61,375 nucleotides of DNA. It comes from Chthonomonas calidirosea. GTDB taxonomy: Bacteria > Armatimonadota > Fimbriimonadia > Fimbriimonadales > Fimbriimonadaceae. This document shows positions 1-61,375 of this stretch, piece by piece; the first letter of the stretch is position 1, and the number at the start of each line of letters is the position of its first letter. Made by a program: the position numbers and the translations under genes. Under the pieces are notes generated by a model. That model ran no database searches. It was not told where the DNA came from and worked only from the letters and a program-made list of their open reading frames with translations. The stretch lies in contig CAMCWC010000016.1 of NCBI GenBank assembly GCA_945882415.1, positions 1-61,375 of the forward strand. The letters are read 5' to 3'.

Positions 1-19
1 GAAGGGCCGCTTTTTTGCG

Positions 20-823
20 TCAGCTTGCTGGGAGTAGAGTCAGCACTCGCGGACCGTCTTCGGTCACGCCGACGGTGTGCTCAAAATGTGCCCCAAGGCT
101 TCCGTCTTTCGTGACCACCGCCCACGGATCATCTTTCCGGTGCTTCATATCCCCGCGACCGGCGGTAACCATGGGCTCAACCGCGAAGGTCATCCCAACT
201 TCCAACCGAATTCCCGACTTAGGCCGACCTGTGTTTAGAACATCAAGCCCGGGTTCGTGCACCGCCGTGCCAACTCCATGGCCGACCATGTTTTTCAGGA
301 TGGAGAATCCGTTTTTTTCGACGTGGCGTTGAATCGCGTGGCCGATGTCCCCCATCGTGTTTCCAGCGCGACTCTGCTCAATTCCGTGCCACATCGATTC
401 TTCGGTAATCCGCATCAGCTTGAGGGCCCGATTCGAGACTTCACCGACGCCAACTGTTTTGGCCGAGTCCGCGTGCCAGCCATCGATGCTTGCTACAAGG
501 TCAAGCCCGAGCACATCGCCTTCACGCAAGAGCTTTTTCCGAGGCGTACCGTGAATCACTTCATCATTGACGCTCAGACAAGTGCCGAACTGATATGCGG
601 TTTGCGAAAAACCGGGGTGGTAGTTCAGAAGGCTCGGCTTCGCACCGTGCGCCGCAAGGACTTCCAGGGCCAAGGCTTCCAGGTCCAACAAAGAAACGCC
701 GGGCTTTGCGGCGTCACTCAACGCCTTAAGAGCTAGTGCAGCTACCTTCCCTGCTTCAGCCATTGCATCCATTTCTCCAGGCGTTTTCAGCCGGATTGGG
801 GGTCTAGGGCGGGAAGATAACAT
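20..823 (-). CDS. map: Type I methionine aminopeptidase
   Basis: Removes the initiator methionine from nascent proteins in the cytoplasm. The 267-residue product has the pita-bread fold signature of the M24A family: the metal-binding aspartates in GLDLVASIDGWHADSAKTV, the histidine in GHGVGTAVHEPG, and the glutamates in FAVEPM and FEHTV. Length is close to the usual 250-270. It is the last gene of a minus-strand operon behind ribBA and a small membrane gene, only 4 bases after the stop of the latter, so it is probably co-transcribed with them. No clear ribosome binding site is visible before the chosen ATG. Identification is from conserved motifs and is secure. Confidence 0.96.
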   Translation of the reverse strand: MLSSRPRPPIRLKTPGEMDAMAEAGKVAALALKALSDAAKPGVSLLDLEALALEVLAAHGAKPSLLNYHPGFSQTAYQFGTCLSVNDEVIHGTPRKKLLREGDVLGLDLVASIDGWHADSAKTVGVGEVSNRALKLMRITEESMWHGIEQSRAGNTMGDIGHAIQRHVEKNGFSILKNMVGHGVGTAVHEPGLDVLNTGRPKSGIRLEVGMTFAVEPMVTAGRGDMKHRKDDPWAVVTKDGSLGAHFEHTVGVTEDGPRVLTLLPAS

Positions 824-827
824 CGAA

Positions 828-1214
828 TTATGGTGACACGTTTGGCGTTGGCGGAGGCGTTCTAGACTCGAAACTCACGCCGGTAACCCGGCCAGTCGAG
901 TCGAAATCAACGTAGGCATCCTCTTCGGCAAACGTTTTTGTTTCTCCACTCCAAGCGGAGCGTTCATATCGGAAGTAGTACGTTCCGTCCGCCTTTTCGA
1001 CCGTGGCTTTCGGATTGCCGATGCTCTTCAGAACGTCTTCTGCGGTTTTGCCAGGTGTGATGACGCCAGCTTTTAGCTTTTGGATGGCACTTGGAGCGGG
1101 CCCGGGGCCGATGATGGCTTGCAAGCCAAACCACGCGATCGCGAGAAACAAGGCCGGGCCTCCGATGAAGAAGGCCCAATCGATCGGCTCAAGTTTCCGC
1201 TTAGATGATTTCAT
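828..1214 (-). CDS. Small membrane-anchored BamE/SmpA-like protein
   Basis: A 128-residue protein with one transmembrane segment near the N-terminus (about residues 12-34) after a short Lys/Arg-rich start, then a small globular domain. That domain has the layout of BamE/SmpA-type folds: a GKTAEDVLKSIGNP helix-turn followed by strands ending in YVDFDSTGRVTG. There is no lipobox cysteine, so it would be anchored by the helix and not by lipid. Its start overlaps the ribBA stop by four bases (ATGA), indicating translational coupling, and map follows directly. The fold call is by eye and the function is unknown; it does not look like a riboflavin enzyme. Confidence 0.75.
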   Translation of the reverse strand: MKSSKRKLEPIDWAFFIGGPALFLAIAWFGLQAIIGPGPAPSAIQKLKAGVITPGKTAEDVLKSIGNPKATVEKADGTYYFRYERSAWSGETKTFAEEDAYVDFDSTGRVTGVSFESRTPPPTPNVSP

Positions 1215-2413
1215 TCCGGCAACATATGCGCCATTTTTGCCCGCTTGGTTTCCATGTACTTTTCGCGAGCTGGATTTGTCGGTGCGATGATGGGCACGTG
1301 CTCAACGATCTCAAGTCCGTAACCCTGGAGTCCGGCAACCTTCTTCGGATTGTTCGTCATGAGCCGAATCTTCTGGGCTCCAAGTTCGGCCAAAACCTGC
1401 GCGCCGAGGCCATAGTCTCGAAGATCCGCCTTGAAGCCTAGGGCGATATTTGCCTCCACCGTATCCAGACCTTGATCCTGAAGTTCGTATGCCTTCAGCT
1501 TGTTCACGAGACCGATTCCCCGACCTTCTTGGGCGATATATAGAACGATGCCCAAGCCCTCAGCTTCGATCATGCGTAGGGCCATTTCAAGCTGGTCTCC
1601 GCAGTCGCAGCGGAAAGATCCCAACAAGTCCCCGGTGAGGCAACTGGAGTGCGTGCGCACGAGGATCGGCTGCTCGGCGGACGGATTCCCTTTGACGATC
1701 GCAACGTACGGTGCAGCCTCGACTTCTGCCTCAAACACAAACAAGCGGAAATGACCGAACTTGGTTGGGAAATCTATGGGGCCGGCAGCCAGCTTCACCA
1801 ACTTTTCGGTTCGGCGACGGTAGGCGATGAGATCGGCAATCGTGATGAGCTTGAGGTTGTGATGCTCGGAGAAGATCTCGAGGTCGTCGAGCCGCATCAT
1901 CGTGCCGTCTTCGTTTAGGATCTCGCATCCAACACCAACCGGTTGGAGCCCGGCGAGGGTGCAGAGGTCAACAATGGCCTCGGTGTGACCGGCGCGAACC
2001 AGAACCCCACCTTCTTCGGCTCGAAGCGGAATGATATGCCCGGGACGGGCTAAGTCGGACGCCGTCGCTTTCGGGTCTACAAACACTCTCACGGTCGCCG
2101 CTCGGTCGCCTGCCGAAACTCCGGTTGTCGTGCCGTGGAGGGCATCTACTGTCTCCGCCATCGCCGTTCCATGCCGAGCGGTGTTTTGCTTGGTCATCAT
2201 CGGGATCGACAGTTCCTGGAGCCGCTGCGCCGTGGTCGGGATAAAGGGAACGCCTCGTCCGAAGCGGATCATGAAATTCATGTCCTCGGTCGTGCACGTC
2301 TCCGCGGCGCAGACTAAATCGCCTTCGTTCTCGCGGTCCGGATCATCGACCACGACAATCATTTTTCCGAGCCGCAAATCGGCCAGAGCTTCATCTATTG
2401 TTGCGAACGGCAT
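1211..2413 (-). CDS. ribBA: Bifunctional DHBP synthase / GTP cyclohydrolase II
   Basis: Makes both precursors of riboflavin: residues 1 to about 200 are 3,4-dihydroxy-2-butanone 4-phosphate synthase (from ribulose 5-phosphate), residues 205-395 GTP cyclohydrolase II. The first domain shows DDPDRENEGDL; the second shows the zinc-binding cysteines of SSCLTGDLLGSFRCDCGDQ and the EGRGIGL loop. The 400-residue length is typical of the fusion. It heads the operon with the BamE-like gene and map. No other rib genes are in the window. A TAGAAT box lies eight bases before the ATG and there is no Shine-Dalgarno sequence, so the message may be leaderless; I see no FMN riboswitch in the short upstream gap. 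Confidence 0.97.
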   Translation of the reverse strand: MPFATIDEALADLRLGKMIVVVDDPDRENEGDLVCAAETCTTEDMNFMIRFGRGVPFIPTTAQRLQELSIPMMTKQNTARHGTAMAETVDALHGTTTGVSAGDRAATVRVFVDPKATASDLARPGHIIPLRAEEGGVLVRAGHTEAIVDLCTLAGLQPVGVGCEILNEDGTMMRLDDLEIFSEHHNLKLITIADLIAYRRRTEKLVKLAAGPIDFPTKFGHFRLFVFEAEVEAAPYVAIVKGNPSAEQPILVRTHSSCLTGDLLGSFRCDCGDQLEMALRMIEAEGLGIVLYIAQEGRGIGLVNKLKAYELQDQGLDTVEANIALGFKADLRDYGLGAQVLAELGAQKIRLMTNNPKKVAGLQGYGLEIVEHVPIIAPTNPAREKYMETKRAKMAHMLPE

Positions 2414-2421
2414 ATAACGAG

Positions 2422-2427
2422 ATTCTA
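2422..2427 (-). promoter_or_regulatory. Candidate -10 box of ribBA (leaderless type)
   Basis: TAGAAT on the minus strand, eight bases before the ribBA ATG. Transcription starting about seven bases after a -10 box would begin at or next to the start codon. The same arrangement recurs before many genes of this window. Confidence 0.5.
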
Positions 2428-2452
2428 CGGCCCCGGGACCCAGGACCGCCGG

Positions 2453-2482
2453 GACGCAAGGAAACCCTCAGGCTTTTGCGTC
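2453..2482 (+). other. Stem-loop in the leader of the next gene
   Basis: A perfect 7-bp stem, GACGCAA (2453-2459) with TTGCGTC (2476-2482), closes a 16-base loop between the divergent ribBA and the secreted-protein gene at 2535. It has no T-run and matches no riboswitch that I can recognise. It may be a leader structure of the plus-strand gene or chance. Confidence 0.3.
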
Positions 2483-2534
2483 GTCTGAAGCAATAAGCCG
2501 CAATCTTGCTGGCAAAAATACTGGAGGTAATGAA

Positions 2535-2945
2535 ATGAAGTTTGATCTACGATTCAGCGGACTCGCCGCGATTCTCGCCGTAACGATGGTGGTTGCACCG
2601 GTTACCGCATCGGCCCAATCCTTGAGCGACCTGAGCAAGCTGGTTGACCGGCGTCAGGACAAGAAGAACGAATGGCGAAACATCGGCATCGCCTCGGGAG
2701 CTCTAGGTGTGCTCGGACTTCTCAAAAAGGACAACACGCTGTTCTTCGCTGGAGCGGCCGGAGCACTCTACTCTGCAAACCGGTATGAACAGGACCGAAA
2801 GAGCCAGAGCAAGCTACAACGAACGAAAGCGGCCTACTTTAGTCGGCCGTACTTCAACCGAGACGGCTACCGGTACACCCGGCAAACGAAGTGGAAGGAC
2901 GGCAAGAAGTACATGTACTTCTCCAAGTCGAAGCTGAAGCGCTAA
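2535..2945 (+). CDS. Small secreted or periplasmic protein of unknown function
   Basis: A 136-residue protein with a signal peptide (about residues 1-28, ending ASA before QSLSD). After it comes a basic stretch, then a short hydrophobic Gly/Ala-rich segment (IGIASGALGVLGLL, then FFAGAAGALYSA) that could insert in or pack on a membrane, and a very basic, Tyr-rich C-terminus (KDGKKYMYFSKSKLKR). A strong GGAGG precedes the ATG by the usual distance, in contrast with the Shine-Dalgarno-free genes around it. Its stop codon shares the bases CTAA with the stop of the convergent gene. I do not recognise a family. Confidence 0.75.
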   Translation: MKFDLRFSGLAAILAVTMVVAPVTASAQSLSDLSKLVDRRQDKKNEWRNIGIASGALGVLGLLKKDNTLFFAGAAGALYSANRYEQDRKSQSKLQRTKAAYFSRPYFNRDGYRYTRQTKWKDGKKYMYFSKSKLKR

Positions 2946-3373
2946 CGGCGCAAAGCTTTCTTGGTTTTGTAATGCCGAAAGGCAAACAGAGCCCGAATTC
3001 CGAATCCGGCTACGAAATCTGCGAAGGTTCCGTAGCCGGTTTTATAGTGAATCTCGTCTTCCAAGATGGAACGGTCATCCAGCGGAAGGAACCGGTGATG
3101 ATGCCGGAACTCTTTGAAGGGTCCTTCTTCGGAGAAATCCGTAAACCCGTTTGGCCCTGCTTCTTCGATCACCGCAACCCACTTTTGTCGAATCGGACCG
3201 ATTCCAGACCATGTGACGAAGCGCGCTCCCGCGTATACGCTCAGGTCGTCTCCTTCCACCTGCAGGTTCAAAAACCGGGGGGTTAGGGCGTAGAGAGCTT
3301 CAGTAGAGCTGTGAAACGCAAGCAGCTCGGCCACGGTGCAATCAAGTTCGGTACTGAACACGAGGGTGGCCAT
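2942..3373 (-). CDS. SRPBCC (START-like) domain protein
   Basis: A 143-residue single-domain protein whose pattern fits the SRPBCC ligand-binding superfamily: an opening strand (LVFSTELDCTVAELLAFHSS), a middle SGIGPIRQKWVAVIEEAGPNGFTDF block, a HHHRFLPLDDRSILEDEIHY segment, and a C-terminal amphipathic helix. Members bind hydrophobic small molecules in a deep cavity; the ligand cannot be told from the sequence. It is convergent with the secreted gene on its left. A TAGAAC box six bases before the ATG suggests a leaderless transcript. Confidence 0.75.
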   Translation of the reverse strand: MATLVFSTELDCTVAELLAFHSSTEALYALTPRFLNLQVEGDDLSVYAGARFVTWSGIGPIRQKWVAVIEEAGPNGFTDFSEEGPFKEFRHHHRFLPLDDRSILEDEIHYKTGYGTFADFVAGFGIRALFAFRHYKTKKALRR

Positions 3374-3379
3374 GTTTAG

Positions 3380-3385
3380 GTTCTA
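3380..3385 (-). promoter_or_regulatory. Candidate -10 box of the SRPBCC gene
   Basis: TAGAAC on the minus strand, six bases before the start codon, with no Shine-Dalgarno sequence between them. Confidence 0.4.
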
Positions 3386-3465
3386 CGGCATATTCCGTGG
3401 AACCGGTGCCAGTGGTACCCTTTCCAAACAGTTACGTCCCGACAACAACGTCGTTGAAGGAAATA

Positions 3466-4620
3466 ATGAAACAAACTTACGCCATTCTTGGATCTGGCAT
3501 GCAGGGCACCTGCGCGGCCTACGACCTCTCGAAGTTTGCCCCCGACGCAGCCATCAAGCTCGGCGACTTATCGTACGATCAAGCCAAGAAAGCGGCCGAT
3601 CGCGTCAACGGCCTCCTCGGTACGGAGCGTTGCCATCCGTTTCAGGTTAATGCAAAATCCCCGCTGGAACTCGCTCGGTTCTTGGAAGACGCTGGCACGC
3701 TCTTGAGCTGCGTTCCCTACTACATGCACCCGGCGATTGCCCGAGCGGCGATCTCTTCGAAGACCAACATGTGCGACCTTGGCGGCAACACCGAGGTTAC
3801 GCAAGAAACCCTAGGACTGGACGCTTTAGCGAAGGAAGCGGGAGTTGCCCTGGTGCCCGATTGCGGCCTTGCGCCCGGTCTTGTGAACAGCCTTGGGCTT
3901 TTCCTGATGGAATCGATGTCTCATCCAGAATCGATCCGTCTTTACTGCGGCGTCTTACCGCAACATCCGGTCCCTCCCTTCAACTACAAACTCACCTTCA
4001 ACGTTGAGGGTCTTGTGACCGAATACGATTACCAGGCACTTGTATTGCGGGATGGCGAAATCACGGAAGTAGACACGCTTTCTGAGCTAGAGACGTTGGA
4101 AGTCGCACCGCTCGGGACGTTGGAAGCCTTCACGACCTCCGGCGGAACCAGCACCGCGCCGTACACCTTCCAAGGTCGGCTCCAGAACTACGAATACAAA
4201 ACCTTCCGCTTCCCCGGCCACTGCGAGCGGATGCGGATCTTTAAGGACTTCGGTCTTTGGCGCGAAGATGAGATCGAAATCCGCGGAATGAAGGTTCGGC
4301 CAAAGGACGTGTTCTGCCGCGTGTTCGGCGAGGCGCTTGGGCAGATTCAAGACGCCGACCAGTGCGTCATCCGCGCCATCGGCGAAGGCTCCAACGACGG
4401 GGAAAACGTGCGGACAGTGGTGGATATCTTCGACAAAGAAGACCCTTCGACCGGCTTTACGAGCATGGAACGCCTAACCGGCTTCAGCCTCAGCATCGTC
4501 GCCCAAGCCGTCGCCGCTGGCGTCGTTCCGACCGGTGTTAATGGATACGAGACGGCGATGACCGGGACGGCGTTTGTGGAGGAATTAAGGCGGCGTGGCG
4601 TTTCGGTTTTGGTGAGCTGA
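3466..4620 (+). CDS. Saccharopine dehydrogenase-like NAD(P)-dependent oxidoreductase
   Basis: A 384-residue protein with an N-terminal Rossmann fold (YAILGSGMQGTCAAYDLSKF, a GxGxxG-type nucleotide loop) and a saccharopine-dehydrogenase/lysine 6-dehydrogenase type substrate domain (LVPDCGLAPGLVNSLG, then a mixed alpha/beta part). Such enzymes act on lysine-related or other amino-acid substrates; the exact one cannot be set here. The start at 3466 is chosen because AAGGAAAT sits just before it and the next residues begin the first beta strand; an upstream ATG at 3397 would add 23 unconserved residues. It stands alone, convergent with purA. Confidence 0.85.
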   Translation: MKQTYAILGSGMQGTCAAYDLSKFAPDAAIKLGDLSYDQAKKAADRVNGLLGTERCHPFQVNAKSPLELARFLEDAGTLLSCVPYYMHPAIARAAISSKTNMCDLGGNTEVTQETLGLDALAKEAGVALVPDCGLAPGLVNSLGLFLMESMSHPESIRLYCGVLPQHPVPPFNYKLTFNVEGLVTEYDYQALVLRDGEITEVDTLSELETLEVAPLGTLEAFTTSGGTSTAPYTFQGRLQNYEYKTFRFPGHCERMRIFKDFGLWREDEIEIRGMKVRPKDVFCRVFGEALGQIQDADQCVIRAIGEGSNDGENVRTVVDIFDKEDPSTGFTSMERLTGFSLSIVAQAVAAGVVPTGVNGYETAMTGTAFVEELRRRGVSVLVS

Positions 4621-4629
4621 GGCACTCAC

Positions 4630-5919
4630 TCACGCCCAGATTAGGTCTGGGCGGGTGATGATGGTTTCTTCTCGGTCGGGGCCGATGCTTACGATGGCGA
4701 TGGGGGTTTGGGTTTGGGCTTCGATGAAGTCGAGGTACTTCCTGACCGGCGTCGGGAGATCTTCGAGCTTTCGGGCGCCGCGGAGGTCGTCGTTCCAGCC
4801 CTCGAGTTCCACCAATTCCGCTTCCACCCGCGCGAGGTCGGCGGGGTTGGTTGGGAGGGTCGGGATGATTTCGCCATCGAGGCGGTAGCCGGTGGCTACT
4901 TGGAGCGGGCCGATGCCGCTGAGGATGTCGACGCGGGTGACGGCGAGGCCGCTGATGCTGTTGAGGCGGCAGGAGTGGCGGAGTGCGACCAGATCGAGCC
5001 AGCCGCAGCGGCGACCGCGGCCGGTGACGGTTCCGTACTCTTGACCCTGGTCTCGAATCTGCTGTCCGATGGCGTCATCGAGTTCGGTTACAAACGGTCC
5101 GCTGCCGACACGGGTGGTGTACGCCTTGCAGACGCCGAGCACGTTTTGGATGGCGCGGGGGCCGATTCCGGTTCCGAGGCAAGCGCCACCGGCGACCGGG
5201 TGGGACGACGTGACGTAGGGGTAAGTGCCGCTATCGAGGTCGAGGAAGGTTCCCTGCGCGCCTTCGAAGAGGACACGCTCATTCCGTGCCACGGCGTTCT
5301 GAACGAGGACCTCCGTGTCTCGCACGAACGGTCGCAGACGATCGGCGTACTTGCTGTATTCCTCGTACAAGCCGTCGAAGGCAATCGGCGCGGAGCCGAA
5401 CATTTCGAGCAGGCGATTCTTGTAGGCCAGAACTTCTTGGAGCCGCTGCTTGAAACGGGTTGGGTCGACGAACTCGCCCATGCGGATGCCGAAACGGGCA
5501 ACTTTATCTTGGTAAGCCGGTCCAATTCCTCGGCTGGTGGTGCCGATACGGTTCTCGCCGCGAGCGTCTTCCTCTAGCGCGTCGAGCATTCGGTGGTACG
5601 GGAACACAACGTGGGCGGCGGAGCTGATGATGAGCTCGCCCAGTTCGGATCGCTGTTCGCGGGTGCGGTCAAGTTCTTCGAGGAGGCCCTGCGGGCAAAC
5701 GACCATTCCGCTACCGAGAACGGCGACGGTTCCGGGGTGCAGAATCCCGGCGGGGATCAATTGGAACTTGAAGGTTTGGCCGCCGGTAATGACGGTGTGG
5801 CCGGCATTGTTGCCACCGGCGTAGCGCACGACCATTTGGGCTTCGTGCCCGAGCACATCAACGAGTTTTCCTTTAGCTTCATCGCCCCACTGGGCGCCGA
5901 CGATTACGAGAGTTGGCAT
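4630..5919 (-). CDS. purA: Adenylosuccinate synthetase
   Basis: Joins IMP and aspartate using GTP, the first committed step to AMP. The 429-residue length is standard. Family blocks are all present: AGGNNAGHTV with the catalytic histidine, TTSRGIGPAYQDK, FEGAQGTFLDLDSGTYPYVTSS, and VTGRGRRCGWLDL. The phosphate loop reads GAQWGDEAKGK where nearly all relatives have GDEGKGK, an odd Gly-to-Ala change. The start at 5919 follows AAAGGAG; the frame stays open 24 codons further upstream, but that part is leader. It has its own promoter at 6044-6072 and an intrinsic terminator inside the leader, suggesting attenuation. A copy of its last codons lies at 55666-55704. Confidence 0.97.
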   Translation of the reverse strand: MPTLVIVGAQWGDEAKGKLVDVLGHEAQMVVRYAGGNNAGHTVITGGQTFKFQLIPAGILHPGTVAVLGSGMVVCPQGLLEELDRTREQRSELGELIISSAAHVVFPYHRMLDALEEDARGENRIGTTSRGIGPAYQDKVARFGIRMGEFVDPTRFKQRLQEVLAYKNRLLEMFGSAPIAFDGLYEEYSKYADRLRPFVRDTEVLVQNAVARNERVLFEGAQGTFLDLDSGTYPYVTSSHPVAGGACLGTGIGPRAIQNVLGVCKAYTTRVGSGPFVTELDDAIGQQIRDQGQEYGTVTGRGRRCGWLDLVALRHSCRLNSISGLAVTRVDILSGIGPLQVATGYRLDGEIIPTLPTNPADLARVEAELVELEGWNDDLRGARKLEDLPTPVRKYLDFIEAQTQTPIAIVSIGPDREETIITRPDLIWA

Positions 5920-5965
5920 TTCGTTTCTCCTTTGAACCGATTTCGTTTGCCCCTTTTGCACACGC

Positions 5966-6013
5966 AAAAAAGCCGACGTCCTCGATGTCAATGTCGAGGA
6001 TCCGCCGGCTTTT
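5966..6013 (-). terminator. Intrinsic terminator inside the purA leader
   Basis: On the minus strand a long hairpin (arms 5968-5985 and 5994-6013, including TCCTCGA/TCGAGGA and AAAAGCCG/CGGCTTTT) is followed by six T. It ends transcripts from the flavoprotein gene upstream, but also lies about 25-70 bases downstream of the expected purA start point, so it must be bypassed or regulated for purA expression. Confidence 0.85.
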
Positions 6014-6043
6014 GGGCCGTTGAGCCTTATCTCAACGTGATTG

Positions 6044-6072
6044 ATTATAGCAGGGTTTTAGGCATCTGCCAA
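6044..6072 (-). promoter_or_regulatory. Sigma70-type promoter of purA
   Basis: TTGGCA (6067-6072) and TATAAT (6044-6049) on the minus strand, separated by exactly 17 bases: the best consensus promoter in the window. It lies just past the stop of the upstream flavoprotein gene and gives a purA leader of roughly 115-120 bases. Confidence 0.8.
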
Positions 6073-6084
6073 GGAACCAGTCGC

Positions 6085-8016
6085 TTACGCGACCGGTTCT
6101 TCGACTTTCTTACCTAGCAAGTTCTCAAGGAAGTCCTCGCCCATGATCTTCTTGACGATCATGTTCTGGTTCACCTTGTACTTTCGGGCTCGCGGGGCGA
6201 GGTAGCGGACGTCTACGGGTTCGAAGCTGAAGGTCGGGCCGGTTGGGGTCCATTCGGCCAGAGTGGTCTTCAGCCAGTCGGTGTCGTTTCGGTCCGGCGT
6301 GTCCATCTTGAAGTGGGCGCCTCGTGACTCGTTTCGCGTGAGCGATCCGCCAACAATGGCCTTGCTCATTTCGATCATGTTTTTGACCGAGCGGGCAAAC
6401 GGGACGGCCTGGTTGTTCCAACCGGAATCGTCGATGAGGTGGCACTGGTTGATTCGGACGGAAAGCTCGTCGAGCTGATCCTTCGCCGAAAGCAAGTCGC
6501 GCTGGACGCGCCAGATGCCGCAGTTGTTCCACATGATGTCCGTGAGCTCCTGGTGCAGCTTGTACGGATTCTCCGTGCCTTGGCTCTTGCGGAAGCCGTC
6601 GTACTCGGACTGTCGGGCCTTTCGCGTTTCCTCGGCGAGGCTTGATAGAACGTCCTCACCGGCCGATTCCATGTTGCGAACGTAAGCCTGAACGCCCTGC
6701 GCCGCAATCTCTCCACCGACCAGACAACTGAGGAGCGCATTGGCTCCGAGGCGGTTTGCGCCGTGGTACTGATAGTCGGCTTCGCCAGCGGCGAAGAGAC
6801 CCGGGATGTTGGTCATCTGGTTTCGGTGGCTGTCTACATCCCAGCTTCCGTCGCCGTTGGTCTCGTAATCCACCCAAAGGCCGCCCATCGTGTAGTGGAC
6901 CGCTGGATAGATGCGCATCGGGACCGTGATCGGGTCTTCGCGCATGAACTTCTCGTAAATCTCGAGAACGCCTTCGAGCTTGTCGTTGATCTGATCTCGC
7001 GTGAATGGACCGCCGCGATCCTTGTGGAGCTGGGTGATATCCAGATAGACCTGTTCTCGGCCTTTGATGCCCTTGCCCATTCGGCAAACGCAGTAGATGA
7101 TGAAGCTGACAATGTCTCGGCTGAGCAGGTTGCCGTAGACCGGGTCCATTTCTTCGCAGACATACCAGCGATCGGCTTCTGGAATGTCGGCAGCCAGTCG
7201 CTGATCGTCCGGATTTCGCGGAACCCAAATTCGACCGCCTTCTCCTCGAACCGATTCGGACATGAGGCGGCACTTGTCCTCGCCCGGAATGGCGGTGGGG
7301 TGAATCTGCACCATCTCGGGGTTTCCGTAGTGGACGCCCTGCTGGTAGCAAAGGCTAACCGGGCTGCCGGAGTTGATGATGGAGTTGGTGCTTCGGCCAA
7401 AGACGAGGCCGTTTCCACCGGTACAAACCACGACGGCGTCGGCTGGGTAGGACTCGACTTCCATCGTTCGCAGGTTCTGCGCAACGATGCCTCGGCAGGC
7501 TTCCTTGCTGTCCTTAATGAGGCCGACAAATTCGTAACCTTCTCGCTTTTCGACGAGGCCGCTGGCTTCCCATCGGCGGACCTGTTCGTCCAGCGCGTAT
7601 AGGAGCTGCTGCCCGGTGGTTGCACCGGCGTAAGCGGTTCGGTGCTTCAGCGTGCCACCAAAGCGGCGGAAGCTCAAAAGACCTTCGGAGGTTCGGTTGA
7701 ACGGCACACCCATTCGGTCCAGCAAGTAAATGATTGCGGGAGCGCGCTCGGCCATGCGCATTACCGGGGGCTGGTGGTTGAGGAAGTCTCCGCCGGTGAT
7801 CGTGTCTTCAAAGTGCAGGTAGGGGCTGTCGCCCTCGCCGCGAAGGTTTACGGCACCGTTAATGCCGCCCTGAGCGCACACACTGTGCGATCGCTTGACC
7901 GGCACGATGCTGAAGAGCTTGACCTTGTGCCCGGCCTCCGCCAACTTCATCGTGGTCATCAGGCCCGCGAGCCCTCCGCCTACTACTACAACCGTTCGCT
8001 GTCCTGCCAGTGCCAC
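6085..8016 (-). CDS. sdhA: Succinate dehydrogenase / fumarate reductase flavoprotein subunit
   Basis: The FAD subunit that oxidises succinate or reduces fumarate in respiratory complex II. Its 643 residues show the FAD dinucleotide loop VVVVGGGLAGLMTTMKLAE, the covalent-flavin histidine in SHSVCAQGGINGA, the substrate blocks HPTAIPGEDKCRLM and RGEGG, the HYTMGG motif, and GEADYQYHGANRLGANALL. It resembles the longer Bacillus/epsilon-proteobacterial type. No iron-sulfur or membrane-anchor subunit gene lies beside it, so partners must be encoded elsewhere. The GTG start is preceded by TAGAAT six bases away and no Shine-Dalgarno sequence. Aspartate oxidase is less likely on length and motifs. 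Confidence 0.93.
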   Translation of the reverse strand: MALAGQRTVVVVGGGLAGLMTTMKLAEAGHKVKLFSIVPVKRSHSVCAQGGINGAVNLRGEGDSPYLHFEDTITGGDFLNHQPPVMRMAERAPAIIYLLDRMGVPFNRTSEGLLSFRRFGGTLKHRTAYAGATTGQQLLYALDEQVRRWEASGLVEKREGYEFVGLIKDSKEACRGIVAQNLRTMEVESYPADAVVVCTGGNGLVFGRSTNSIINSGSPVSLCYQQGVHYGNPEMVQIHPTAIPGEDKCRLMSESVRGEGGRIWVPRNPDDQRLAADIPEADRWYVCEEMDPVYGNLLSRDIVSFIIYCVCRMGKGIKGREQVYLDITQLHKDRGGPFTRDQINDKLEGVLEIYEKFMREDPITVPMRIYPAVHYTMGGLWVDYETNGDGSWDVDSHRNQMTNIPGLFAAGEADYQYHGANRLGANALLSCLVGGEIAAQGVQAYVRNMESAGEDVLSSLAEETRKARQSEYDGFRKSQGTENPYKLHQELTDIMWNNCGIWRVQRDLLSAKDQLDELSVRINQCHLIDDSGWNNQAVPFARSVKNMIEMSKAIVGGSLTRNESRGAHFKMDTPDRNDTDWLKTTLAEWTPTGPTFSFEPVDVRYLAPRARKYKVNQNMIVKKIMGEDFLENLLGKKVEEPVA

Positions 8017-8022
8017 AACGAT

Positions 8023-8028
8023 ATTCTA
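8023..8028 (-). promoter_or_regulatory. Candidate -10 box of the flavoprotein gene
   Basis: TAGAAT on the minus strand, six bases before the GTG start codon. It suggests a leaderless transcript separate from the ECF sigma operon upstream. Confidence 0.45.
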
Positions 8029-8080
8029 CGCGAGGGGTTGCTTTCAGGTTTTGTTGAAACAAGCCGATTTTCGGAGACGG

Positions 8081-9262
8081 TTACGGATTTTGAATCGTCT
8101 GGATCATTTCGGCCCAATATGCGGCAGTCTTTGTGTCCTTGCTCAGGGCGCGTGCCGCCTCGGCATGATTTCGAGCCGCCGCCAGGTCATTGAGGCGCAA
8201 AGCTACGTGGGCGCACACCGCTTCGTAGGGCAAATACGGCTCCGTCAACTGAGTCTTGGTAAGCAATGCATGTGCTGCTTCTGGACCATTCGCTTCCAAA
8301 GTCGCCGCAACGTGGCCAAGGCGATTGCTAGTGGTCGGTGCCACCGCGATCAGCGCCTCGTAAAGTCGCGCGATCTGGACGTAGCTCGGCAATCCCGTGA
8401 ACGCGCGCTGAACATGGGCGGATTGAATTGCCGCTTCGAGCTGGAAACGACCCGGTGACTTGTGCGCCGCAGCGGCTTGAAGGAGTTGTTCGGCGCTCTT
8501 GATCATCTCTGGGTCCCAGTCCGATGGATCCTGCTGCGAAAGCGGGACGTAAACATCTCGAACCACGGCGCGACGCGATTCGCAGAACAGGAGCAGGGCG
8601 AATAGCCCCATAGCTTCTGGATCACCTTCCGAAGCGATCACCAACGACCGGGCGAGATCCATCGCTTCCGTTGGTTCGGTCGTTCCCCAGTCTCGGCTGT
8701 AAAGTCCATAGATCGCCTGCAGGACGGACGGGAGACGTTGCTGAAATTCTTCGGGGTTTGGAAGCTCGGGGAGGATTTGCGCGTCTCGGATCTTTCGCTT
8801 CGCCCGCACTAGGCGTTGCCCAAGAGTTGCGGCGGGCATCAGGAACAGCTCTGACATGCTCTCGGCAGACATGCCAAGCACTAACTGAAGCATGAGCGGC
8901 GTTTGGATTTCGGGGGCAATGGCCGGGTGGGTGCAAAGAAAGAAGAGGCGGAGTCGCTCGTCCGGGAACATCGTGGGGTCTTCTGTTTCGGTGGGATCGG
9001 CGGCCTCCGCGAGGGATTCCAAAGGTGTGATCCGCCGTTCTCGGCGTTCGATGTCGATAACGCGATGGAGGGCTACCCGGCACAGCCAAGCTTCCGGATT
9101 TGGCGGCGTCGCGTCGTTCCAATCGGTCAGTGCCGAGGCAAAGGCGGCACTGACGGCGTCTTCTGAGCGAAGCAAGTCGAACCCTCGAGCGAGCAGATGA
9201 GAAAGAACTTTGCCGTAGCTCTCGCGAAAAACCTCACCTACCCGCTCCGAAGCATCCATCAA
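8081..9262 (-). CDS. ECF sigma factor with C-terminal extension (ECF42-like)
   Basis: A 393-residue protein with sigma region 2 (residues 8-75, FRESYGKVLSHLLARGFDLLRSEDAVSAAFASAL), sigma region 4 (about 105-165, including LMLQLVLGMSAESMSELFLMPAATLGQRLVRAKRKI) and a C-terminal helical, TPR-like extension of some 200 residues. This architecture, next to YCII/DGPF genes, is the hallmark of group ECF42, where the extension is needed for activity and no anti-sigma factor is encoded. It starts four bases after the stop of a YCII gene, so the three genes are an operon. The trigger and targets cannot be read from the sequence. Confidence 0.92.
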   Translation of the reverse strand: MMDASERVGEVFRESYGKVLSHLLARGFDLLRSEDAVSAAFASALTDWNDATPPNPEAWLCRVALHRVIDIERRERRITPLESLAEAADPTETEDPTMFPDERLRLFFLCTHPAIAPEIQTPLMLQLVLGMSAESMSELFLMPAATLGQRLVRAKRKIRDAQILPELPNPEEFQQRLPSVLQAIYGLYSRDWGTTEPTEAMDLARSLVIASEGDPEAMGLFALLLFCESRRAVVRDVYVPLSQQDPSDWDPEMIKSAEQLLQAAAAHKSPGRFQLEAAIQSAHVQRAFTGLPSYVQIARLYEALIAVAPTTSNRLGHVAATLEANGPEAAHALLTKTQLTEPYLPYEAVCAHVALRLNDLAAARNHAEAARALSKDTKTAAYWAEMIQTIQNP

Positions 9263-9266
9263 CTCC

Positions 9267-9626
9267 TCAGCTCGGGTCCGGAAGAATCGGCCGGACTTCT
9301 ACCGCACCACCTTCGGTGCAAGGCGCGAGTTTTGCCCAGGTCATGGCCTCATCTAGGGATGGAACATTGATGACTACGAGTCCGGCAAGTTGCTCTTTGG
9401 TGTCGGCTACCGGACCATCTTGAATGGTGAGTTCGCCCGCCGTGGCTCGCAAAGTGGTCGCGCTGCCGGGAACTTGAAGTCCTGCGCCGGCGCCCCGAAC
9501 GAGCACTCCCGCGTCGTCAAGCTGATCGATGTAAGCGCTCCAGGCGCCCCAGTATTGACCCGCAGACTCCGATTCGCGCTCCGAAAACTGGGCGCTGGTT
9601 TCGTAGAAAATTAAGCCGTATTTCAT
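9267..9626 (-). CDS. YCII-related (DGPF-type) protein
   Basis: A 119-residue dimeric alpha+beta barrel protein of the YCII family: it opens with MKYGLIFYE and carries TIQDGPVADTKEQLAGLVVI, the family's DGPF-like motif here written DGPV. Genes of this family accompany ECF42 sigma factors, but their biochemical role is not known. The start at 9626 is favoured because the domain begins there; the ATGA overlap with the upstream exported YCII gene (9623-9626) implies coupled translation. The frame extends 26 codons further upstream without homology. Confidence 0.87.
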   Translation of the reverse strand: MKYGLIFYETSAQFSERESESAGQYWGAWSAYIDQLDDAGVLVRGAGAGLQVPGSATTLRATAGELTIQDGPVADTKEQLAGLVVINVPSLDEAMTWAKLAPCTEGGAVEVRPILPDPS

Positions 9627-10075
9627 TTGCCCTTCTCCATATCTTGGTTCATCGGAAGCAGCTCTCGGACTTCGACGCGGCCGCCATCTTGAATTGCTGG
9701 GCAAGTGTTGGCGATGCTCACGGCAGCATCCAGCGACTCTGCCTTCACGATCAGATATCCGCTGAGATTAATCGTGCTGGCGTTAATGGCTCGTTTGCCT
9801 TTGCCATCTAGAACGACACCGGTGGTCGGCGGAAGTAAGGCAGAGCCGCTTTCGATGACGCCGGAGGCCCGGATTTTGCCGATGTATCCCATCCACTTTT
9901 CCCAGTACTTGGGTGCTGCCGCGCCGGTGCGGTCGCCGAAAGACTTTTGGGTCTCATAGAAGTAGATGCCGTACGACTTGGTTGCTGTTGTCGATGCCGT
10001 CGCTTGAGCGCGCGGATTGGAGAGCACAGTCGCCGCCACGATGGCGGAAAGAGAAAGGGCAATGAGCGTTTTCAT
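9623..10075 (-). CDS. Exported YCII-related protein
   Basis: A 150-residue protein beginning with a signal peptide (KTLIALSLSAIVAATVLSNP, about residues 2-28, likely cut after a small-residue site), followed by a complete YCII-like domain: YGIYFYETQKSF, YWEKWMGYIGKIRASG, then a KRAINASTINLSGYLIVKAESLDAAVSIA block. It has lost the DGPF motif seen in its cytoplasmic neighbour. The start at 10075 is set by AAGGA seven bases before the ATG. It is first in the operon with the second YCII gene and the ECF sigma factor. Export of a YCII domain is unusual and suggests a role outside the cytoplasm. Confidence 0.8.
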   Translation of the reverse strand: MKTLIALSLSAIVAATVLSNPRAQATASTTATKSYGIYFYETQKSFGDRTGAAAPKYWEKWMGYIGKIRASGVIESGSALLPPTTGVVLDGKGKRAINASTINLSGYLIVKAESLDAAVSIANTCPAIQDGGRVEVRELLPMNQDMEKGK

Positions 10076-10162
10076 GGGTTTCCTTTTTCGGACCAATTTG
10101 GGTCCTTCAAGGAGAAAGCGAATGGCGGAGGCCCATTTCGACACATGCCCAAAATTTTTTGA

Positions 10163-12565
10163 TCAATTGCGGGCGGTGCTGAAGCGCATCCGCAGGAGAC
10201 TCTTGATCTGAATGAGCGTGAACCCAACGAGAATGCTGCCCATCACCCAAGCGGCGGCGGTCGCATAGCCGAACTTGAGAAACATAAACGCGTTTTGCCA
10301 GACCTCGAGTCCGATGGTCCGAGTGGAGTTGAGCGGCCCGCCTTGGGTTAGGACAAACACATTCTCCATCGCCTTGAATCCGGCAATGAAAACTCCGAGG
10401 AGGTTAATCAGAACCAACGGCTTGATACCGGGGAGGGTGATGTACCGAATCTTTTCAAGCCAAGAAGCTCCGTCGATGTCCGCGGCTTCATAACGCTCCG
10501 GGGCAATGTTCTTAAGCGCGGCCAAATACAAGATCGACCCCGCTCCCGCTCCGGCCCAAATGCCTGGCAGGACCACGGCAAACATCGCGAGTTGCGGACT
10601 TCCGAGCCAGTCGTTCGCGGTCGGAATCGGGCCGTTCCCAAGCTTCATCCAAAGCGGATTGATGGCTTCGATGAAGGGCTTTAGGATCGTGTTGAGCAGT
10701 CCCGTATCGCTTTTCTCGTAAAACTGCCGCCAAACGAGGGAGACCACGATGGCGCTCGTCATGGCGGGCAGATAAAAGATCGTTCGGAAGAGAACGGTAA
10801 ACCGCGGAATCTCGTTGAGCGCGATCGCGAGAATGATCGGTAGGAAGAACCCGATGACTAAGCTGAGGGCAACGTAAACGAAGCTGTTCCAAACGCTTTG
10901 ATAGAACACCGGTTGGCTAAAGACGCCGATGAAGTTATCGAGCCCAACCCAAGACGCGCCGCCAATGAGTTTGTAATCCTGGAACGCAATTACCAATCCC
11001 CGGCCGAGCGGATAGTAAGCCCATGTGAAAATGCTAAGGGCGGCGGGCAAAAGACAAGCGATTAGGAAGGACCAGATTTGCGAACGCGGAATGCCAGCTG
11101 GCAGCCGTTCAATGACCTCGACGGCATTTCGGCGTTGCCAGAACCTCACCGAGAATCCGGTGGCGACGATGGCAAGCACGGCTAAAATTCCGGCCGCCCA
11201 GCCGCGTTTGGTCGCCATTTCTTCGGGAGGAATAAAGCCTAGGAGTTTCTGGTCCATCTCCTTCTGGGTTTCGGCGAGGATGTCCTTCGCCGGCCGATCT
11301 GGCTCTAGCCGTGCCCGATCAAGTGCCGCGTTGAGAACTTCATAAACCTGCTGGCAGTTTCGGCCGTATGGCTCGGGGTGACCCGTTTGGAAGAGCTCGC
11401 GGTTGGCTTTGACGTAGCTGGGATCGACTTGCGAGAGGTAGTCGTCGTAGCCGAACTTCTCCAGCCAGACCGGGTTCACGAGATTTCCGATTCCGAGCTC
11501 GACGCACTTCTGCGTGTTCACCCGCGCGGCTTCGTCTCCGGCGAAGAATTTGATAAATCGCCAGCACGCATCAAGCTTCTTCGGGTCCGTCACCCGGGAC
11601 GAGATGGCCCACATTCCGGCGTTGATCTCGTTGCTGCGTCCGGCAGGTCCGGCGGGTAAGGCGCTGACGCCGATGACGCTCGGGCTGAGGTCGCTCTGGT
11701 TGAGCACAACGTCGTTGGTGTAGCCAAACCACATCGCCATCTTGCCGGTGTTGATGTCGGTTGTGAAATCGGTGGCAAGGTGCGCGACCGGGCCAGTTCC
11801 GTCTTTCTGCTTGAGAAAGAGCTTTCGGAAGAATTCCACCGCAAGCTCGCCGCCCTTGGAATTAATCTTGGATTGCCAGACTCCAGATTCGGTTGGGGCG
11901 ACAACTTCGCCCCCGGCTTGATACAAAAAGTTCTGCCAGTGATAGCTTGGGACTTGGCTGAGGGCATATCCGCTGCGGCCCGGCTTGGTGAGTTTTAGAC
12001 AGTATTCGTAGAACTGATCCCAGGTTTCGGGTGGCTTGGCCGGGTCGAGTCCGACTTCAAGAAAGAAGTCCTTTCGGTAATAGAGCGCGATGGCAACCTG
12101 GAAAAACGGGATGGCGTACGACTTACCATCGAAGCTCTTGAGGACCTTCAGCACCGTCGGATTGACCCGGGCCATGACCTCTGGATCTTGAGCAATGAGG
12201 TCATCGACGGGGCGACAAAAACCTTGTTCCACGAAGGTGTAGTACTGCCGGAAGTTGACGTAAAAGACGTCCGGGGCGCGGTCGCCCGCCATCGACATCA
12301 GGAACATATTGTCCGCCTGCGGCCCGACGAGATTTAGTCCCCCGGCGTTCACGACGCGTACGTCTGGATTTGTGCGATGGAACTCTTCGAAGACCGCCCG
12401 TCGAATCTGGGCGGTCGTGGCAGTGGCTTCTTTCGGCGGGATTCCGTAGCCGGGGCCGGCCATCATGCGGATCTCGGTGGGAGCTTCCGCTTGCGCCAGC
12501 GCACTCGATCCGAGTAGCAAACTGAGACCGGCAAGCAGGAACGATCGAAGTCGGGCCGAGATCAA
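10163..12565 (-). CDS. Sugar-binding protein fused to ABC permease
   Basis: An 800-residue single polypeptide. Residues 1-24 are a signal peptide; about 30-440 are an extracellular solute-binding protein of the carbohydrate (CUT1) type (DVFYVNFRQYYTFVEQGF, the YAIPFFQVAIALYYRKD strand, WDQFYEYC). A transmembrane helix near 455-475 and a basic turn lead to a MalF/UgpA-like permease (about 495-795), complete with the EAA loop YEAADIDGASWLEKIRYITLPG that docks the ATPase. Normally these are separate proteins. No ATPase or second permease gene is adjacent, so partners must be elsewhere. The TTG start is nine bases after TAGAAT. I find no frameshift at the junction; the frame is continuous. Confidence 0.9.
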   Translation of the reverse strand: MISARLRSFLLAGLSLLLGSSALAQAEAPTEIRMMAGPGYGIPPKEATATTAQIRRAVFEEFHRTNPDVRVVNAGGLNLVGPQADNMFLMSMAGDRAPDVFYVNFRQYYTFVEQGFCRPVDDLIAQDPEVMARVNPTVLKVLKSFDGKSYAIPFFQVAIALYYRKDFFLEVGLDPAKPPETWDQFYEYCLKLTKPGRSGYALSQVPSYHWQNFLYQAGGEVVAPTESGVWQSKINSKGGELAVEFFRKLFLKQKDGTGPVAHLATDFTTDINTGKMAMWFGYTNDVVLNQSDLSPSVIGVSALPAGPAGRSNEINAGMWAISSRVTDPKKLDACWRFIKFFAGDEAARVNTQKCVELGIGNLVNPVWLEKFGYDDYLSQVDPSYVKANRELFQTGHPEPYGRNCQQVYEVLNAALDRARLEPDRPAKDILAETQKEMDQKLLGFIPPEEMATKRGWAAGILAVLAIVATGFSVRFWQRRNAVEVIERLPAGIPRSQIWSFLIACLLPAALSIFTWAYYPLGRGLVIAFQDYKLIGGASWVGLDNFIGVFSQPVFYQSVWNSFVYVALSLVIGFFLPIILAIALNEIPRFTVLFRTIFYLPAMTSAIVVSLVWRQFYEKSDTGLLNTILKPFIEAINPLWMKLGNGPIPTANDWLGSPQLAMFAVVLPGIWAGAGAGSILYLAALKNIAPERYEAADIDGASWLEKIRYITLPGIKPLVLINLLGVFIAGFKAMENVFVLTQGGPLNSTRTIGLEVWQNAFMFLKFGYATAAAWVMGSILVGFTLIQIKSLLRMRFSTARN

Positions 12566-12907
12566 CGTAGCGACATTCTACTGGACGCATCCCTGACCTG
12601 CTGAGATGAATTTTAGGGTCCAGAAATAGAACTGGTCGGTGCCAAAAAGACATCGACCAGAATCTGCGATGTTTGTCGTAAGCGAAGCGCTACTTCAAAC
12701 AAGGATATGAGGCTATTTATGGAATCCAGTATCGAGTTGGTTTCGTCAATGTTTTATCCCGACAGAGGAAAAAGCTAACTGCGAAGCAGAAAACAAAAAC
12801 CGCAAAGACTGCGGCAAAGGGCCGGTGGTGGCCACATCGCCAACTCCTGACAAGAAATAGGCTAGTGGATTTTGTTCCCAAAATTCGTGTCACAAATTTC
12901 CATTACA

Positions 12908-12921
12908 GTACACATGTCTAC
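12908..12921. promoter_or_regulatory. Inverted repeat before recA, possible LexA-type operator
   Basis: GTACACATGTCTAC is palindromic at 12 of 14 positions and lies six bases before the proposed -35 box of recA. The position and symmetry suit an SOS repressor site, but the sequence is not a close match to known LexA boxes. Confidence 0.3.
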
Positions 12922-12927
12922 GTCTGG

Positions 12928-12955
12928 TTACAAATATTCAGAAAATATGTATTCT
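12928..12955 (+). promoter_or_regulatory. Probable recA promoter
   Basis: TTACAA (12928-12933) and TATTCT (12950-12955) with a 16-base spacer, about 50 bases before the recA start. It is a moderate match to the vegetative consensus in an AT-rich stretch. Confidence 0.4.
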
Positions 12956-13006
12956 TTTGTCTAGCATTTTTATTTTTTCTTTGGTAAAGTGAGTGAAGAG
13001 GAACCC

Positions 13007-14095
13007 GTGAGAAAGGCAGCCGCGAATTCAGAAGTTAACGTTGACAAGTCCGACCGAGAGAAGGCATTAGAAGCCGCCCTTGGCCAGGTTGAGCGATCGT
13101 TCGGAAAGGGCGCGGTCATGCGCATGGGCGATACCAGCCGAGTTGGAATTGAAGCGATTCCGACGGGGTCACTTTCCTTGGACATGGCTCTCGGCATCGG
13201 CGGACTTCCCCGCGGACGAATCACGGAAATCTACGGACCAGAATCTGGTGGTAAATCGACCCTCGCTCTTCACTGCGTAGCCGAAGCTCAAAAGCTTGGC
13301 GGACTTGCGCTTTACGTCGATGCCGAGCACGCGCTTGACACCGAGTACGCCCGGACCCTTGGCGTCGACGTGGATCGACTCTACATCTCTCAGCCAAGCA
13401 ACGGAGAAGAAGCCCTCGAAATCGCCGACGCGATTACCAAGTCGGGCGCCATCGACATCGTCGTTATCGACTCGGTTGCTGCCCTCGTTCCGAAAGCAGA
13501 AATCGAAGGCGAGATGGGCGACACGTTCGTCGGCATCCAGGCCCGAATGATGAGCCAAGCCCTGCGAAAGCTTGGTGGAACGCTCAACAAGTCCCGCACC
13601 GCGGCCATCTTCATCAACCAGCTTCGAGAGAAGATTGGCGTGATGTACGGCAACCCAGAGACCACTCCGGGTGGTCGAGCGCTTAAGTTCTGGGCAAGCG
13701 TTCGGCTTGAAGTTCGAAAGGGCGACGCCATCAAAACGGGAACGGACCAGATTGGTGCCCGAACCAAGGTCAAGGTCGTAAAGAACAAGGTGGCTCCGCC
13801 GTTCAAGACCGCGGAGTTCGACATGATTTTCGGCAAGGGAATCAGCCGCGCCGGTGATGTTCTCGATATGGCTGCCCTCAAAGGCATCATTCAGAAGTCA
13901 GGAACCTACTTCAACTACGGCGAGATCCGACTTGGCCAGGGCCGAGACAACGCCCGAAACTTCTTGGAATCTCATCCTGAGGTCTTTACCGAAATCGATA
14001 AGAAAGTCCGTGAAATGTTCTTGGCAGAAATGGCGAAGTTGCCACCGGAGCCAGTGAGCGAGGACGAACCGCTGGACGAAGATCTCGGCCTATAG
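13007..14095 (+). CDS. recA: Recombinase RecA
   Basis: ATP-dependent strand-exchange protein and SOS co-protease. Walker A is GPESGGKST (usual GPESSGKTT), Walker B is [24 protein letters not shown], and the [22 protein letters not shown] loop is intact; the C-terminus ends in the usual acidic tail ([12 protein letters not shown]). I prefer the GTG at 13007, five bases after AGAGG, giving 362 residues; a second in-frame GTG at 12989 lacks a ribosome binding site and would add six residues. It is the first gene of recA-recX-rny-ymdB, a linkage seen in many Gram-positive and related genomes. Confidence 0.98.
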
Positions 14096-14113
14096 GCTCG
14101 GTAACCGTTCTTC

Positions 14114-14545
14114 ATGGACCAAACCTACGAAGAAAGTCTTCGCCGGGTGATGCTTCGGCTATCGCGCGGCGATTTGACCGAGGCCGAAGCTCGTCGCCTG
14201 ACGGGCCGCGACGATGTTGTTGAGCACCTGAGAGAAAAGCGGCTGCTCAACGACCACCGGGTGGCCGAGGCGCTGATCCACCGGTGGTCAGGGCGGAACA
14301 TGCGCGGCCGAACCTGGCTTCAGTCCGAGTTCGAGCGGCGGGATATTCCTTCTGCCATCGCTGGACCCCTTTTAGAGAATCTGCCTAGCGACTTCGATCG
14401 GGCAAATGAACTGCTTGGTCTGGTTCGAAAACCAGATGCGGTTCGCAAAGCGCGCTTTTTGGCATCGAGAGGGTTTGCCGAAGAAGTAATCGACTCAGTT
14501 CTCGGCGATAGTCTCCGAGAGGCCACCGACTGGCGTCACAATTGA
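14114..14545 (+). CDS. recX: RecX regulatory protein
   Basis: RecX binds RecA filaments and limits their growth. This 143-residue, all-helical protein shows tandem three-helix repeats (LRRVMLRLSRGDLTEAEARRLTGR, VVEHLREKRLLNDHRVAEALIHRW, then RGRTWLQSEFERRDIPSAI), the usual RecX pattern. It begins 18 bases after recA, which strongly supports the assignment since the family diverges quickly. Its C-terminal repeat is present (VRKARFLASRGFAEEVIDSVL). It is followed four bases later by rny. Confidence 0.88.
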   Translation: MDQTYEESLRRVMLRLSRGDLTEAEARRLTGRDDVVEHLREKRLLNDHRVAEALIHRWSGRNMRGRTWLQSEFERRDIPSAIAGPLLENLPSDFDRANELLGLVRKPDAVRKARFLASRGFAEEVIDSVLGDSLREATDWRHN

Positions 14546-14549
14546 ATCT

Positions 14550-16028
14550 ATGAATCCCGTAATGGAAGGATTGGTGGCCGGTGTGGTCAGCGGCTCGGCC
14601 ATTGTTTACGGGATTTACACCGTGCTGTCGAAGTCTGCACGACAGCAGATCGCTACCATAAAGTCGGAGACTGAGCAAGAAATCAGCCGCATCCGCGCGG
14701 AAGCCCAAGCGTTTTCTCAAGAGCGAGCGGTGAGCTTGCAGAAAGCAGAAGATCGTCTGGATGCGCGTGAAGCATCGCTCGACGAACGCTGGAAGCAGAT
14801 TGATGCTCGCGAGGAAGCCTTTGTTCTCGAATCCAAAACGCTGATTGATCGCGAAGAGAACATTGAGCGGCAACGGCGACAAGTAGAGGAGGAGCTGGCG
14901 CGAGTGGCGAACCTCACCAAGACACAGGCGCGCGACCTGTATCTGAAGCGGATAGAGGGCGAGTTCCGAGATATGGCGCTCAGGCGGGCGAAGGAAGTCG
15001 AAGAACAAACCGCTTCTGAGCTCAACCGGCAGGCAAAGAAAGTGTTGCTCGACGTCATGCAACGAACGGTGGTCGACTATCTCACGGAGGCGACGCTGGC
15101 CGTCATCGAACTTCCGACGGAAGATATGAAGGGTCGCCTAATCGGCCGTGAGGGTCGAAATATCCGTGCCTTTGAGCAAGTGACCGGAGTTGATCTCATT
15201 ATCGATGAGACTCCGGAAGCGGTTGTGATCTCGTGCTTTGACCCCGTTCGGCGAGAAACGGCACGTCTCACGCTGATCAACTTGATGATGGATGGCCGCA
15301 TCCACCCGGGCCGAATCGAGGAGCTTTTCGAAAAAGCCACCGCTGAAGTCAATCGGATCGTGGTTGAAGCCGGGGAGCGCGCCGCCGAGCGGGCCAACGT
15401 TACCGGTCTGCCCGCGAAGCTGATCGAGACGATGGGCAAGTTGCGGTTTCGAACCAGCTACGCGCAGAACGTACTGGACCACTCCGTGGAAGTCGCGCGG
15501 CTGTCGGAATCGCTTGCTTTCGAACTTGGGCTCAACGCCGAGATCGCGAAGCGCGCCGGGTTCTTGCATGACATCGGCAAAGCGCTCGGGCCCGAGTACG
15601 AGGGTCCGCACGCTCTCACCGGAATGGAGTTTCTCCGCGTGGCGGGAGAGCGCGAGTCGGTTCTCCACGCGGTCGGGGCGCATCACCACGATATCGAACC
15701 CTCATCGCCGGAGGCCATTCTAGTCATCCTTGCCGACACGATCAGTGCTGCCCGACCTGGAGCGCGTCGAGAAAGCCTCGACAACTACATCAAGCGACTA
15801 AGCGCGCTCGAAACGATCGCAAACGGGTTCCCCGGCGTCGATCGTAGCTTCGCCGTGCAAGCGGGCCGGGAAATTCGGTTGATCGTCAAACCGGAATTGA
15901 TTGACGACCTAGCGGCCAAACGCTTAGCGCACGACGTTGCCCGTCGAATCGAAAAAGAACTCGACTTCCCCGGGCAAATTCGGGTGACGGTGATCCGGGA
16001 AACCCGAATGACCGAGATCGCGAAGTAA
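14550..16028 (+). CDS. rny: Ribonuclease Y
   Basis: Membrane-bound endoribonuclease that starts mRNA decay. The 492-residue protein has, in order, an N-terminal transmembrane helix (about 5-25), a long charged coiled coil (to about 180), a KH RNA-binding domain (GRLIGREGRNIRAFEQVTGV) and an HD domain with metal-binding HD pair (FLHDIGKALGPEYEGPHALTG, then GAHHHDIEP). Length is a little under the usual 510-520. It begins four bases after the recX stop, inside the recA operon. Confidence 0.97.
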   Translation: MNPVMEGLVAGVVSGSAIVYGIYTVLSKSARQQIATIKSETEQEISRIRAEAQAFSQERAVSLQKAEDRLDAREASLDERWKQIDAREEAFVLESKTLIDREENIERQRRQVEEELARVANLTKTQARDLYLKRIEGEFRDMALRRAKEVEEQTASELNRQAKKVLLDVMQRTVVDYLTEATLAVIELPTEDMKGRLIGREGRNIRAFEQVTGVDLIIDETPEAVVISCFDPVRRETARLTLINLMMDGRIHPGRIEELFEKATAEVNRIVVEAGERAAERANVTGLPAKLIETMGKLRFRTSYAQNVLDHSVEVARLSESLAFELGLNAEIAKRAGFLHDIGKALGPEYEGPHALTGMEFLRVAGERESVLHAVGAHHHDIEPSSPEAILVILADTISAARPGARRESLDNYIKRLSALETIANGFPGVDRSFAVQAGREIRLIVKPELIDDLAAKRLAHDVARRIEKELDFPGQIRVTVIRETRMTEIAK

Positions 16029-16061
16029 GCCTCACCAGCCAAGAACGTCATACTGTTGTTC

Positions 16062-16841
16062 TTGGCGACGTTCACAATTCTCTTTCTTGGCGACATCGTG
16101 GGTGAAGTTGGGCGGAACATTGTTCAACGCTATCTTCCCTCGCTCAAGTCGACCCACAAGCCGCTGTTCACGATTGTGAACGGCGAAAACACCGCTGCTG
16201 GGATTGGAATCACTCCGAAGATCGCGGATCAGATTTTTGACTGGGGAGTGGACGCGATTACCCTTGGTAACCACTCGTTCAACAAGCGAGAAATCGGGCC
16301 GTACTTGGATCAAGAGCCGAACATTCTTCGGCCGATCAACTTTTCCGCGCGGTTGCCGGGGCACGGCACGACGGTTCTGGAAAGCGACGGCGTGACGCTC
16401 ACGGTCGCGAATGTAAGCGGTCGCGTGGGCATGGACCCGGTTTATGACGATCCGTTTATGGCGGTCGATCGAATCTGCGAGACTTCGCCGGGCTTCATCT
16501 TCATCGACTTTCACGGAGAGGCGACCAGCGAGAAGGTGGCGATGGGTTGGCACTGCGACGGGCGCGCTTGCGCGGTAGTCGGAACCCACACCCACGTTCA
16601 AACCGCGGATGAAAGAGTGCTTCCGCAAGGGACGGCGTACATTACGGACGTTGGCATGTGCGGACCGCTGAACGGGGTGCTCGGAATGGACCGCGACATC
16701 ATCCTCCGCCGATTTCGGGGCGATCTTCCGGAACGATTTGAAGTTGCTGGCGGGCCCGGTGTAATCTGTGGTGTCGTTATAAACGTCGAAAGAAGTACAG
16801 GACGAGCGATGCGCATTGAGCGCATCCGAATTGGAGAATAA
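16062..16841 (+). CDS. ymdB: YmdB-type metallophosphoesterase (cyclic nucleotide phosphodiesterase)
   Basis: Member of the YmdB family, which in Bacillus hydrolyses 2',3'- and 3',5'-cyclic nucleotides and affects sporulation and biofilm genes. Metal ligands are visible in FLGDIVGEVGR, GENTAAG, TLGNHSFNKRE, FIDFHGEATSEK and VGTHTHVQTADE. The position directly after rny is the classic context. The start is uncertain: TTG at 16062 lies seven bases after a CATACT box and gives MATFTILFLGD, close to relatives; TTG at 16056 adds two residues. No Shine-Dalgarno sequence is seen for either. Confidence 0.92.
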   Translation: MATFTILFLGDIVGEVGRNIVQRYLPSLKSTHKPLFTIVNGENTAAGIGITPKIADQIFDWGVDAITLGNHSFNKREIGPYLDQEPNILRPINFSARLPGHGTTVLESDGVTLTVANVSGRVGMDPVYDDPFMAVDRICETSPGFIFIDFHGEATSEKVAMGWHCDGRACAVVGTHTHVQTADERVLPQGTAYITDVGMCGPLNGVLGMDRDIILRRFRGDLPERFEVAGGPGVICGVVINVERSTGRAMRIERIRIGE

Positions 16842-16844
16842 ACA

Positions 16845-17837
16845 ATGGGACTTGGAATCGTAATTTCAGTAATCGCACTCACCTCGATGGGTACGCAAGG
16901 CAGCGAAGTGCTTTACACGCCGGTTCGGGAAATTAAGGACCAGAACATCTCGGTCAAGGGCTGGGGCAGCGGCGTCATTTCCGAAACTGACGAAGTGGCG
17001 TACGAAGGAACTCGATCCATTCGAATCTCCACCCGAAACTTCTTCCAGGGCGGTCAGATCAACTTTGGCAGTCCGGTGGACTTGGCCAAGGCCCAGACGA
17101 ACAAGAACAATCTTTTCCGCCTGATCTATCGACCGGTTGATTCTGGTGCGATGGGCACCGGAGCAGGCGGCGCGAATCGCCCTGGTTCGGGAACTGGCGG
17201 AAGTCGACCCGGCGGCGGCGTTCCGGGTGGAGGCTTCCCAGGTGGCGGTGTTCCTGGAGGCGGTCAGTTCGGCGGCGGCGGCGCTCCTGGTGGTTTTGGC
17301 GGCGCAGCGGCCGGAGCTCCACCGAGCTTCAAGATGATCCGCGTGATCATCACCACGACCGACGGCAAGAAATCGGAAGCCTACATTCCAACCAACACGT
17401 CGTCTTCAGCCGGCGAGCGCGGTTGGCGAACGGTTTCGGTTCCACTTCAAGCAATCTCCGGCTTCGATCGCACGAACAAGGTGATCAACCAGATTGGCCT
17501 CTCGGCCGACACGACCACCACGTTTTACGTGGGTGACCTCCGGGTTGTGAGCGACTCCACTCCGATTCGAGCAGAAATCACGCCGAAGTCGTTCAACCGA
17601 GAGCTAGGCGCAGAGATGATCTTTGGCGCTCGTGGCGAAGGCGGATCGAGCATTCTGAAGTACACGTGGGACTTTGACGACACCGATGGATCCGACGAGA
17701 ACGTTGACTCCGAAGGGCAGTACGTCAAGCGCAAGTTCCGAAAGGCGGGTTCGTACACGATCACCCTTACGGTGAGCGACTACTTCGGCCTGAAAGAGAA
17801 GTACAAAACGTCCATCAAGGGCGTTATCAACGGCTAA
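16845..17837 (+). CDS. Secreted protein with interrupted jelly-roll and PKD domains
   Basis: A 330-residue protein with a weak N-terminal signal peptide. Residues 20 to about 230 look like a carbohydrate-binding-module type beta sandwich (VAYEGTRSIRISTRNFFQGGQINFG ... FKMIRVIITTTDGKKSEAYIP ... TTTFYVGDLRVV), split in the middle (about 100-150) by a Gly/Pro-rich insertion with repeated PGGGxPGGG units. The C-terminal 85 residues form a PKD-like domain (YTWDFDDTDGSDENVDSEG, then AGSYTITLTVSDYFG). It starts three bases after ymdB and ends before a strong terminator, closing the operon. It is probably a cell-surface or extracellular binding protein; the ligand is unknown. Confidence 0.78.
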   Translation: MGLGIVISVIALTSMGTQGSEVLYTPVREIKDQNISVKGWGSGVISETDEVAYEGTRSIRISTRNFFQGGQINFGSPVDLAKAQTNKNNLFRLIYRPVDSGAMGTGAGGANRPGSGTGGSRPGGGVPGGGFPGGGVPGGGQFGGGGAPGGFGGAAAGAPPSFKMIRVIITTTDGKKSEAYIPTNTSSSAGERGWRTVSVPLQAISGFDRTNKVINQIGLSADTTTTFYVGDLRVVSDSTPIRAEITPKSFNRELGAEMIFGARGEGGSSILKYTWDFDDTDGSDENVDSEGQYVKRKFRKAGSYTITLTVSDYFGLKEKYKTSIKGVING

Positions 17838-17850
17838 GTCCGTGAGCTTT

Positions 17851-17882
17851 AGGGTCGCAGGAGTATCTCCTGCGACCCTTTT
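17851..17882 (+). terminator. Intrinsic terminator after the recA operon
   Basis: A 13-bp perfect stem, AGGGTCGCAGGAG (17851-17863) with CTCCTGCGACCCT (17867-17879), a three-base loop and a short T-run. It ends seven bases before the start codon of the LuxR-type gene. Confidence 0.92.
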
Positions 17883-17888
17883 CTATTC

Positions 17889-18344
17889 ATGAAAGTCGGA
17901 ATTGAGATCAAGAACGCCCTTCTTGCCGATCTCGTCGTGCTTCACCTCTCCTCGCACGGACACTCGCCGACCTTCGTAACTTCCGAGCCGAATTTGGATG
18001 TCATCGTGACGGACGGCGCTCCGTCGCATCCGAAAGCAAGACACGTTCGGATTGATGCCAACACCACTTTGGCGGCGCTCGATGCTCAACTCGCCTCTCA
18101 TTCTTCAGCGGTTAGGTCTCCTTCGTCCGCGTACGATTCGGCCATTCCCCTCACCGCCCGGCAGCTCGCCGTCGCTCGATTGGTTGCCGCGGGCCTGAGC
18201 AATCGGAGCATCGCGGAAGCAACGGACCTTCGGGAGCAGAGCGTGAAGAATTTAGTAAGCCAAATCATGGATCGATTGGGCTGCCGAAGCCGCGTTGAGG
18301 TTGCTCTGAAGCTGGCAAAAGAGGGCTCGTCCACGGCGTCCTAG
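17889..18344 (+). CDS. LuxR-type DNA-binding regulator with degenerate N-domain
   Basis: A 151-residue protein. The C-terminal 65 residues are a clear LuxR/GerE helix-turn-helix (LTARQLAVARLVAAGLSNRSIAEATDLREQSVKNLVSQIMDRLG). The N-terminal 75 residues look like a shortened receiver-like fold without the phospho-acceptor acidic cluster, so phosphorylation is unlikely. No histidine kinase is nearby. The start lies right behind the terminator hairpin and has no ribosome binding site, so the true promoter or start is unclear. The codon pattern resembles the neighbours. Confidence 0.82.
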   Translation: MKVGIEIKNALLADLVVLHLSSHGHSPTFVTSEPNLDVIVTDGAPSHPKARHVRIDANTTLAALDAQLASHSSAVRSPSSAYDSAIPLTARQLAVARLVAAGLSNRSIAEATDLREQSVKNLVSQIMDRLGCRSRVEVALKLAKEGSSTAS

Positions 18345-18370
18345 CGTAATCGAGCAAACTAGGAGCACAA

Positions 18371-19174
18371 ATGCGCCAGCGCATCCTGACGGCAATACTA
18401 GCGATCCCTTTGGTATTGCTCCCGGTCATTGCGACCCCGCTGTGGAGCGTTGTTGGCGCCTCGTTTCTGATATTGTTTTTGGCCCACGGAGAGATTCGAA
18501 AGTTCGGCGACAAGGCGGCTTTTCCAATTCCCATTTTCGCTTCGCTGAGCTTGCTCGCGTCTGGTCTTTTCCTCGATCGAATTCCAGACTGGAGCGTTTT
18601 TGTCGCCTTCGTGATTGGGATCATTGGTTCGTTGCTTTGGATCCGACTCCCAAAGGATGCGCCGCATTGGCAACGGTTCTTGCAGGCCGAATGGATCAGT
18701 ACAGGCTGGATCGTAACGACCCTGGTTGCCTTCATCTTTGTCCATCGTCACGGTAACTTGACAATTCCCCTCGACTTCCGAACGCCGATTCTTTTCGGCT
18801 TCATTCCAATCTGGCTCGGCGACACCACGGCGATGATCGTTGGCAAGAAGTTTGGAAAGCATAAGCTTTGGGCAGAAGTCTCGCCAGGCAAAACTTGGGA
18901 AGGAGCGCTTGCAAACCTTTTTGCGAACATTCTCGGTGCCTATGGATTGGCGATGCTGACGGGCATGCCGACCACTATGGGCCTCGCGATCGGCGCGGCA
19001 ACGGGGATTCTCGGACAGATCGGCGACCTCTTCGAAAGTTGGCTCAAGCGAACGGCGGACCTGAAAGACAGCGGCACACTCTTCCCCGGTCACGGCGGCC
19101 TTCTGGACCGATACGACAGCCTTGGCTTCTCGGCCATCGCCATTCTCGCGATCTTCAAACTGTTCGGTAAATGA
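18371..19174 (+). CDS. cdsA: Phosphatidate cytidylyltransferase
   Basis: Makes CDP-diacylglycerol from phosphatidic acid and CTP at the inner membrane, the branch point of phospholipid synthesis. The 267-residue protein has several transmembrane helices and the full family signature near the C-terminus: SWLKRTADLKDSGTLFPG followed by HGGLLDRYDS. A good AGGAG precedes the ATG. It stands just before the parS site and valS. The frequent partner genes uppS and dxr are not here. Confidence 0.95.
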   Translation: MRQRILTAILAIPLVLLPVIATPLWSVVGASFLILFLAHGEIRKFGDKAAFPIPIFASLSLLASGLFLDRIPDWSVFVAFVIGIIGSLLWIRLPKDAPHWQRFLQAEWISTGWIVTTLVAFIFVHRHGNLTIPLDFRTPILFGFIPIWLGDTTAMIVGKKFGKHKLWAEVSPGKTWEGALANLFANILGAYGLAMLTGMPTTMGLAIGAATGILGQIGDLFESWLKRTADLKDSGTLFPGHGGLLDRYDSLGFSAIAILAIFKLFGK

Positions 19175-19183
19175 GCCTCGATT

Positions 19184-19199
19184 TGTTTCACGTGAAACA
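19184..19199. promoter_or_regulatory. parS site (ParB/Spo0J binding)
   Basis: TGTTTCACGTGAAACA is a perfect 16-bp palindrome and matches the widely conserved chromosomal parS consensus (TGTTNCACGTGAAACA). ParB loads here and recruits SMC. Such sites cluster near the replication origin in most bacteria. It lies in the intergenic gap between cdsA and valS; it is the only copy I found in the window. Confidence 0.9.
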
Positions 19200-19248
19200 A
19201 TCGGCGGCGGTACATTAATCGGACCTCTATGACATGGAGGGAGCAATC

Positions 19249-21879
19249 ATGAATGAATTCGCGATGCCTACGCGTTACGACGCGACTCTGACGGAAACGA
19301 AGTGGTACCTAGCATGGGAAGCTGCCGGACTTTTTCAACCCGCAGCTGAATCGGACAAGCCGACTTACACCATCACCATTCCGCCGCCCAATATCACCGG
19401 CAGCCTGCACATGGGCCACGCCCTCTGCTATCCGATCCAGGACATGCTAGGGCGATACCAGCGGTTGTGCGGCAAGAACGTCTTGGTTCTTCCAGGTCAA
19501 GACCATGCCGGAATCGCTACCCAGTCCGTCGTTGACAAACAACTCCGAAAAGAAGGATCCAGCGCCGCGGCCTTGGGTCGAGAGAAGTTCATCGAACGTG
19601 TTTGGGAGTGGAGAAAGGAGAGCGGCGATACGATTCTCAAACAGTTCCGCGCCCTCGGCTGTGGCTTCGATTGGTCGCGGAGCCGGTTTACGCTGGACGA
19701 AGCGTACGCCCAGGCGGTTCTCAAGGTCTTCATCAACTGGTACGACCGCGGCATTATCTTCCGCGGAAAGCGCGTTGTTAACTGGGACCCGACGCTCAAA
19801 ACCAACGTTTCTGACATCGAAACCGAGCGCCAGACGGTGAAGGGCAAGCTCTTCCATCTTCGGTATCTCTTCGAAGACGGATCGGGCGAGATCGTGATCG
19901 CCACCACCAGGCCAGAAACCATCCTTGCCGACGTTGCGGTTGCCGTTCACCCTTCCGACGAGCGCTACAAAGACCATCACGGCAAAAAGCTGATCGTCCC
20001 GCTCGTGAATCGGGCGGTTCCGCTTGTTGCGGATATGTATCCGGACCCGGCTTTTGGTACGGGTGCGGTGAAAATTACTCCCGCGCACGATGCGAACGAC
20101 TACGAGGTAGCGGTTCGGCACAACCTACCGATGCCGGTCATCCTGACCGAATCCGCGCACATCAAGCTGGATGAAATTCAACCGGTCAATGAGTTGATTG
20201 CAACCTACGACGGACTCAACCGCGCCGAATCGCGCAAGAAAATCCTGGAAGATCTTGAAGCTGCCGAGCTTCTGGTCAAAGTTGAGGATCACGAGATCGC
20301 GATCGTCCTCAGCGATCGATCTAAAGACATCATCGAACCGCTGCTCAGCGAGCAATGGTTCGCCGACCAGCCTGCCCTCGCGCAGCCAGTCATTGATGCG
20401 GTCAGGAGCGGAAAGGTTAAGTTCCACCCTGAACGGTACGAACGGATCTTCATCGAATGGCTGGAGAACATCCGACCATGGAATATCAGCCGCCAGCTCT
20501 GGTGGGGCCACCGGGTGCCGGTGTACTACACCGAAGACGGCGAGGCATTCGCCGGGCTCAGTTGGGAAGAAGCGCAAGCAAAGGCCGGGGACAAGAAGAT
20601 CGTCCGGCAAGACGATGACGTGCTAGACACCTGGTTCTCCAGCGGCCTTTGGCCGTTTGCAACGCTTGGTTGGCCAGAAGAGACCGCCGATCTCAAGAAC
20701 CATTATCCGACCGACGTTCTCGTCACCGACCGCAACATCATCAACCTCTGGGTTGCCCGAATGATGATGATGGGGCTCGACCTCGTCGGCGAAGTGCCGT
20801 TCCACGAGGTGATGATCTACGCCACGGTGATGCGAGAAGATGGACGACGAATGTCCAAATCCCTGGGCACCGGCGTCGATCCGATGGAGGTCATCGAGAC
20901 TCTAGGTGCCGACGTGCTCCGATGGACGCTTCAAAGCCAGACCGGCGAGAACCAAGAGATTCGGTACTCCGAACAGAAGAACCAAGACTCTCGAAACTTT
21001 GCCAACAAGATATGGAACGCCACGCGATTCGTTCTCATGAACGTCGAAGCGATGCCGTCCGAACCGACGGAGCTCACTGATGTCGACCGTTGGCTCCTGA
21101 GTCGCCTTGCGAGCACCGAAAAGGCGGTCCGGAAGGCATTTGACGAGTACGACCTGCAAACGGGCTGTCAGGCCCTGTTCCGCTTCTTCTGGAGCGAACT
21201 GTGCGACTGGTACATCGAGGTCTCCAAATCGCGTCTGAACGACCCTACGCAGCGCCTGGTGCCGCAATGGGTGCTGCTCACGTCGATCGAGGCGTTCCTC
21301 ACGATGCTGCATCCTGTCATGCCGCATTTGACGGAAGAACTCTATTCCTTCCTGCCGATCCCGTACAAGGCGCCGTTCCTGATGTCCGCCAGCTGGCCCG
21401 TGTTGCCAGCGCACTTCGAGAATTCGGAGACGGAAGAGCGAATTGAGCGAGCGTTCGAGATCACGCGAAGCCTCCGCGCCCTCCGCGCAAGCGTCGAGGT
21501 TGCGGCCATGGTGAAGATTCCGGAAGCGTTTTACGAAGGTGATCTTCAAGGAAACGAATCCATCGTCATGAGCCAAGCCTGGGTAGAAAAGTTGACCCCT
21601 GGCAAGCCAGAGGGGGTTCAGCTCGTGTCGGTCACGACCGCCGGAGTGGACTTCCATCTACCGGTCGATAGCTTGGTTGACAAGGCGAAGCAGCTTGACC
21701 GGATTGAGAAGGAGATCGCGAAGCTCGAGTTGGAAATGACCAAGATCGCGGGTCGACTGAACAATCCTCAGTTCGTTGAGCGAGCTAAGCCCGAAGTCAT
21801 CGAGCGAGATCGCGCGGCGGTGGACGAGATGACCGATCGTCTCGCGAAGCTTCAAGAACGCAAGCAACTCTTCAATTGA
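19249..21879 (+). CDS. valS: Valyl-tRNA synthetase
   Basis: Charges tRNA-Val. The 876-residue protein has the class I signatures PPPNITGSLHMGHAL (HIGH) and DGRRMSKSLGTG (KMSKS), the editing domain (TTRPETILADVAVAVHP), the anticodon-binding domain and a C-terminal coiled coil (QLDRIEKEIAKLELEMTKIAGRL) typical of ValRS. The ATG at 19249 is chosen because GGAGGGAG precedes it; an ATG 15 bases upstream overlaps that ribosome binding site. No T-box is visible in the short leader, which instead contains parS. Its stop overlaps the convergent ComEC-related gene by eight bases. Confidence 0.97.
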   Translation: MNEFAMPTRYDATLTETKWYLAWEAAGLFQPAAESDKPTYTITIPPPNITGSLHMGHALCYPIQDMLGRYQRLCGKNVLVLPGQDHAGIATQSVVDKQLRKEGSSAAALGREKFIERVWEWRKESGDTILKQFRALGCGFDWSRSRFTLDEAYAQAVLKVFINWYDRGIIFRGKRVVNWDPTLKTNVSDIETERQTVKGKLFHLRYLFEDGSGEIVIATTRPETILADVAVAVHPSDERYKDHHGKKLIVPLVNRAVPLVADMYPDPAFGTGAVKITPAHDANDYEVAVRHNLPMPVILTESAHIKLDEIQPVNELIATYDGLNRAESRKKILEDLEAAELLVKVEDHEIAIVLSDRSKDIIEPLLSEQWFADQPALAQPVIDAVRSGKVKFHPERYERIFIEWLENIRPWNISRQLWWGHRVPVYYTEDGEAFAGLSWEEAQAKAGDKKIVRQDDDVLDTWFSSGLWPFATLGWPEETADLKNHYPTDVLVTDRNIINLWVARMMMMGLDLVGEVPFHEVMIYATVMREDGRRMSKSLGTGVDPMEVIETLGADVLRWTLQSQTGENQEIRYSEQKNQDSRNFANKIWNATRFVLMNVEAMPSEPTELTDVDRWLLSRLASTEKAVRKAFDEYDLQTGCQALFRFFWSELCDWYIEVSKSRLNDPTQRLVPQWVLLTSIEAFLTMLHPVMPHLTEELYSFLPIPYKAPFLMSASWPVLPAHFENSETEERIERAFEITRSLRALRASVEVAAMVKIPEAFYEGDLQGNESIVMSQAWVEKLTPGKPEGVQLVSVTTAGVDFHLPVDSLVDKAKQLDRIEKEIAKLELEMTKIAGRLNNPQFVERAKPEVIERDRAAVDEMTDRLAKLQERKQLFN

Positions 21880-22693
21880 CGCGCTGCCAACGGCCGGAAC
21901 GAATCTCGAAAGTGATCGTTCCGGACTCGTCGGTTCGATGAACCTTTAATCCGGCTGCATTCACCCTCTCCAGAACCTCGGGATGCGGATGTCGAAAACG
22001 GTTGTTGCGTCCACAACTAATAGCGACATCCGTCGCCCCTAAGCCTTGGAGCAAGGCGTCACTCGTAGAGGTTCGGCTGCCATGATGCCCGGCTTTAACC
22101 AAATTCGCCGTCCACTTAAGCTCATCCGTAATCGTCGGCTCCAGCGCAGTGCTCGCATCGCCGGAATTCACAAAGCACGCGTCGGCGACGCAAAACCGCG
22201 TGAGCATGCTGCCGTCATTATCCGGCGTTCCTGGCATCCAAGCCGGCACGTACACCTCAAGGCGCGCCGTGCCCATTTGCAAGGTGCCGCGATCCGAGAC
22301 CCACCGAACGCGATCCTGTAGCTTCCATAACCGAAGCGCTGAAGCGAGTTCTGGATGGGTCCGAAAGGCCGCTGAAATCAGAACTGGGGCGTCGGGAAAT
22401 TCTTCGGCGATCGCTGCCGTGCCGTTGATATGATCCAAATCTGGATGGGTCAGGAAGATACCGTCGAGCGTAGCGACCCGTAAAGACCGGAGCTTGCGCG
22501 CCAATCGATTGTCACTATTCGGCCCGGTATCAATTAGAAGAGTCCGACCGTCGCTCTGGATGAGGGTCGCGTCCCCCTGACCGACGTCCAAAATCATAAT
22601 TCGGCTCGCGGGGCGTCCGGCGTATCCCACCCAAGCTCCACCAAGCGCGGCAACTACCACGCCAACGCTCGTGAAGCTAAACAGCCGGCGCAC
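21872..22693 (-). CDS. ComEC-type metallo-beta-lactamase domain protein
   Basis: A 273-residue protein with one N-terminal membrane helix followed by a metallo-beta-lactamase fold: ILDVGQGDATLIQSDGRT, then FLTHPDLDHINGT (HxDxDH metal site), VNSGDAS, and AGHHGSRTSTS. This is the C-terminal domain found fused to ComEC in many bacteria, thought to degrade or process the non-transported DNA strand. Here it is a separate gene; GTG at 22693 follows GGAGGT and overlaps the end of the ComEC membrane gene by 17 bases, so the two are translationally coupled and probably form one complex. Confidence 0.88.
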   Translation of the reverse strand: MRRLFSFTSVGVVVAALGGAWVGYAGRPASRIMILDVGQGDATLIQSDGRTLLIDTGPNSDNRLARKLRSLRVATLDGIFLTHPDLDHINGTAAIAEEFPDAPVLISAAFRTHPELASALRLWKLQDRVRWVSDRGTLQMGTARLEVYVPAWMPGTPDNDGSMLTRFCVADACFVNSGDASTALEPTITDELKWTANLVKAGHHGSRTSTSDALLQGLGATDVAISCGRNNRFRHPHPEVLERVNAAGLKVHRTDESGTITFEIRSGRWQRVN

Positions 22694-24047
22694 GGTTGAA
22701 CCTCCAAGTCCCAAACAGGGCGATCAAAAAGCAAGCCGCCACATCTGGCGGGACATTTGGGAAGCGCAGCATGGTCCAAGACCAGCCGGACGCCATCTGG
22801 ATCACGACTTGGCAGTAACTCAGTAGGCCCTCGATCAGCCAACCGGTAACGGGCTCCAGAAAGCCGAAGCCGAGCTGTGACAAACCGAACTGCGCCAAAG
22901 CGAGCACGACGCATGCGGACGAGGGTAGCGCAATGAGCAAGTTCGGAACCAGCGAAAGGACCGGGCTCGTCCCGAAATGCAGCGCCAGTAGAGGCAGTGA
23001 AGCGATGGAAGCGATGACGCCCGTCCGAACTTGCGAAGGCAGATTTCCCAAGTAAGCTTCCGACTCGGACGCCGTGTTGCCATAGAGCCCCAGCGCAGAA
23101 ACGGTGATGAACGAAAGCTGAAAACCCGGATCATAAGCCCACAGCGGCCGCCACAAAAGCAGCCCAAGAGCCGTACATGCGACCGTACTCAGGAAGTCAG
23201 ACTCTCGACGCACTAGATAGGCGAACAGCGGCACAATCGCCATCGCCGATGCCCGAATGATCGGGGCGTTGAAGCCGGCAGCGAGTGAATAGATGCCGAG
23301 CGCACCGGCCAATACGAAAATCATGAATGGTCGAGCTACCGGCAAAAGCGAAAGCAACACCGTCAATGCCGCCGCAACGATAGAAACCTGAAAGCCGGAA
23401 GCACTGACGATATGGATCGTGCCGCTATCTCTTAGTTGCTTCCACTGCGTAGGGGTCAGAAGCGTGTCCGTTCCGAGACACATTGCCTGGAGTAACTGTG
23501 CGTTCCCATCCGAAAATCGCGAAGACGACCACTCCAAGAAGCCGGTGCGCAGGTTCAAAGCTGGCTTCATTCCGACGATTCGCGAAGGTTCTACCAAAGC
23601 GTACTGATCCGTCGTCACTCGGCCGGATAAGCGGTTCAGATCGTAGTAAGTTTGGTAATCCGAACTCGGTTGCCGCAGCTCACCGGCGAGACGCAACTTG
23701 TCACCCAGGCCGAGCTCTCGATTCCGCGACAAGAGAACGACATCGTAAAGTCGATCTTCTTTGCGCCAAGTGAAGCGAGTGCCGGCCTCGAGAATCTTTG
23801 GCATGGAGACGATCTCGCCGACCCCGGAAACTCCTCTCTCGAGAGAACTAACCGTCGAAATGTTCGGTGCAATCCAAAAACCAACAATCGCGGCGACAAG
23901 CACAACGACCCGACCCACCTGAGACTTTAGGCAAGCCAAGAGAACCAGAAGGTAGGCAACACGAAACGGTGAGGATGCAGTGGCTAATCCACAAAGAAGA
24001 CCGAGAAGCGCCAGCAAAGCAGGGCGGTACTCAAGCTCCTTCCTCAC
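22677..24047 (-). CDS. comEC: ComEC/Rec2 DNA-uptake channel, membrane part only
   Basis: Inner-membrane channel for single-stranded DNA in natural transformation. The 456-residue protein has an N-terminal membrane pair, an OB-like soluble region (about 85-180) and the competence domain with the signature HIVSASGFQVSIVAAAL followed by many helices. It stops before the usual beta-lactamase domain, which is the next gene. The GTG at 24047 is preferred because GAGGA lies just upstream and it overlaps the end of the DUF721 gene; an upstream TTG is also possible. Together with the prepilin gene and the TfoX-like gene it hints at competence. Confidence 0.9.
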   Translation of the reverse strand: MRKELEYRPALLALLGLLCGLATASSPFRVAYLLVLLACLKSQVGRVVVLVAAIVGFWIAPNISTVSSLERGVSGVGEIVSMPKILEAGTRFTWRKEDRLYDVVLLSRNRELGLGDKLRLAGELRQPSSDYQTYYDLNRLSGRVTTDQYALVEPSRIVGMKPALNLRTGFLEWSSSRFSDGNAQLLQAMCLGTDTLLTPTQWKQLRDSGTIHIVSASGFQVSIVAAALTVLLSLLPVARPFMIFVLAGALGIYSLAAGFNAPIIRASAMAIVPLFAYLVRRESDFLSTVACTALGLLLWRPLWAYDPGFQLSFITVSALGLYGNTASESEAYLGNLPSQVRTGVIASIASLPLLALHFGTSPVLSLVPNLLIALPSSACVVLALAQFGLSQLGFGFLEPVTGWLIEGLLSYCQVVIQMASGWSWTMLRFPNVPPDVAACFLIALFGTWRFNRAPAV

Positions 24048-24438
24048 GCTTCCTCGCTTTGATTTTTTCGAGGGCAAACTCTCGGAAGTTAGTTTCCGCC
24101 GAACTCACATAAGTCGACTCTTCAACAGGAATCAGCTCCGCCGGAACCTCCAGCGAGCGAACCCCGAACCGCACTTTCTCAAACAAGCTTCGATCTCCGG
24201 CTTCTTCCGCCAAACGACGCAGGATCGTGTCCGACTGCATTCGCAATTCCTGCGCCCATACGGAGTTGATCACCGCCACCCAAAGCGTGCCCTGATCATA
24301 GCGATCCGGCTGGCTCTTCTTGGCAAGCTCGGGCCCGACAATCTTGGCCCAGCGACGCATGACGCGAAAAGCCCGCGCCGTTCGCAACACCTCGGGTCGA
24401 GCTACCGCCGACGAAAGCAAATCCGAAACTTGCCTCAA
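24031..24438 (-). CDS. DUF721 / DciA-like protein
   Basis: A 135-residue protein of the DUF721 family (FRVMRRWAKIVGPELAKKSQPDRYDQGTLWVAVINSVWAQELRMQ), whose best-studied members (DciA) load the replicative helicase where DnaC or DnaI is lacking. It starts with TTG overlapping the recF stop (TTGA), exactly the recF-DUF721 linkage seen near the origin in actinobacteria and others. The C-terminal part is unusual and basic. The helicase-loading role is an inference from the family. Confidence 0.85.
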   Translation of the reverse strand: MRQVSDLLSSAVARPEVLRTARAFRVMRRWAKIVGPELAKKSQPDRYDQGTLWVAVINSVWAQELRMQSDTILRRLAEEAGDRSLFEKVRFGVRSLEVPAELIPVEESTYVSSAETNFREFALEKIKARKREEGA

Positions 24439-25715
24439 ACCGAATTCACCTCTCCGGCCGAAACCTCAAACACAGATGCCGAGTTTAGCAAGCGATCACC
24501 CGCAAGGGAAGCTTCCGTGCAAGTCAGGAGCGCTTGCCCCGCTCGGTTCAAAACCACATCGACCAAGAACGCCCTCCGCGATTCATCCAAGTCGGAAAGC
24601 ATGTCGTCCAGAAGCAGAATCGGCGCGAACCCAAGCCGAGACTTTGCGACTTCCAGTGACGCAAGTTTCACGGAAATCACCGCTGTACGCTGTTGCCCCT
24701 GTGACCCAAACGAACGGGCATCGCGATTCTCAATAAAGATGGCAACGTCGTCACGGTGCGGGCCAACCGACGATCCTCCCCTTGAAATATCCGCCGCGCG
24801 GCTTTGCGCTAGGTAGGCGATCATCTGTTCTTCCGTTTCGGCAGGGTCGTTCGCTTCGTATTCCAACCGCAATGCCTCTCCATTGCCCATCTCCGCGTGA
24901 ATTTGGGCGGCAAGCTGATTAATGGCGTCAACGTAGTTTCGGCGCGCAGAACGGAGTTCTACCGCCGGACCCGCCATCATCTGCTCCCAGGGCAAATAAG
25001 CCTCCTCGGCCACAAACCGCTCGCGCGCCGTCCGAAGAAGACTGTTTCGCTGTTCCAGAGCCTTCTTGTACTGGGTCAAGTCGCGAAGGTAGGCCGCAGA
25101 AAGGGAACTCAAATCAAGATCAAGCTGCATGCGCCGATCGCTGGGATCTCCGCGGACAAGCTCGAGGTCAGCGGTTGTAACGGAGACCGTTGGCAACCGA
25201 CCCAGCAGGTCTGCTGCGCGTGGCAAAGAGGCACGGTTCAGAGCCGCTTTCTTCTTCGCCGTTCGGGAAACGTGAATCGAGAGTTGGGTCAACGACTCGG
25301 CCAAGGTCACCGTCACCGAAGCATCACCCTCCCCATCTCGAATCGCTTCCTGTTCCCGCCTCCCTCGCAAAAGACGAGTCGTAGAAACGAGATACAAAGC
25401 CTCGAGCAAGCTCGTCTTTCCCTGAGCGTTTGCGCCAACCAGCACGTTGAATCCAGGATTCAAACGGACTTCCGCCGTTCTCAAGAGCCGAAAGTTCGTG
25501 ACCGAAATGGTCTCGGCAACCGGGGTCAGAGATTGATTTCCACCGGGTGTTTCTAATTGAACGTCTGTATTTACTGAACTTACAGTTATTATTAGAGGCC
25601 CCCAAATCGGTGGAAAACCACGGTCTCTAGGTTCAGCCGCAGGTTCAAACCACTTTGGGGAAGAGGACGGGAAAACTGTCCCAAAGATGAAGCAAACTTG
25701 GGCACCTTTCCCCAA
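24435..25715 (-). CDS. recF: Recombination protein RecF (start uncertain)
   Basis: SMC-like ATPase that helps load RecA at gaps. It has Walker A VGANAQGKTSLLEALY, the signature motif region (RGGSSVGPHRDDVAIF), the SQGQQRTAVISVKLA stretch and Walker B FAPILLLDDMLSDLDESR. The RecF domain begins around residue 70 of the open frame (ISVTNFRLLR). Between there and the TTG at 25715 there is no ATG, GTG or TTG, so either the protein has a non-homologous N-terminal extension or it starts at a rare codon (for example CTG at about 25529, behind GGTGG). The upstream repeats at 25600-25770 argue against a coding extension. Followed by the DUF721 gene with overlapping codons. Confidence 0.9.
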   Translation of the reverse strand: MGKGAQVCFIFGTVFPSSSPKWFEPAAEPRDRGFPPIWGPLIITVSSVNTDVQLETPGGNQSLTPVAETISVTNFRLLRTAEVRLNPGFNVLVGANAQGKTSLLEALYLVSTTRLLRGRREQEAIRDGEGDASVTVTLAESLTQLSIHVSRTAKKKAALNRASLPRAADLLGRLPTVSVTTADLELVRGDPSDRRMQLDLDLSSLSAAYLRDLTQYKKALEQRNSLLRTARERFVAEEAYLPWEQMMAGPAVELRSARRNYVDAINQLAAQIHAEMGNGEALRLEYEANDPAETEEQMIAYLAQSRAADISRGGSSVGPHRDDVAIFIENRDARSFGSQGQQRTAVISVKLASLEVAKSRLGFAPILLLDDMLSDLDESRRAFLVDVVLNRAGQALLTCTEASLAGDRLLNSASVFEVSAGEVNSV

Positions 25716-25770
25716 GAAGCGAAGTCACCAAAGTTTTCCCCGGTAAAGTCGGGCACCTTTCCACCAGGTT
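25600..25770. repeat. Short G/C-run repeats upstream of recF, possible origin element
   Basis: A cluster of related motifs: GGGCACCTTTCCCCA (25700-25714) and GGGCACCTTTCCACCA (25751-25766) in direct repeat 51 bases apart, TTTTCCCCG (25735-25743), and inverted forms GGTGGAAAACCA (25609-25620) and GGGAAAAC. The TTTTCCAC-like cores resemble weak DnaA boxes, but none matches TTATCCACA. The region lies between recF and the RDD gene. Confidence 0.35.
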
Positions 25771-25779
25771 TTCGGCAGG

Positions 25780-26535
25780 TCAAAGCAGCCCGTTTCGTCG
25801 CCCGTACTTCATGACGACAGCCTCCGCAAGAAAGATCGGGTGGATGGTTGGCATCGGTGGAACTTGCCGAAGCTCGGCGAACGGAATCCAAACTTGCACG
25901 ACCATTTCGTGCTGAATCCGGTCCGGCAATTCCGGGAATCGGTCGGCAAATCGCTTCAGGGCGTGGTACTCGCTCAAGGTCATTCCCTCGAGTTCGCCCA
26001 CCTGGCTTTCTAACGGATGCAGCCCAGCGCGGTGCGGTGCGATCACGTATTTCGGCGTGTTGCGTCGCTCAACCACGACTACCGTTCCCGCCAGCATGTC
26101 GCCCAGCCGTTGGGCTTTGGCGTTCGTGAAAATGGCAATCAGGCCCACCAGATAAGGGCCCGGAAGGATGTCGGCAACCCGCAGCATGTTCCGAGCACAA
26201 GCCGCATTCCACGTGATTGGCGTGCCATCAAGCATGCGGACTCGAACGCCGGTCGCCTTCTTGCCGAGGGTCTGACCGTTCATCCAAACTTCGCTGAGGA
26301 TGAAATAACCGAGCGGCACCAGAAAGCTTGCAATCAGCACCAGAGCCGTCGCAATTCCAGGATCAAGCCGTCCGATGCCGACGGAGAGCACCAAGCTGAA
26401 AAGCACGATAATGCCGGCAACGATAATCACATCGAGCAGATGGGCAAAGATTCGCGCACTCAGGCCAGCGAGCCGATAGGTTACGACCGCCTTATCTGGG
26501 GTAAGCACCGCAAATTCGTGCTGCACAACGTACAT
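25780..26535 (-). CDS. RDD family membrane protein
   Basis: A 251-residue protein with an RDD domain: an opening helix that contains the RDD-type arginine/aspartate pattern (RLAGLSARIFAHLLDVIIV), two further membrane helices, and the GQTLGKKATGVRV motif. RDD proteins are membrane components, some linked to ion transport. A soluble C-terminal part of about 80 residues follows. It is divergent from a DUF58 gene, a pairing seen in several genomes. ATG at 26535 overlaps a TAGAAT box; the GTG three codons later (26526) would sit seven bases after that box and may be the real leaderless start. Confidence 0.85.
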   Translation of the reverse strand: MYVVQHEFAVLTPDKAVVTYRLAGLSARIFAHLLDVIIVAGIIVLFSLVLSVGIGRLDPGIATALVLIASFLVPLGYFILSEVWMNGQTLGKKATGVRVRMLDGTPITWNAACARNMLRVADILPGPYLVGLIAIFTNAKAQRLGDMLAGTVVVVERRNTPKYVIAPHRAGLHPLESQVGELEGMTLSEYHALKRFADRFPELPDRIQHEMVVQVWIPFAELRQVPPMPTIHPIFLAEAVVMKYGRRNGLL

Positions 26536-26572
26536 TCTACGGGTTAACGCAAGCCGAGCAAAAGGATTTCTC

Positions 26573-27880
26573 TTGGTACCAACGAAACGATGCTGGCTCT
26601 TGCTCGCGATGGGTGTTCCCGTCGGGGTCGTCAGCACGTCTTTGGGCAGTCCGTACCTGCTGATTGCTTATAACGTTCTGGTGCTGGTGGCGACCTATGT
26701 CGACCATCGTCTTGGACCAAAAGGCGAGAACATCACGATCAAGCGAGTTTTCGATCCGGTTCTGTCGGTCCGGGTTCCGAACCGCATTCTGCTGCGCGTT
26801 GAGAACGGATCCCGGGAAGCTCTAGAAGGAAAACTTCGTGACGAGGCCCCGGCCGGTGTCGTTCCGGATGGAAACGAAGTCCCGATCTCTCTCCAGCCGG
26901 GAGCATCTTTTGACACCGTCTATCACGTCACGCCGGGAGAGCGAGGTACCGACCGGTTCCGGGGCACCTACCTTCGGCTGAATTGTCCGTTCGGGCTGTC
27001 CTATCGCGACCTGAAGCTCGAAACCACCGAGGCCGTACGGGTGTATCCAAACGTCCTCGCCCTGCGCGAATTTGACTTGCTCAACCAGCAAGGTCGGCTG
27101 CGAGAAATGGGGATTCGCCGAAGCCGGTTCCGAGGACTCGGGTCGGAATTTGAGTCTCTCCGCGAGTACGCCGAGGGCGACGACTTCCGAAAGATCGATC
27201 ACAAAGCCAGTGCTCGCCGCGGAAAGCTGATCGTGCGCCAGTACGAAACCGAGCGCAGCCAGGCGGTGCTCATCCTCATCGACGTCGGCCGGCACATGCT
27301 TTCCGAGGTCAACGGCGTCCGAAAACTGGATCACGTTCTGGACAGCCTTATCTTGCTGACGAATGCGGCGTCAGTTGCTGGCGACCTTGTTGGCCTACTG
27401 GTCGTTTCCGACACGGTCCGGCGCTACATCCCACCGCGCAAGGGCCGCTCGCAGGTCGGCATGGTCATCGAAAGTTGCCACGACCTCGTCGCCGAACCGG
27501 TCGAGACAGACCTCATCGGCGGCACCTCCTATCTCAATGGCCGCTGGAAGCGAAGATCGCTGGTGGTGGTGTTCTCCGACTACGAGGACGGTGACCGGGC
27601 GAAAGAAATGGTCGCCGCGCTTGCCAGCCTGACTCGCCGCCATTTGGTGCTGGTCGTGCGAGTTCAAGATGGTCGGCTAAACGAAGCACTGAACGCTCCT
27701 ATCGACTCGACGGAAGCCGCTTACACCCGCGCCGCCGCTGACTTGCTTCTGTCCGAAAGGAAAGAGGCAGCCAAGTTGTTCAGCGCCGCGCGCATCCACC
27801 AACTCGAATCCGAACCGCAGGACCTTGCCGCCAACCTGGTCAACTTTTACATGAACGTAAAGGAACGCGGCCTGCTCTAA
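26573..27880 (+). CDS. DUF58 domain protein
   Basis: A 435-residue protein with two N-terminal membrane helices (about 5-45), an immunoglobulin-like beta region (to about 165) and the DUF58/von Willebrand A-like core: REYAEGDDFRKIDHKASARRGKLIVRQYETERSQAVLILIDVGRHM, with the D-x-G rather than DxSxS metal site. Such proteins usually work with a MoxR AAA+ ATPase, which is not seen nearby. TTG at 26573 is supported by AAAGGA. Its stop codon overlaps that of lpxB by four bases (CTAA). Confidence 0.9.
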   Translation: MVPTKRCWLLLAMGVPVGVVSTSLGSPYLLIAYNVLVLVATYVDHRLGPKGENITIKRVFDPVLSVRVPNRILLRVENGSREALEGKLRDEAPAGVVPDGNEVPISLQPGASFDTVYHVTPGERGTDRFRGTYLRLNCPFGLSYRDLKLETTEAVRVYPNVLALREFDLLNQQGRLREMGIRRSRFRGLGSEFESLREYAEGDDFRKIDHKASARRGKLIVRQYETERSQAVLILIDVGRHMLSEVNGVRKLDHVLDSLILLTNAASVAGDLVGLLVVSDTVRRYIPPRKGRSQVGMVIESCHDLVAEPVETDLIGGTSYLNGRWKRRSLVVVFSDYEDGDRAKEMVAALASLTRRHLVLVVRVQDGRLNEALNAPIDSTEAAYTRAAADLLLSERKEAAKLFSAARIHQLESEPQDLAANLVNFYMNVKERGLL

Positions 27881-29010
27881 GGGATAGCGGACATCTCAAC
27901 CGCAAGTCTCGCCGCCCGGGAAATCGCCGTCGGCTCTCCCAACAACTCGCTCAGCTCCGCAAACGCGGCAAGCTGGCCCGAAGGATCCTTTTGAACCCGC
28001 AGAAACTCGTTCGCAATGGCTTCGGGAGTGGCGGCCATTTGCACGAATTCCGGCACGGCCCCGCGGTCAAGGATGATGTTTGGTAGGCCGATGAACTTTG
28101 GCCAAGGCGTTCGGGTTATGGCCCGCTGGACCTCGAGCAATCGCGTCGCGCGGTAGAAGATCACGTGCGGCGTGTTGCATAGGGCCGCTTGGAGCGTGGC
28201 CGTTCCGCTGCAAACCAACGCCGCTTCTGCCGTGGCTAAAACCTGCGTGCTTCTTCCGACTTCATACTTGTCCGATTTGCGCCCTGAGAGCTGAATCCAC
28301 CGCTTTAGGATCGCTGCCACGCTGGCCCCCGGAGCAAGTCCCAAGGTCGCCTTTACGGGCCTTCCGCGCCTCGCCTCGATCAACGGAAGCGCCTTCGCGA
28401 GGATCGGCAAATGGAACTTAAGCTCGTGATTCCGGCTTCCCGGAAGGAGCGCGATGGAATCCGGCACACGCGAAGCGTCGGTCAGTTTCTCCATTTCGCC
28501 CTGAATCAGCTGCTTGAGTGGGTGACCAAAGAAGTGCGCGTTCCCGCCGTTTTGGTTCAGCATCTCGGCCGACCAAGGGAACGGGGTCACGATCGCATCG
28601 GTGATGGTCGGAAGGTCCGCCCCTTGCCGGTCCCGACGCCAAGACCCGGGCGGGATGAAGTACAGCACCTTCCAGCCCCGAGCCTTCGCCACCCGGCACA
28701 TTCGAACGTTTACGAAGCCAAAGTCAATCGGCATGAACAGACCCGGCGTTCCGGTGTTGAGCTCTTCCTCCAGACGCTTTCGACCGACCAAAACATCTCG
28801 AGCCAGCTTGACCGCCTCAATCGCCCCGATCGCCCCCCAGTGGGACGAGTCTGCGATGATCTCCGCCCCTTCCGCCCGAATCTGCGTGCCCCCGATTGCC
28901 CGAAAACTCACGGGCAAATCGGTCGCCTTTCGGATCTCCCGAATGAGCGCGGCACCGTAGGCATCGCCCGACGCTTCACCGGCGGAAAGAACAATTCGCA
29001 TCATCGCCAT
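27877..29010 (-). CDS. lpxB: Lipid-A-disaccharide synthase
   Basis: Joins UDP-diacylglucosamine and lipid X to form the lipid A disaccharide at the inner membrane. The GT19-family protein of about 377 residues shows MRIVLSAGEASGDAYGAALI, FMPIDFGFVN, YFIPPGSWRRDRQG, FFGHPL, LLPGSRNHELKFHLP and the acceptor site VCSGTATLQAAL. Its presence argues for an outer membrane with lipopolysaccharide. Starts at 29010, 29004 and 29001 are all possible and none has a good ribosome binding site; I give the longest of the three. No other lpx gene is adjacent. Confidence 0.93.
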   Translation of the reverse strand: MAMMRIVLSAGEASGDAYGAALIREIRKATDLPVSFRAIGGTQIRAEGAEIIADSSHWGAIGAIEAVKLARDVLVGRKRLEEELNTGTPGLFMPIDFGFVNVRMCRVAKARGWKVLYFIPPGSWRRDRQGADLPTITDAIVTPFPWSAEMLNQNGGNAHFFGHPLKQLIQGEMEKLTDASRVPDSIALLPGSRNHELKFHLPILAKALPLIEARRGRPVKATLGLAPGASVAAILKRWIQLSGRKSDKYEVGRSTQVLATAEAALVCSGTATLQAALCNTPHVIFYRATRLLEVQRAITRTPWPKFIGLPNIILDRGAVPEFVQMAATPEAIANEFLRVQKDPSGQLAAFAELSELLGEPTAISRAARLAVEMSAIP

Positions 29011-29066
29011 TGTGACCAAACGGGGCTCTGGTAACCTGCCCGGCGACGCCAACGGGGTCTTCAAAC

Positions 29067-30050
29067 ATGGAAAAAGTAAGAGTAGCAATGGTGGGATGTG
29101 GTGGCTTTCAGCGCTACCGAGTCGGAAATTTGCAGGAAGTTAAGGAAGCGGAAATTGTCGCCCTGGTAGACACCAGCGACGAGCAAATTGCGCTGATGAA
29201 AGAGCAGCGACCAGTGACGGCCAACGCCGCCGTTTTCCACGATCACAACGAGATGCTGGAACAGGTCAAGCCAGACGCGATCATGATCGCCACGCCGCAC
29301 ACCCAGCACGTCACGCAGATTCTCGACGGTCTAAAGGCAGGCGTTCACGTTTGCTGCGAAAAGCCGCTCGTCACGTCGGTTGCCCATGCGCACGAAGTCA
29401 TCAAGGCCCGCGACGAAGCTGGAAAGATTGGCATGGTCAGCTACCAGCGACACTTCCAAGCCGAGTTCCGCTACATGCGAGAGAAGATCAAGTCGGGCGA
29501 AGCCGGCGCAGTTCAGTACATTCAGGTCCTTCAGAGCCAAGAGTGGCTGCGAGCCTGTGCTGGAACCTGGCGACACATCGCCGCCCTATCCGGCGGTGGT
29601 CAGCTCAACGACTCCGGTTCGCACGTCATCGACATCGTTCTTTGGGTTACCAGTCTCTCGCCAAAGTCGGTTTCGGCTTACACCGACAACAAGGGCACCG
29701 AGGTTGACATCAACTCGTCCCTGTCGATCATGTTCCACGGCGGCGCCATGGGCAGCATCGCCATCGTGGGCGACGGCATGTCTTGGCACGAGGACGTCAC
29801 GATCGTTTGCGAGAATATGGCGTTCTTCATTCGAGACGGCAAGCTCACCATCACCGACCGAGATCGAAACCGCATCAAGGCCGAGCACCTTTCCGGTGGC
29901 TCAACCCCAGACCGAAACTTTATCCACAGCATCCTCGGCAAGGTCGAGTGCGAATCGCCGTTCGAGTGCGGACTGGAAGTCATCCGCCTCACCGAAGCGG
30001 CTTGGCAATCCAGCGCTCTCAACGGCAGCGCCGTTGTCGTTACGTCCTAA
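29067..30050 (+). CDS. Gfo/Idh/MocA family oxidoreductase
   Basis: A 327-residue NAD(P)-dependent sugar or inositol dehydrogenase-like enzyme. The Rossmann domain opens with VRVAMVGCGGFQRYRVGNL; the family's catalytic-lysine motif is CCEKPLVTS; and the C-terminal domain contains GGGQLNDSGSHVIDIVLWV, with the usual D...H pair. The substrate cannot be told. Its stop overlaps that of ispE by four bases. No sugar catabolic operon surrounds it. Confidence 0.92.
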   Translation: MEKVRVAMVGCGGFQRYRVGNLQEVKEAEIVALVDTSDEQIALMKEQRPVTANAAVFHDHNEMLEQVKPDAIMIATPHTQHVTQILDGLKAGVHVCCEKPLVTSVAHAHEVIKARDEAGKIGMVSYQRHFQAEFRYMREKIKSGEAGAVQYIQVLQSQEWLRACAGTWRHIAALSGGGQLNDSGSHVIDIVLWVTSLSPKSVSAYTDNKGTEVDINSSLSIMFHGGAMGSIAIVGDGMSWHEDVTIVCENMAFFIRDGKLTITDRDRNRIKAEHLSGGSTPDRNFIHSILGKVECESPFECGLEVIRLTEAAWQSSALNGSAVVVTS

Positions 30051-30931
30051 AACGGCGAAACGATCTCTTGGATGGCATCGGTTCGAGCGATGCCATCCAT
30101 GACCGTTTTTCTTCGTGGCATGGTGTGCGCGACCTGGACAAACGGAACGTTGTCCTCCATCAACTTGCCCGCCGCCCATTGAGCCGCTTTCTGCCCGGTA
30201 AAGAATCCGAAGACCGCCGAGCCGGAGCCGGTTAGCCCCGCCTGTACCGAACCCAGCGTTCGCATGCGCTCAATGAGCCACAAAGATTCCTGGCCAGTGA
30301 CTTGCTCGAAATCGTTGTGACCGAGATCGCCACGGTACGACACAAAGTCTCGGACCTTTCGGTCGAGGGCGGTGAACATCTTCGGCGTGCTGCCGTGTTC
30401 GAAGGGCCGCGCGACGACCAGCCATCGAACCGGAGTATCGGGCAGCGGTCGCAGAATTTCTCCATAGCCTGTCCCCAGAGCCCGGCCACCGGTAAAGCAA
30501 AACGGAACGTCCGCGCCGATCATCAGCCCTAGCTCCAAAAGCCGTTCATTCGTGAACGCATCCGGAACCACGGCCTGAACAAGTCGGAGGACCCCGGCCG
30601 CATCTGCACTCGCCCCGCCAAGTCCGCTTTGGCTCGGGATTCGTTTGATCACTTCGATGCGAAATGGAGGAAGCGTCGCTTGCGTTCGGAGCAGCATTAG
30701 CGTCTTCGTGACCGTGTTGATGTGCGGAACGTTTTCTTTTTCGAAGGCCAGCGAACTGGCTTTGGTGAACTCAACTTGGTCCACCGCCGTTTCGCCCGTG
30801 GTGACGACAAGCTCGTCCGCGAGGCTGATTTCCTGGAACACCGTCTCGATCGGGTGATAGTCCCGATGGTCGGGACGGCCGACCGCTAAAAACTCATTGA
30901 TCTTGGCCCAACAGGAGATTCGAAATTGCAT
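30047..30931 (-). CDS. ispE: 4-diphosphocytidyl-2-C-methyl-D-erythritol kinase
   Basis: GHMP kinase of the non-mevalonate isoprenoid pathway. Its 294 residues show CWAKINEFLAVGRPDHRDYHPIETVF at the start, the ATP loop IPSQSGLGGASADAAGVL, GADVPFCFTGG, and AGLTGSGSAVFGFF. Length is typical. GAGGAAA before the ATG is a usable ribosome binding site. Other pathway genes are not in the window. Confidence 0.95.
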   Translation of the reverse strand: MQFRISCWAKINEFLAVGRPDHRDYHPIETVFQEISLADELVVTTGETAVDQVEFTKASSLAFEKENVPHINTVTKTLMLLRTQATLPPFRIEVIKRIPSQSGLGGASADAAGVLRLVQAVVPDAFTNERLLELGLMIGADVPFCFTGGRALGTGYGEILRPLPDTPVRWLVVARPFEHGSTPKMFTALDRKVRDFVSYRGDLGHNDFEQVTGQESLWLIERMRTLGSVQAGLTGSGSAVFGFFTGQKAAQWAAGKLMEDNVPFVQVAHTMPRRKTVMDGIARTDAIQEIVSPF

Positions 30932-30953
30932 GGCGTTTCCTCGTTTCGAATGT

Positions 30954-30959
30954 TAGACT
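30954..30959 (+). promoter_or_regulatory. Candidate -10 box of the subtilase gene
   Basis: TAGACT, six bases before the GTG start of the subtilase gene; no Shine-Dalgarno sequence intervenes. Confidence 0.45.
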
Positions 30960-30965
30960 ATCGCC

Positions 30966-32852
30966 GTGCTTGATCTCGCCCTGCTTTTTGTTGCCACCAC
31001 GCTAAATCCGCAAAATGATCTCGGTATTGAGAAGTTTCACCCGACGAGACTGATTGTGAAGTGCAATCAAAAACCTTCGCTTCCGGGCTACAAAACGCTG
31101 CGTTGGATGCCGCAAATCAAGCGCGCAGTGATTCAGGGTGCCTCTACGCTGACCGTCAACAGCATCGACCGGGTGAGTCGCATGCCAGGCATTTTGGCCG
31201 TGGAGCGAGATCGAGCCGCGAAAATTGCCTACGTGCCAAACGATCCGAGATGGACAGACCAGTGGAATCTGCGCACGATGAAGGTTGACCTGGCATGGGA
31301 TCGAACTCTCGGAAGCAACTCCGCCATCGTCGCGGTCATGGATACCGGCGTGAACACCGCGCACGAAGACCTAGTTGCCAACCTTTGGCAGAACACCGGC
31401 GAAATCGCCGGAAACAGCATAGATGACGATGGGAACGGCTTTGTAGACGATATCAACGGCTTCGACTTTGTTGGCGAAGACGCGATTCCCGAAGACGTGA
31501 ATGGACATGGAACAGCCTGCGCCGGCATCGCGGCGGCGGTAGGAGATAACAGCATTGGCGTCGCTGGCATCGCCCCGAAGGCCCGCATCATGTGCCTCAA
31601 GGCGGCTCAGGATGACGGCTACTTCTTCCTTTCCAACAACCTGCCGGCCTATTTGTATGCGGCGGATATGGGGGCGAAGGTCCTCAGCATGTCGTTCTAC
31701 TCCGACAGCTTGAGTCCGGCAGAGCGGGAAGCGATCGATTACGTTTTCAGCAAAGGCTGCCTGCCCATCGCGGCCTCGGGCAACGATAGCACGGTGTATT
31801 CCTACTATCCCGCTGCGTATGAGAACACTCTCTCGGTCGCCGCCACCGTCCAAAGCAACGCGAAAGCCGGCTTTTCTGACTGGGGTTCCTGGGTAGACGT
31901 CGCTGCTCCAGGCGTCGGTATTTCAACTACGGTCACCAGCGGCGGATACACGACCGGTTTTGCCGGCACGAGCGCGGCATGCCCCAACGTAGCCGGAGTC
32001 GCGGCGCTGCTCTTCGGAGCCCGACCCGATGCAACGCCTGCTCAAGTCCGCAACGCGATTGAGGACACGGCCACGACCCTCACCCAGAGCCCGTTTGGAG
32101 AGTTTTCCAACTACGGCCTGGTCGACGCGCAGGCCGCGTTGAATGCGTTGCTCGACGGCAACGCGCGCCGCAAATCAGCTTTAGTCCGCTACGTCACCCC
32201 GGTCGGACAAGATCCAACCGGCGTCGCGACGGCACGAATCTACGGTCGAAGCCTCGACGGCCGTATGACGATTTCAACCAGTCGAACCCGGCTGGCCACC
32301 GTCGCAGCAGGTCGGGATTATCGAGACATCCGGTTGGGGCCAAACACGAGGTCATTCACGATCCACGATCGGTTTAACCAGATTGCAGAAATCAACGCAC
32401 CCGTTTCCAATGGACTCGCCTATCCTCTCATCGAAGGGGCTTCCGATGGCGGTGGCCTCGTTTACGGTGGCTTCTTTGAGACCCTCGAGAATGACCGTCG
32501 AAACATGCGGGTCACCCGTCGCTCCAACGGCTCCGTGATGCTGGAAGGAACCTTCCGCCGATTGCCGGGAACTGGGTTTACAAACCTAGTTCTGCGGCGC
32601 AAGTACCTCGGCACCGTCACGGGCAATGAACGAATCCAACTGTACGATTGGTCCTCCAATTCCTATCCGTACGGAACGTTCGTGGATCTGCGGGTGGGTG
32701 CGTTGCCGACAACCTGGAGCAAGCTCGATTTGCCAGTTACAAACGGGCAGAACTTTGTGGACTACGAAGGCACGGTCTACTTCCGGATCCTTACGGATGG
32801 TGGTCAATCGGCGGATACGGAGTTGCTTCTGGACTTTGCCCTGCTGAAATAG
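30966..32852 (+). CDS. Secreted subtilisin-like (S8) serine protease
   Basis: A 628-residue protease. A short hydrophobic N-terminus is followed by a propeptide-like domain (about 25-85), the S8 catalytic domain with Asp in IVAVMDTGVN, His in VNGHGTACAGIAAAV and Ser in GFAGTSAACPNVAGVAALL, and about 230 C-terminal residues of unrecognised beta-rich sequence. The serine motif reads GTSAACP instead of the common GTSMAxP. It is probably exported for protein degradation outside the cell. The GTG start follows TAGACT by six bases. Its 3' end overlaps the convergent methyltransferase gene by 62 bases. Confidence 0.93.
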   Translation: MLDLALLFVATTLNPQNDLGIEKFHPTRLIVKCNQKPSLPGYKTLRWMPQIKRAVIQGASTLTVNSIDRVSRMPGILAVERDRAAKIAYVPNDPRWTDQWNLRTMKVDLAWDRTLGSNSAIVAVMDTGVNTAHEDLVANLWQNTGEIAGNSIDDDGNGFVDDINGFDFVGEDAIPEDVNGHGTACAGIAAAVGDNSIGVAGIAPKARIMCLKAAQDDGYFFLSNNLPAYLYAADMGAKVLSMSFYSDSLSPAEREAIDYVFSKGCLPIAASGNDSTVYSYYPAAYENTLSVAATVQSNAKAGFSDWGSWVDVAAPGVGISTTVTSGGYTTGFAGTSAACPNVAGVAALLFGARPDATPAQVRNAIEDTATTLTQSPFGEFSNYGLVDAQAALNALLDGNARRKSALVRYVTPVGQDPTGVATARIYGRSLDGRMTISTSRTRLATVAAGRDYRDIRLGPNTRSFTIHDRFNQIAEINAPVSNGLAYPLIEGASDGGGLVYGGFFETLENDRRNMRVTRRSNGSVMLEGTFRRLPGTGFTNLVLRRKYLGTVTGNERIQLYDWSSNSYPYGTFVDLRVGALPTTWSKLDLPVTNGQNFVDYEGTVYFRILTDGGQSADTELLLDFALLK

Positions 32853-33960
32853 CTTCAAGGATCACGTACCGGACGCTCTTTCCAACCGGATAAATCGCTA
32901 GCGAAACTCGGCGCGGGCCGCCGGGTTTCAGCTTCTTTCGGAGCGCATCGCCGTCCACCTTCACGCCGCGAATCTTTACTTCGTGGATCATCGCCTCGTT
33001 TGCTCGGAGCCAGGCTTGGGTGCGTTTGAGGTCTGCGGCATGGTGGGTCAGCAGGCGATAAGCCCTGAGCCAAGGGCTCTTGTGGAACTGGGCGGAAGTT
33101 AAATAGCCTTTCGAGTCCCCAAGGATGGGCAACCCAAGATGACCGACCGCGTGTGCCCGGACAAGAGCGGGGTCGCAGTCGAAGAGGTAATCCTGTGGCG
33201 TTTCCGTGGACACCGTTTCGGCCGCGTATGCGACTGACCCGGTCTCAACGTGAATCGCTAAGCGACCGGGCTCCGCTTCTTCTCCCCACAACACAAGCGC
33301 TTCTCGACACTCACCGCCGAAAGAGACGAACTGCAAACGCGGTCCAAGCGATTCCAGTTCATCGTCGCTCAGCATCGGCGAAAGCTTCATCACGCCAAGT
33401 TTTGCGGCCGCGTAGTTTTCAACGATGTCCCTCGGCGGGGGAGAGAAGTCTTCTAGCTTCGCAAATCGTTGGCCATTCTTCCGCCGAGCCGGGTCCGCGA
33501 AGAGATACGGCATAGGGCCGGAGGTGAGGCCATCGGCCGTCAGAACCGTCGCTTCCAGCCCGTGAACCTTCAAGTTCCAACGTGCAAACTTCGCCCTCTC
33601 TGAGTCCAGTTCGTATCCTTGCGCGGGGCCACGCGCCGCCAGCGCCATCAGGTCAGCTCCGGCTCCAACCGTGAGGTCAGCAACGAGTTCGCCGTTTGGG
33701 AACAGGCCCGCGTGATAGGCGGCAAGCCGTTCGTGAGTCGCCATCTCCACCGTGTCGGCATCAAAAAGCATTTCCTGCGCCCGGGCAAACTTGGCCTCGG
33801 CTCGCCGTCGGCTATGGACTTGCTGCACCGCCCAAGCGCCTGCTTCGGCCCCGAATTCGGCCATCAGCCTTTCGATCTCGCTCGCCGATGGTGGGAATGC
33901 AAGGAGTCGCGCGCCAGCCAGCGCTTCGATCTTGCTCGACTCAATCAATTCGGACTCCAT
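32791..33960 (-). CDS. Class I methyltransferase with THUMP-like C-terminus
   Basis: A 389-residue protein. The middle carries a SAM-binding fold (VADLTVGAGADLMALAARG, then ADGLTSGPMPYLFADPARR, a DPAR motif in place of DPPY). The C-terminal part (about 300-385, IHEVKIRGVKVDGDALRKKL) fits the THUMP-like domain found in this methyltransferase family, suggesting an RNA substrate, not proven. The ATG at 33960 is preferred over the GTG one codon before it. The last 62 bases are antisense to the protease gene, so the two C-termini share DNA. Confidence 0.82.
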   Translation of the reverse strand: MESELIESSKIEALAGARLLAFPPSASEIERLMAEFGAEAGAWAVQQVHSRRRAEAKFARAQEMLFDADTVEMATHERLAAYHAGLFPNGELVADLTVGAGADLMALAARGPAQGYELDSERAKFARWNLKVHGLEATVLTADGLTSGPMPYLFADPARRKNGQRFAKLEDFSPPPRDIVENYAAAKLGVMKLSPMLSDDELESLGPRLQFVSFGGECREALVLWGEEAEPGRLAIHVETGSVAYAAETVSTETPQDYLFDCDPALVRAHAVGHLGLPILGDSKGYLTSAQFHKSPWLRAYRLLTHHAADLKRTQAWLRANEAMIHEVKIRGVKVDGDALRKKLKPGGPRRVSLAIYPVGKSVRYVILEAISAGQSPEATPYPPIDHHP

Positions 33961-34124
33961 CACTTAGGGTTAGGTTATGCCATGCCGGCTGCCATCGTCG
34001 TTCTGGGTGTCGTTCGCAAGCTTTGCCAAATATTATTTCGTGAAACCCACTACCAGCGGCTTGAAAGAAGGGTGACCCTGTGCCAAGGGACCAATCGGCG
34101 GTACAGTTTCGTAGAGAAAGGTCA

Positions 34125-35048
34125 ATGAGCGGAATCATCCTAAAGAAAACGTGGCGTGAAAAAGTTGGACTCGCGGAAATGCTTAAGGGAGGCGTCATTA
34201 TGGACGTCATCAATCCCGAGCAGGCAAAGATCGCCGAGGATGCCGGTGCCGTAGCCGTAATGGCGCTAGAACGTGTTCCAGCCGACATTCGCCGAGATGG
34301 CGGCGTCGCGAGAATGAGCGACCCTGAGATGATTCAGGAAATCCAGGCGATCGCCTCGATTCCGGTGATGGCCAAGTGCCGAATCGGCCACTTCGCCGAA
34401 GCCCAAATTCTTGAAGCTCTGGAAGTTGACTTCATCGACGAGAGCGAAGTGCTGACGCCAGCAGATCACGAACACCACGTCGACAAGCACATCTTCACCG
34501 TGCCGTTCGTTTGTGGAGCGCGAAACCTTGGCGAAGCATTGCGCCGCTGCGCCGAAGGCGCGGCCCTGATCCGCACCAAGGGAGAAGCCGGAACCGGCGA
34601 TGTCGTGGAAGCCGTTCGCCACATGCGAACGATTCAGTCTGAGATCCGCCAAATTCAAAACGCGCGCGAAGACGAGCTCTACGTGCACGCGAAAAACCAC
34701 CAGGCGAGCATCGAGCTGATCCGAGAAGTGCATGAAACCGGCAAGTTGCCCGTTCCAAACTTTAGCGCGGGCGGCATTGCGACCCCTGCCGACGCGGCTT
34801 TAATGATGCAGCTTGGAGCGGAAACGGTCTTCGTTGGCTCTGGCATCTTCAAGAGTGCAGCCAACCTGTCCGATGCGGAGCGCATCAAGTCGCAAGCGCG
34901 ACGCGCGCGGGCCATTGTCGAGGCCGTGTTGTTCTACAACGAACCAAAGAAAGTCGCCGAAATCAGCAAGGGTCTGGGCGAGCCAATGGTCGGCATCAAC
35001 TGTGACAGCCTGTTGGACTCGCAGAAGATGGCCGAACGCGGCTGGTAA
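34125..35048 (+). CDS. pdxS: Pyridoxal 5'-phosphate synthase, PdxS subunit
   Basis: Builds pyridoxal phosphate from ribose 5-phosphate, glyceraldehyde 3-phosphate and ammonia. The 307-residue TIM-barrel protein is highly conserved: [50 protein letters not shown] and the phosphate loop [19 protein letters not shown]. The start at 34125 follows GAAAGG. The glutaminase partner pdxT, commonly next door, is not in this window, so ammonia supply must come from a gene elsewhere. Confidence 0.97.
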
Positions 35049-35050
35049 GG

Positions 35051-36424
35051 CTACTGCGGCGCGGCGGCGGCGATTCCCGGGAATCGACTGTCGACCCGGG
35101 GCCGTCGATTCGGCGACCTCGCCACAACGTCTCCGGCACCTCGGTCAAACGAGGTGCCACCGCCGTCATCCTGGAGATTCGGACCAACGCTGTAGACGAT
35201 GATCGAATCATCAAGCAGCTTTACGAGCAACGGCTTTCCAGAGAACGGGTCGAGCCGCTCGGCTCGAAGTTTCTCGCTTACGTCTTTTCGCTCCGAAGGC
35301 GGGGTTGCGGCGATGAGGGCGAGCAAAGAAACGCATCGCGAGAGGGCAACCGTTCGCGTCAAGGATGTTGGAATCTGGTTGTAGCTCGGAATGGTTCGGG
35401 TAGCTAGCCATGCTTGCCAGGTCCGATCTTCCTCTCTCAGTTGATCAATCTTTAGCAGCTCAATGCCCGCTTTCCCAAGATCGTCAACCGATCTCGGCGC
35501 GGCTTCAATGAGCGCCCGATAGCGTGCCAGCAGCTTAGCTTCCATCGCGTCTTGCACCGCGCCGAGCTTCACTAGCTTGAAATTTCTGACAAAGCGCTCT
35601 TCCGTGCTTTGATCCTCAGGGGCTGGGACAGCGTTCAGCCACTTCTCCGGATCGGATCGAAACCTCTTTGTCGCTAACTGGCCGAATGCGGGTTCATAGA
35701 CAACGTAGGTTCGCAGGTCTGGCAAGCTTGGAAAACTATCCAAGACACCCGCGATCTCGTTGAGAAACTTAGGGTGTTGCTCGTGCTCTCCGACGAGAGA
35801 CATACATTCGGCGAGAATTCGATTTCGGATCCCAGCTGCAACCAGCTGCGAACCCAGTGTGCGTTCCCGCCCAAAGTGGGTGGACATGGCGAGCGCCGTT
35901 TGAATTTCGGAAATCGCTCCTTTAAAGTCACCCGCTTCGGCCCGGCCACGGGCGCTGGTCATCAGCAGTCGAGCTGCGACTGGTGCCTCTTCAAACTCGG
36001 GAACACCAACGGCGTTTCCGTTCGCTTCTCTCGAGAAGGCACAGTCTGGAAACTTCGCTGCGTCTCTGAACCTCTGGAGCGTCACTTCCGCGTTTTTCAG
36101 CGCGGCTGCTCTCTCCGCGACCGATACGGTTTCTCCATCGATCGATTCATTCGAATCAAGAATTTTGGACTGTCGCTCATCTTTGGCGAGCAAAAGTTGC
36201 ATCGATCCGAAGGCCTTTCGGTAGGCGCCCGCCGCGTTGCTTTCGACCGGAATCTTCCGATTCAGTTCACTGGAGTCTAGAATGCCCCCAACGGCTTTGA
36301 TGGCTTCGCGTTCTCGTAATAGCTGGGCTGACGTTTGCGAGGCATAGGCTCCGTATCCGGCCGCAACAATAACGGTAACGGCCCCGAGGCCAATGAGTAC
36401 ACCTTTAATTCGCTTGTCGCTCAT
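35051..36424 (-). CDS. Exported or membrane-anchored protein of unknown function
   Basis: A 457-residue protein with an N-terminal signal anchor (about 7-28), a long helical body without a recognised domain, and a C-terminal motif DPFSGKPLLVKLLDDSIIVYSVGPNLQDDGG. That last motif is common at the end of uncharacterised secreted proteins in planctomycetes and related phyla, which have a similar helical body. It is probably periplasmic. It stops two bases from the convergent pdxS stop. The role is unknown. Confidence 0.75.
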   Translation of the reverse strand: MSDKRIKGVLIGLGAVTVIVAAGYGAYASQTSAQLLREREAIKAVGGILDSSELNRKIPVESNAAGAYRKAFGSMQLLLAKDERQSKILDSNESIDGETVSVAERAAALKNAEVTLQRFRDAAKFPDCAFSREANGNAVGVPEFEEAPVAARLLMTSARGRAEAGDFKGAISEIQTALAMSTHFGRERTLGSQLVAAGIRNRILAECMSLVGEHEQHPKFLNEIAGVLDSFPSLPDLRTYVVYEPAFGQLATKRFRSDPEKWLNAVPAPEDQSTEERFVRNFKLVKLGAVQDAMEAKLLARYRALIEAAPRSVDDLGKAGIELLKIDQLREEDRTWQAWLATRTIPSYNQIPTSLTRTVALSRCVSLLALIAATPPSERKDVSEKLRAERLDPFSGKPLLVKLLDDSIIVYSVGPNLQDDGGGTSFDRGAGDVVARSPNRRPRVDSRFPGIAAAAPQ

Positions 36425-36478
36425 TCTCAGCCTGCGAGTTACTACTCTCGCCCCCCAATCCTAGCCGAAATTATTCCG

Positions 36479-36817
36479 CTATGCAACTCGCGCAGCTTTC
36501 TGACGCGCGTAGTTGGCGCTTTTATCGAGCCAGAACATAAAGACATCCATGTTGTCCAGCACATCGCGCGGCATCTTCACGTACTCGCGCATCGGTTCCA
36601 TATCCGCGTCGGGCTTCATGGGCCCCGATCCGGGCAGCTTTAGGGCTTCTTGGATATCGTCCGGAGAAAGCTTGAATCCAATGTCTTCGCCAATCAGGAA
36701 GGCGAACATCTTTTCCCCAGTGTAGACGCCCATGCCACCGAACATACGGCGGGCACGGACATCATAGGCTTCTGCAGCCCGCATGATCTGCTCGTAACGA
36801 AGCGGTCGGTAGACCAT
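36479..36817 (-). CDS. TfoX N-terminal-domain protein
   Basis: A 112-residue protein consisting only of a TfoX/Sxy N-terminal domain: ARRMFGGMGVYTGEKMFAFLIGEDIGFKLSPD, and a closing helix (MDVFMFWLDKSANYARQK). Full TfoX regulates competence in gamma-proteobacteria, but single-domain versions are widespread and of unknown role. The link to competence is weak, though a comEC pair and a prepilin gene are also in this window. Confidence 0.85.
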   Translation of the reverse strand: MVYRPLRYEQIMRAAEAYDVRARRMFGGMGVYTGEKMFAFLIGEDIGFKLSPDDIQEALKLPGSGPMKPDADMEPMREYVKMPRDVLDNMDVFMFWLDKSANYARQKAARVA

Positions 36818-36912
36818 GTTGAGTTCCCTTCAAGCCGTTGAACTGGACACCCCAATAGGGTTTCCACCCGGCCTCAAGCATTGTACCAAAGGTCGCCTTG
36901 GAACCCAAGTAC

Positions 36913-37476
36913 TTATTGTGTTGAGATCGAATCTGCCACAGGTCGAACTCGCGGTTCCAGCTGCGCAATGATGTTTTGTCCCAGCGGGCCCACCGTTTGG
37001 GCACCAAACCCAGGCCTTGGCGATCCAGGCAACCAGGCAATAACATCGGAAACGGGTACGGGGCCAAAGTTTCGAGAGTCCGAACTCTTTCTCAAGTTAT
37101 CCCCAACGACGTAAATGTGATTCTCTGGCACCGTCGCGATCCGATAGTAGTCGGGCGCCAGGTTCTTTGAAGGAACAACTTCGACCATATCCCACAGTTC
37201 GCCCATCCGCTTCCATTGCAAGTACGAGTCGCCGGCAACGAAAGCAACCCGCTTCAACAGAACTCCGTTCTCGGTCTTCACCACCACCACATCATCTCGT
37301 TTGAGTTGGGGCAACCGACGGTCGACGACGACAAACTGCCAATCTCGGTAGGTTGGTGACATCGATTCGCCACTCACCACCATTGGCCGATAGGGCTGCA
37401 CCGTATATACGGTCAGCACTACTACGGCAGCAGCCAGAGCTTTGATTGAGTATTTGATTGACAGAACGTGCGCCAC
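36913..37476 (-). CDS. lepB: Signal peptidase I
   Basis: Cleaves signal peptides from exported proteins at the outer face of the inner membrane. The 187-residue protein has one N-terminal membrane helix (about 10-28), box B with the catalytic serine (VSGESMSPTY), box D with the catalytic lysine (LLKRVAFVAGDSY) and box E (VPENHIYVVGDNLRKSSDSRNFGPV). It is short, as in Gram-positive-type enzymes. Divergent from polA with a 131-base gap. Confidence 0.93.
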   Translation of the reverse strand: MAHVLSIKYSIKALAAAVVVLTVYTVQPYRPMVVSGESMSPTYRDWQFVVVDRRLPQLKRDDVVVVKTENGVLLKRVAFVAGDSYLQWKRMGELWDMVEVVPSKNLAPDYYRIATVPENHIYVVGDNLRKSSDSRNFGPVPVSDVIAWLPGSPRPGFGAQTVGPLGQNIIAQLEPRVRPVADSISTQ

Positions 37477-37596
37477 TGTGATTCCCTATGCTTCGGGCTG
37501 GGAGTTGAATTCCGTCCCCGTGCTCGCTTACACGCAAATCATAGGGGCAGGTTCTCCCAAAGAACGCAGAAGCGGTAGAAAGGCCCACGTGAGCGG

Positions 37597-37602
37597 TAAC
37601 GT
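37597..37602 (+). promoter_or_regulatory. Candidate -10 box of polA
   Basis: TAACGT, five bases before the polA GTG start codon, without a Shine-Dalgarno sequence. Confidence 0.35.
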
Positions 37603-37607
37603 AAGAC

Positions 37608-40190
37608 GTGGATCGTCGGCGTTTTGTTGTCATTGATGGGTATTCCCTCCTATACCGAGCATTCTTCGCGACCCGCTATCTCAGCACGAGCGACGGCCGG
37701 CCCACCAATGCGCTGTTCGGCTTCACCTCGATGCTTTTCAACCTTTTCGAAAAGCTCGAGCCGGTCGCCATCGTCGTTGCCCTAGATGCCCCGGTCAAAA
37801 CATTTCGGCACGATGCGTTTGCCGAGTACAAAGGAACACGAAAGGAGACCGCAGACGAACTGAAGGTTCAGTTGCACGACGCCCGGGAACTGATTGCCGC
37901 TCTTGGCATCCCAAGCATTGAAGTCCCAGGCTACGAAGCCGATGACGTCGTCGGCACGCTCTCGAAGTTGGCCGAAGATCACGGTTACGACACCACGATT
38001 GTTACCGGCGACCTGGATTCCCTCCAGCTTGTTGACAACTGCGTTTCGGTGTTGACCCTCAAGACCGGGGTGACGGATACCGTGACCTACGATCCTGCCG
38101 CTGTGGTCGAGCGCTACGGCTTCGGACCCGAGTTTGTGCCCGACTTCAAGGCGATCAAAGGCGATACCAGCGACAACATCCCCGGCGTTCCGGGAATCGG
38201 TGACAAGGGAGCGGCGGAGCTGATTAACTCTTTCGGCACCATCGAAAACATGCTCGAGAAGTGGTCCGAGCTTCCGGAGAAATACCGAAAGAAGATGGAC
38301 GGCAATCAAGAGCAAATGCGCCAAAGCAAGTGGCTCGCCACCATCGTGCGTGAAGTTCCGCTGGAGTTCGGTTTCGAGCCGTACGTCCTGAGCAATGAGG
38401 CCATGGAAGCGGCGGTTGCGATGATGGACAAGCTCGAGTTCCGCGGCCTCGTGAAACGTGCTCCCGGTGTGCTCGGCAAGTACCTAGAGGGTGCCGCCGA
38501 CCGCGAACCGGTGGTGCAAGTCGTCGAAGAGGCGCTGTCTGTTCGGGAAGAAAAACTCACATCGGGAGATGAGCTTGCCGCCTTTGTCGGCGACGGCGAA
38601 TTCTCCATCTTCCTTCCTGCAGGCGTTGCTCGCCAAGACCTCTTTGACGAGCCGGAGCGATGGGCATTTGTCGGCTCTGGTGATGCTGCCGCGGAGGTCC
38701 CCGAAGCTTTGGCACTCGAGCTTCTCGCCAAGAATCCGGAGCGAGCAATCCTTCATGATGCGAAGCCTGTCATTCGGCGCTTGGGTCAAGAGCTGACGCC
38801 CGGCTTTGACACGATGCTCGCCGCCTTTGTGCTTCGGTCGGAGCGGTCCAATTACCCGCTGCGCGAACTCGTGCAGGGCTACCTGGAGGTTGCTCCGCCG
38901 AGCACGGGAGCGCAGATGGCAGTCGGACTCTATCAAGTCCGCCGGGTCCTCACAGACCGTCTAGAAAAAGAAGGTCAGCTTTCGGTGCTCACCGGCATCG
39001 AGCAACCGCTTATCCCAATCCTGGCCAAGATGGAGAAGCTGGGCATTGCGGCGGATAAGACGCAGTTCCGAGAGTTCTCCGCGACCCTTTTGATCGAAAT
39101 CGAGCGACTTACGGCAACCATTCACAAGCTCGCAGGCCGAGAGTTCACCATCGGTTCTCCAAAGCAATTGGGCGAAGTGCTCTTCGATGAGTTGAAACTG
39201 CCCGGCGCACAAAAGACCAAGACCGGCTACGCGACCGGCGTTGAAGTTCTGGGCGACCTAGCTGCCGAGCATGAAATTGTCGCGGAAGTCTTGAACTGGC
39301 GCGAACTCACGAAGCTGAAGTCGACCTATGCCGACGCGCTGGAGCGGATGGTGCGGGAAGACGGAAGGATCCACACGACCTACCACCAGACCGGCGCCGC
39401 CACCGGACGTCTGTCTTCCAACGACCCCAACCTGCAAAACATCCCTATCCGTACCGAGCTTGGCCGCGGCATTCGCAAGGCGTTCAAAGCTGCCCCTGGC
39501 TACACGCTCGCATCGCTGGACTACAGCCAAATCGAACTCCGCGTCCTAGCCCACCTGTGCGAAGAGCCCCAGCTCGTGCGGGCCTTCAACGAGCGCGAAG
39601 ACGTTCACACCGTCACCGCGCAGGCCATGTTCCCGGGTGAGTCGGTTTCGAAAGAGAAGCGACGTCTGGCAAAAATGCTCAACTACGCGGTTCTATACGG
39701 CGTCACGGAGTTTGGTCTGGCACAGCAGCTCGGGATCGGCTTTGGCGTTAGCGAAGCCCGGGAGCTCATCAAGCAATACAACGAGCGATTCCCAAGCGTG
39801 AAGGAGTTCACGCAGTCGATCATCGCCGAAGCGAAATCCAAGGGCTTCACGACGACGCTCCGAGGCCGCCGTCGGTACTTCCCGGACATTCACGCCAGCC
39901 GCCTCAACGACCGAAAGTACGCGGAGCGACAGGCAATGAACGCACCAATTCAGGGCACCGCGGCCGACATGCTGAAGCTCGCGATGCTCAAATGCTCAGC
40001 TGTCCTGGCGGATTCGCCTTCTCGAATGCTGCTGAACGTGCACGACGAAATCGTTTTCGAAATTGCAGACGGCGATGAGGCAGTGGTCGCAAAGCTCCGC
40101 GACGCGATGGAGCAAGCCTTGCCGCTCAGCGTTCCGGTGGAAGTGGACGCCAAGCTTGGCGAGAACTGGAACGAAATGACGGTCGTTTGA
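37608..40190 (+). CDS. polA: DNA polymerase I
   Basis: Gap-filling and Okazaki-fragment polymerase, 860 residues. Residues 1-290 are the 5'-3' exonuclease (VVIDGYSLLYRAFFA, GYEADDVVGTLSKLAE, IKGDTSDNIPGVPGIGDKGA). Residues 310-450 have the 3'-5' exonuclease fold but lack the DxE catalytic motif (the strand reads EFSIFLPAG), so proofreading is probably absent, as in Taq polymerase. The polymerase domain has motif A LASLDYSQIELRVLAHL, motif B RRLAKMLNYAVLYGV and motif C LLNVHDEIVFE. Start is GTG at 37608. Confidence 0.97.
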   Translation: MDRRRFVVIDGYSLLYRAFFATRYLSTSDGRPTNALFGFTSMLFNLFEKLEPVAIVVALDAPVKTFRHDAFAEYKGTRKETADELKVQLHDARELIAALGIPSIEVPGYEADDVVGTLSKLAEDHGYDTTIVTGDLDSLQLVDNCVSVLTLKTGVTDTVTYDPAAVVERYGFGPEFVPDFKAIKGDTSDNIPGVPGIGDKGAAELINSFGTIENMLEKWSELPEKYRKKMDGNQEQMRQSKWLATIVREVPLEFGFEPYVLSNEAMEAAVAMMDKLEFRGLVKRAPGVLGKYLEGAADREPVVQVVEEALSVREEKLTSGDELAAFVGDGEFSIFLPAGVARQDLFDEPERWAFVGSGDAAAEVPEALALELLAKNPERAILHDAKPVIRRLGQELTPGFDTMLAAFVLRSERSNYPLRELVQGYLEVAPPSTGAQMAVGLYQVRRVLTDRLEKEGQLSVLTGIEQPLIPILAKMEKLGIAADKTQFREFSATLLIEIERLTATIHKLAGREFTIGSPKQLGEVLFDELKLPGAQKTKTGYATGVEVLGDLAAEHEIVAEVLNWRELTKLKSTYADALERMVREDGRIHTTYHQTGAATGRLSSNDPNLQNIPIRTELGRGIRKAFKAAPGYTLASLDYSQIELRVLAHLCEEPQLVRAFNEREDVHTVTAQAMFPGESVSKEKRRLAKMLNYAVLYGVTEFGLAQQLGIGFGVSEARELIKQYNERFPSVKEFTQSIIAEAKSKGFTTTLRGRRRYFPDIHASRLNDRKYAERQAMNAPIQGTAADMLKLAMLKCSAVLADSPSRMLLNVHDEIVFEIADGDEAVVAKLRDAMEQALPLSVPVEVDAKLGENWNEMTVV

Positions 40191-40207
40191 CCTGCGGCGT
40201 GATCTAG

Positions 40208-41035
40208 CTAGCCTGCGCGGCGGGGCTCAACTGGTTGCAGAATCGCCCGCCGCTCCGGCGATAGTCGGTCGAGTAACGCGGCCGAGTACTCATAGCCAAA
40301 CCGCGTCGCACCCCAGCAGACGCCGTAGCGATAGATCGTGATCCGTCTTTCGCCAGGATTCGTCCTGCTGCTCCCGCCGTGCATCAGACCATCGACGAAC
40401 AACAAGGCATCGCCGCGGTCGAGATAGACCGGAATTGCTCCGGGCAAGGCGTCCATCCGGTCCCCTCGTCCGTAATCGCCCGCAAGCGGATGAGGGAAGT
40501 TGCTCTTATGGCTTCCTGGAATCACCATCGTCGGCCCGTCACCCTCGTGAATGTTTGTCAGGGCCAGAATCACGTTCACCTGCCCGCAACGGAAAACGCC
40601 GTGCTCGTACTTATAGGCTCCCCGGAGTGCTCCTTGAAACCCACCGGAGTGAACCGGGTGATGGCCACCCTCGGTGCGCACGGACAGTATGCATTCGTCC
40701 AAAAACAGCCCCTGCACATAGCTCCCTTCCTCGCCGCACCAATGACGGGCGTAGTTCACCCAAGAGGGATGATCGATCAGCTCCTCAAACGGCTCGCCAA
40801 GCTCGACCGCGTTGTGCATCTCGAGGCCTGTTTCTTTGGTGTAGTCCCTTCGTTGCGCGTTGCCAATCCATTCGCCAAACTCCACCGATGGCAAGGCGTC
40901 AATCGCCGAATTGATTCGGTCCACCAGTTCCGCAGAGGCCGCTTGGCGAAGGACCAAGTAACCGTTCAGATCGAAAAAGAAGTCGTCCAACGCACTTGGT
41001 TGTCGCGGTTCCACGCCTTCCAGTCTAGTGCTCAA
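40208..41035 (-). CDS. Phytanoyl-CoA dioxygenase (PhyH) family protein
   Basis: A 275-residue Fe(II)/2-oxoglutarate dioxygenase-like protein. It opens with FFFDLNGYLVLRQAAS, typical of PhyH, and has a beta-helix core with HHPVHSGGFQG, GDGPTMVIPGSHKSNFPHP and a C-terminal metal/oxoglutarate site LMHGGSSRTNPGERRITIYRY. The usual HxD iron pair is not obvious, so catalysis is uncertain. The TTG start at 41035 has no ribosome binding site. Substrate unknown; no natural-product cluster surrounds it. Confidence 0.82.
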   Translation of the reverse strand: MSTRLEGVEPRQPSALDDFFFDLNGYLVLRQAASAELVDRINSAIDALPSVEFGEWIGNAQRRDYTKETGLEMHNAVELGEPFEELIDHPSWVNYARHWCGEEGSYVQGLFLDECILSVRTEGGHHPVHSGGFQGALRGAYKYEHGVFRCGQVNVILALTNIHEGDGPTMVIPGSHKSNFPHPLAGDYGRGDRMDALPGAIPVYLDRGDALLFVDGLMHGGSSRTNPGERRITIYRYGVCWGATRFGYEYSAALLDRLSPERRAILQPVEPRRAG

Positions 41036-41053
41036 AACCGCGCTTGAACAGGG

Positions 41054-43816
41054 CTAGCCGGTACTTTGCATTGCTGCGGCGAGGCCAGCGATCGTTTGCA
41101 ACATCGCTTCTCGCCAAGGGCCGGACTGCTGCTCGTCACTCAGGTCACCCCAGGCTCGCATCAGATATATCTGCATCATCGAAAGCGGCATCACCGCCGG
41201 ATTTCGGAAGTGGATCGTATTGCGAACCACCGTTGCTTCAGACAAAAGGTGTTTCTGCTCCGTTATCAATAGGATGGCTTCGACACTTCGGGCATATTCC
41301 TCATCGATCAGGCGCTGAACGTCGGCAACTTCGGGATCGGAAATGTGCTCGGAGTATTTTCTCGCCGTTTCCAGGTGAGCTCGAGCCAACTCCAGTTGGG
41401 CATTAGCGATGACGGTGCGGAAGAACGGCCATTCTCTCGCCATCTTCTGTAGCGTTGTTCGACCATCTTCGGTCGCCGTCATCTCGGCCAGGGCCGTCCC
41501 AATGCCGTACCAGCCCACTACCGTCGCGCGATTTTGCACCCAGGCAAAGTTCCAAGGAATAGCGCGCAAACCCTCGATGCCAGAGATGGCCTGCCCGGGC
41601 CGGAACACTGGTCGTGAGGCAATCGGTAGCAAGGCGATGTGCTCGATCGGAGTCGCCTGCGTGTAGAAATCCCAGAACTTCGGATGATCGTAAACCAGAG
41701 CCCGATACTTGGCTCGGCTAGTCTCCGAGAGCTTCTGCATGATCTCACGGTATTCCGTTTCCGGGTTCACCTTCGCCGGTATGTGCGGCTGGGCGGCAAG
41801 CAGTCCGGCCGAAACAATTTGTTCCAAGTGCCGATGAGCAATCGGCGGTAGGGCATAGCGGAAGCTGATGACTTCGCCTTGCTCGGTGAAGCGAATGCGC
41901 CCTTGGAAGGTGCCCTCGGGCTGCGATAGGATGGCTCGGTTCGCGCGACCGCCGCCTCGTCCAACCGTTCCTCCCCGACCATGGAAAAGCCGGATGCTAA
42001 CTCCCGTTTCTCGTTGCACCGCCGCCACTTCGGCCAAGGTTTGCTGCAGGTACCAGTTTGCCGCCAAGAAGCCGCCGTCTTTGCTGGAGTCGCTGTATCC
42101 CAGCATCACTTCCTGAACATTTCCGCGGAGTTCGACGTGCTCTTTGTAGAGCGGCAAGCTCAACAATTCGCGAAGGAGACCGCCAGAACGCTGCAGGTCA
42201 TCGATGGTTTCAAAGAGCGGAACCACATCCAAGCTAACGCCCGCTTCTTTGGCAAACACCAGAACCTCCAAGATGTCGCTGAGGCCGTGGGTCATCGAAA
42301 CAATGTAAGTTTCCGCCGCAATCTTTCCTAATTCCCGATGGGAACGGCTGAGGATGGTAAAGACATCGAGCACCCGGTGGAGCGCTTCGCTTTTCTCGCA
42401 ATTCTGAGGAAGCAGCGGTCTCGGATTCTGAATTTCCTGCTCCAGAAGCCGGACCTTTTCTTCTTCGGGAAGCAGCGCATAGTCTTGCGGGCTGGCGAGC
42501 ACTCCGCCAAGCGCGAGCATTTCACCCAAAGCAATCGCATGCTCGTCGCTGTGCTGGCGCACATCAAGCGATGCCAAGTGGAATCCGAAAATTTCGACTT
42601 GCCGAATCAAATGCGGCAATTGACCATCCGCGGAGAGAACTTCGGCTGAGTTGTTTCGGAGGCTGTCTTGGACAATCCGTAGATCCGCAACGAACTCGTC
42701 TGGAGAATGGTAGGCGTTCGGGAATCCATCGCGCCGGCCGGTCGACTTCATCGCAATCGCTTGGTCCAGCGTTGCCTGAAGCCGCATTTCGCAGCCGAGT
42801 AAGAGCAACACGTACGGCTCTTGAGCGTATCGATCTTTCGAGATTCGGCTGTACGGAAGCTTCTCGAAGTAGTCGCCCAAACGATCGATCAGTTCAGGGC
42901 TGACGTTCATTAACTTGACGCTTTGCGTCAGAGTCTTACGCAAAGTCTCGGTACTGCGAACGTAAACTTCCAGGACCAAACGCCGGTGCTCTAGCAACGT
43001 GTTCCAAGTGGTTTCCGGAGTGACGTTCGGATTACCATCGCGGTCTCCGCCCACCCACGAGCGGTAACGCATCACCACCGGGCAGGATCGTTGCTCGCCT
43101 GGGAACACCTCCGCGAAGGCGAGATCGAGGTCTCGATGCAGCCACGGCACCACGTCCAAAATGGTTCGTTCGAAGAAGTAAAGCGCGTTGCGAACTTCCT
43201 CGTCTACGGTCAGACGAGTTCCGCGCATCTCGTCGGTTTGCCAAAGCTGGGTGAGGAGTCGTTCAACTTCGCCTAACGATGTGCCGACCGCGTCCAGCTT
43301 TTCTTGAAGGGAAGGCGGTGCTTCCGCTTCCGCAAGGCAGATGGCGATGGCTTGAAGTTTGTCGAGAACCGACTTACGTTTCGCTTCGGTCGGGTGCGCG
43401 GTCAGGGTCGGAACAATTTCGAGCCCTTGGATCAGGGACATCACTTCGTCGGCGCTGTGCCCTCGAGCCTTCAGCTGGTACATCGCCTCCAAAATGGATT
43501 CGCGGCGGATACCCTTCCGCGACCGGTTGACTCGCACGATTTCCTTCTGTTCGGCGACGTTTAGGAGCTGGAACAGAACGGTGAACGCTCGTGCAAGATC
43601 GCGAACAAAGATCGGGTCGCGAAACTCGACTTGCGCGCCAAATGGAGCGTCTTTCGTAGACAAAAGCTGCCGAGCGAGATCAATGAGTCGGTCCTGTCCC
43701 TGGGAGGACAGGACCTTGCCAAGCAAGCGATCCAGAGTTCGGAGATCATGCGAGAGCTCCGGGCTTAGCCCGTAAGATTCGGGCTCAATGTTCAAAAAGG
43801 ATCGATGGCTTGGCAT
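41054..43816 (-). CDS. ppc: Phosphoenolpyruvate carboxylase
   Basis: Fixes bicarbonate onto PEP to give oxaloacetate, refilling the TCA cycle. The 920-residue length is standard. Signatures: LTAHPTEAKRKSVLDKL (catalytic His), SWVGGDRDGNPNVTPE, the second active-site block MLGYSDSSKDGGFLAANWY, and FHGRGGTVGRGGG. The C-terminal end QSTG deviates from the frequent NTG, a region involved in aspartate inhibition. It is followed by PhyH after 18 bases. Confidence 0.97.
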   Translation of the reverse strand: MPSHRSFLNIEPESYGLSPELSHDLRTLDRLLGKVLSSQGQDRLIDLARQLLSTKDAPFGAQVEFRDPIFVRDLARAFTVLFQLLNVAEQKEIVRVNRSRKGIRRESILEAMYQLKARGHSADEVMSLIQGLEIVPTLTAHPTEAKRKSVLDKLQAIAICLAEAEAPPSLQEKLDAVGTSLGEVERLLTQLWQTDEMRGTRLTVDEEVRNALYFFERTILDVVPWLHRDLDLAFAEVFPGEQRSCPVVMRYRSWVGGDRDGNPNVTPETTWNTLLEHRRLVLEVYVRSTETLRKTLTQSVKLMNVSPELIDRLGDYFEKLPYSRISKDRYAQEPYVLLLLGCEMRLQATLDQAIAMKSTGRRDGFPNAYHSPDEFVADLRIVQDSLRNNSAEVLSADGQLPHLIRQVEIFGFHLASLDVRQHSDEHAIALGEMLALGGVLASPQDYALLPEEEKVRLLEQEIQNPRPLLPQNCEKSEALHRVLDVFTILSRSHRELGKIAAETYIVSMTHGLSDILEVLVFAKEAGVSLDVVPLFETIDDLQRSGGLLRELLSLPLYKEHVELRGNVQEVMLGYSDSSKDGGFLAANWYLQQTLAEVAAVQRETGVSIRLFHGRGGTVGRGGGRANRAILSQPEGTFQGRIRFTEQGEVISFRYALPPIAHRHLEQIVSAGLLAAQPHIPAKVNPETEYREIMQKLSETSRAKYRALVYDHPKFWDFYTQATPIEHIALLPIASRPVFRPGQAISGIEGLRAIPWNFAWVQNRATVVGWYGIGTALAEMTATEDGRTTLQKMAREWPFFRTVIANAQLELARAHLETARKYSEHISDPEVADVQRLIDEEYARSVEAILLITEQKHLLSEATVVRNTIHFRNPAVMPLSMMQIYLMRAWGDLSDEQQSGPWREAMLQTIAGLAAAMQSTG

Positions 43817-43826
43817 GAGAATCGGC

Positions 43827-44693
43827 TCAGCAACTTGCTAAGTAAGCGCCGCTGGCCAGAAGACCGGCTTTTTCGCCTTCTTCCGAGCCATTGAAGTTCT
43901 CATCTTCGAGTTCAATGCTTACCATTCCATCGTAGCCGGATTTTTCCAAGATTCGGAAAACTTCGACCCATCGAGTTTCGCCGTGACCAGGGATGGTGTA
44001 GCGCCACGAGGCCCCACCAAATCCGTGCTCCGCGCCAAAGGTCGACTGCTGCTCATAGCCGTACTCGTATTGAGCCTCGGCCATGACTTCGGTGTCCTTT
44101 CCGTGGACATGGTAGACGCGATCTTTGAACTCGTGCAGGAAGCGAATTGGATCGATTCCCATTCGGATCAAGTGCGACGGATCGTAGTTGATGCCAATCG
44201 CCATCGAGCCAACTGCCTCGAAGGTCGCGCGGTAGGTTTCTGGCGTGCAGCAAAGCGCACCCGCGCCTGGCCAGCCTTCCATCACGAGTCGACCGTTATT
44301 GGCCTCAAGAATTGGAGCAAGCGCCTTCAGGCCAAGCACCATCGAATCGAAGTTGTCCTTGCGAGGTCGCGCGGCGTCGGCAGGGAGCATGACGGTGAAG
44401 TAGTTGCGAATTCCGTGACCCCCGAAAGCCGTGATCTTGGTTTCCAGAGCGGCGACGGCGGCGGCACGCTTTTCTTCATCGGGGCTCATCAGGTCGGAAG
44501 AAAAGGCATCGACCGATCCGACGGTAAGGCCAGCGGAGAGAATGGCTTCGGCATCGGCAACCTCGTTGCCAATATCAATCCCGCCAAAGCCGTTTTCTTT
44601 GGCAAAACTGATGACCGAGGAAATGTCCTTTTGCCAGTCAGACCAGCCTCGTCGGAAGCCGATAGGAAATGAACCAGTTCGAGTTGCAAGCAT
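43827..44693 (-). CDS. Sugar phosphate isomerase/epimerase-like TIM barrel
   Basis: A 288-residue protein of the xylose isomerase-like TIM barrel family (AP endonuclease 2 superfamily): NGFGGIDIGNEVADAEAILSAG, RLVMEGWPGAG, IGINYDPSHLIRMGIDPI (metal ligands), VYHVHGKDTEV and MVSIELEDENF with a late metal-binding glutamate. These enzymes isomerise or epimerise sugars or inositol derivatives; the substrate is unknown. The ATG at 44693 starts the conserved MLATRTGSFPIGF; an ATG ten codons earlier is possible. It is divergent from rimO. Confidence 0.85.
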   Translation of the reverse strand: MLATRTGSFPIGFRRGWSDWQKDISSVISFAKENGFGGIDIGNEVADAEAILSAGLTVGSVDAFSSDLMSPDEEKRAAAVAALETKITAFGGHGIRNYFTVMLPADAARPRKDNFDSMVLGLKALAPILEANNGRLVMEGWPGAGALCCTPETYRATFEAVGSMAIGINYDPSHLIRMGIDPIRFLHEFKDRVYHVHGKDTEVMAEAQYEYGYEQQSTFGAEHGFGGASWRYTIPGHGETRWVEVFRILEKSGYDGMVSIELEDENFNGSEEGEKAGLLASGAYLASC

Positions 44694-44720
44694 CGTGGGA
44701 GACGATACCGGACAACCAAC

Positions 44721-44726
44721 CATAAT
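44721..44726 (+). promoter_or_regulatory. Candidate -10 box of rimO
   Basis: CATAAT, six bases before the rimO GTG start. A transcript starting seven bases after it would have no leader. Confidence 0.4.
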
Positions 44727-44732
44727 TCAGGG

Positions 44733-46055
44733 GTGTCCCAATCAGATAACGCCGTCCGCATCGTCACCCTCGGGTGCGCAAAGAACGAGGTCGATAGTGA
44801 AGAAATCGCGGGGGTGCTGAACGAAGCCGGCTACCGCGTTGATGCGAACGCTCGAAAAACTGCCGTGACCGTGATCAACACGTGTGGATTTCTTGAGGCA
44901 TCGAAAGAGGAAAGCATCGCCGCGATTAAAGAAGCGGTCAAGGCAAAGCATAAAGGCCTGACCGGACGCGTGATCGTTGCCGGTTGCTTGGCTCAACGCC
45001 TCGGTCCTGAGCTGATGAAGCTGGCCCCAGGTGCCGACTCTTATGTTGGCGTTGGCCAGATGGGGCGCTTTGCAGAAATCGTAAAGGAAGTGCAAGCTAG
45101 TCGCGAATCAACGCTTGATGTATCTCCACCGCATCACCGCTGGGCAGACGTGCCGACGCGGGCGAGGAGCGGACGACCTTGGAGCGCCTACTTAAAAGTT
45201 TCCGAAGGCTGCGACCACCGTTGCACTTTCTGCACCATCCCTTCGTTTAGAGGTGCTCACCAGAGCAAACCGATTGAGCGAGTCATGGAAGAAGCACACT
45301 TCCTTGCCAGTCAAGGGACCAAGGAAATCAACCTTATTGCTCAAGACGTTACGCAGTATGGGTACGACCTTTATAAAGAATTCACGTTACCGAAACTTCT
45401 GAAACAACTGAACGAAGTAGACGGCATCGAGTGGATTCGCATCCTGTACTTCTATCCGAATCGCCTCACCGACGAAGTGATCGAAACGATGGCAAGTTGC
45501 GCAAAGGTGGTGCCATACATCGACATCCCACTTCAGCACGCACATCCAGATGTGCTTCGACGCATGAAGCGCCCTTGGGACGGCGAACGCTACCTCGCCC
45601 GGTTCCAAAAGGTCCGCGATGCGATGCCCGACTGCGCGATTCGAACGACCTTTATCGTCGGTTTTCCGGGAGAAACCGACGCTGAGTTCCAATATCTGTT
45701 GGACTTCATCAAGGCAGCGCAGATGGATAGGGTCGGCGCTTTTGTGTACAGCCGCGAACCAGGAACGCCAAGTTTTGAAATGGAAGGGCAAGTCCCGTTC
45801 CGAACGAAACGAATGCGCTATGACCAACTTATGAAATTGCAACAAGGGATTTCATTAACGAAAAACCAGGCCTGGGTCGGGCGCGAACTATCGGTTCTAA
45901 TCGAGGATCATCGCGATGGCTGGTCTATTGGTAGATCGTTCAGAGACGCGCCAGAAATTGACGGTTTGGTTTTCGCAGAAGGAAGTTTTCCCTTGGGTGA
46001 ACTTCGTAGCGTACGCATTAAAACCGCAGAGCATTACGACCTAATGGGCGTGTAG
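44733..46055 (+). CDS. rimO: Ribosomal protein S12 methylthiotransferase RimO
   Basis: Radical-SAM enzyme that adds a methylthio group to an aspartate of ribosomal protein S12. The 440-residue protein has the N-terminal UPF0004 cluster domain (LGCAKNEVDSEEIAG, NTCGF, AGCLAQR), the radical SAM motif CDHRCTFCTIPSFRG, and a C-terminal TRAM domain. The choice of RimO over the tRNA enzyme MiaB rests on LGCAKNEVDSE and on the CDHRCTFC spacing and context. Start is GTG. No transcription terminator is obvious after it. Confidence 0.94.
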   Translation: MSQSDNAVRIVTLGCAKNEVDSEEIAGVLNEAGYRVDANARKTAVTVINTCGFLEASKEESIAAIKEAVKAKHKGLTGRVIVAGCLAQRLGPELMKLAPGADSYVGVGQMGRFAEIVKEVQASRESTLDVSPPHHRWADVPTRARSGRPWSAYLKVSEGCDHRCTFCTIPSFRGAHQSKPIERVMEEAHFLASQGTKEINLIAQDVTQYGYDLYKEFTLPKLLKQLNEVDGIEWIRILYFYPNRLTDEVIETMASCAKVVPYIDIPLQHAHPDVLRRMKRPWDGERYLARFQKVRDAMPDCAIRTTFIVGFPGETDAEFQYLLDFIKAAQMDRVGAFVYSREPGTPSFEMEGQVPFRTKRMRYDQLMKLQQGISLTKNQAWVGRELSVLIEDHRDGWSIGRSFRDAPEIDGLVFAEGSFPLGELRSVRIKTAEHYDLMGV

Positions 46056-46097
46056 TCCTTTATCGTGTCCCCCTTTTGTGCTAATTTCCAAGCAAAA

Positions 46098-46106
46098 TGC
46101 TATAAT
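46098..46106 (+). promoter_or_regulatory. Extended -10 promoter of the DYILD protein gene
   Basis: TGCTATAAT: a perfect TATAAT (46101-46106) with the extended TG dinucleotide, in an AT-rich stretch. It gives a leader of about 58 bases to the secreted protein gene at 46171. No good -35 box is seen. Confidence 0.65.
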
Positions 46107-46170
46107 AGTAGCAAAAATTTACTGCAGTATTTGTTCCAGGAAGCATAATATCAGAACGTAGGTTTACGCC

Positions 46171-46989
46171 ATGAATTTGAATACCAAGGTAGCGTTCGTT
46201 ATTTCCGGATTGATCGGTCTGAGTGCCGTGTCCCGGGCAGATTACATTCTCGACACGCCACTGTCCGACTACATCCTTGACGGTCCTTCCATCGCGACGG
46301 CTTGGTACTTCAAGGACGTGCAGTTCAAGGCTGGTCAACAGATCCGAGCGGATATTCGAGTTTCCAATGGTGCCTTGGAATTCACCAGCACCAGCACGAT
46401 TCTTCCATCCGGAGCACCTGCAGGACTGAAGGTCTTCTCCAGCTACGGAACGACCGTTGTTGGCTACGAATGGGCCTTCGTCGACAACCGAAAGCTGTAC
46501 GTGAAGGCAGTCTTGGCCGATGGAACGACGCAGATCGTTACGCCAAACTTTGCAAACGGCGTTATCACGCCAGCAACCTTGGTTTCGGGTTCTTCTGAGG
46601 GCACCGCAGCGCGACTCACGTCGCCAGACGCTGGTACCTTCGGCGCAGGTTGGACCTTCGGCGACGAGGATGCATCCACGGATGGCGTCCAGATCAATGG
46701 CTGGGTTGAGTTCAACAAGGAGTCCGGAGTCATCCGATTCCGAACGAACAGCACCTGCGACGAAGAAACCGGTCGAAATTGCGGACCGAAGACGATCAAC
46801 CGAGTCGGAGACAACACGCTCTCCGTTCGAAAGGTCAAGGACATCTTCTTTGCCGACGGAAAGGTCTACGTAGTTGCGAAGGTTCGAGAGCAAGGCGATG
46901 GCGCCAAGACTTTGGTCTTCACCACCAACTTCGAAGCCGGCACGGCCGCCCGAGCAATCGTTCCAACCGTCGACTACATCCTCGACTAG
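46171..46989 (+). CDS. Secreted protein of unknown function with three DYILD motifs
   Basis: A 272-residue protein with a signal peptide (about 1-23). The sequence DYILD occurs right after the signal peptide (24-28), again at 33-37, and as the very last five residues (268-272). The body is beta-rich and internally duplicated: KLYVKAVLADGTTQIVTPNFANG resembles KVYVVAKVREQ...TLVFTTNFEAG. Two cysteines (CDEETGRNC) could form a disulfide. It has a strong own promoter and a strong terminator, so it is probably a well-expressed single gene. I do not recognise the family. Confidence 0.75.
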   Translation: MNLNTKVAFVISGLIGLSAVSRADYILDTPLSDYILDGPSIATAWYFKDVQFKAGQQIRADIRVSNGALEFTSTSTILPSGAPAGLKVFSSYGTTVVGYEWAFVDNRKLYVKAVLADGTTQIVTPNFANGVITPATLVSGSSEGTAARLTSPDAGTFGAGWTFGDEDASTDGVQINGWVEFNKESGVIRFRTNSTCDEETGRNCGPKTINRVGDNTLSVRKVKDIFFADGKVYVVAKVREQGDGAKTLVFTTNFEAGTAARAIVPTVDYILD

Positions 46990-47001
46990 TAGGAATAAAA
47001 C

Positions 47002-47036
47002 AAAAAGCCCAGCCTCTACGGAGGCTGGGCTTTTTT
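47002..47036. terminator. Bidirectional intrinsic terminator
   Basis: A 15-bp perfect stem, AAAAAGCCCAGCCTC (47002-47016) with GAGGCTGGGCTTTTT (47021-47035), a TACG tetraloop, and T-runs on both strands. It serves both the DYILD protein gene and the convergent ndk. Confidence 0.95.
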
Positions 47037-47053
47037 GTTGTCCGGAATTTGAG

Positions 47054-47467
47054 TTAGGCGACTAGACCTTCTGGGAACCAAAGTGCCAGCTCGTTCGCGG
47101 CGGCCTCTGGGTCGCTGCTGCTGTGCGTGAGGTTGTCGTCGATGCTGAGCGCGAAATCGCCGCGTACCGTGCCAGGAGTCGCATCGAGTGGGTTGGTCGC
47201 GCCCATCATGGCTCGGATGGCTTTGATTGCATTTTCGCCGCGAACCGCGAGAGCAACAACTGGACCCGACGTGAGGTAATCGCAAACGCTGCCAAAGAAC
47301 GGTCGCTCCTTGTGCTCGGCATAGTGAGCTTCAACGGTTTCCCGTGGCGCATTCACGAGCTTCAGTCCAACAACTTTCAGGTTGCGTCGCTCGATTCGGG
47401 TGGTGATTTCACCGATAAGATTTCGCTGAACGCCGCCTGGCTTAATGAGAATCAGAGTTGTTTCCAT
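47054..47467 (-). CDS. ndk: Nucleoside diphosphate kinase
   Basis: Transfers the gamma phosphate between nucleoside triphosphates and diphosphates through a phosphohistidine. The 137-residue protein is of standard size and shows METTLILIKPGGVQRNLIGEI, the RPFF segment, ATNPLDATPGTVRGDF and the active-site histidine in DNLTHSSSDPEAA. That last motif differs from the usual NxxHGSDSxE in order (SSSD for GSDS). Start at 47467 is set by homology; no clear ribosome binding site, a TACACT box lies nine bases upstream. Confidence 0.95.
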   Translation of the reverse strand: METTLILIKPGGVQRNLIGEITTRIERRNLKVVGLKLVNAPRETVEAHYAEHKERPFFGSVCDYLTSGPVVALAVRGENAIKAIRAMMGATNPLDATPGTVRGDFALSIDDNLTHSSSDPEAAANELALWFPEGLVA

Positions 47468-47539
47468 GAATTCGGAAGTGTACCGACCTGCCTTATGGCC
47501 CACGAGAATTCTTCGGGCGTGTTAAGCTATGCGCGTCTC

Positions 47540-48457
47540 GTGACTGTAGCCCGAATCAGCAATCTCACCGTACGATACGGCAACTTCACCGCCTTAGACG
47601 ACCTCTCCTGTGAAATACCAGAAGGTTGCACTGGGCTGTTAGGTCCGAATGGTGCGGGCAAAACAACGCTCCTCAAAACCATCCTCGGTTTTGTCAATCC
47701 AACCTCCGGCGAAGGCACGGTCATGGGCAAAGACATCCGCACCGATGGCATGGCGATCCGCCAGCTCATTGGCCTCATGCCAGAGCAGGATTGCCACATC
47801 CCTGGAATGACCGCCGTTGGCTTTGTCAGCTATGCGGGAGAACTCTCCGGGATGCCGCCAGCGGATGCCCTGCGGCGAGCCCACGAAGTTCTCGAGTACT
47901 GCGGACTCGGCGAGGCGCGCTACCGAAACGTGGAAACCTATTCCACCGGTATGAAGCAACGGATCAAACTCGCACAAGCGCTTGTGCACGGTCCAAAACT
48001 GCTGTTGCTAGATGAGCCCACCAACGGCCTCGACCCGCGGGGGCGAGAAGAGATGCTGGACCTGGTCCGGTCTGTCTCGCACGGTCGTGGTGTAAACGTG
48101 ATCGTAAGCAGCCACCTGTTGCCCGATATCGAGCGCGTCTGCGATCGTGTCATTGTCGTCATCAAAGGCAAACTCCGAACGGCCGGCACCATCAAGGACC
48201 TAAAGAAGCTTGCCGGTCAACCTGCCGACGTTGAACTCAGAGAACCCAGCTTGGCCTTCTCAAACTTGCTAATGGACAAGGGACTCACCGTCGCCCCGCC
48301 CAAAGGCAATGTCTACCGCGTACAAAGCGAATTGCCACCGGAGGAGCTCCTACGAGTTGTCCAACGAGCCGCCATTGAATCTGGCGCCCAAGTTCGTGGA
48401 TTCGAAACCGCCGTCCGAACCTTGGAAGAAGTCTTCTTGGAGGCCCTCACTTCATGA
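47540..48457 (+). CDS. ABC transporter ATP-binding protein (first pair)
   Basis: ATPase of an ABC-2 type exporter, 305 residues: Walker A LLGPNGAGKTTLLKTI, Q-loop MPEQ, signature YSTGMKQRIKLAQ, Walker B LLLLDEPTNGLD and the switch histidine SSHLL. A C-terminal domain of about 85 residues follows, as in drug and bacteriocin exporters. The GTG at 47540 starts the conserved TVARISNLTVRYG; upstream starts at 47519 and 47495 are possible. It heads a four-gene operon with ATGA overlaps at each junction, so the four proteins are made in fixed ratio. Confidence 0.9.
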   Translation: MTVARISNLTVRYGNFTALDDLSCEIPEGCTGLLGPNGAGKTTLLKTILGFVNPTSGEGTVMGKDIRTDGMAIRQLIGLMPEQDCHIPGMTAVGFVSYAGELSGMPPADALRRAHEVLEYCGLGEARYRNVETYSTGMKQRIKLAQALVHGPKLLLLDEPTNGLDPRGREEMLDLVRSVSHGRGVNVIVSSHLLPDIERVCDRVIVVIKGKLRTAGTIKDLKKLAGQPADVELREPSLAFSNLLMDKGLTVAPPKGNVYRVQSELPPEELLRVVQRAAIESGAQVRGFETAVRTLEEVFLEALTS

Positions 48458-49404
48458 GCAACATCAAACCGATTGCCGACCTAAGCTATCGCAACTACGA
48501 TGGCCCGCTCAAAAAGCCCGGCTCCCGCTGGTGGGTCATCGCGAAGAACGGCATCCGCATCGCGCTGAAAAAGAAGGCGCTGTGGGGCCTGATGTTCGTT
48601 TCGGCTTGGTACTACCTCGTCATGTTGGTGGTCCTGTTCTTCGTGAACCAGGTGACCGCCTCGAACCCCGCGGGAGCACAGGCGATGAAGGCATTCATGG
48701 AGCGGCTCGTTTGGCCGGACCAGTTCTTGCACGGGTTCAGCTACGCCCAGTTGCCGATGCTCATCATTGCGCTTATGCTCGGTGCGGGCTCGATCGCAAA
48801 CGACAATCGGGCGAACGCCATGCTGGTCTATCTCAGCAAGCCTTGCGACAAGCGCGAGTACTTGTTCGGAAAATGGATTGGCATTGCCCTTCCGATCTTC
48901 GTGATCATGGTTGTGCCCACGATCATTTTCTACGGCTACGGAGCGCTGACTTTCCGCGAATATGGGTTCCTCAAAGATGCATGGCTCCTGCCGAAGATGC
49001 TCGCGATCATTCCGATCGCGGCTATTTTCCATGCCAGCATCGTGGTCGGAATCAGTTCGATGTTTAATCAAGCCCGTAACGCTTCGGCGACCTACGCTGG
49101 CATCTACTTCATCACGAACTTCTTCACGTTGCTGATGGGCGGAATCTGGGCCTCTTCTCGCGGAGAGACGCCGTTCCCGGTCAAGCACCTTTTCTATGCC
49201 AGCATCGACGGTGTCCTGATCGGCGTCTGCAAGGCCATCATCGGTACAAAAGGATCAGCTCCATTTGGGATCCAGAGCCCCGGCGGAGTGAGCCAAGTTC
49301 CCGCGCCTAATATTGCGGCAATCCTAGGAATCGCCCTCCTGATCAGCGTCGTATTCGTGCTGATCGCCTGGCGAAAGATCCGCGCCGTGGAGGTGATCGG
49401 ATGA
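48454..49404 (+). CDS. ABC-2 type permease (first pair)
   Basis: A 316-residue membrane protein with six or so predicted helices (for example SAWYYLVMLVVLFFVNQ, IGIALPIFVIMVVPTIIFY, ILGIALLISVVFVLIAW). The motif DNRANAMLVYLSKPCDKREYLFGKW is typical of ABC-2 permeases that pair with the preceding ATPase type. The N-terminal cytoplasmic stretch (LSYRNYDGPLKKPGSRWW) is longer than usual. It overlaps the ATPase gene before it and the second ATPase gene after it by four bases each. Substrate unknown. Confidence 0.85.
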   Translation: MSNIKPIADLSYRNYDGPLKKPGSRWWVIAKNGIRIALKKKALWGLMFVSAWYYLVMLVVLFFVNQVTASNPAGAQAMKAFMERLVWPDQFLHGFSYAQLPMLIIALMLGAGSIANDNRANAMLVYLSKPCDKREYLFGKWIGIALPIFVIMVVPTIIFYGYGALTFREYGFLKDAWLLPKMLAIIPIAAIFHASIVVGISSMFNQARNASATYAGIYFITNFFTLLMGGIWASSRGETPFPVKHLFYASIDGVLIGVCKAIIGTKGSAPFGIQSPGGVSQVPAPNIAAILGIALLISVVFVLIAWRKIRAVEVIG

Positions 49405-50315
49405 TCCAGATTGAGAACGCCTCGCGATGGTTCGGACAGGTCATCGGCGTTAACGACGTTACGCACACCATCGAGCCCGGTGTCACCGCTCTCCTCGGCA
49501 TGAACGGTGCGGGAAAGAGCACGCTTCTGCGCTTGATAACGGGACAGATTCGGCCCACCACCGGATCGATCAAAGTCTTTGGAAACGAACCGTTCGCCAA
49601 TCCCGAAGTCTACAAGCGCATGGGCTACTGCCCAGAAATCGACCAGTTCTACGAGCACCGAACTGGACGACAGTTTGTGAACTACCTCGCTCGGCTGGCC
49701 GGAATGTCTGCCGCCGAAGCGAAGACCCGAACCGACGAAGTGCTTCACGAAGTCGGCATGGCCGATCGCGCCGACAAGAAGCTTGCGGGCTATTCAAAGG
49801 GAATGCGCCAGCGAATCAAGCTTGCGCAAGCCATCTTGCATGACCCTGACATCATCCTTCTCGATGAGCCGCTCAACGGTCTCGACCCCGTCGGTCGTCG
49901 CGAATTCATGTCGTATCTGCACACGCTCGCCGAGCGCGGAAAGACAATCCTGGTGAGTTCGCACATCCTCTTTGAAGTCGAGCAAATGACGAAGTCGATC
50001 ATGCTTCTCCACCGGGGCCGGCTGCTGGCCGCGGGCGATGTTAGCCTGATCCGCGAGTACATCGACAAGTACCCGCACCGTGTTCGAATCGAAACTCCGC
50101 AGCCGCGAGAGGTCGCCGCAAAGCTGATTCAGTTGCCCTACGTGCTGAAGGTCGAATTTGATGAATGGCGCGGCGGCATCGAGTTGCAAACCCGAGAGCT
50201 AAACCAGTTCTTCGCGTTCTTGCCCACGCTCACGACGGAAGAGAACTTCACCATCACCGGCTTCTCCTCCCCCGATAACAACTTGGAATCCATCTTCCAC
50301 TACTTAATCGAATGA
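49401..50315 (+). CDS. ABC transporter ATP-binding protein (second pair)
   Basis: Second ATPase of the operon, 304 residues: Walker A LLGMNGAGKSTLLRLI, signature YSKGMRQRIKLAQ, Walker B IILLDEPLNGLDP, switch SSHIL, and a C-terminal extension of some 90 residues. It is a diverged relative of the first ATPase and is coupled by ATGA overlaps to both permease genes. The two ATPase/permease pairs may form two exporters or one heteromeric one. Confidence 0.92.
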   Translation: MIQIENASRWFGQVIGVNDVTHTIEPGVTALLGMNGAGKSTLLRLITGQIRPTTGSIKVFGNEPFANPEVYKRMGYCPEIDQFYEHRTGRQFVNYLARLAGMSAAEAKTRTDEVLHEVGMADRADKKLAGYSKGMRQRIKLAQAILHDPDIILLDEPLNGLDPVGRREFMSYLHTLAERGKTILVSSHILFEVEQMTKSIMLLHRGRLLAAGDVSLIREYIDKYPHRVRIETPQPREVAAKLIQLPYVLKVEFDEWRGGIELQTRELNQFFAFLPTLTTEENFTITGFSSPDNNLESIFHYLIE

Positions 50316-51079
50316 GTATCGCGCCTTTCGTATTCACGTCCACCCTGCAGGACATGCTTCGGCCCAAACGCTTTGCCATTTGGGTTATTGTTGCCATCGC
50401 GATGGTTGTTCTGGGACAGGTCTTCCTGCGGTTCACCCCAACCAGCACGGCGACGATGGCTTACAGCACGCTGTCCGAGTTGATCGTTTTCCGAATCCTC
50501 GCCCTTGCGGCGGCGATTTTTGCGACCGGTGTTGTGAGTCAGGAAGTTGAGCAGAAGACGATCGTTTACTTGCTCACCCGCCCGGTGCCTCGTCCGGTTC
50601 TGATCCTCGCTCGCACTCTGGCCGCATCGGTCACGGTATCGATTGTCGGAATCCTGGCCGCGCTTGGCACCGCGCTTGGGACCCGGTCAACCATCGGCGA
50701 ACTGTTCTTCCGAGACTGTAGCGCGCTTATCCTCGGCTCGTTTGCTTATTGCGCCCTCTTCGTTTTGGTGAGCTTGCTCATCAACAAGTCGATGGTGATC
50801 AACCTCATCTTTGCCTTCGGTTACGAAGCCGCCGTGCCAAAGATGCCGGGCGACATCTACAAGGTCAGCATCAACAGCTACCTGATGTCGATTGCCTCGC
50901 ACCCGAAGATTGCGCCCGTGACCTCAGATGCCGCACCAGTTGCAACGCCTGCTGCCGTAAACACGATCCAGCCTGGTGCAGCTTGGCTGGCCATGATCGG
51001 CTTGGTCGTGTTGTGTTCGATGTTCAACGCCCAGTGGTTCGACCGAAACGAGTACGTTCCACGAGAAGACGGTGACTAG
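50312..51079 (+). CDS. ABC-2 type permease (second pair)
   Basis: A 255-residue membrane protein with about six helices. It carries VVSQEVEQKTIVYLLTRPVPRPVLILARTLA, the conserved cytoplasmic loop of ABC-2 permeases that follows helix 2, in the same place as in the first permease. The C-terminus ends WFDRNEYVPREDGD. Its gene overlaps the next one (DUF429-like) by eight bases, so that protein is probably co-translated. Confidence 0.85.
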   Translation: MSIAPFVFTSTLQDMLRPKRFAIWVIVAIAMVVLGQVFLRFTPTSTATMAYSTLSELIVFRILALAAAIFATGVVSQEVEQKTIVYLLTRPVPRPVLILARTLAASVTVSIVGILAALGTALGTRSTIGELFFRDCSALILGSFAYCALFVLVSLLINKSMVINLIFAFGYEAAVPKMPGDIYKVSINSYLMSIASHPKIAPVTSDAAPVATPAAVNTIQPGAAWLAMIGLVVLCSMFNAQWFDRNEYVPREDGD

Positions 51080-51920
51080 TCGCGAAGTCGCTGTGTTCGG
51101 CAGCGACTTCACCAGCTCCGAAATCCTTTCGAGATCGAAGGCTCAGCACTTGGTTAGGGGTCACCTCTCCGGGAACCATCTCAGCATCTCCAGTCATGAA
51201 AGCTTCGTAACCAACGAGTCGTGGATCGCGGCTCTGCCAAAGAACGGACCGTGGGTGTTCGGCGTCGACTTTCCCCTTGGGCAGCCCAGGGCCTTTTGCG
51301 ATTCGCTTGGGATGGAAACCTACGACGAGCTGATTGCCAGAGCTTCAAGCATGAGTCCGGCCGAATGGAGAGCCGCCGTAAAGGGTTTTCGCGGCCCCAA
51401 AGGTGAACGTCGAATCGGCCGGCATGTGGACCGGCTTGCGAGGGCCGGGCACGCCATGAATGTCGACAACCCGCCCGTCGGAATGATGTTCCACCGTGGT
51501 GCCCCGCTCTTGTATCGGGCCGGCTTCTCCACGGCCCCGGTTCGACTAAATTCATCGGAGCAGATTGTAATTGAGGCCTATCCGGCCCTTGTCGCGGCGA
51601 AAGCAATGCCGAGCCGCAATCCGATGAAAGCCGTCAGCTACAAGGGTGGCAAGTCCGCGCAGCGGATCGCAAAGCAAGCTTGCCGACAAACAATCCTCGA
51701 CCGCCTCCCCCAGGTGTGCCCCGATCATTACGGCTTGAGCATTCAGATCGCGGCCGAAGTCCACCAAGCGGCCCTCACCGATTCGCACGGTGACATTCTC
51801 GATAGCGTTCTGGCTGCCATCCAGGCGGCTTGGGCGGCAACTCAACCTGGATTCGGCATCCCCGTAGATGCCGATCCATTAGAAGGCTGGATTTGTGATC
51901 CAATCTTAATCGCTGCTTAA
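51072..51920 (+). CDS. DUF429-like predicted nuclease-fold protein
   Basis: A 282-residue protein with an RNase H-like start: EVAVFGSDFTSS, VFGVDFPLGQPRAF, and a later VIEAYPALVAAKAM and DSHGDILDSVLAAIQAAW, giving acidic residues at the positions expected for DUF429. This family is predicted to be nuclease-like, with no proven role. The GTG start overlaps the ABC permease stop by eight bases, so it belongs to the exporter operon. The functional link between them is not known. Confidence 0.75.
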   Translation: MTSREVAVFGSDFTSSEILSRSKAQHLVRGHLSGNHLSISSHESFVTNESWIAALPKNGPWVFGVDFPLGQPRAFCDSLGMETYDELIARASSMSPAEWRAAVKGFRGPKGERRIGRHVDRLARAGHAMNVDNPPVGMMFHRGAPLLYRAGFSTAPVRLNSSEQIVIEAYPALVAAKAMPSRNPMKAVSYKGGKSAQRIAKQACRQTILDRLPQVCPDHYGLSIQIAAEVHQAALTDSHGDILDSVLAAIQAAWAATQPGFGIPVDADPLEGWICDPILIAA

Positions 51921-51932
51921 CATAACCTTTGC

Positions 51933-51938
51933 TAGACT
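51933..51938 (+). promoter_or_regulatory. Candidate -10 box of the prepilin gene
   Basis: TAGACT, five bases before the ATG of the prepilin gene, with no Shine-Dalgarno sequence. Confidence 0.45.
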
Positions 51939-51943
51939 GCCTT

Positions 51944-52681
51944 ATGCGTAAAGCCTTCACGCTGATCGAGTTGTTGGTGGTCATTGCGATCATCGCCATC
52001 CTCGCGGCAATCCTTTTCCCGGTCTTTGCCCAGGCCAAAGCCAGCGCAAAGAAGACCGCCTGCTTGAGCAATCAGCGTCAGCTTGGCATCGCGCTTACGC
52101 AGTACATCTCGGACAACGACGACCAGCTGTTCTTCTTTGCCCACGATGTCGACCTCAGCCGGACGAACCTTTCCCGACCTTACGGCGCGACCCGTGAGAA
52201 CCGATGGTGGAATCAGATTCAGCCTTACGTCAAGAGCCTAGACATTCTTAAGTCCCCGAGCGACGCTGGCCAGCGACCCCACTCGCTCGAGGACGGCACC
52301 AACGGCAAGCCCTTGGTCAAGCGATCCTATGTGGCCAACCGAGCCGCCGAAGGTCTTCCATACTCCGCGGTTGAATTCCCGTCGGACATCGTCGTGATCA
52401 CCGTCAAGAACGGCATCTACGACGATTCTTGGTACGAGCCACCCAAGAACCTCTACAACAAGACCGCCACGACCCCGCCCGTACTTGCGCTGGACCTCCA
52501 GAACGGTGGCGTAAACATGACCTACTTCGACGGTCATGCCAAATGGATGAGTAAGGGCAAGATCCTGAGCGACCCTTGCGGCGAACCGTTCAGCGGCGTT
52601 TCCCTAATGCGACTCTTCCCGATTCCGCCAACCCCCGGCCGCCCAGATCGATCCCCCTGGCACCCGAACTGCCCGAACTAA
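51944..52681 (+). CDS. Type II/IV prepilin-like (pseudopilin) protein
   Basis: A 245-residue protein with a very short leader (MRKA) before the cleavage/methylation site and the conserved helix [18 protein letters not shown], then [24 protein letters not shown]. The residue before the cut is Ala where Gly is usual. The C-terminal part ([17 protein letters not shown]) fits the H-X9-DG-type ending known from planctomycete and armatimonadete pseudopilins. It may be a pilus-like or secretion-system subunit; no pilus assembly genes are adjacent. Such genes occur in many copies in those phyla. Its stop overlaps that of the Uma2 gene by four bases. Confidence 0.9.
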
Positions 52682-53214
52682 TTCTCGGCCGAGTCGAAGC
52701 TGACTCGGTGGTACAGCTCCCGAACTGGAACTCGAAGTCCGATGACTTCAAGTTCCAGTTCGTCATTTAGGAACAGGTCCCGGACGATCCATGAGCCGTC
52801 AGATCGGCGGGTGCTGAGCTCGATCCATGGCTGAGCGGAATCGATCGCTACGATCACCTGGAGAGACATCAGCCTTCGGTACTGCGGGAGCTTTGTAGCA
52901 AGATCGTGTACCGTGCTTTCTCGCGAAAGCACCTCGAAAACCACGATCGGATTCAGCAGAGCATCGAAATCTCGAAAGGCCCCAAACTGCGCTGACCGGG
53001 CGATTAAGCCATCCGGGAAGAAGTAGTTCTCAGGACTAATCCGAACCGACTGGTCCGGGCCAAAGAACTCAAGTTCTCGTTCGTCGAGCGCTGGAAGGAC
53101 ACACCGATTAATGTTCGATTGAATGCGGCTATGCTCTCGCGGTCCGCTGAGCCGCTCTCGAATATTGCCCTCGACCAGCTCTAACCTGGATGACGAGAGA
53201 GCAAGGTGATCCAT
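52678..53214 (-). CDS. Uma2 family (DUF820) nuclease-fold protein
   Basis: A 178-residue protein of the Uma2 family with a PD-(D/E)xK-like core: [17 protein letters not shown] gives the aspartate, [11 protein letters not shown] the glutamate, and [11 protein letters not shown] the lysine-containing helix. The family is very common in cyanobacteria and related phyla, its function unproven, probably nuclease-like. Convergent with the prepilin gene, sharing the stop-codon bases CTAA. Confidence 0.88.
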
Positions 53215-53226
53215 GAATTTGTCCGC

Positions 53227-53940
53227 TTACTTCGTAGCTTGCTTCGGTAGCTTCTGCTCCAAAAGCCAAGTGTAAAACTCGTCCTTCGCGTAAAAGTCCG
53301 TCCAAACGTCGTGCCCGCCGCCCTTGATGATGTCGAATCGCGGCTTCGCCCCGGCCCGGATCAGCGCATCCACCATCTGCTGACTCTCGGCGATCGGCAC
53401 CGCGCCATCCGCATCACCGTGCGTCACCCAGGTCGGGATATGCGCGATGGTCTTTGCCAGCCGGAAGTTGCCGCCACCGCAAACCGGAGCGATCGCCGCG
53501 AAGCGATTCGGGAAGGTCTCCGCCAAACCCCACGTGCCGTATCCGCCCATGCTGAGACCGGTGATATAGATTCGATCCTTATCCACCCGGTACTTGCGCT
53601 CGAGATGGTCGATCATTCCCCCAAGCGTGTCAATGTCCCACCACTTATCCGCCGGACACTGCGGCGCCACGACGATCATCGGAATCTTGCGACCCTTGGC
53701 GATTTCCTTAAGTGGCCCATGGACCCCCACCATCTTCAGATCCGTTCCACGTTCTCCCGAGCCGTGCAAAAACACCATGAGCGGCCACTTTTGCCGCTTG
53801 TTCTTGTCGTACCCCTCGGGCAACGCGACCTGGAATGCGGCGGAGACGGTTTTCGTAATCTTGCGCGAGAACGTTTCGTCTTGCGGGGTTTGTCCGTGGG
53901 CACCAACCATCGCAACGGTGAGAAGAGCGGAACCAAGCAT
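53227..53940 (-). CDS. Secreted alpha/beta hydrolase (esterase-like)
   Basis: A 237-residue protein with an N-terminal signal peptide (about 1-16, AHGQTPQ after it). Catalytic triad by motif: Ser in GLSMGGYGTW, Asp in THGDADGAVP, His in GGGHDVWTDF; the oxyanion strand is LMVFLHGSGERGTD. This fits the exported carboxylesterase/phospholipase family often called dienelactone hydrolase-like or LpqC-like. Substrate unknown. A TAAGTT box lies six bases upstream of the ATG. Confidence 0.9.
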   Translation of the reverse strand: MLGSALLTVAMVGAHGQTPQDETFSRKITKTVSAAFQVALPEGYDKNKRQKWPLMVFLHGSGERGTDLKMVGVHGPLKEIAKGRKIPMIVVAPQCPADKWWDIDTLGGMIDHLERKYRVDKDRIYITGLSMGGYGTWGLAETFPNRFAAIAPVCGGGNFRLAKTIAHIPTWVTHGDADGAVPIAESQQMVDALIRAGAKPRFDIIKGGGHDVWTDFYAKDEFYTWLLEQKLPKQATK

Positions 53941-53946
53941 TCACGT

Positions 53947-53952
53947 AACTTA
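53947..53952 (-). promoter_or_regulatory. Candidate -10 box of the hydrolase gene
   Basis: TAAGTT on the minus strand, six bases before the ATG. It lies in the short divergent gap to ruvA. Confidence 0.35.
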
Positions 53953-53985
53953 CTCCAATCCCTTTCCGTGCCACACTTGCGCAGG

Positions 53986-54582
53986 ATGATCGGAAGACTT
54001 TGCGGTGAGCTTGCCGACCTTGAGGGGAGTCTGGCCCTGGTCGATTGCGGCGGGGTTGGCTATGAGGTCACGATCCCCGACCACGTTGCACTGAGCTTAG
54101 GTGCCATTGGTAGTCAAGTCGAATTGATGATTCGGCAGGTGATTCGGGAAGACAGCAACACCCTGTACGGATTCCGAACCCCGTTCCAGCGCCGCGTGTT
54201 TGACCTCCTTGTTTCGGTAAGCGGCTGCGGACCAAAGAGCGCCTTGAGTCTGCTGGGCCAAGTCGGAGAAGACGCCGTTTGCGGGGCCATCGTTTCCCAA
54301 GACGCGAAGACCCTCGCCCGTGCCAGTGGCATCGGTGCCCGAACCGCCGAGCGCATCATCGTCGAACTGAAGGACAAGGTCGCTGAAGTCATGATGGTCC
54401 ACCGCATCCCCGGGACCGTTCCGCTGACCGCACCGAAACTGATCGACAGCGAACTCACGGAAGCCCTGCTTGCCCTAGGCTATCGACGCAACGAAATCGA
54501 GGCCATTTCGGAAAAGGTGTCGAAGCAAAGCAAGGATATCGCCGAGCAAATCCGCCTCGCCCTCGCCGAACTTCGTGCCTAA
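53986..54582 (+). CDS. ruvA: Holliday junction helicase subunit RuvA
   Basis: Binds Holliday junctions and directs RuvB for branch migration. The 198-residue protein has the OB-fold N-domain (MIGRLCGELADLEGSLALVDCGGVGYEVTIP), two helix-hairpin-helix motifs (LLVSVSGCGPKSALSLL and ARASGIGARTAERIIVELKD) and the C-terminal RuvB-binding three-helix domain (ALLALGYRRNEIEAI). The reading frame stays open far upstream, but the family N-terminus sets the start at 53986. ruvB follows after 22 bases. The frequent third partner ruvC is not here. Confidence 0.96.
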   Translation: MIGRLCGELADLEGSLALVDCGGVGYEVTIPDHVALSLGAIGSQVELMIRQVIREDSNTLYGFRTPFQRRVFDLLVSVSGCGPKSALSLLGQVGEDAVCGAIVSQDAKTLARASGIGARTAERIIVELKDKVAEVMMVHRIPGTVPLTAPKLIDSELTEALLALGYRRNEIEAISEKVSKQSKDIAEQIRLALAELRA

Positions 54583-54593
54583 CCATCACGCGC

Positions 54594-54599
54594 TAAACT
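54594..54599 (+). promoter_or_regulatory. Candidate -10 box of ruvB
   Basis: TAAACT, five bases before the ruvB ATG, in the 22-base gap after ruvA. It would allow ruvB a separate leaderless transcript. Confidence 0.35.
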
Positions 54600-54604
54600 G
54601 ACCT

Positions 54605-55627
54605 ATGCCTCGCGGAGATGAGCTCGATCCAAACGTTCATGCGGACGACTTTTCCGCCGAGCTGAGCCTGCGTCCCCGTCGCCTTACCGAGTTCATTGGA
54701 CAGGAAAAGCTTAAGACCAACCTCAACGTCTTCCTCACCGCCGCGCGGCAACGAGATGAGGCCCTTGACCACGTGCTGCTCTACGGCCCGCCTGGCCTTG
54801 GAAAGACCACCCTTGCACACATTATCGCCACCGAAATGGGCGCAGAGTTGCACGTAACGAGCGGCCCTGCCGTCGAGAGACCTGGTGATTTGGTCGGAAT
54901 TCTCACCAACCTGGAGCCCGGTGCCGTGCTGTTTATCGACGAAATCCACCGCCTAAGCCGGACCGTCGAAGAGATTCTTTATCCGGCAATGGAGGACTGC
55001 AAGGTCGACATCATGATCGGCAAAGGCCCCGCCGCCCGATCCATTCGGCTCGACGTGCCGAAGTTCACCGTCGTCGGTGCGACCACCAGGCAAGGCCTTC
55101 TCACCGGTCCGCTTCGCGACCGCTTCGGAATCATCTCCCACTTCCAGTTTTACGACCGCGCGGCTCTGTACGAAATCGTCGTCCGCTCGGCCCACATTCT
55201 TGGCTTCCCCATCGACCGCACTGGGGCCGAAGAAATCGCCCGCCGAAGCCGCGGCACCCCCCGCATCGCCAACCGCCTCCTCCGCCGCGTCCGCGACTTT
55301 GCCCAAGTCGACGGCCTCGACACCATCGACAACGTCATTGCCGCCAAAGCCTGCCACGCCCTCGAAATCGACGACAACGGCCTAGACCAAATCGACCGCC
55401 AACTTCTGCGCATGATGATCGAACGCTACCGAGGCGGCCCCGTCGGCCTAGACACCCTCGCCGCCAGCACCGGCGAAGACGCCACGACCATCGAAGACGT
55501 CTACGAGCCCTACCTCCTCCAGATGGGCTACATCCAACGCACCCCCCGCGGCCGAACCGTCACCGATGCGGCGTATAAGCTCCTCGGCCTGGCGAAGCCA
55601 AGCGATCCGCCGTTGTTGGAACCATGA
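54605..55627 (+). CDS. ruvB: Holliday junction helicase subunit RuvB
   Basis: Hexameric AAA+ motor of branch migration, 340 residues. Walker [19 protein letters not shown], Walker [14 protein letters not shown], sensor 1 [12 protein letters not shown], arginine finger in GPLRDRFGI, and the winged-helix end [21 protein letters not shown] are all present. The last third has stronger C-ending codon use than the gene's start. Directly after it the chromosome enters the accessory island. Confidence 0.98.
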
Positions 55628-55659
55628 ACGGTCAGCCCACCGATAGCTTGAACCAACGC

Positions 55660-55704
55660 TACAGAGAAACCATAATCACCCGCCCAGACTTGATCTGGGC
55701 GTAA
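55660..55704 (+). pseudogene. Fragment matching the 3' end of purA
   Basis: Bases 55666-55704 encode ETIITRPDLIWA plus a stop, identical in protein to the C-terminus of PurA encoded at 4630-4668 on the other strand. At DNA level 35 of 39 bases match, and all four differences are synonymous (including TGA to TAA), so this came from a diverged but functional purA. Nothing upstream resembles the rest of purA. The apparent hairpin here is just the inverted part of those codons. The fragment marks the left border of the island. Confidence 0.8.
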
Positions 55705-55753
55705 TCTCTTCCAATACTACTGGACGGTTCCATGCTGTGGGTACGGTACCGGT

Positions 55754-56278
55754 ATGGCGTCTCATTGGGAGTTGCGACCATATGGCTTGGAATCGTTCTC
55801 CTTCTGGTTCGCGAAGCGACTCCTCGGCCGCCATCCTGAGTGGCTCGCCTACGTCGAACCCGTGGAGTTGGAGGAGGACGGTATGCCTGTCCGCACGCTG
55901 GGAATAAACCTTCCATCCCAGAATGAGCAGATTCCCGAGCCCTTAACGATCGAGATAGCCCTGGATAGGATCGTCGTTGTCTCGTGGTTTCCGATGGGCA
56001 GTCAGTTACGGTGGCACCTCGACTGGGTCTGCTACTTGAAAGAAATGCCGCGACCGACTGAGTGGGTTAGCGACCACGACGGAGTCGATAGCATCGCTGA
56101 TTTTGTAGAGCAGTTCATTGCAGAAGAGTTAGCCGCAATCTGGACCAGTGACGGCCCAGAACAGGGCGGAACCTCTGGAATCGTAACTGCAGAAGATGTA
56201 AGGAGCCGTGTTTTCCGGAAAGGGAAAGAGTGCACGGTGATTCGATCTTGGAAAGGTTCACTAGATCTGTCGCTTTAA
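55754..56278 (+). CDS. Hypothetical protein, possible immunity protein
   Basis: A 174-residue acidic, tryptophan-rich soluble protein (MASHWELRPYGLESFSFWFAKRLLG, later WFPMGSQLRWHLDWVCYLKE). No signal peptide, no membrane helix, no motif I recognise. Its position between the purA fragment and an orphan toxin tip, and its composition, suit an immunity protein of a polymorphic toxin, but this is only an inference. No clear ribosome binding site precedes the ATG. Confidence 0.5.
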   Translation: MASHWELRPYGLESFSFWFAKRLLGRHPEWLAYVEPVELEEDGMPVRTLGINLPSQNEQIPEPLTIEIALDRIVVVSWFPMGSQLRWHLDWVCYLKEMPRPTEWVSDHDGVDSIADFVEQFIAEELAAIWTSDGPEQGGTSGIVTAEDVRSRVFRKGKECTVIRSWKGSLDLSL

Positions 56279-56406
56279 TCACTCTGTAGTTTGGTTTTGT
56301 AAAGCAATAACCAGCCGGAATCTTGAATCTTTGATCCCATAGTCTCCAGTGCCTACTAGGCGCTTGAGTTGAGGAAGAGGACAGGGCAAATGCTACGGGC
56401 CGGCAC

Positions 56407-56955
56407 GTGCGGGTTGCGGGTGGCTCGATCTTCGACCCAGCTACGGGTGTAGACCTCAAGGCCCGAACCGCGGAAACCTACGCCGACCGGATCTCCGGAG
56501 GCGTAACCGACGTCCCGCGCCTAATCGGCCAGGTTGTAGCCGGCGCGGTCAAGGGGGTTATGTCGGATCTCACCTTTGGAATGTGGGAAAACGAACCGGC
56601 ATTTCAGCCCCGAACGAAGCTGGAAGCCGCCGGCAAGAAGTTTGGCAGCTTCTCCGCGAGCTTCGTTGGTGCCATCAGGGGCGGCTCTGGCGGCGCCAAG
56701 CTTGGCACGAAAGGCATCGCGCACAGCGGAGGGTGGGCTGGTTCAACCAGGCAGTTCGCGAACAAGGTTCCTCATCGCGTTACTTTGAATCGAACTTCTG
56801 GACTTTCTTTTGAGGCAAGAGTTCTGCAGGTTTTTGGACTGGTCAAGAACTCCACAATGGTAGCCGGGATGAGCAAACGCGGGATGCGTAAGGTTGTACC
56901 GGACGTCCGGACTAGCAACGCAATCTATGAAATTAAGTCCGGAATCTATATTTGA
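56407..56955 (+). CDS. Orphan toxin tip A, up to an in-frame UGA
   Basis: 182 residues ending at a UGA. The first 25 (GGSIFDPATGVDLKARTAETYADRISGG) look like the linker behind a toxin's repeat core; then comes a Gly/Lys-rich junction (GAIRGGSGGAKLGTKGIAHSGGWAGS), and a C-terminal nuclease-like domain with a possible PD-(D/E)xK site: Glu in GLSFEARVLQVFGL, Asp in VVPDVRTSNAIYEIKSG followed by ExK. Only a GTG without a ribosome binding site opens the frame, as expected for a silent cassette that must recombine onto a full-length toxin. The frame continues after the UGA to 57102. Confidence 0.6.
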   Translation: MRVAGGSIFDPATGVDLKARTAETYADRISGGVTDVPRLIGQVVAGAVKGVMSDLTFGMWENEPAFQPRTKLEAAGKKFGSFSASFVGAIRGGSGGAKLGTKGIAHSGGWAGSTRQFANKVPHRVTLNRTSGLSFEARVLQVFGLVKNSTMVAGMSKRGMRKVVPDVRTSNAIYEIKSGIYI

Positions 56956-57102
56956 AACAGTAGCCAGATAGAGGCAATGATGGACTATGCAGCTAAGAAC
57001 AATCTTGTCTTCAATCTGGTAAAACGGCCGGGAGCAAAGGTTGCTCCGAAGCTAGATGCTTTGATAAAGTCACGAGGCGGCCAAGTTATCGATTTTCCTT
57101 GA
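56458..57102 (+). repeat. Toxin module repeat, copy A
   Basis: Directly repeated at 60321-60959. Most bases match; the core around the UGA and the tandem ATGs is almost identical, while the last third of the frame is patchier. The immunity genes that follow are also homologous but more diverged, so the repeat covers a whole toxin-immunity module. Confidence 0.85.
56953..57102 (+). other. Conserved frame after the UGA of toxin A
   Basis: Past the UGA (56953-56955) the same frame runs 48 codons, NSSQIEAMMDYAAKNNLVFN continuing to GGQVIDFP, before a normal stop. These residues are what one expects to follow the ExK motif in this type of nuclease domain. A purine-rich GAGG (56971-56974) and tandem ATG codons (56977 and 56980) would permit restart. 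The paralogous copy at 60810-60959 keeps both the UGA and the frame. Confidence 0.6.
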
Positions 57103-57125
57103 GGTCTCGTCCGGAGGGGTAGAAG

Positions 57126-58016
57126 TTGTCACGTTTCTTGTCGGATCAAAAATTCAAGATATCAGCGACTTCATGTCTTATGCTCCGGGAGCTTCTACGA
57201 GCGCGCGAAGAATCGCTTCTCGCAATCCGTTCTTTACTTCAGAACGGAAGTCCGCTTTATCCAGCAACCCTTGGTGATGGGGGCCGAGACGGCAAGTTGC
57301 CTGAGGATCCATTCGCTTCCGACTTTGAAGACAGACTTCAGTATACTTCTATTGGAAATGTGCACAAACCATGTCGATTATCTTGGCAGTTGATCCGCAC
57401 CTTAGTTCCAAACGGTGAAACTCTTCCGGTGGACCTAACGACCATAATTCTCGACAGTAAAAAGCCTTGCATGGCTACCGCTTATGAATGGCTGTTGACT
57501 CAATGGACCGAATTGTTTCATGTGGAGTACTCGTACTGCCACTTTCCTAGCATTTACGAGCTTCCAGACCTCTATGAATGTGGCGTACTGTTCTCACATT
57601 CGTTAAAGCAACGAGAGATGACTGTGGTGATCCCGTCCTACCTTCTGAATTTCTTTCTACCAAATCTGTTCTGGTCCCAAACCTTTGGCAGAAGGTACGT
57701 ATCGCTCTTCGGGCGTGATCGTCTGCTCAGCTGTCCAGGATATAGGGTAGTTGAGTGGCCAAACGGTAGCATCACGCTTCAGTTGACTCCAAACATTTCT
57801 GATACGTATGATCGTTTTCCCGAATTCCGAGATGCAAGGGCAAAGGCGAAAGCGCACCTTGGCGATGAAGTTTTGTTCTCCGAACAGAAAGGGCGCTTTG
57901 GGGAGTATCTAGTCCCTGACTTCGAACTCTGCCCGCCACCACCCCATTTGCAGCAGCTTAGACCATTGCTTAATCTTCAGGGCGTTTTAGATGGAAACTA
58001 TTCAGTTTGGTATTGA
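57126..58016 (+). CDS. Candidate immunity protein of module A
   Basis: A 296-residue soluble protein without recognised domains. It starts with TTG after GGAGGGG, 23 bases past the toxin frame, and has a homologue in the same place after toxin copy B (60991 to the edge). Shared blocks: NGSPLYPATLG, the PCRLSW segment, NGETLP and YEWLL. Placement immediately behind a toxin tip and duplication with it strongly suggest an immunity protein; direct evidence is lacking. The AT content is higher than in the core genome. Confidence 0.65.
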   Translation: MSRFLSDQKFKISATSCLMLRELLRAREESLLAIRSLLQNGSPLYPATLGDGGRDGKLPEDPFASDFEDRLQYTSIGNVHKPCRLSWQLIRTLVPNGETLPVDLTTIILDSKKPCMATAYEWLLTQWTELFHVEYSYCHFPSIYELPDLYECGVLFSHSLKQREMTVVIPSYLLNFFLPNLFWSQTFGRRYVSLFGRDRLLSCPGYRVVEWPNGSITLQLTPNISDTYDRFPEFRDARAKAKAHLGDEVLFSEQKGRFGEYLVPDFELCPPPPHLQQLRPLLNLQGVLDGNYSVWY

Positions 58017-58163
58017 ACAGGGCTGTAGTACTGTCCAAAGTACGGGGAAGTGCCCTTTGGAGTGCTTTGGTTTCTGAGTAATAGATCACTATTATTAGCA
58101 TTGTCCGCGGGATTTAGTAAGTACATCAGTCGGACGCCACAACCTTCTTGTCGCGCCCCAACT

Positions 58164-58504
58164 CAAACTCACAGGATCTACGTCGATCACCAAGCTCACT
58201 CCGCGCACCGACACTGACTCAACCGCCGACTGCACCCCACCCAAGTCAGCAGACGCAAAAAGCTTCAGCAGCAAGTGTCGCCGCCAGCGGTTGTTGAGCC
58301 GCTCTAGCGGACAATCGGCAGGCCCCAAGACCGTCAAGCCAATCGGCAGCGCGTCCCGAACCAGACCCGACGCCTTGCCTACCGCCTCCTTGTCCTGTCC
58401 AGTAGCCAGTATATTCATCAGCCGCAGAAATAGTGGATAACCCACGCTCTGCCGATCTAGAATTGCCGCTTCAAAGAACCTAACGTAGTCGCGGCCCTGA
58501 GCGT
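58164..58504 (-). pseudogene. Remnant of the 3' end of priA
   Basis: On the minus strand the frame reads GRDYVRFFEAAILDRQSVGY, then LVLGPADCPLERLNNRW-like residues and ends DVDPVSL: the C-terminal domain of primosomal helicase PriA (the aFYeaEl..R..GYPPF ... vlGPapapl ... vDvDP pattern), with the GYPPF motif changed to GYPLF. The N-terminal helicase part is missing: homology begins abruptly at about 58504, where the next cassette starts, and past 58164 the frame runs into unrelated sequence. It is therefore a fragment left by recombination. Confidence 0.75.
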
Positions 58505-58724
58505 GGCCCGCCGCGGGTTGATCGGTTCAAATCGTTCTGACCTCACTTTTGAAGTGACCAGGAAAGATGGCACAAAATACTTCCTACACATTAACACGTC
58601 AGATGTGAAGGCAAACGGGCAGTTCACAACTCGCGAGTTAACAAACTACGGTAAAATCAAGGCTCGACTGGGGACGCGGCTCTATCCAAATCACCGAATC
58701 GTGTTAATTAGGAAGGATCGGTAA
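58503..58724 (+). CDS. Short orphan toxin tip, type 2
   Basis: A 73-residue basic protein: ARRGLIGSNRSDLTFEVTRKDG, then YFLHINTSDVKANGQFTTREL and a C-terminal RLYPNHRIVLIRKDR. The opening looks like the end of a longer protein joined at the priA fragment. It is followed after seven bases by a separate gene of immunity-like character. I do not recognise the domain. It may be a displaced toxin C-terminus. Confidence 0.5.
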   Translation: MARRGLIGSNRSDLTFEVTRKDGTKYFLHINTSDVKANGQFTTRELTNYGKIKARLGTRLYPNHRIVLIRKDR

Positions 58725-58731
58725 AGTCAAA

Positions 58732-59481
58732 GTGGATCGTGGATTCTACTGTACGAAGCAGGAGTTAGTGGATCTGCTCTGCAAAATCTATGAGCGATGG
58801 CCGTTTGCCTTGTTTTCGTACAACCACATTTCTATTCTGCGATTGCCTCTAAGTTTGGAAATGTACACCGCGTACATTTCTTGCTACGAAAGAGATCACA
58901 AGTTTTTCCGCGACCTCGCGGTTAAGCCTGGCGAATTTACGGCTCATTTCGATGCCTACTTTTCTCAAGAGGCTCCGCTGCTCGCTTACGTATGCTCAGA
59001 AGACGCCCCCTTGACGTTCGGATGGACTCACTTTAAGGGAAAAAGGGGCGAAGAGAGTTACTACTCGGTTCAGAATCCTGACCCTTTTCCGATACAACTC
59101 TTCATTGGCGGTGAGATATCTCCAACCATGATCGTCGAAACAAGGTTCCGAGCTCGACCGGATGAAAAAACTGAGAGCCTTCGAAAGGTTGTTGATTCTT
59201 GCTTGCGAAAGTCATTCACGAAATTTGAGGGAGTCTTTCTTTCATCGACTGCAATGGAACTTTACCGCCAAGGCGGGAGGCTCAATGGCTCCGCACGTGG
59301 GACTCAAGAATCGGATGTGATGGAACCCGAGCGAGCAATTCGAGTCTGGGAAGAACTTCTGGCTACTGGGGCAAAAACTATTTGGGATCCAGTCGAGGTA
59401 ATTAAACTCCTAAAGGCTGATATTGTAGCTAAATCTGCTCGGTCATCAGTCCTTCGTGGTCATGCCAATGATGAAGGTTAG
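58732..59481 (+). CDS. Hypothetical protein, possible immunity to the type 2 tip
   Basis: A 249-residue soluble protein (MDRGFYCTKQELVDLLCKIY, IQLFIGGEISPTMIVETRFR) without recognisable domains. GTG start eight bases behind the type 2 tip, a spacing typical for toxin-immunity pairs. The body holds many aromatic residues. No homology to the module A/B immunity family was seen by eye. Confidence 0.5.
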   Translation: MDRGFYCTKQELVDLLCKIYERWPFALFSYNHISILRLPLSLEMYTAYISCYERDHKFFRDLAVKPGEFTAHFDAYFSQEAPLLAYVCSEDAPLTFGWTHFKGKRGEESYYSVQNPDPFPIQLFIGGEISPTMIVETRFRARPDEKTESLRKVVDSCLRKSFTKFEGVFLSSTAMELYRQGGRLNGSARGTQESDVMEPERAIRVWEELLATGAKTIWDPVEVIKLLKADIVAKSARSSVLRGHANDEG

Positions 59482-59519
59482 ATGAGGGATCGAAGACTAT
59501 GAAATTCTGAAGTCTTGGA

Positions 59520-60095
59520 ATGAATCCGGAGTCTGGCATTCGATTCCTCACCATCCCGGACGACCAGGATGCTTACGCGTTGACAGCTGAATACATCGAC
59601 GCTCATGTCCGGCAATATACTGGTGACGAACCGGTGCCAGAGCTCGAACTTTATGTCTCTGGCGGAAGCAAGCTTAAGGACTTACAACAAGGGCCCTTTT
59701 ATCTATACACCGTGACATCTCGTGTCAAGGAGGTTTTTGAGCTGTGCCAAGTATCTGGAATTCGGACTGTGCCGTATAACGTTGTTGGAACAGATCTGGT
59801 CAAAGTTGTGCATCGTTTGGTCGTCCTTGGAAGATGTAGTGGAGTGGAGTTTCCAAGCAGCGAGGAAACTCTCCAGATAATGGATTATGGCAATCGGTTC
59901 CTCACCTATTTTGACTTGACGACTTGGGATGGTTCTGATGTTTTCTTTGATCCCATCAGACAAGTTCACACTTTTTTGTCGGACCGAGCGGTGAAGTGCC
60001 TGCGAAAGAACGGAGTGAAACTTCCAGTAGATGCAGATGGAACGACCGATTATGAAGAATATAAGGCGCAGTTGCTGCCGGGCAAGGCTTTCTAG
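59520..60095 (+). CDS. Hypothetical protein, possibly Imm11-like
   Basis: A 191-residue acidic soluble protein. The block SGGSKLKDLQQGPFYLYTVTSRVKEVFE recalls the DUF1629/Imm11 immunity family, in which a short strand pair precedes a (S)xR helix, but the match is weak and by eye only. It lies 38 bases after another putative immunity gene and has no toxin tip directly before it, so it may be a left-behind immunity gene. Confidence 0.5.
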   Translation: MNPESGIRFLTIPDDQDAYALTAEYIDAHVRQYTGDEPVPELELYVSGGSKLKDLQQGPFYLYTVTSRVKEVFELCQVSGIRTVPYNVVGTDLVKVVHRLVVLGRCSGVEFPSSEETLQIMDYGNRFLTYFDLTTWDGSDVFFDPIRQVHTFLSDRAVKCLRKNGVKLPVDADGTTDYEEYKAQLLPGKAF

Positions 60096-60416
60096 ATCCG
60101 TTTGAAGCCAATTTCGACTTTCATGGGAAGGTGGTTCTTGCTCACTTTTCGTGAACGATTCCGCTGAATTCGATTGTTGGTCATTCAAATATCGGAGTAA
60201 ATCTCGAGGTAACCGCTCAGCCTACATAGGACCTACGACCAGGTCCTTTGACCAGTTCAACGGTCCTCCATTTTCGCCCGAAGACTTGTTCATCCAGTTA
60301 CGATTGTTCCCCTAACGACGAAGGCTGCGACAACCTACGTTGACCGGATCTCTGGCGGCATCACCGACCTCCAGCGCCTAGTCGGCCAAGTCGTTGCCGG
60401 CGCGGCGAAGGGTGTT
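60096..60416 (+). other. Gap holding the 5' part of toxin tip B
   Basis: About 320 bases with no intact gene. From 60321 on, the sequence is homologous to the start of toxin tip A (KAATTYVDRISGGITDLQRL in the frame of copy B), but no start codon is present upstream of the ATG at 60417 and the frame closes at a TGA near 60260. The stretch before 60321 shows nothing recognisable. Confidence 0.6.
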
Positions 60417-60812
60417 ATGTCGGATCTCACCTTTGGAACGTGGGATAACGAACCGGCATTTCAGCGCGGGACGAAGCTTGAAGCCGCCGGCAAGAAGTTT
60501 GGCAGCTTCTCCGCGAGCTTGGTTGGTGCCATCAGGGGCGGCTCTGGCGGCGCTAAGCCTGGCACAAAGGGCATCGCGCACAGCGGAGGGTGGGCTGGTT
60601 CAACCAGGCAGTTCGCGAACAAGGTTCCTCATCGCGTTACGTTGAATCGAACTTACGGACTTTCTTGTGTGGCAAGAGTTATGCAGGTTTTTGGTCTGGT
60701 CAAGAACTCCACAATGGTAGCCGGGATGAGCAAACACGGGATGCGCAAGGTCGTTCCGGACGTTCGGACTAGCAACGCCATCTATGAAATTAAGTCTGGG
60801 AACTATATTTGA
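60417..60812 (+). CDS. Orphan toxin tip B, up to an in-frame UGA
   Basis: 131 residues from an internal ATG to the UGA, closely similar to tip A (SDLTFGTWDNEPAFQRGTKL, GGSGGAKPGTKGIAHSGGWAGS, VVPDVRTSNAIYEIKSG). One notable difference: the first acidic site, GLSFEARV in A, is GLSCVARV in B, losing the glutamate of the possible nuclease core. The frame continues 49 codons beyond the UGA. No ribosome binding site is seen, again suggesting a silent cassette. Confidence 0.6.
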   Translation: MSDLTFGTWDNEPAFQRGTKLEAAGKKFGSFSASLVGAIRGGSGGAKPGTKGIAHSGGWAGSTRQFANKVPHRVTLNRTYGLSCVARVMQVFGLVKNSTMVAGMSKHGMRKVVPDVRTSNAIYEIKSGNYI

Positions 60813-60959
60813 AACAGTAGCCAGATAGGGGCAATGATGGACTATGCAGCTAAGAACAATCTGGTCTTCAATTTGGTAAAACGACCAGGAGCAAAAGTTG
60901 CAGAGGATTTGAGGAAAAGGATAATCCGAAGAGGTGGCCAGGTGATCGATTTTCCTTAA
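60810..60959 (+). other. Conserved frame after the UGA of toxin B
   Basis: UGA at 60810-60812, then NSSQIGAMMDYAAKNNLVFN to GGQVIDFP and TAA. Compared with copy A most differences are at third codon positions, apart from a variable patch of about ten codons in the last third. A purine-rich GGGG and tandem ATGs (60834 and 60837) are kept. Confidence 0.6.
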
Positions 60960-60990
60960 AGTTGTTATATGAGGGAACCAGGTGGCAAAC

Positions 60991-61375
60991 ATGCCTGAAG
61001 ATCGTAAATTCAAAATTACGGCTACGTCGGGTGTTATGCTCCGGGAATCACTCGAAGATCCGGACGCATCCATCAGGGCGGTCACCTCTCTGCTTCAGAC
61101 AGGAAGTCCGCTTTATCCGGCAACGCTCGGGGATCGTGGACGGGAAGGCAAAATGCCATCTGATCCGTTTGCGCGGGAATTTGCGACACAACTGCGATAC
61201 ATGGATGTCGGAAACGTTCGAGAGCCGTGTCGACTATCTTGGCATTTGATGCGCTCCCTCATTCGGAACGGAGAGACACTTCCGGATGACTTGGCAATGA
61301 TGACCATTGATAGCGGAAAACCTTGCATTGTCAGTGCTTATGAATGGCTATTGCGACAGTGGATGGATATGTTCC
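60991..61375 (+). CDS. Candidate immunity protein of module B (runs off the edge)
   Basis: An ATG after AGGTGG opens a frame with no stop before the window ends (128 codons seen). The product, starting MPEDRKFKITATSGVMLRES, is a clear homologue of the 57126 gene product: both contain GSPLYPATLG, PCRLSW, NGETLP and YEWLL. It lies 31 bases behind toxin B. The rest of the gene lies outside the window. Confidence 0.7.
   Translation, partial: MPEDRKFKITATSGVMLRESLEDPDASIRAVTSLLQTGSPLYPATLGDRGREGKMPSDPFAREFATQLRYMDVGNVREPCRLSWHLMRSLIRNGETLPDDLAMMTIDSGKPCIVSAYEWLLRQWMDMF

Follow-up and report, generated by a model that had tools for sequence, protein, structure and literature searches.

Gene features and topology of the fusion

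The window, i.e. the whole stretch of 61,375 nucleotides that was analysed, carries on its reverse strand (10163-12565) a single unbroken frame of 800 codons with a TTG start, as read from its open reading frames. An earlier note had described the product as a binding receptor and a MalF-type permease in one polypeptide, and Pfam bore this out, with SBP_bac_1 at residues 53-347 (E 5.2e-33) and BPD_transp_1 at residues 574-783 (E 3.6e-6; 27.3 bits against a cut-off of 26.4). The features are as follows:

10163..12565 (-): SBP-MalF-type permease fusion, 800 aa, TTG start (frame, Pfam, orthologues)
12485..12565 (-): signal peptide, residues 1-27, end approximate (hydropathy and charge; cleavage site by eye)
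11231..12484 (-): extracytoplasmic sugar-type binding domain, residues ~28-445 (Pfam; model against solved binding proteins)
11138..11194 (-): connecting transmembrane helix (TM0), residues 458-476 (hydropathy, model, orthologue comparison)
11078..11137 (-): K/R-rich cytoplasmic linker, residues 477-496 (K+R fraction, 28 orthologues)
10166..11077 (-): six-helix MalF-type permease, residues 497-800 (Pfam, hydropathy, PDB profile match)
10430..10492 (-): EAA loop, predicted ATPase contact, residues 692-712 (conservation in 28 orthologues)

Mean hydropathy over 28 orthologues placed the signal peptide, which had been proposed from the sequence, at residues 9-27 and the connecting helix at 458-476, followed by the linker at 477-496 with a K+R fraction of 0.298. 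The loops of the six permease helices alternate in the same orthologues between K+R fractions of 0.057-0.074 outside and 0.142-0.274 inside, in agreement with the claim that one extra helix keeps the receptor outside and the start of the permease inside. Ten of the 22 positions of the EAA region (692-713) are invariant among the 28 orthologues, and the presence of an EAA loop is confirmed. A frameshift or missed stop codon at the junction, named in the note as what would refute it, can be set aside: the same fusion is found in 28 of 41 genomes, that of the window included, and on contigs titled as other phyla, and since it recurs in independent assemblies, an assembly error is excluded. The alignment of close orthologues (A2) kept 27 of the 28 sequences, L063 being omitted for one TAG in frame, and that of diverse fusions (A3) comprised the window protein and 23 of 26 fusion-bearing loci, with L154, L159 and L173 omitted as partial or broken.

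The fusion family profile matched AlgM1 in the PDB (E 1.4e-28). The locus holds both an SBP_bac_1-type receptor and a MalF-type half-channel with EAA loop, as expected of a CUT1/MalFGK-type importer. The scores of the NCBIfam MalF and UgpA models were far under their equivalog cut-offs, so the fusion permease is no known equivalog. Its outer loops are ~40-50 residues long, and the large P2-type loop of MalF is absent. AlphaFold2 modelling with the window protein and 23 related fusions gave the same domain order at moderate confidence (mean pLDDT 77, pTM 0.69; residues 744-777 below pLDDT 50, final helices low). By eye, many Kiritimatiellae/Lentisphaerae fusions carry an extra hydrophobic stretch between core helices 3 and 4 (A3 columns ~815-880).

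Of five regions compared, TM0 and the linker show the lowest conservation, which could suggest that the fusion acts as a sensor or is processed into separate receptor and permease proteins. We consider this very unlikely: TM0 is hydrophobic in all 28 close and all 24 diverse fusions (best 19-residue mean at least 1.75), the EAA loop is retained, and the three genomes lacking an OB_MalK match are also without the fusion and its partner (see below). Constant hydrophobicity with variable letters fits a helix whose sole need is to cross the membrane. Positive net charge follows TM0 in all 28 close fusions and in just 15 of the 24 diverse ones.

Fold of the receptor domain and likely substrate

The model of the binding domain matched solved structures with Z 29.1-34.0 among the 50 matches listed, the best being 5ci5_B (Z 34.0, 3.0 A, 371 residues). 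The solute-binding proteins among these 50 are mostly oligosaccharide-binding; the list also includes dinucleotide-binding and glycerophosphodiester-binding proteins (7c0l, 6r1b and others) and UgpB, and with these non-sugar proteins in the list, the fold by itself is not enough to identify the substrate as a sugar. Among 20 neighbour proteins encoded beside distant fusion-MalG pairs, four pass the cut-off of a carbohydrate-related Pfam family (galactokinase, melibiase, GH123 and GH106), and the other 16 have no carbohydrate family above the Pfam cut-off. The fold, together with some neighbour genes, suggests that the solute is most likely an oligosaccharide or a related compound.

Genomic setting and search for the remaining subunits

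No MalG or MalK gene adjoins the fusion according to the window's ORFs and Pfam. Downstream on the same strand (8081-10144) lie genes for two YCII-domain proteins and a Sigma70_r2/DUF6596 protein, and in G014, a near relative, YCII/sigma-type genes stand next to the fusion as well (L023, L096). The divergent neighbour of the fusion, named by eye, is recA (window 10163-14095), which stands beside the fusion in several relatives too (L023, L024, L026, L028 and others).

The genome of the window (G000) has 25 places matching BPD_transp_1 and ten matching SBP_bac_1, three of the latter within fusion-length frames, and a single OB_MalK match, on C5, which supplies the candidate MalK-type ATPase with OB fold. 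Reading of coordinates left three permeases unpaired: the fusion itself, C2:280290 and C15:69790. The second was rejected as partner, as by eye it adjoins an ABC ATPase of its own and a binding-type protein of another kind. The third belongs to a MalG-type gene at C15:68779-70317 (513 residues) that adjoins a sigma-70 gene (identified by eye). The search for a partner permease and ATPase proposed in the note thus yielded a linked MalG at a distant locus and one OB_MalK in the genome, and none beside the fusion.

Co-occurrence and linkage with a MalG-type gene

Orthologues of the fusion and of this MalG were found in the same 28 of 41 genomes (that of the window and 40 relatives), with identities of 51-100% for the fusion and 53-100% for MalG, except in G026 (two pieces, 64 and 33%). 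OB_MalK is single in 34 of the 41 genomes, present more than once in four and absent in three; the latter (G027, G030, G034) have no match to the fusion or MalG query either. The pair is missing from 13 genomes, and ten of these retain an OB_MalK, as expected if it serves other importers. With one match per query at E 0.001, G036 and G038 (88 and 91% complete) show a single pair, the sole one of its class seen there.

Among 151 genomes of the phylum, 72 have both proteins, two the fusion only, three MalG only and 74 neither, at thresholds of 1e-60 and 1e-55 chosen by us; the genomes are related and the counts not independent. Of the five among 77 with one protein, three are at most 80% complete, one is 87% complete, and the fifth (G070, 92%) has matches of 29-30% only. 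The two genes are adjacent in the order fusion-MalG in 36 of the 72 genomes, ~8 kb apart in one, far apart on one contig in eight and on different contigs in 27, where distances are those between matched parts and different contigs may include contig breaks. They are split in 18 of 18 genomes of the window's family (Fimbriimonadaceae) and adjacent in 36 of the 54 genomes with both outside it. As the genes are never adjacent in the window's family, the case for their pairing there is built on co-occurrence and on distantly related operons. In G013 and G020 the two genes of a diverged pair stand side by side, the fusion frame of G020 (L083:5938-9000, 1020 aa) being longer than that of the window.

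When the MalG alignment was compared with named genome contigs, 80 loci were obtained. A fusion lies on the same strand at most 1.6 kb upstream in 24 of them (at most 130 bp in 21) and 4.3 and 7.7 kb upstream in two more; at the other 54 it is absent from the fetched flank, some flanks being shortened by contig ends. The loci with both genes are titled Armatimonadetes, Kiritimatiellae, Lentisphaerae, Verrucomicrobia, Planctomycetota and Elusimicrobia, among others. In two Kiritimatiellaeota records (L176, L177) an ABC_tran + OB_MalK + TOBE_2 gene follows after 12 bases, placing a MalK-type ATPase within the operon; ORF clustering covered 35 of the 80 loci, and the ATPase cluster comprised seven, with Pfam scans of L176 and L177. 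The L177 MalG is matched at 1e-60 in 36 of 145 genomes from the phylum to which the L177 genome belongs. Family members also occur on contigs titled 'Methanoregulaceae archaeon' (L103) and 'Actinomycetota bacterium' (L147), possibly mistitled or from mixed bins.

The linked gene at C15:68779-70317 is therefore likely to encode the second, MalG-type half-channel, to judge from sequence comparison. The fusion could instead act without it, as a homodimer like GlnPQ or with the MalG of another system: neither MalG nor MalK stands beside it in the window, the genome offers 25 BPD_transp_1 places, and homodimers with linked receptors (GlnPQ, PMC8025302) and transporters with two linked receptors (OpuA, PMC11065425) are described in the excerpts of those papers. 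We hold this to be unlikely, given that the fusion shares its presence pattern with one particular MalG, that the two are adjacent in so many genomes outside the family and in 24 of the 80 loci, and that G036 and G038 show this pair alone.

The MalG-type partner and its repeat insert

The MalG-type proteins have an extracytoplasmic insert between helices 1 and 2, of ~245 residues in the window's family and up to 473 elsewhere. An alignment of 46 of the 80 MalG loci (A4) was used to build a profile of the repeated unit, which found two units in the window's partner and two to five per insert overall. The 140 unit matches in 46 of 46 inserts are partly by construction, since the profile was trained on these same inserts; it gave no match in 460 shuffled inserts, 46 cores or 24 fusions. 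A model of the partner orthologue L099 (94% identical) reached a mean pLDDT of 86.7. As a whole it aligned with MalG and AlgM2 chains at Z ~20 over 260-266 residues, the permease core being what was matched in the listed rows of the structure search. Its insert is nearly all helix, with two short strands and no barrel (block means 83-97).

Searched against the PDB, the insert alignment profile had beta-galactosidases on top (E 2.9e-5); the top five of 27 sequences at E 10 were glycoside hydrolases and the sixth was a fumarase, 1yfm. Pfam GH42 (Glyco_hydro_42, PF02449) was matched by 32 of the 46 inserts at E 0.1 (best E 2.3e-21) and not by 14, and the L149 insert has three such stretches. In the ten proteins for which it was displayed (including L099 and L083) the stretch falls within profile positions 147-213 of 376. 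At E 0.01 Pfam finds no GH42 in the partner from the window's genome, its near orthologue L099 matches at E 0.043 only, and 16 of 27 partner members in the window's order match only at E 1 (best 0.0047). As the likeness is weak in single sequences, it rests in the window's lineage on the family.

The matches to Glyco_hydro_42, strong in the best of the 46 inserts, raise the question of an active glycoside hydrolase, which we regard as extremely improbable. The displayed stretches are short and tandemly repeated, and the whole catalytic barrel of a GH42 beta-galactosidase is seen neither in the ten displayed stretches nor in the L099 model. In 1kwg the match covers residues 151-181, beyond the acid/base residue Glu141 and far from Glu312. 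The most fitting description of the insert is a series of GH42-like fragments in tandem, with no catalytic barrel. Such an array might itself bind or position an oligosaccharide in the manner of a carbohydrate-binding module, instead of docking the receptor; its units resemble a stretch of a sugar enzyme, and their number varies by lineage and could track substrate size. This is a serious though somewhat less probable option, the matched stretch (positions 147-213 of 376) not being a known sugar site.

Comparison with known systems

Licht et al. (2019, Res Microbiol) reportedly described a maltose transporter in which MalE and MalF form a fusion. Like the window's fusion, it has a sugar-type receptor and a MalF-type permease in one chain. 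The PDB entry 6ffl, the 'MalE domain' of Bdellovibrio, which we take to be the MalE domain of that fusion, has the same binding-domain fold as the window's protein (6ffl_A, Z 29.8, 3.4 A, 363 residues) at 15% identity. The excerpts of two later papers cite Licht et al. 2019 for the fused MalE-MalF maltose transporter (PMC7756565, PMC9045158). With this precedent in print, and three such fusions in the window's genome alone, the view that the arrangement is unusual for CUT1 transporters needs to be revised.

E. coli MalFGK2 and the alginate importer AlgM1M2 share with the present system MalF/MalG-type half-channels, the EAA loop and a MalK-type ATPase. They differ from it in that their receptor is separate and not attached, and in that here the fusion is without a large P2-type loop and the MalG-type partner bears a repeat insert. 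In GlnPQ and OpuA the receptor is covalently joined to the half-channel, as in the window's fusion; according to the excerpts available, GlnPQ is a homodimer with tandem receptors, OpuA has two receptors, and both serve other substrate classes. Their complexes consist of identical fused subunits. The fusion described here is strongly linked in genomes to a distinct MalG-type partner, and its complex would be expected to combine two unlike half-channels, just one of them with a receptor. GH42 beta-galactosidases (PF02449) match the insert units over part of their profile; their barrel is missing from the insert model, and the units stand in tandem inside a membrane permease.

In ten of 1056 plasmid records a single place accounts for 80% or more of the fusion, and all five annotated pairs among the 15 plasmid matches listed are two separate genes.

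Proposed mechanism and significance

The fusion is, with high probability, one half of a type I (CUT1/MalFGK-like) importer completed by the distant MalG and the sole OB_MalK. Computation supports the order of the domains, the pattern of topology, the linkage to the partner, the lone OB_MalK match and the repeat insert; the complex, its stoichiometry, the sugar substrate and the cradle role described below are inferred. The N-terminus would be exported and the binding domain would fold outside the inner membrane; TM0 would then cross inward, followed by the short basic linker and the inserted MalF-type half-channel. The fusion would pair with one MalG-type half-channel from G000:C15:68779-70317, and the drive would probably come from the only OB_MalK-type ATPase of the genome (G000:C5), shared with other CUT1 importers. 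Each complex would thus have one permanently attached receptor, which would close on its solute outside, already held at the channel, and hand it over when MalK binds ATP.

According to the title of a cited paper, the P2 loop of E. coli MalF contacts MalE throughout the transport cycle. Since the fusion lacks a P2 loop and its partner bears a large outer insert, we propose that this insert may stand beside the receptor as a docking cradle, in place of P2. Transport competence of a MalE-MalF fusion is stated in PMC7756565, so the receptor need not be fully released. On a wider view, there is about an even chance that these proteins form a clade spanning Armatimonadota and the Planctomycetota-Verrucomicrobiota-Lentisphaerota, with the receptor on MalF and a GH42-derived tandem cradle on MalG, in which the window's family split an ancient operon and has kept or lost the two loci together.

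A receptor-permease fusion as such is already known. New are the conserved clade, its splitting into two loci and the repeat-bearing MalG-type partner; in a literature search with most subscription journals outside it, the fusion-MalG pair, the GH42-like permease units and the conserved splitting were undescribed. The system offers a natural test of receptor tethering in the best-studied class of ABC importers, the tethered case being one receptor per transporter against a large free excess, and suggests the possibility of a repeated enzyme fragment serving as a permease domain. An isolated gene of poorly studied phyla gains a probable function and partner, in a pair that can be the only representative of its class observed in a given genome.

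Other fusions in the genome

The second receptor-permease fusion of the window's genome (L001:6351-8825, 824 aa) overlaps a 582-aa MalG-type permease (L001:8822-10570); neither the long N-terminal part of that permease nor its insert matches Pfam at E 0.01. The best tree placed the other two fusions among free MalF proteins (three changes), and a single clade for all three was not rejected (AU p 0.124), in a data set that carried a long-branch warning and held just six free MalF proteins, all from this genome. Independent origins of the three fusions are favoured by these sequences, short of being shown. The third fusion (L002:11027-13432, 801 aa) has as its neighbour an ordinary 299-aa MalG (13432-14331), so a repeat insert in the neighbouring permease is not required for a fusion.
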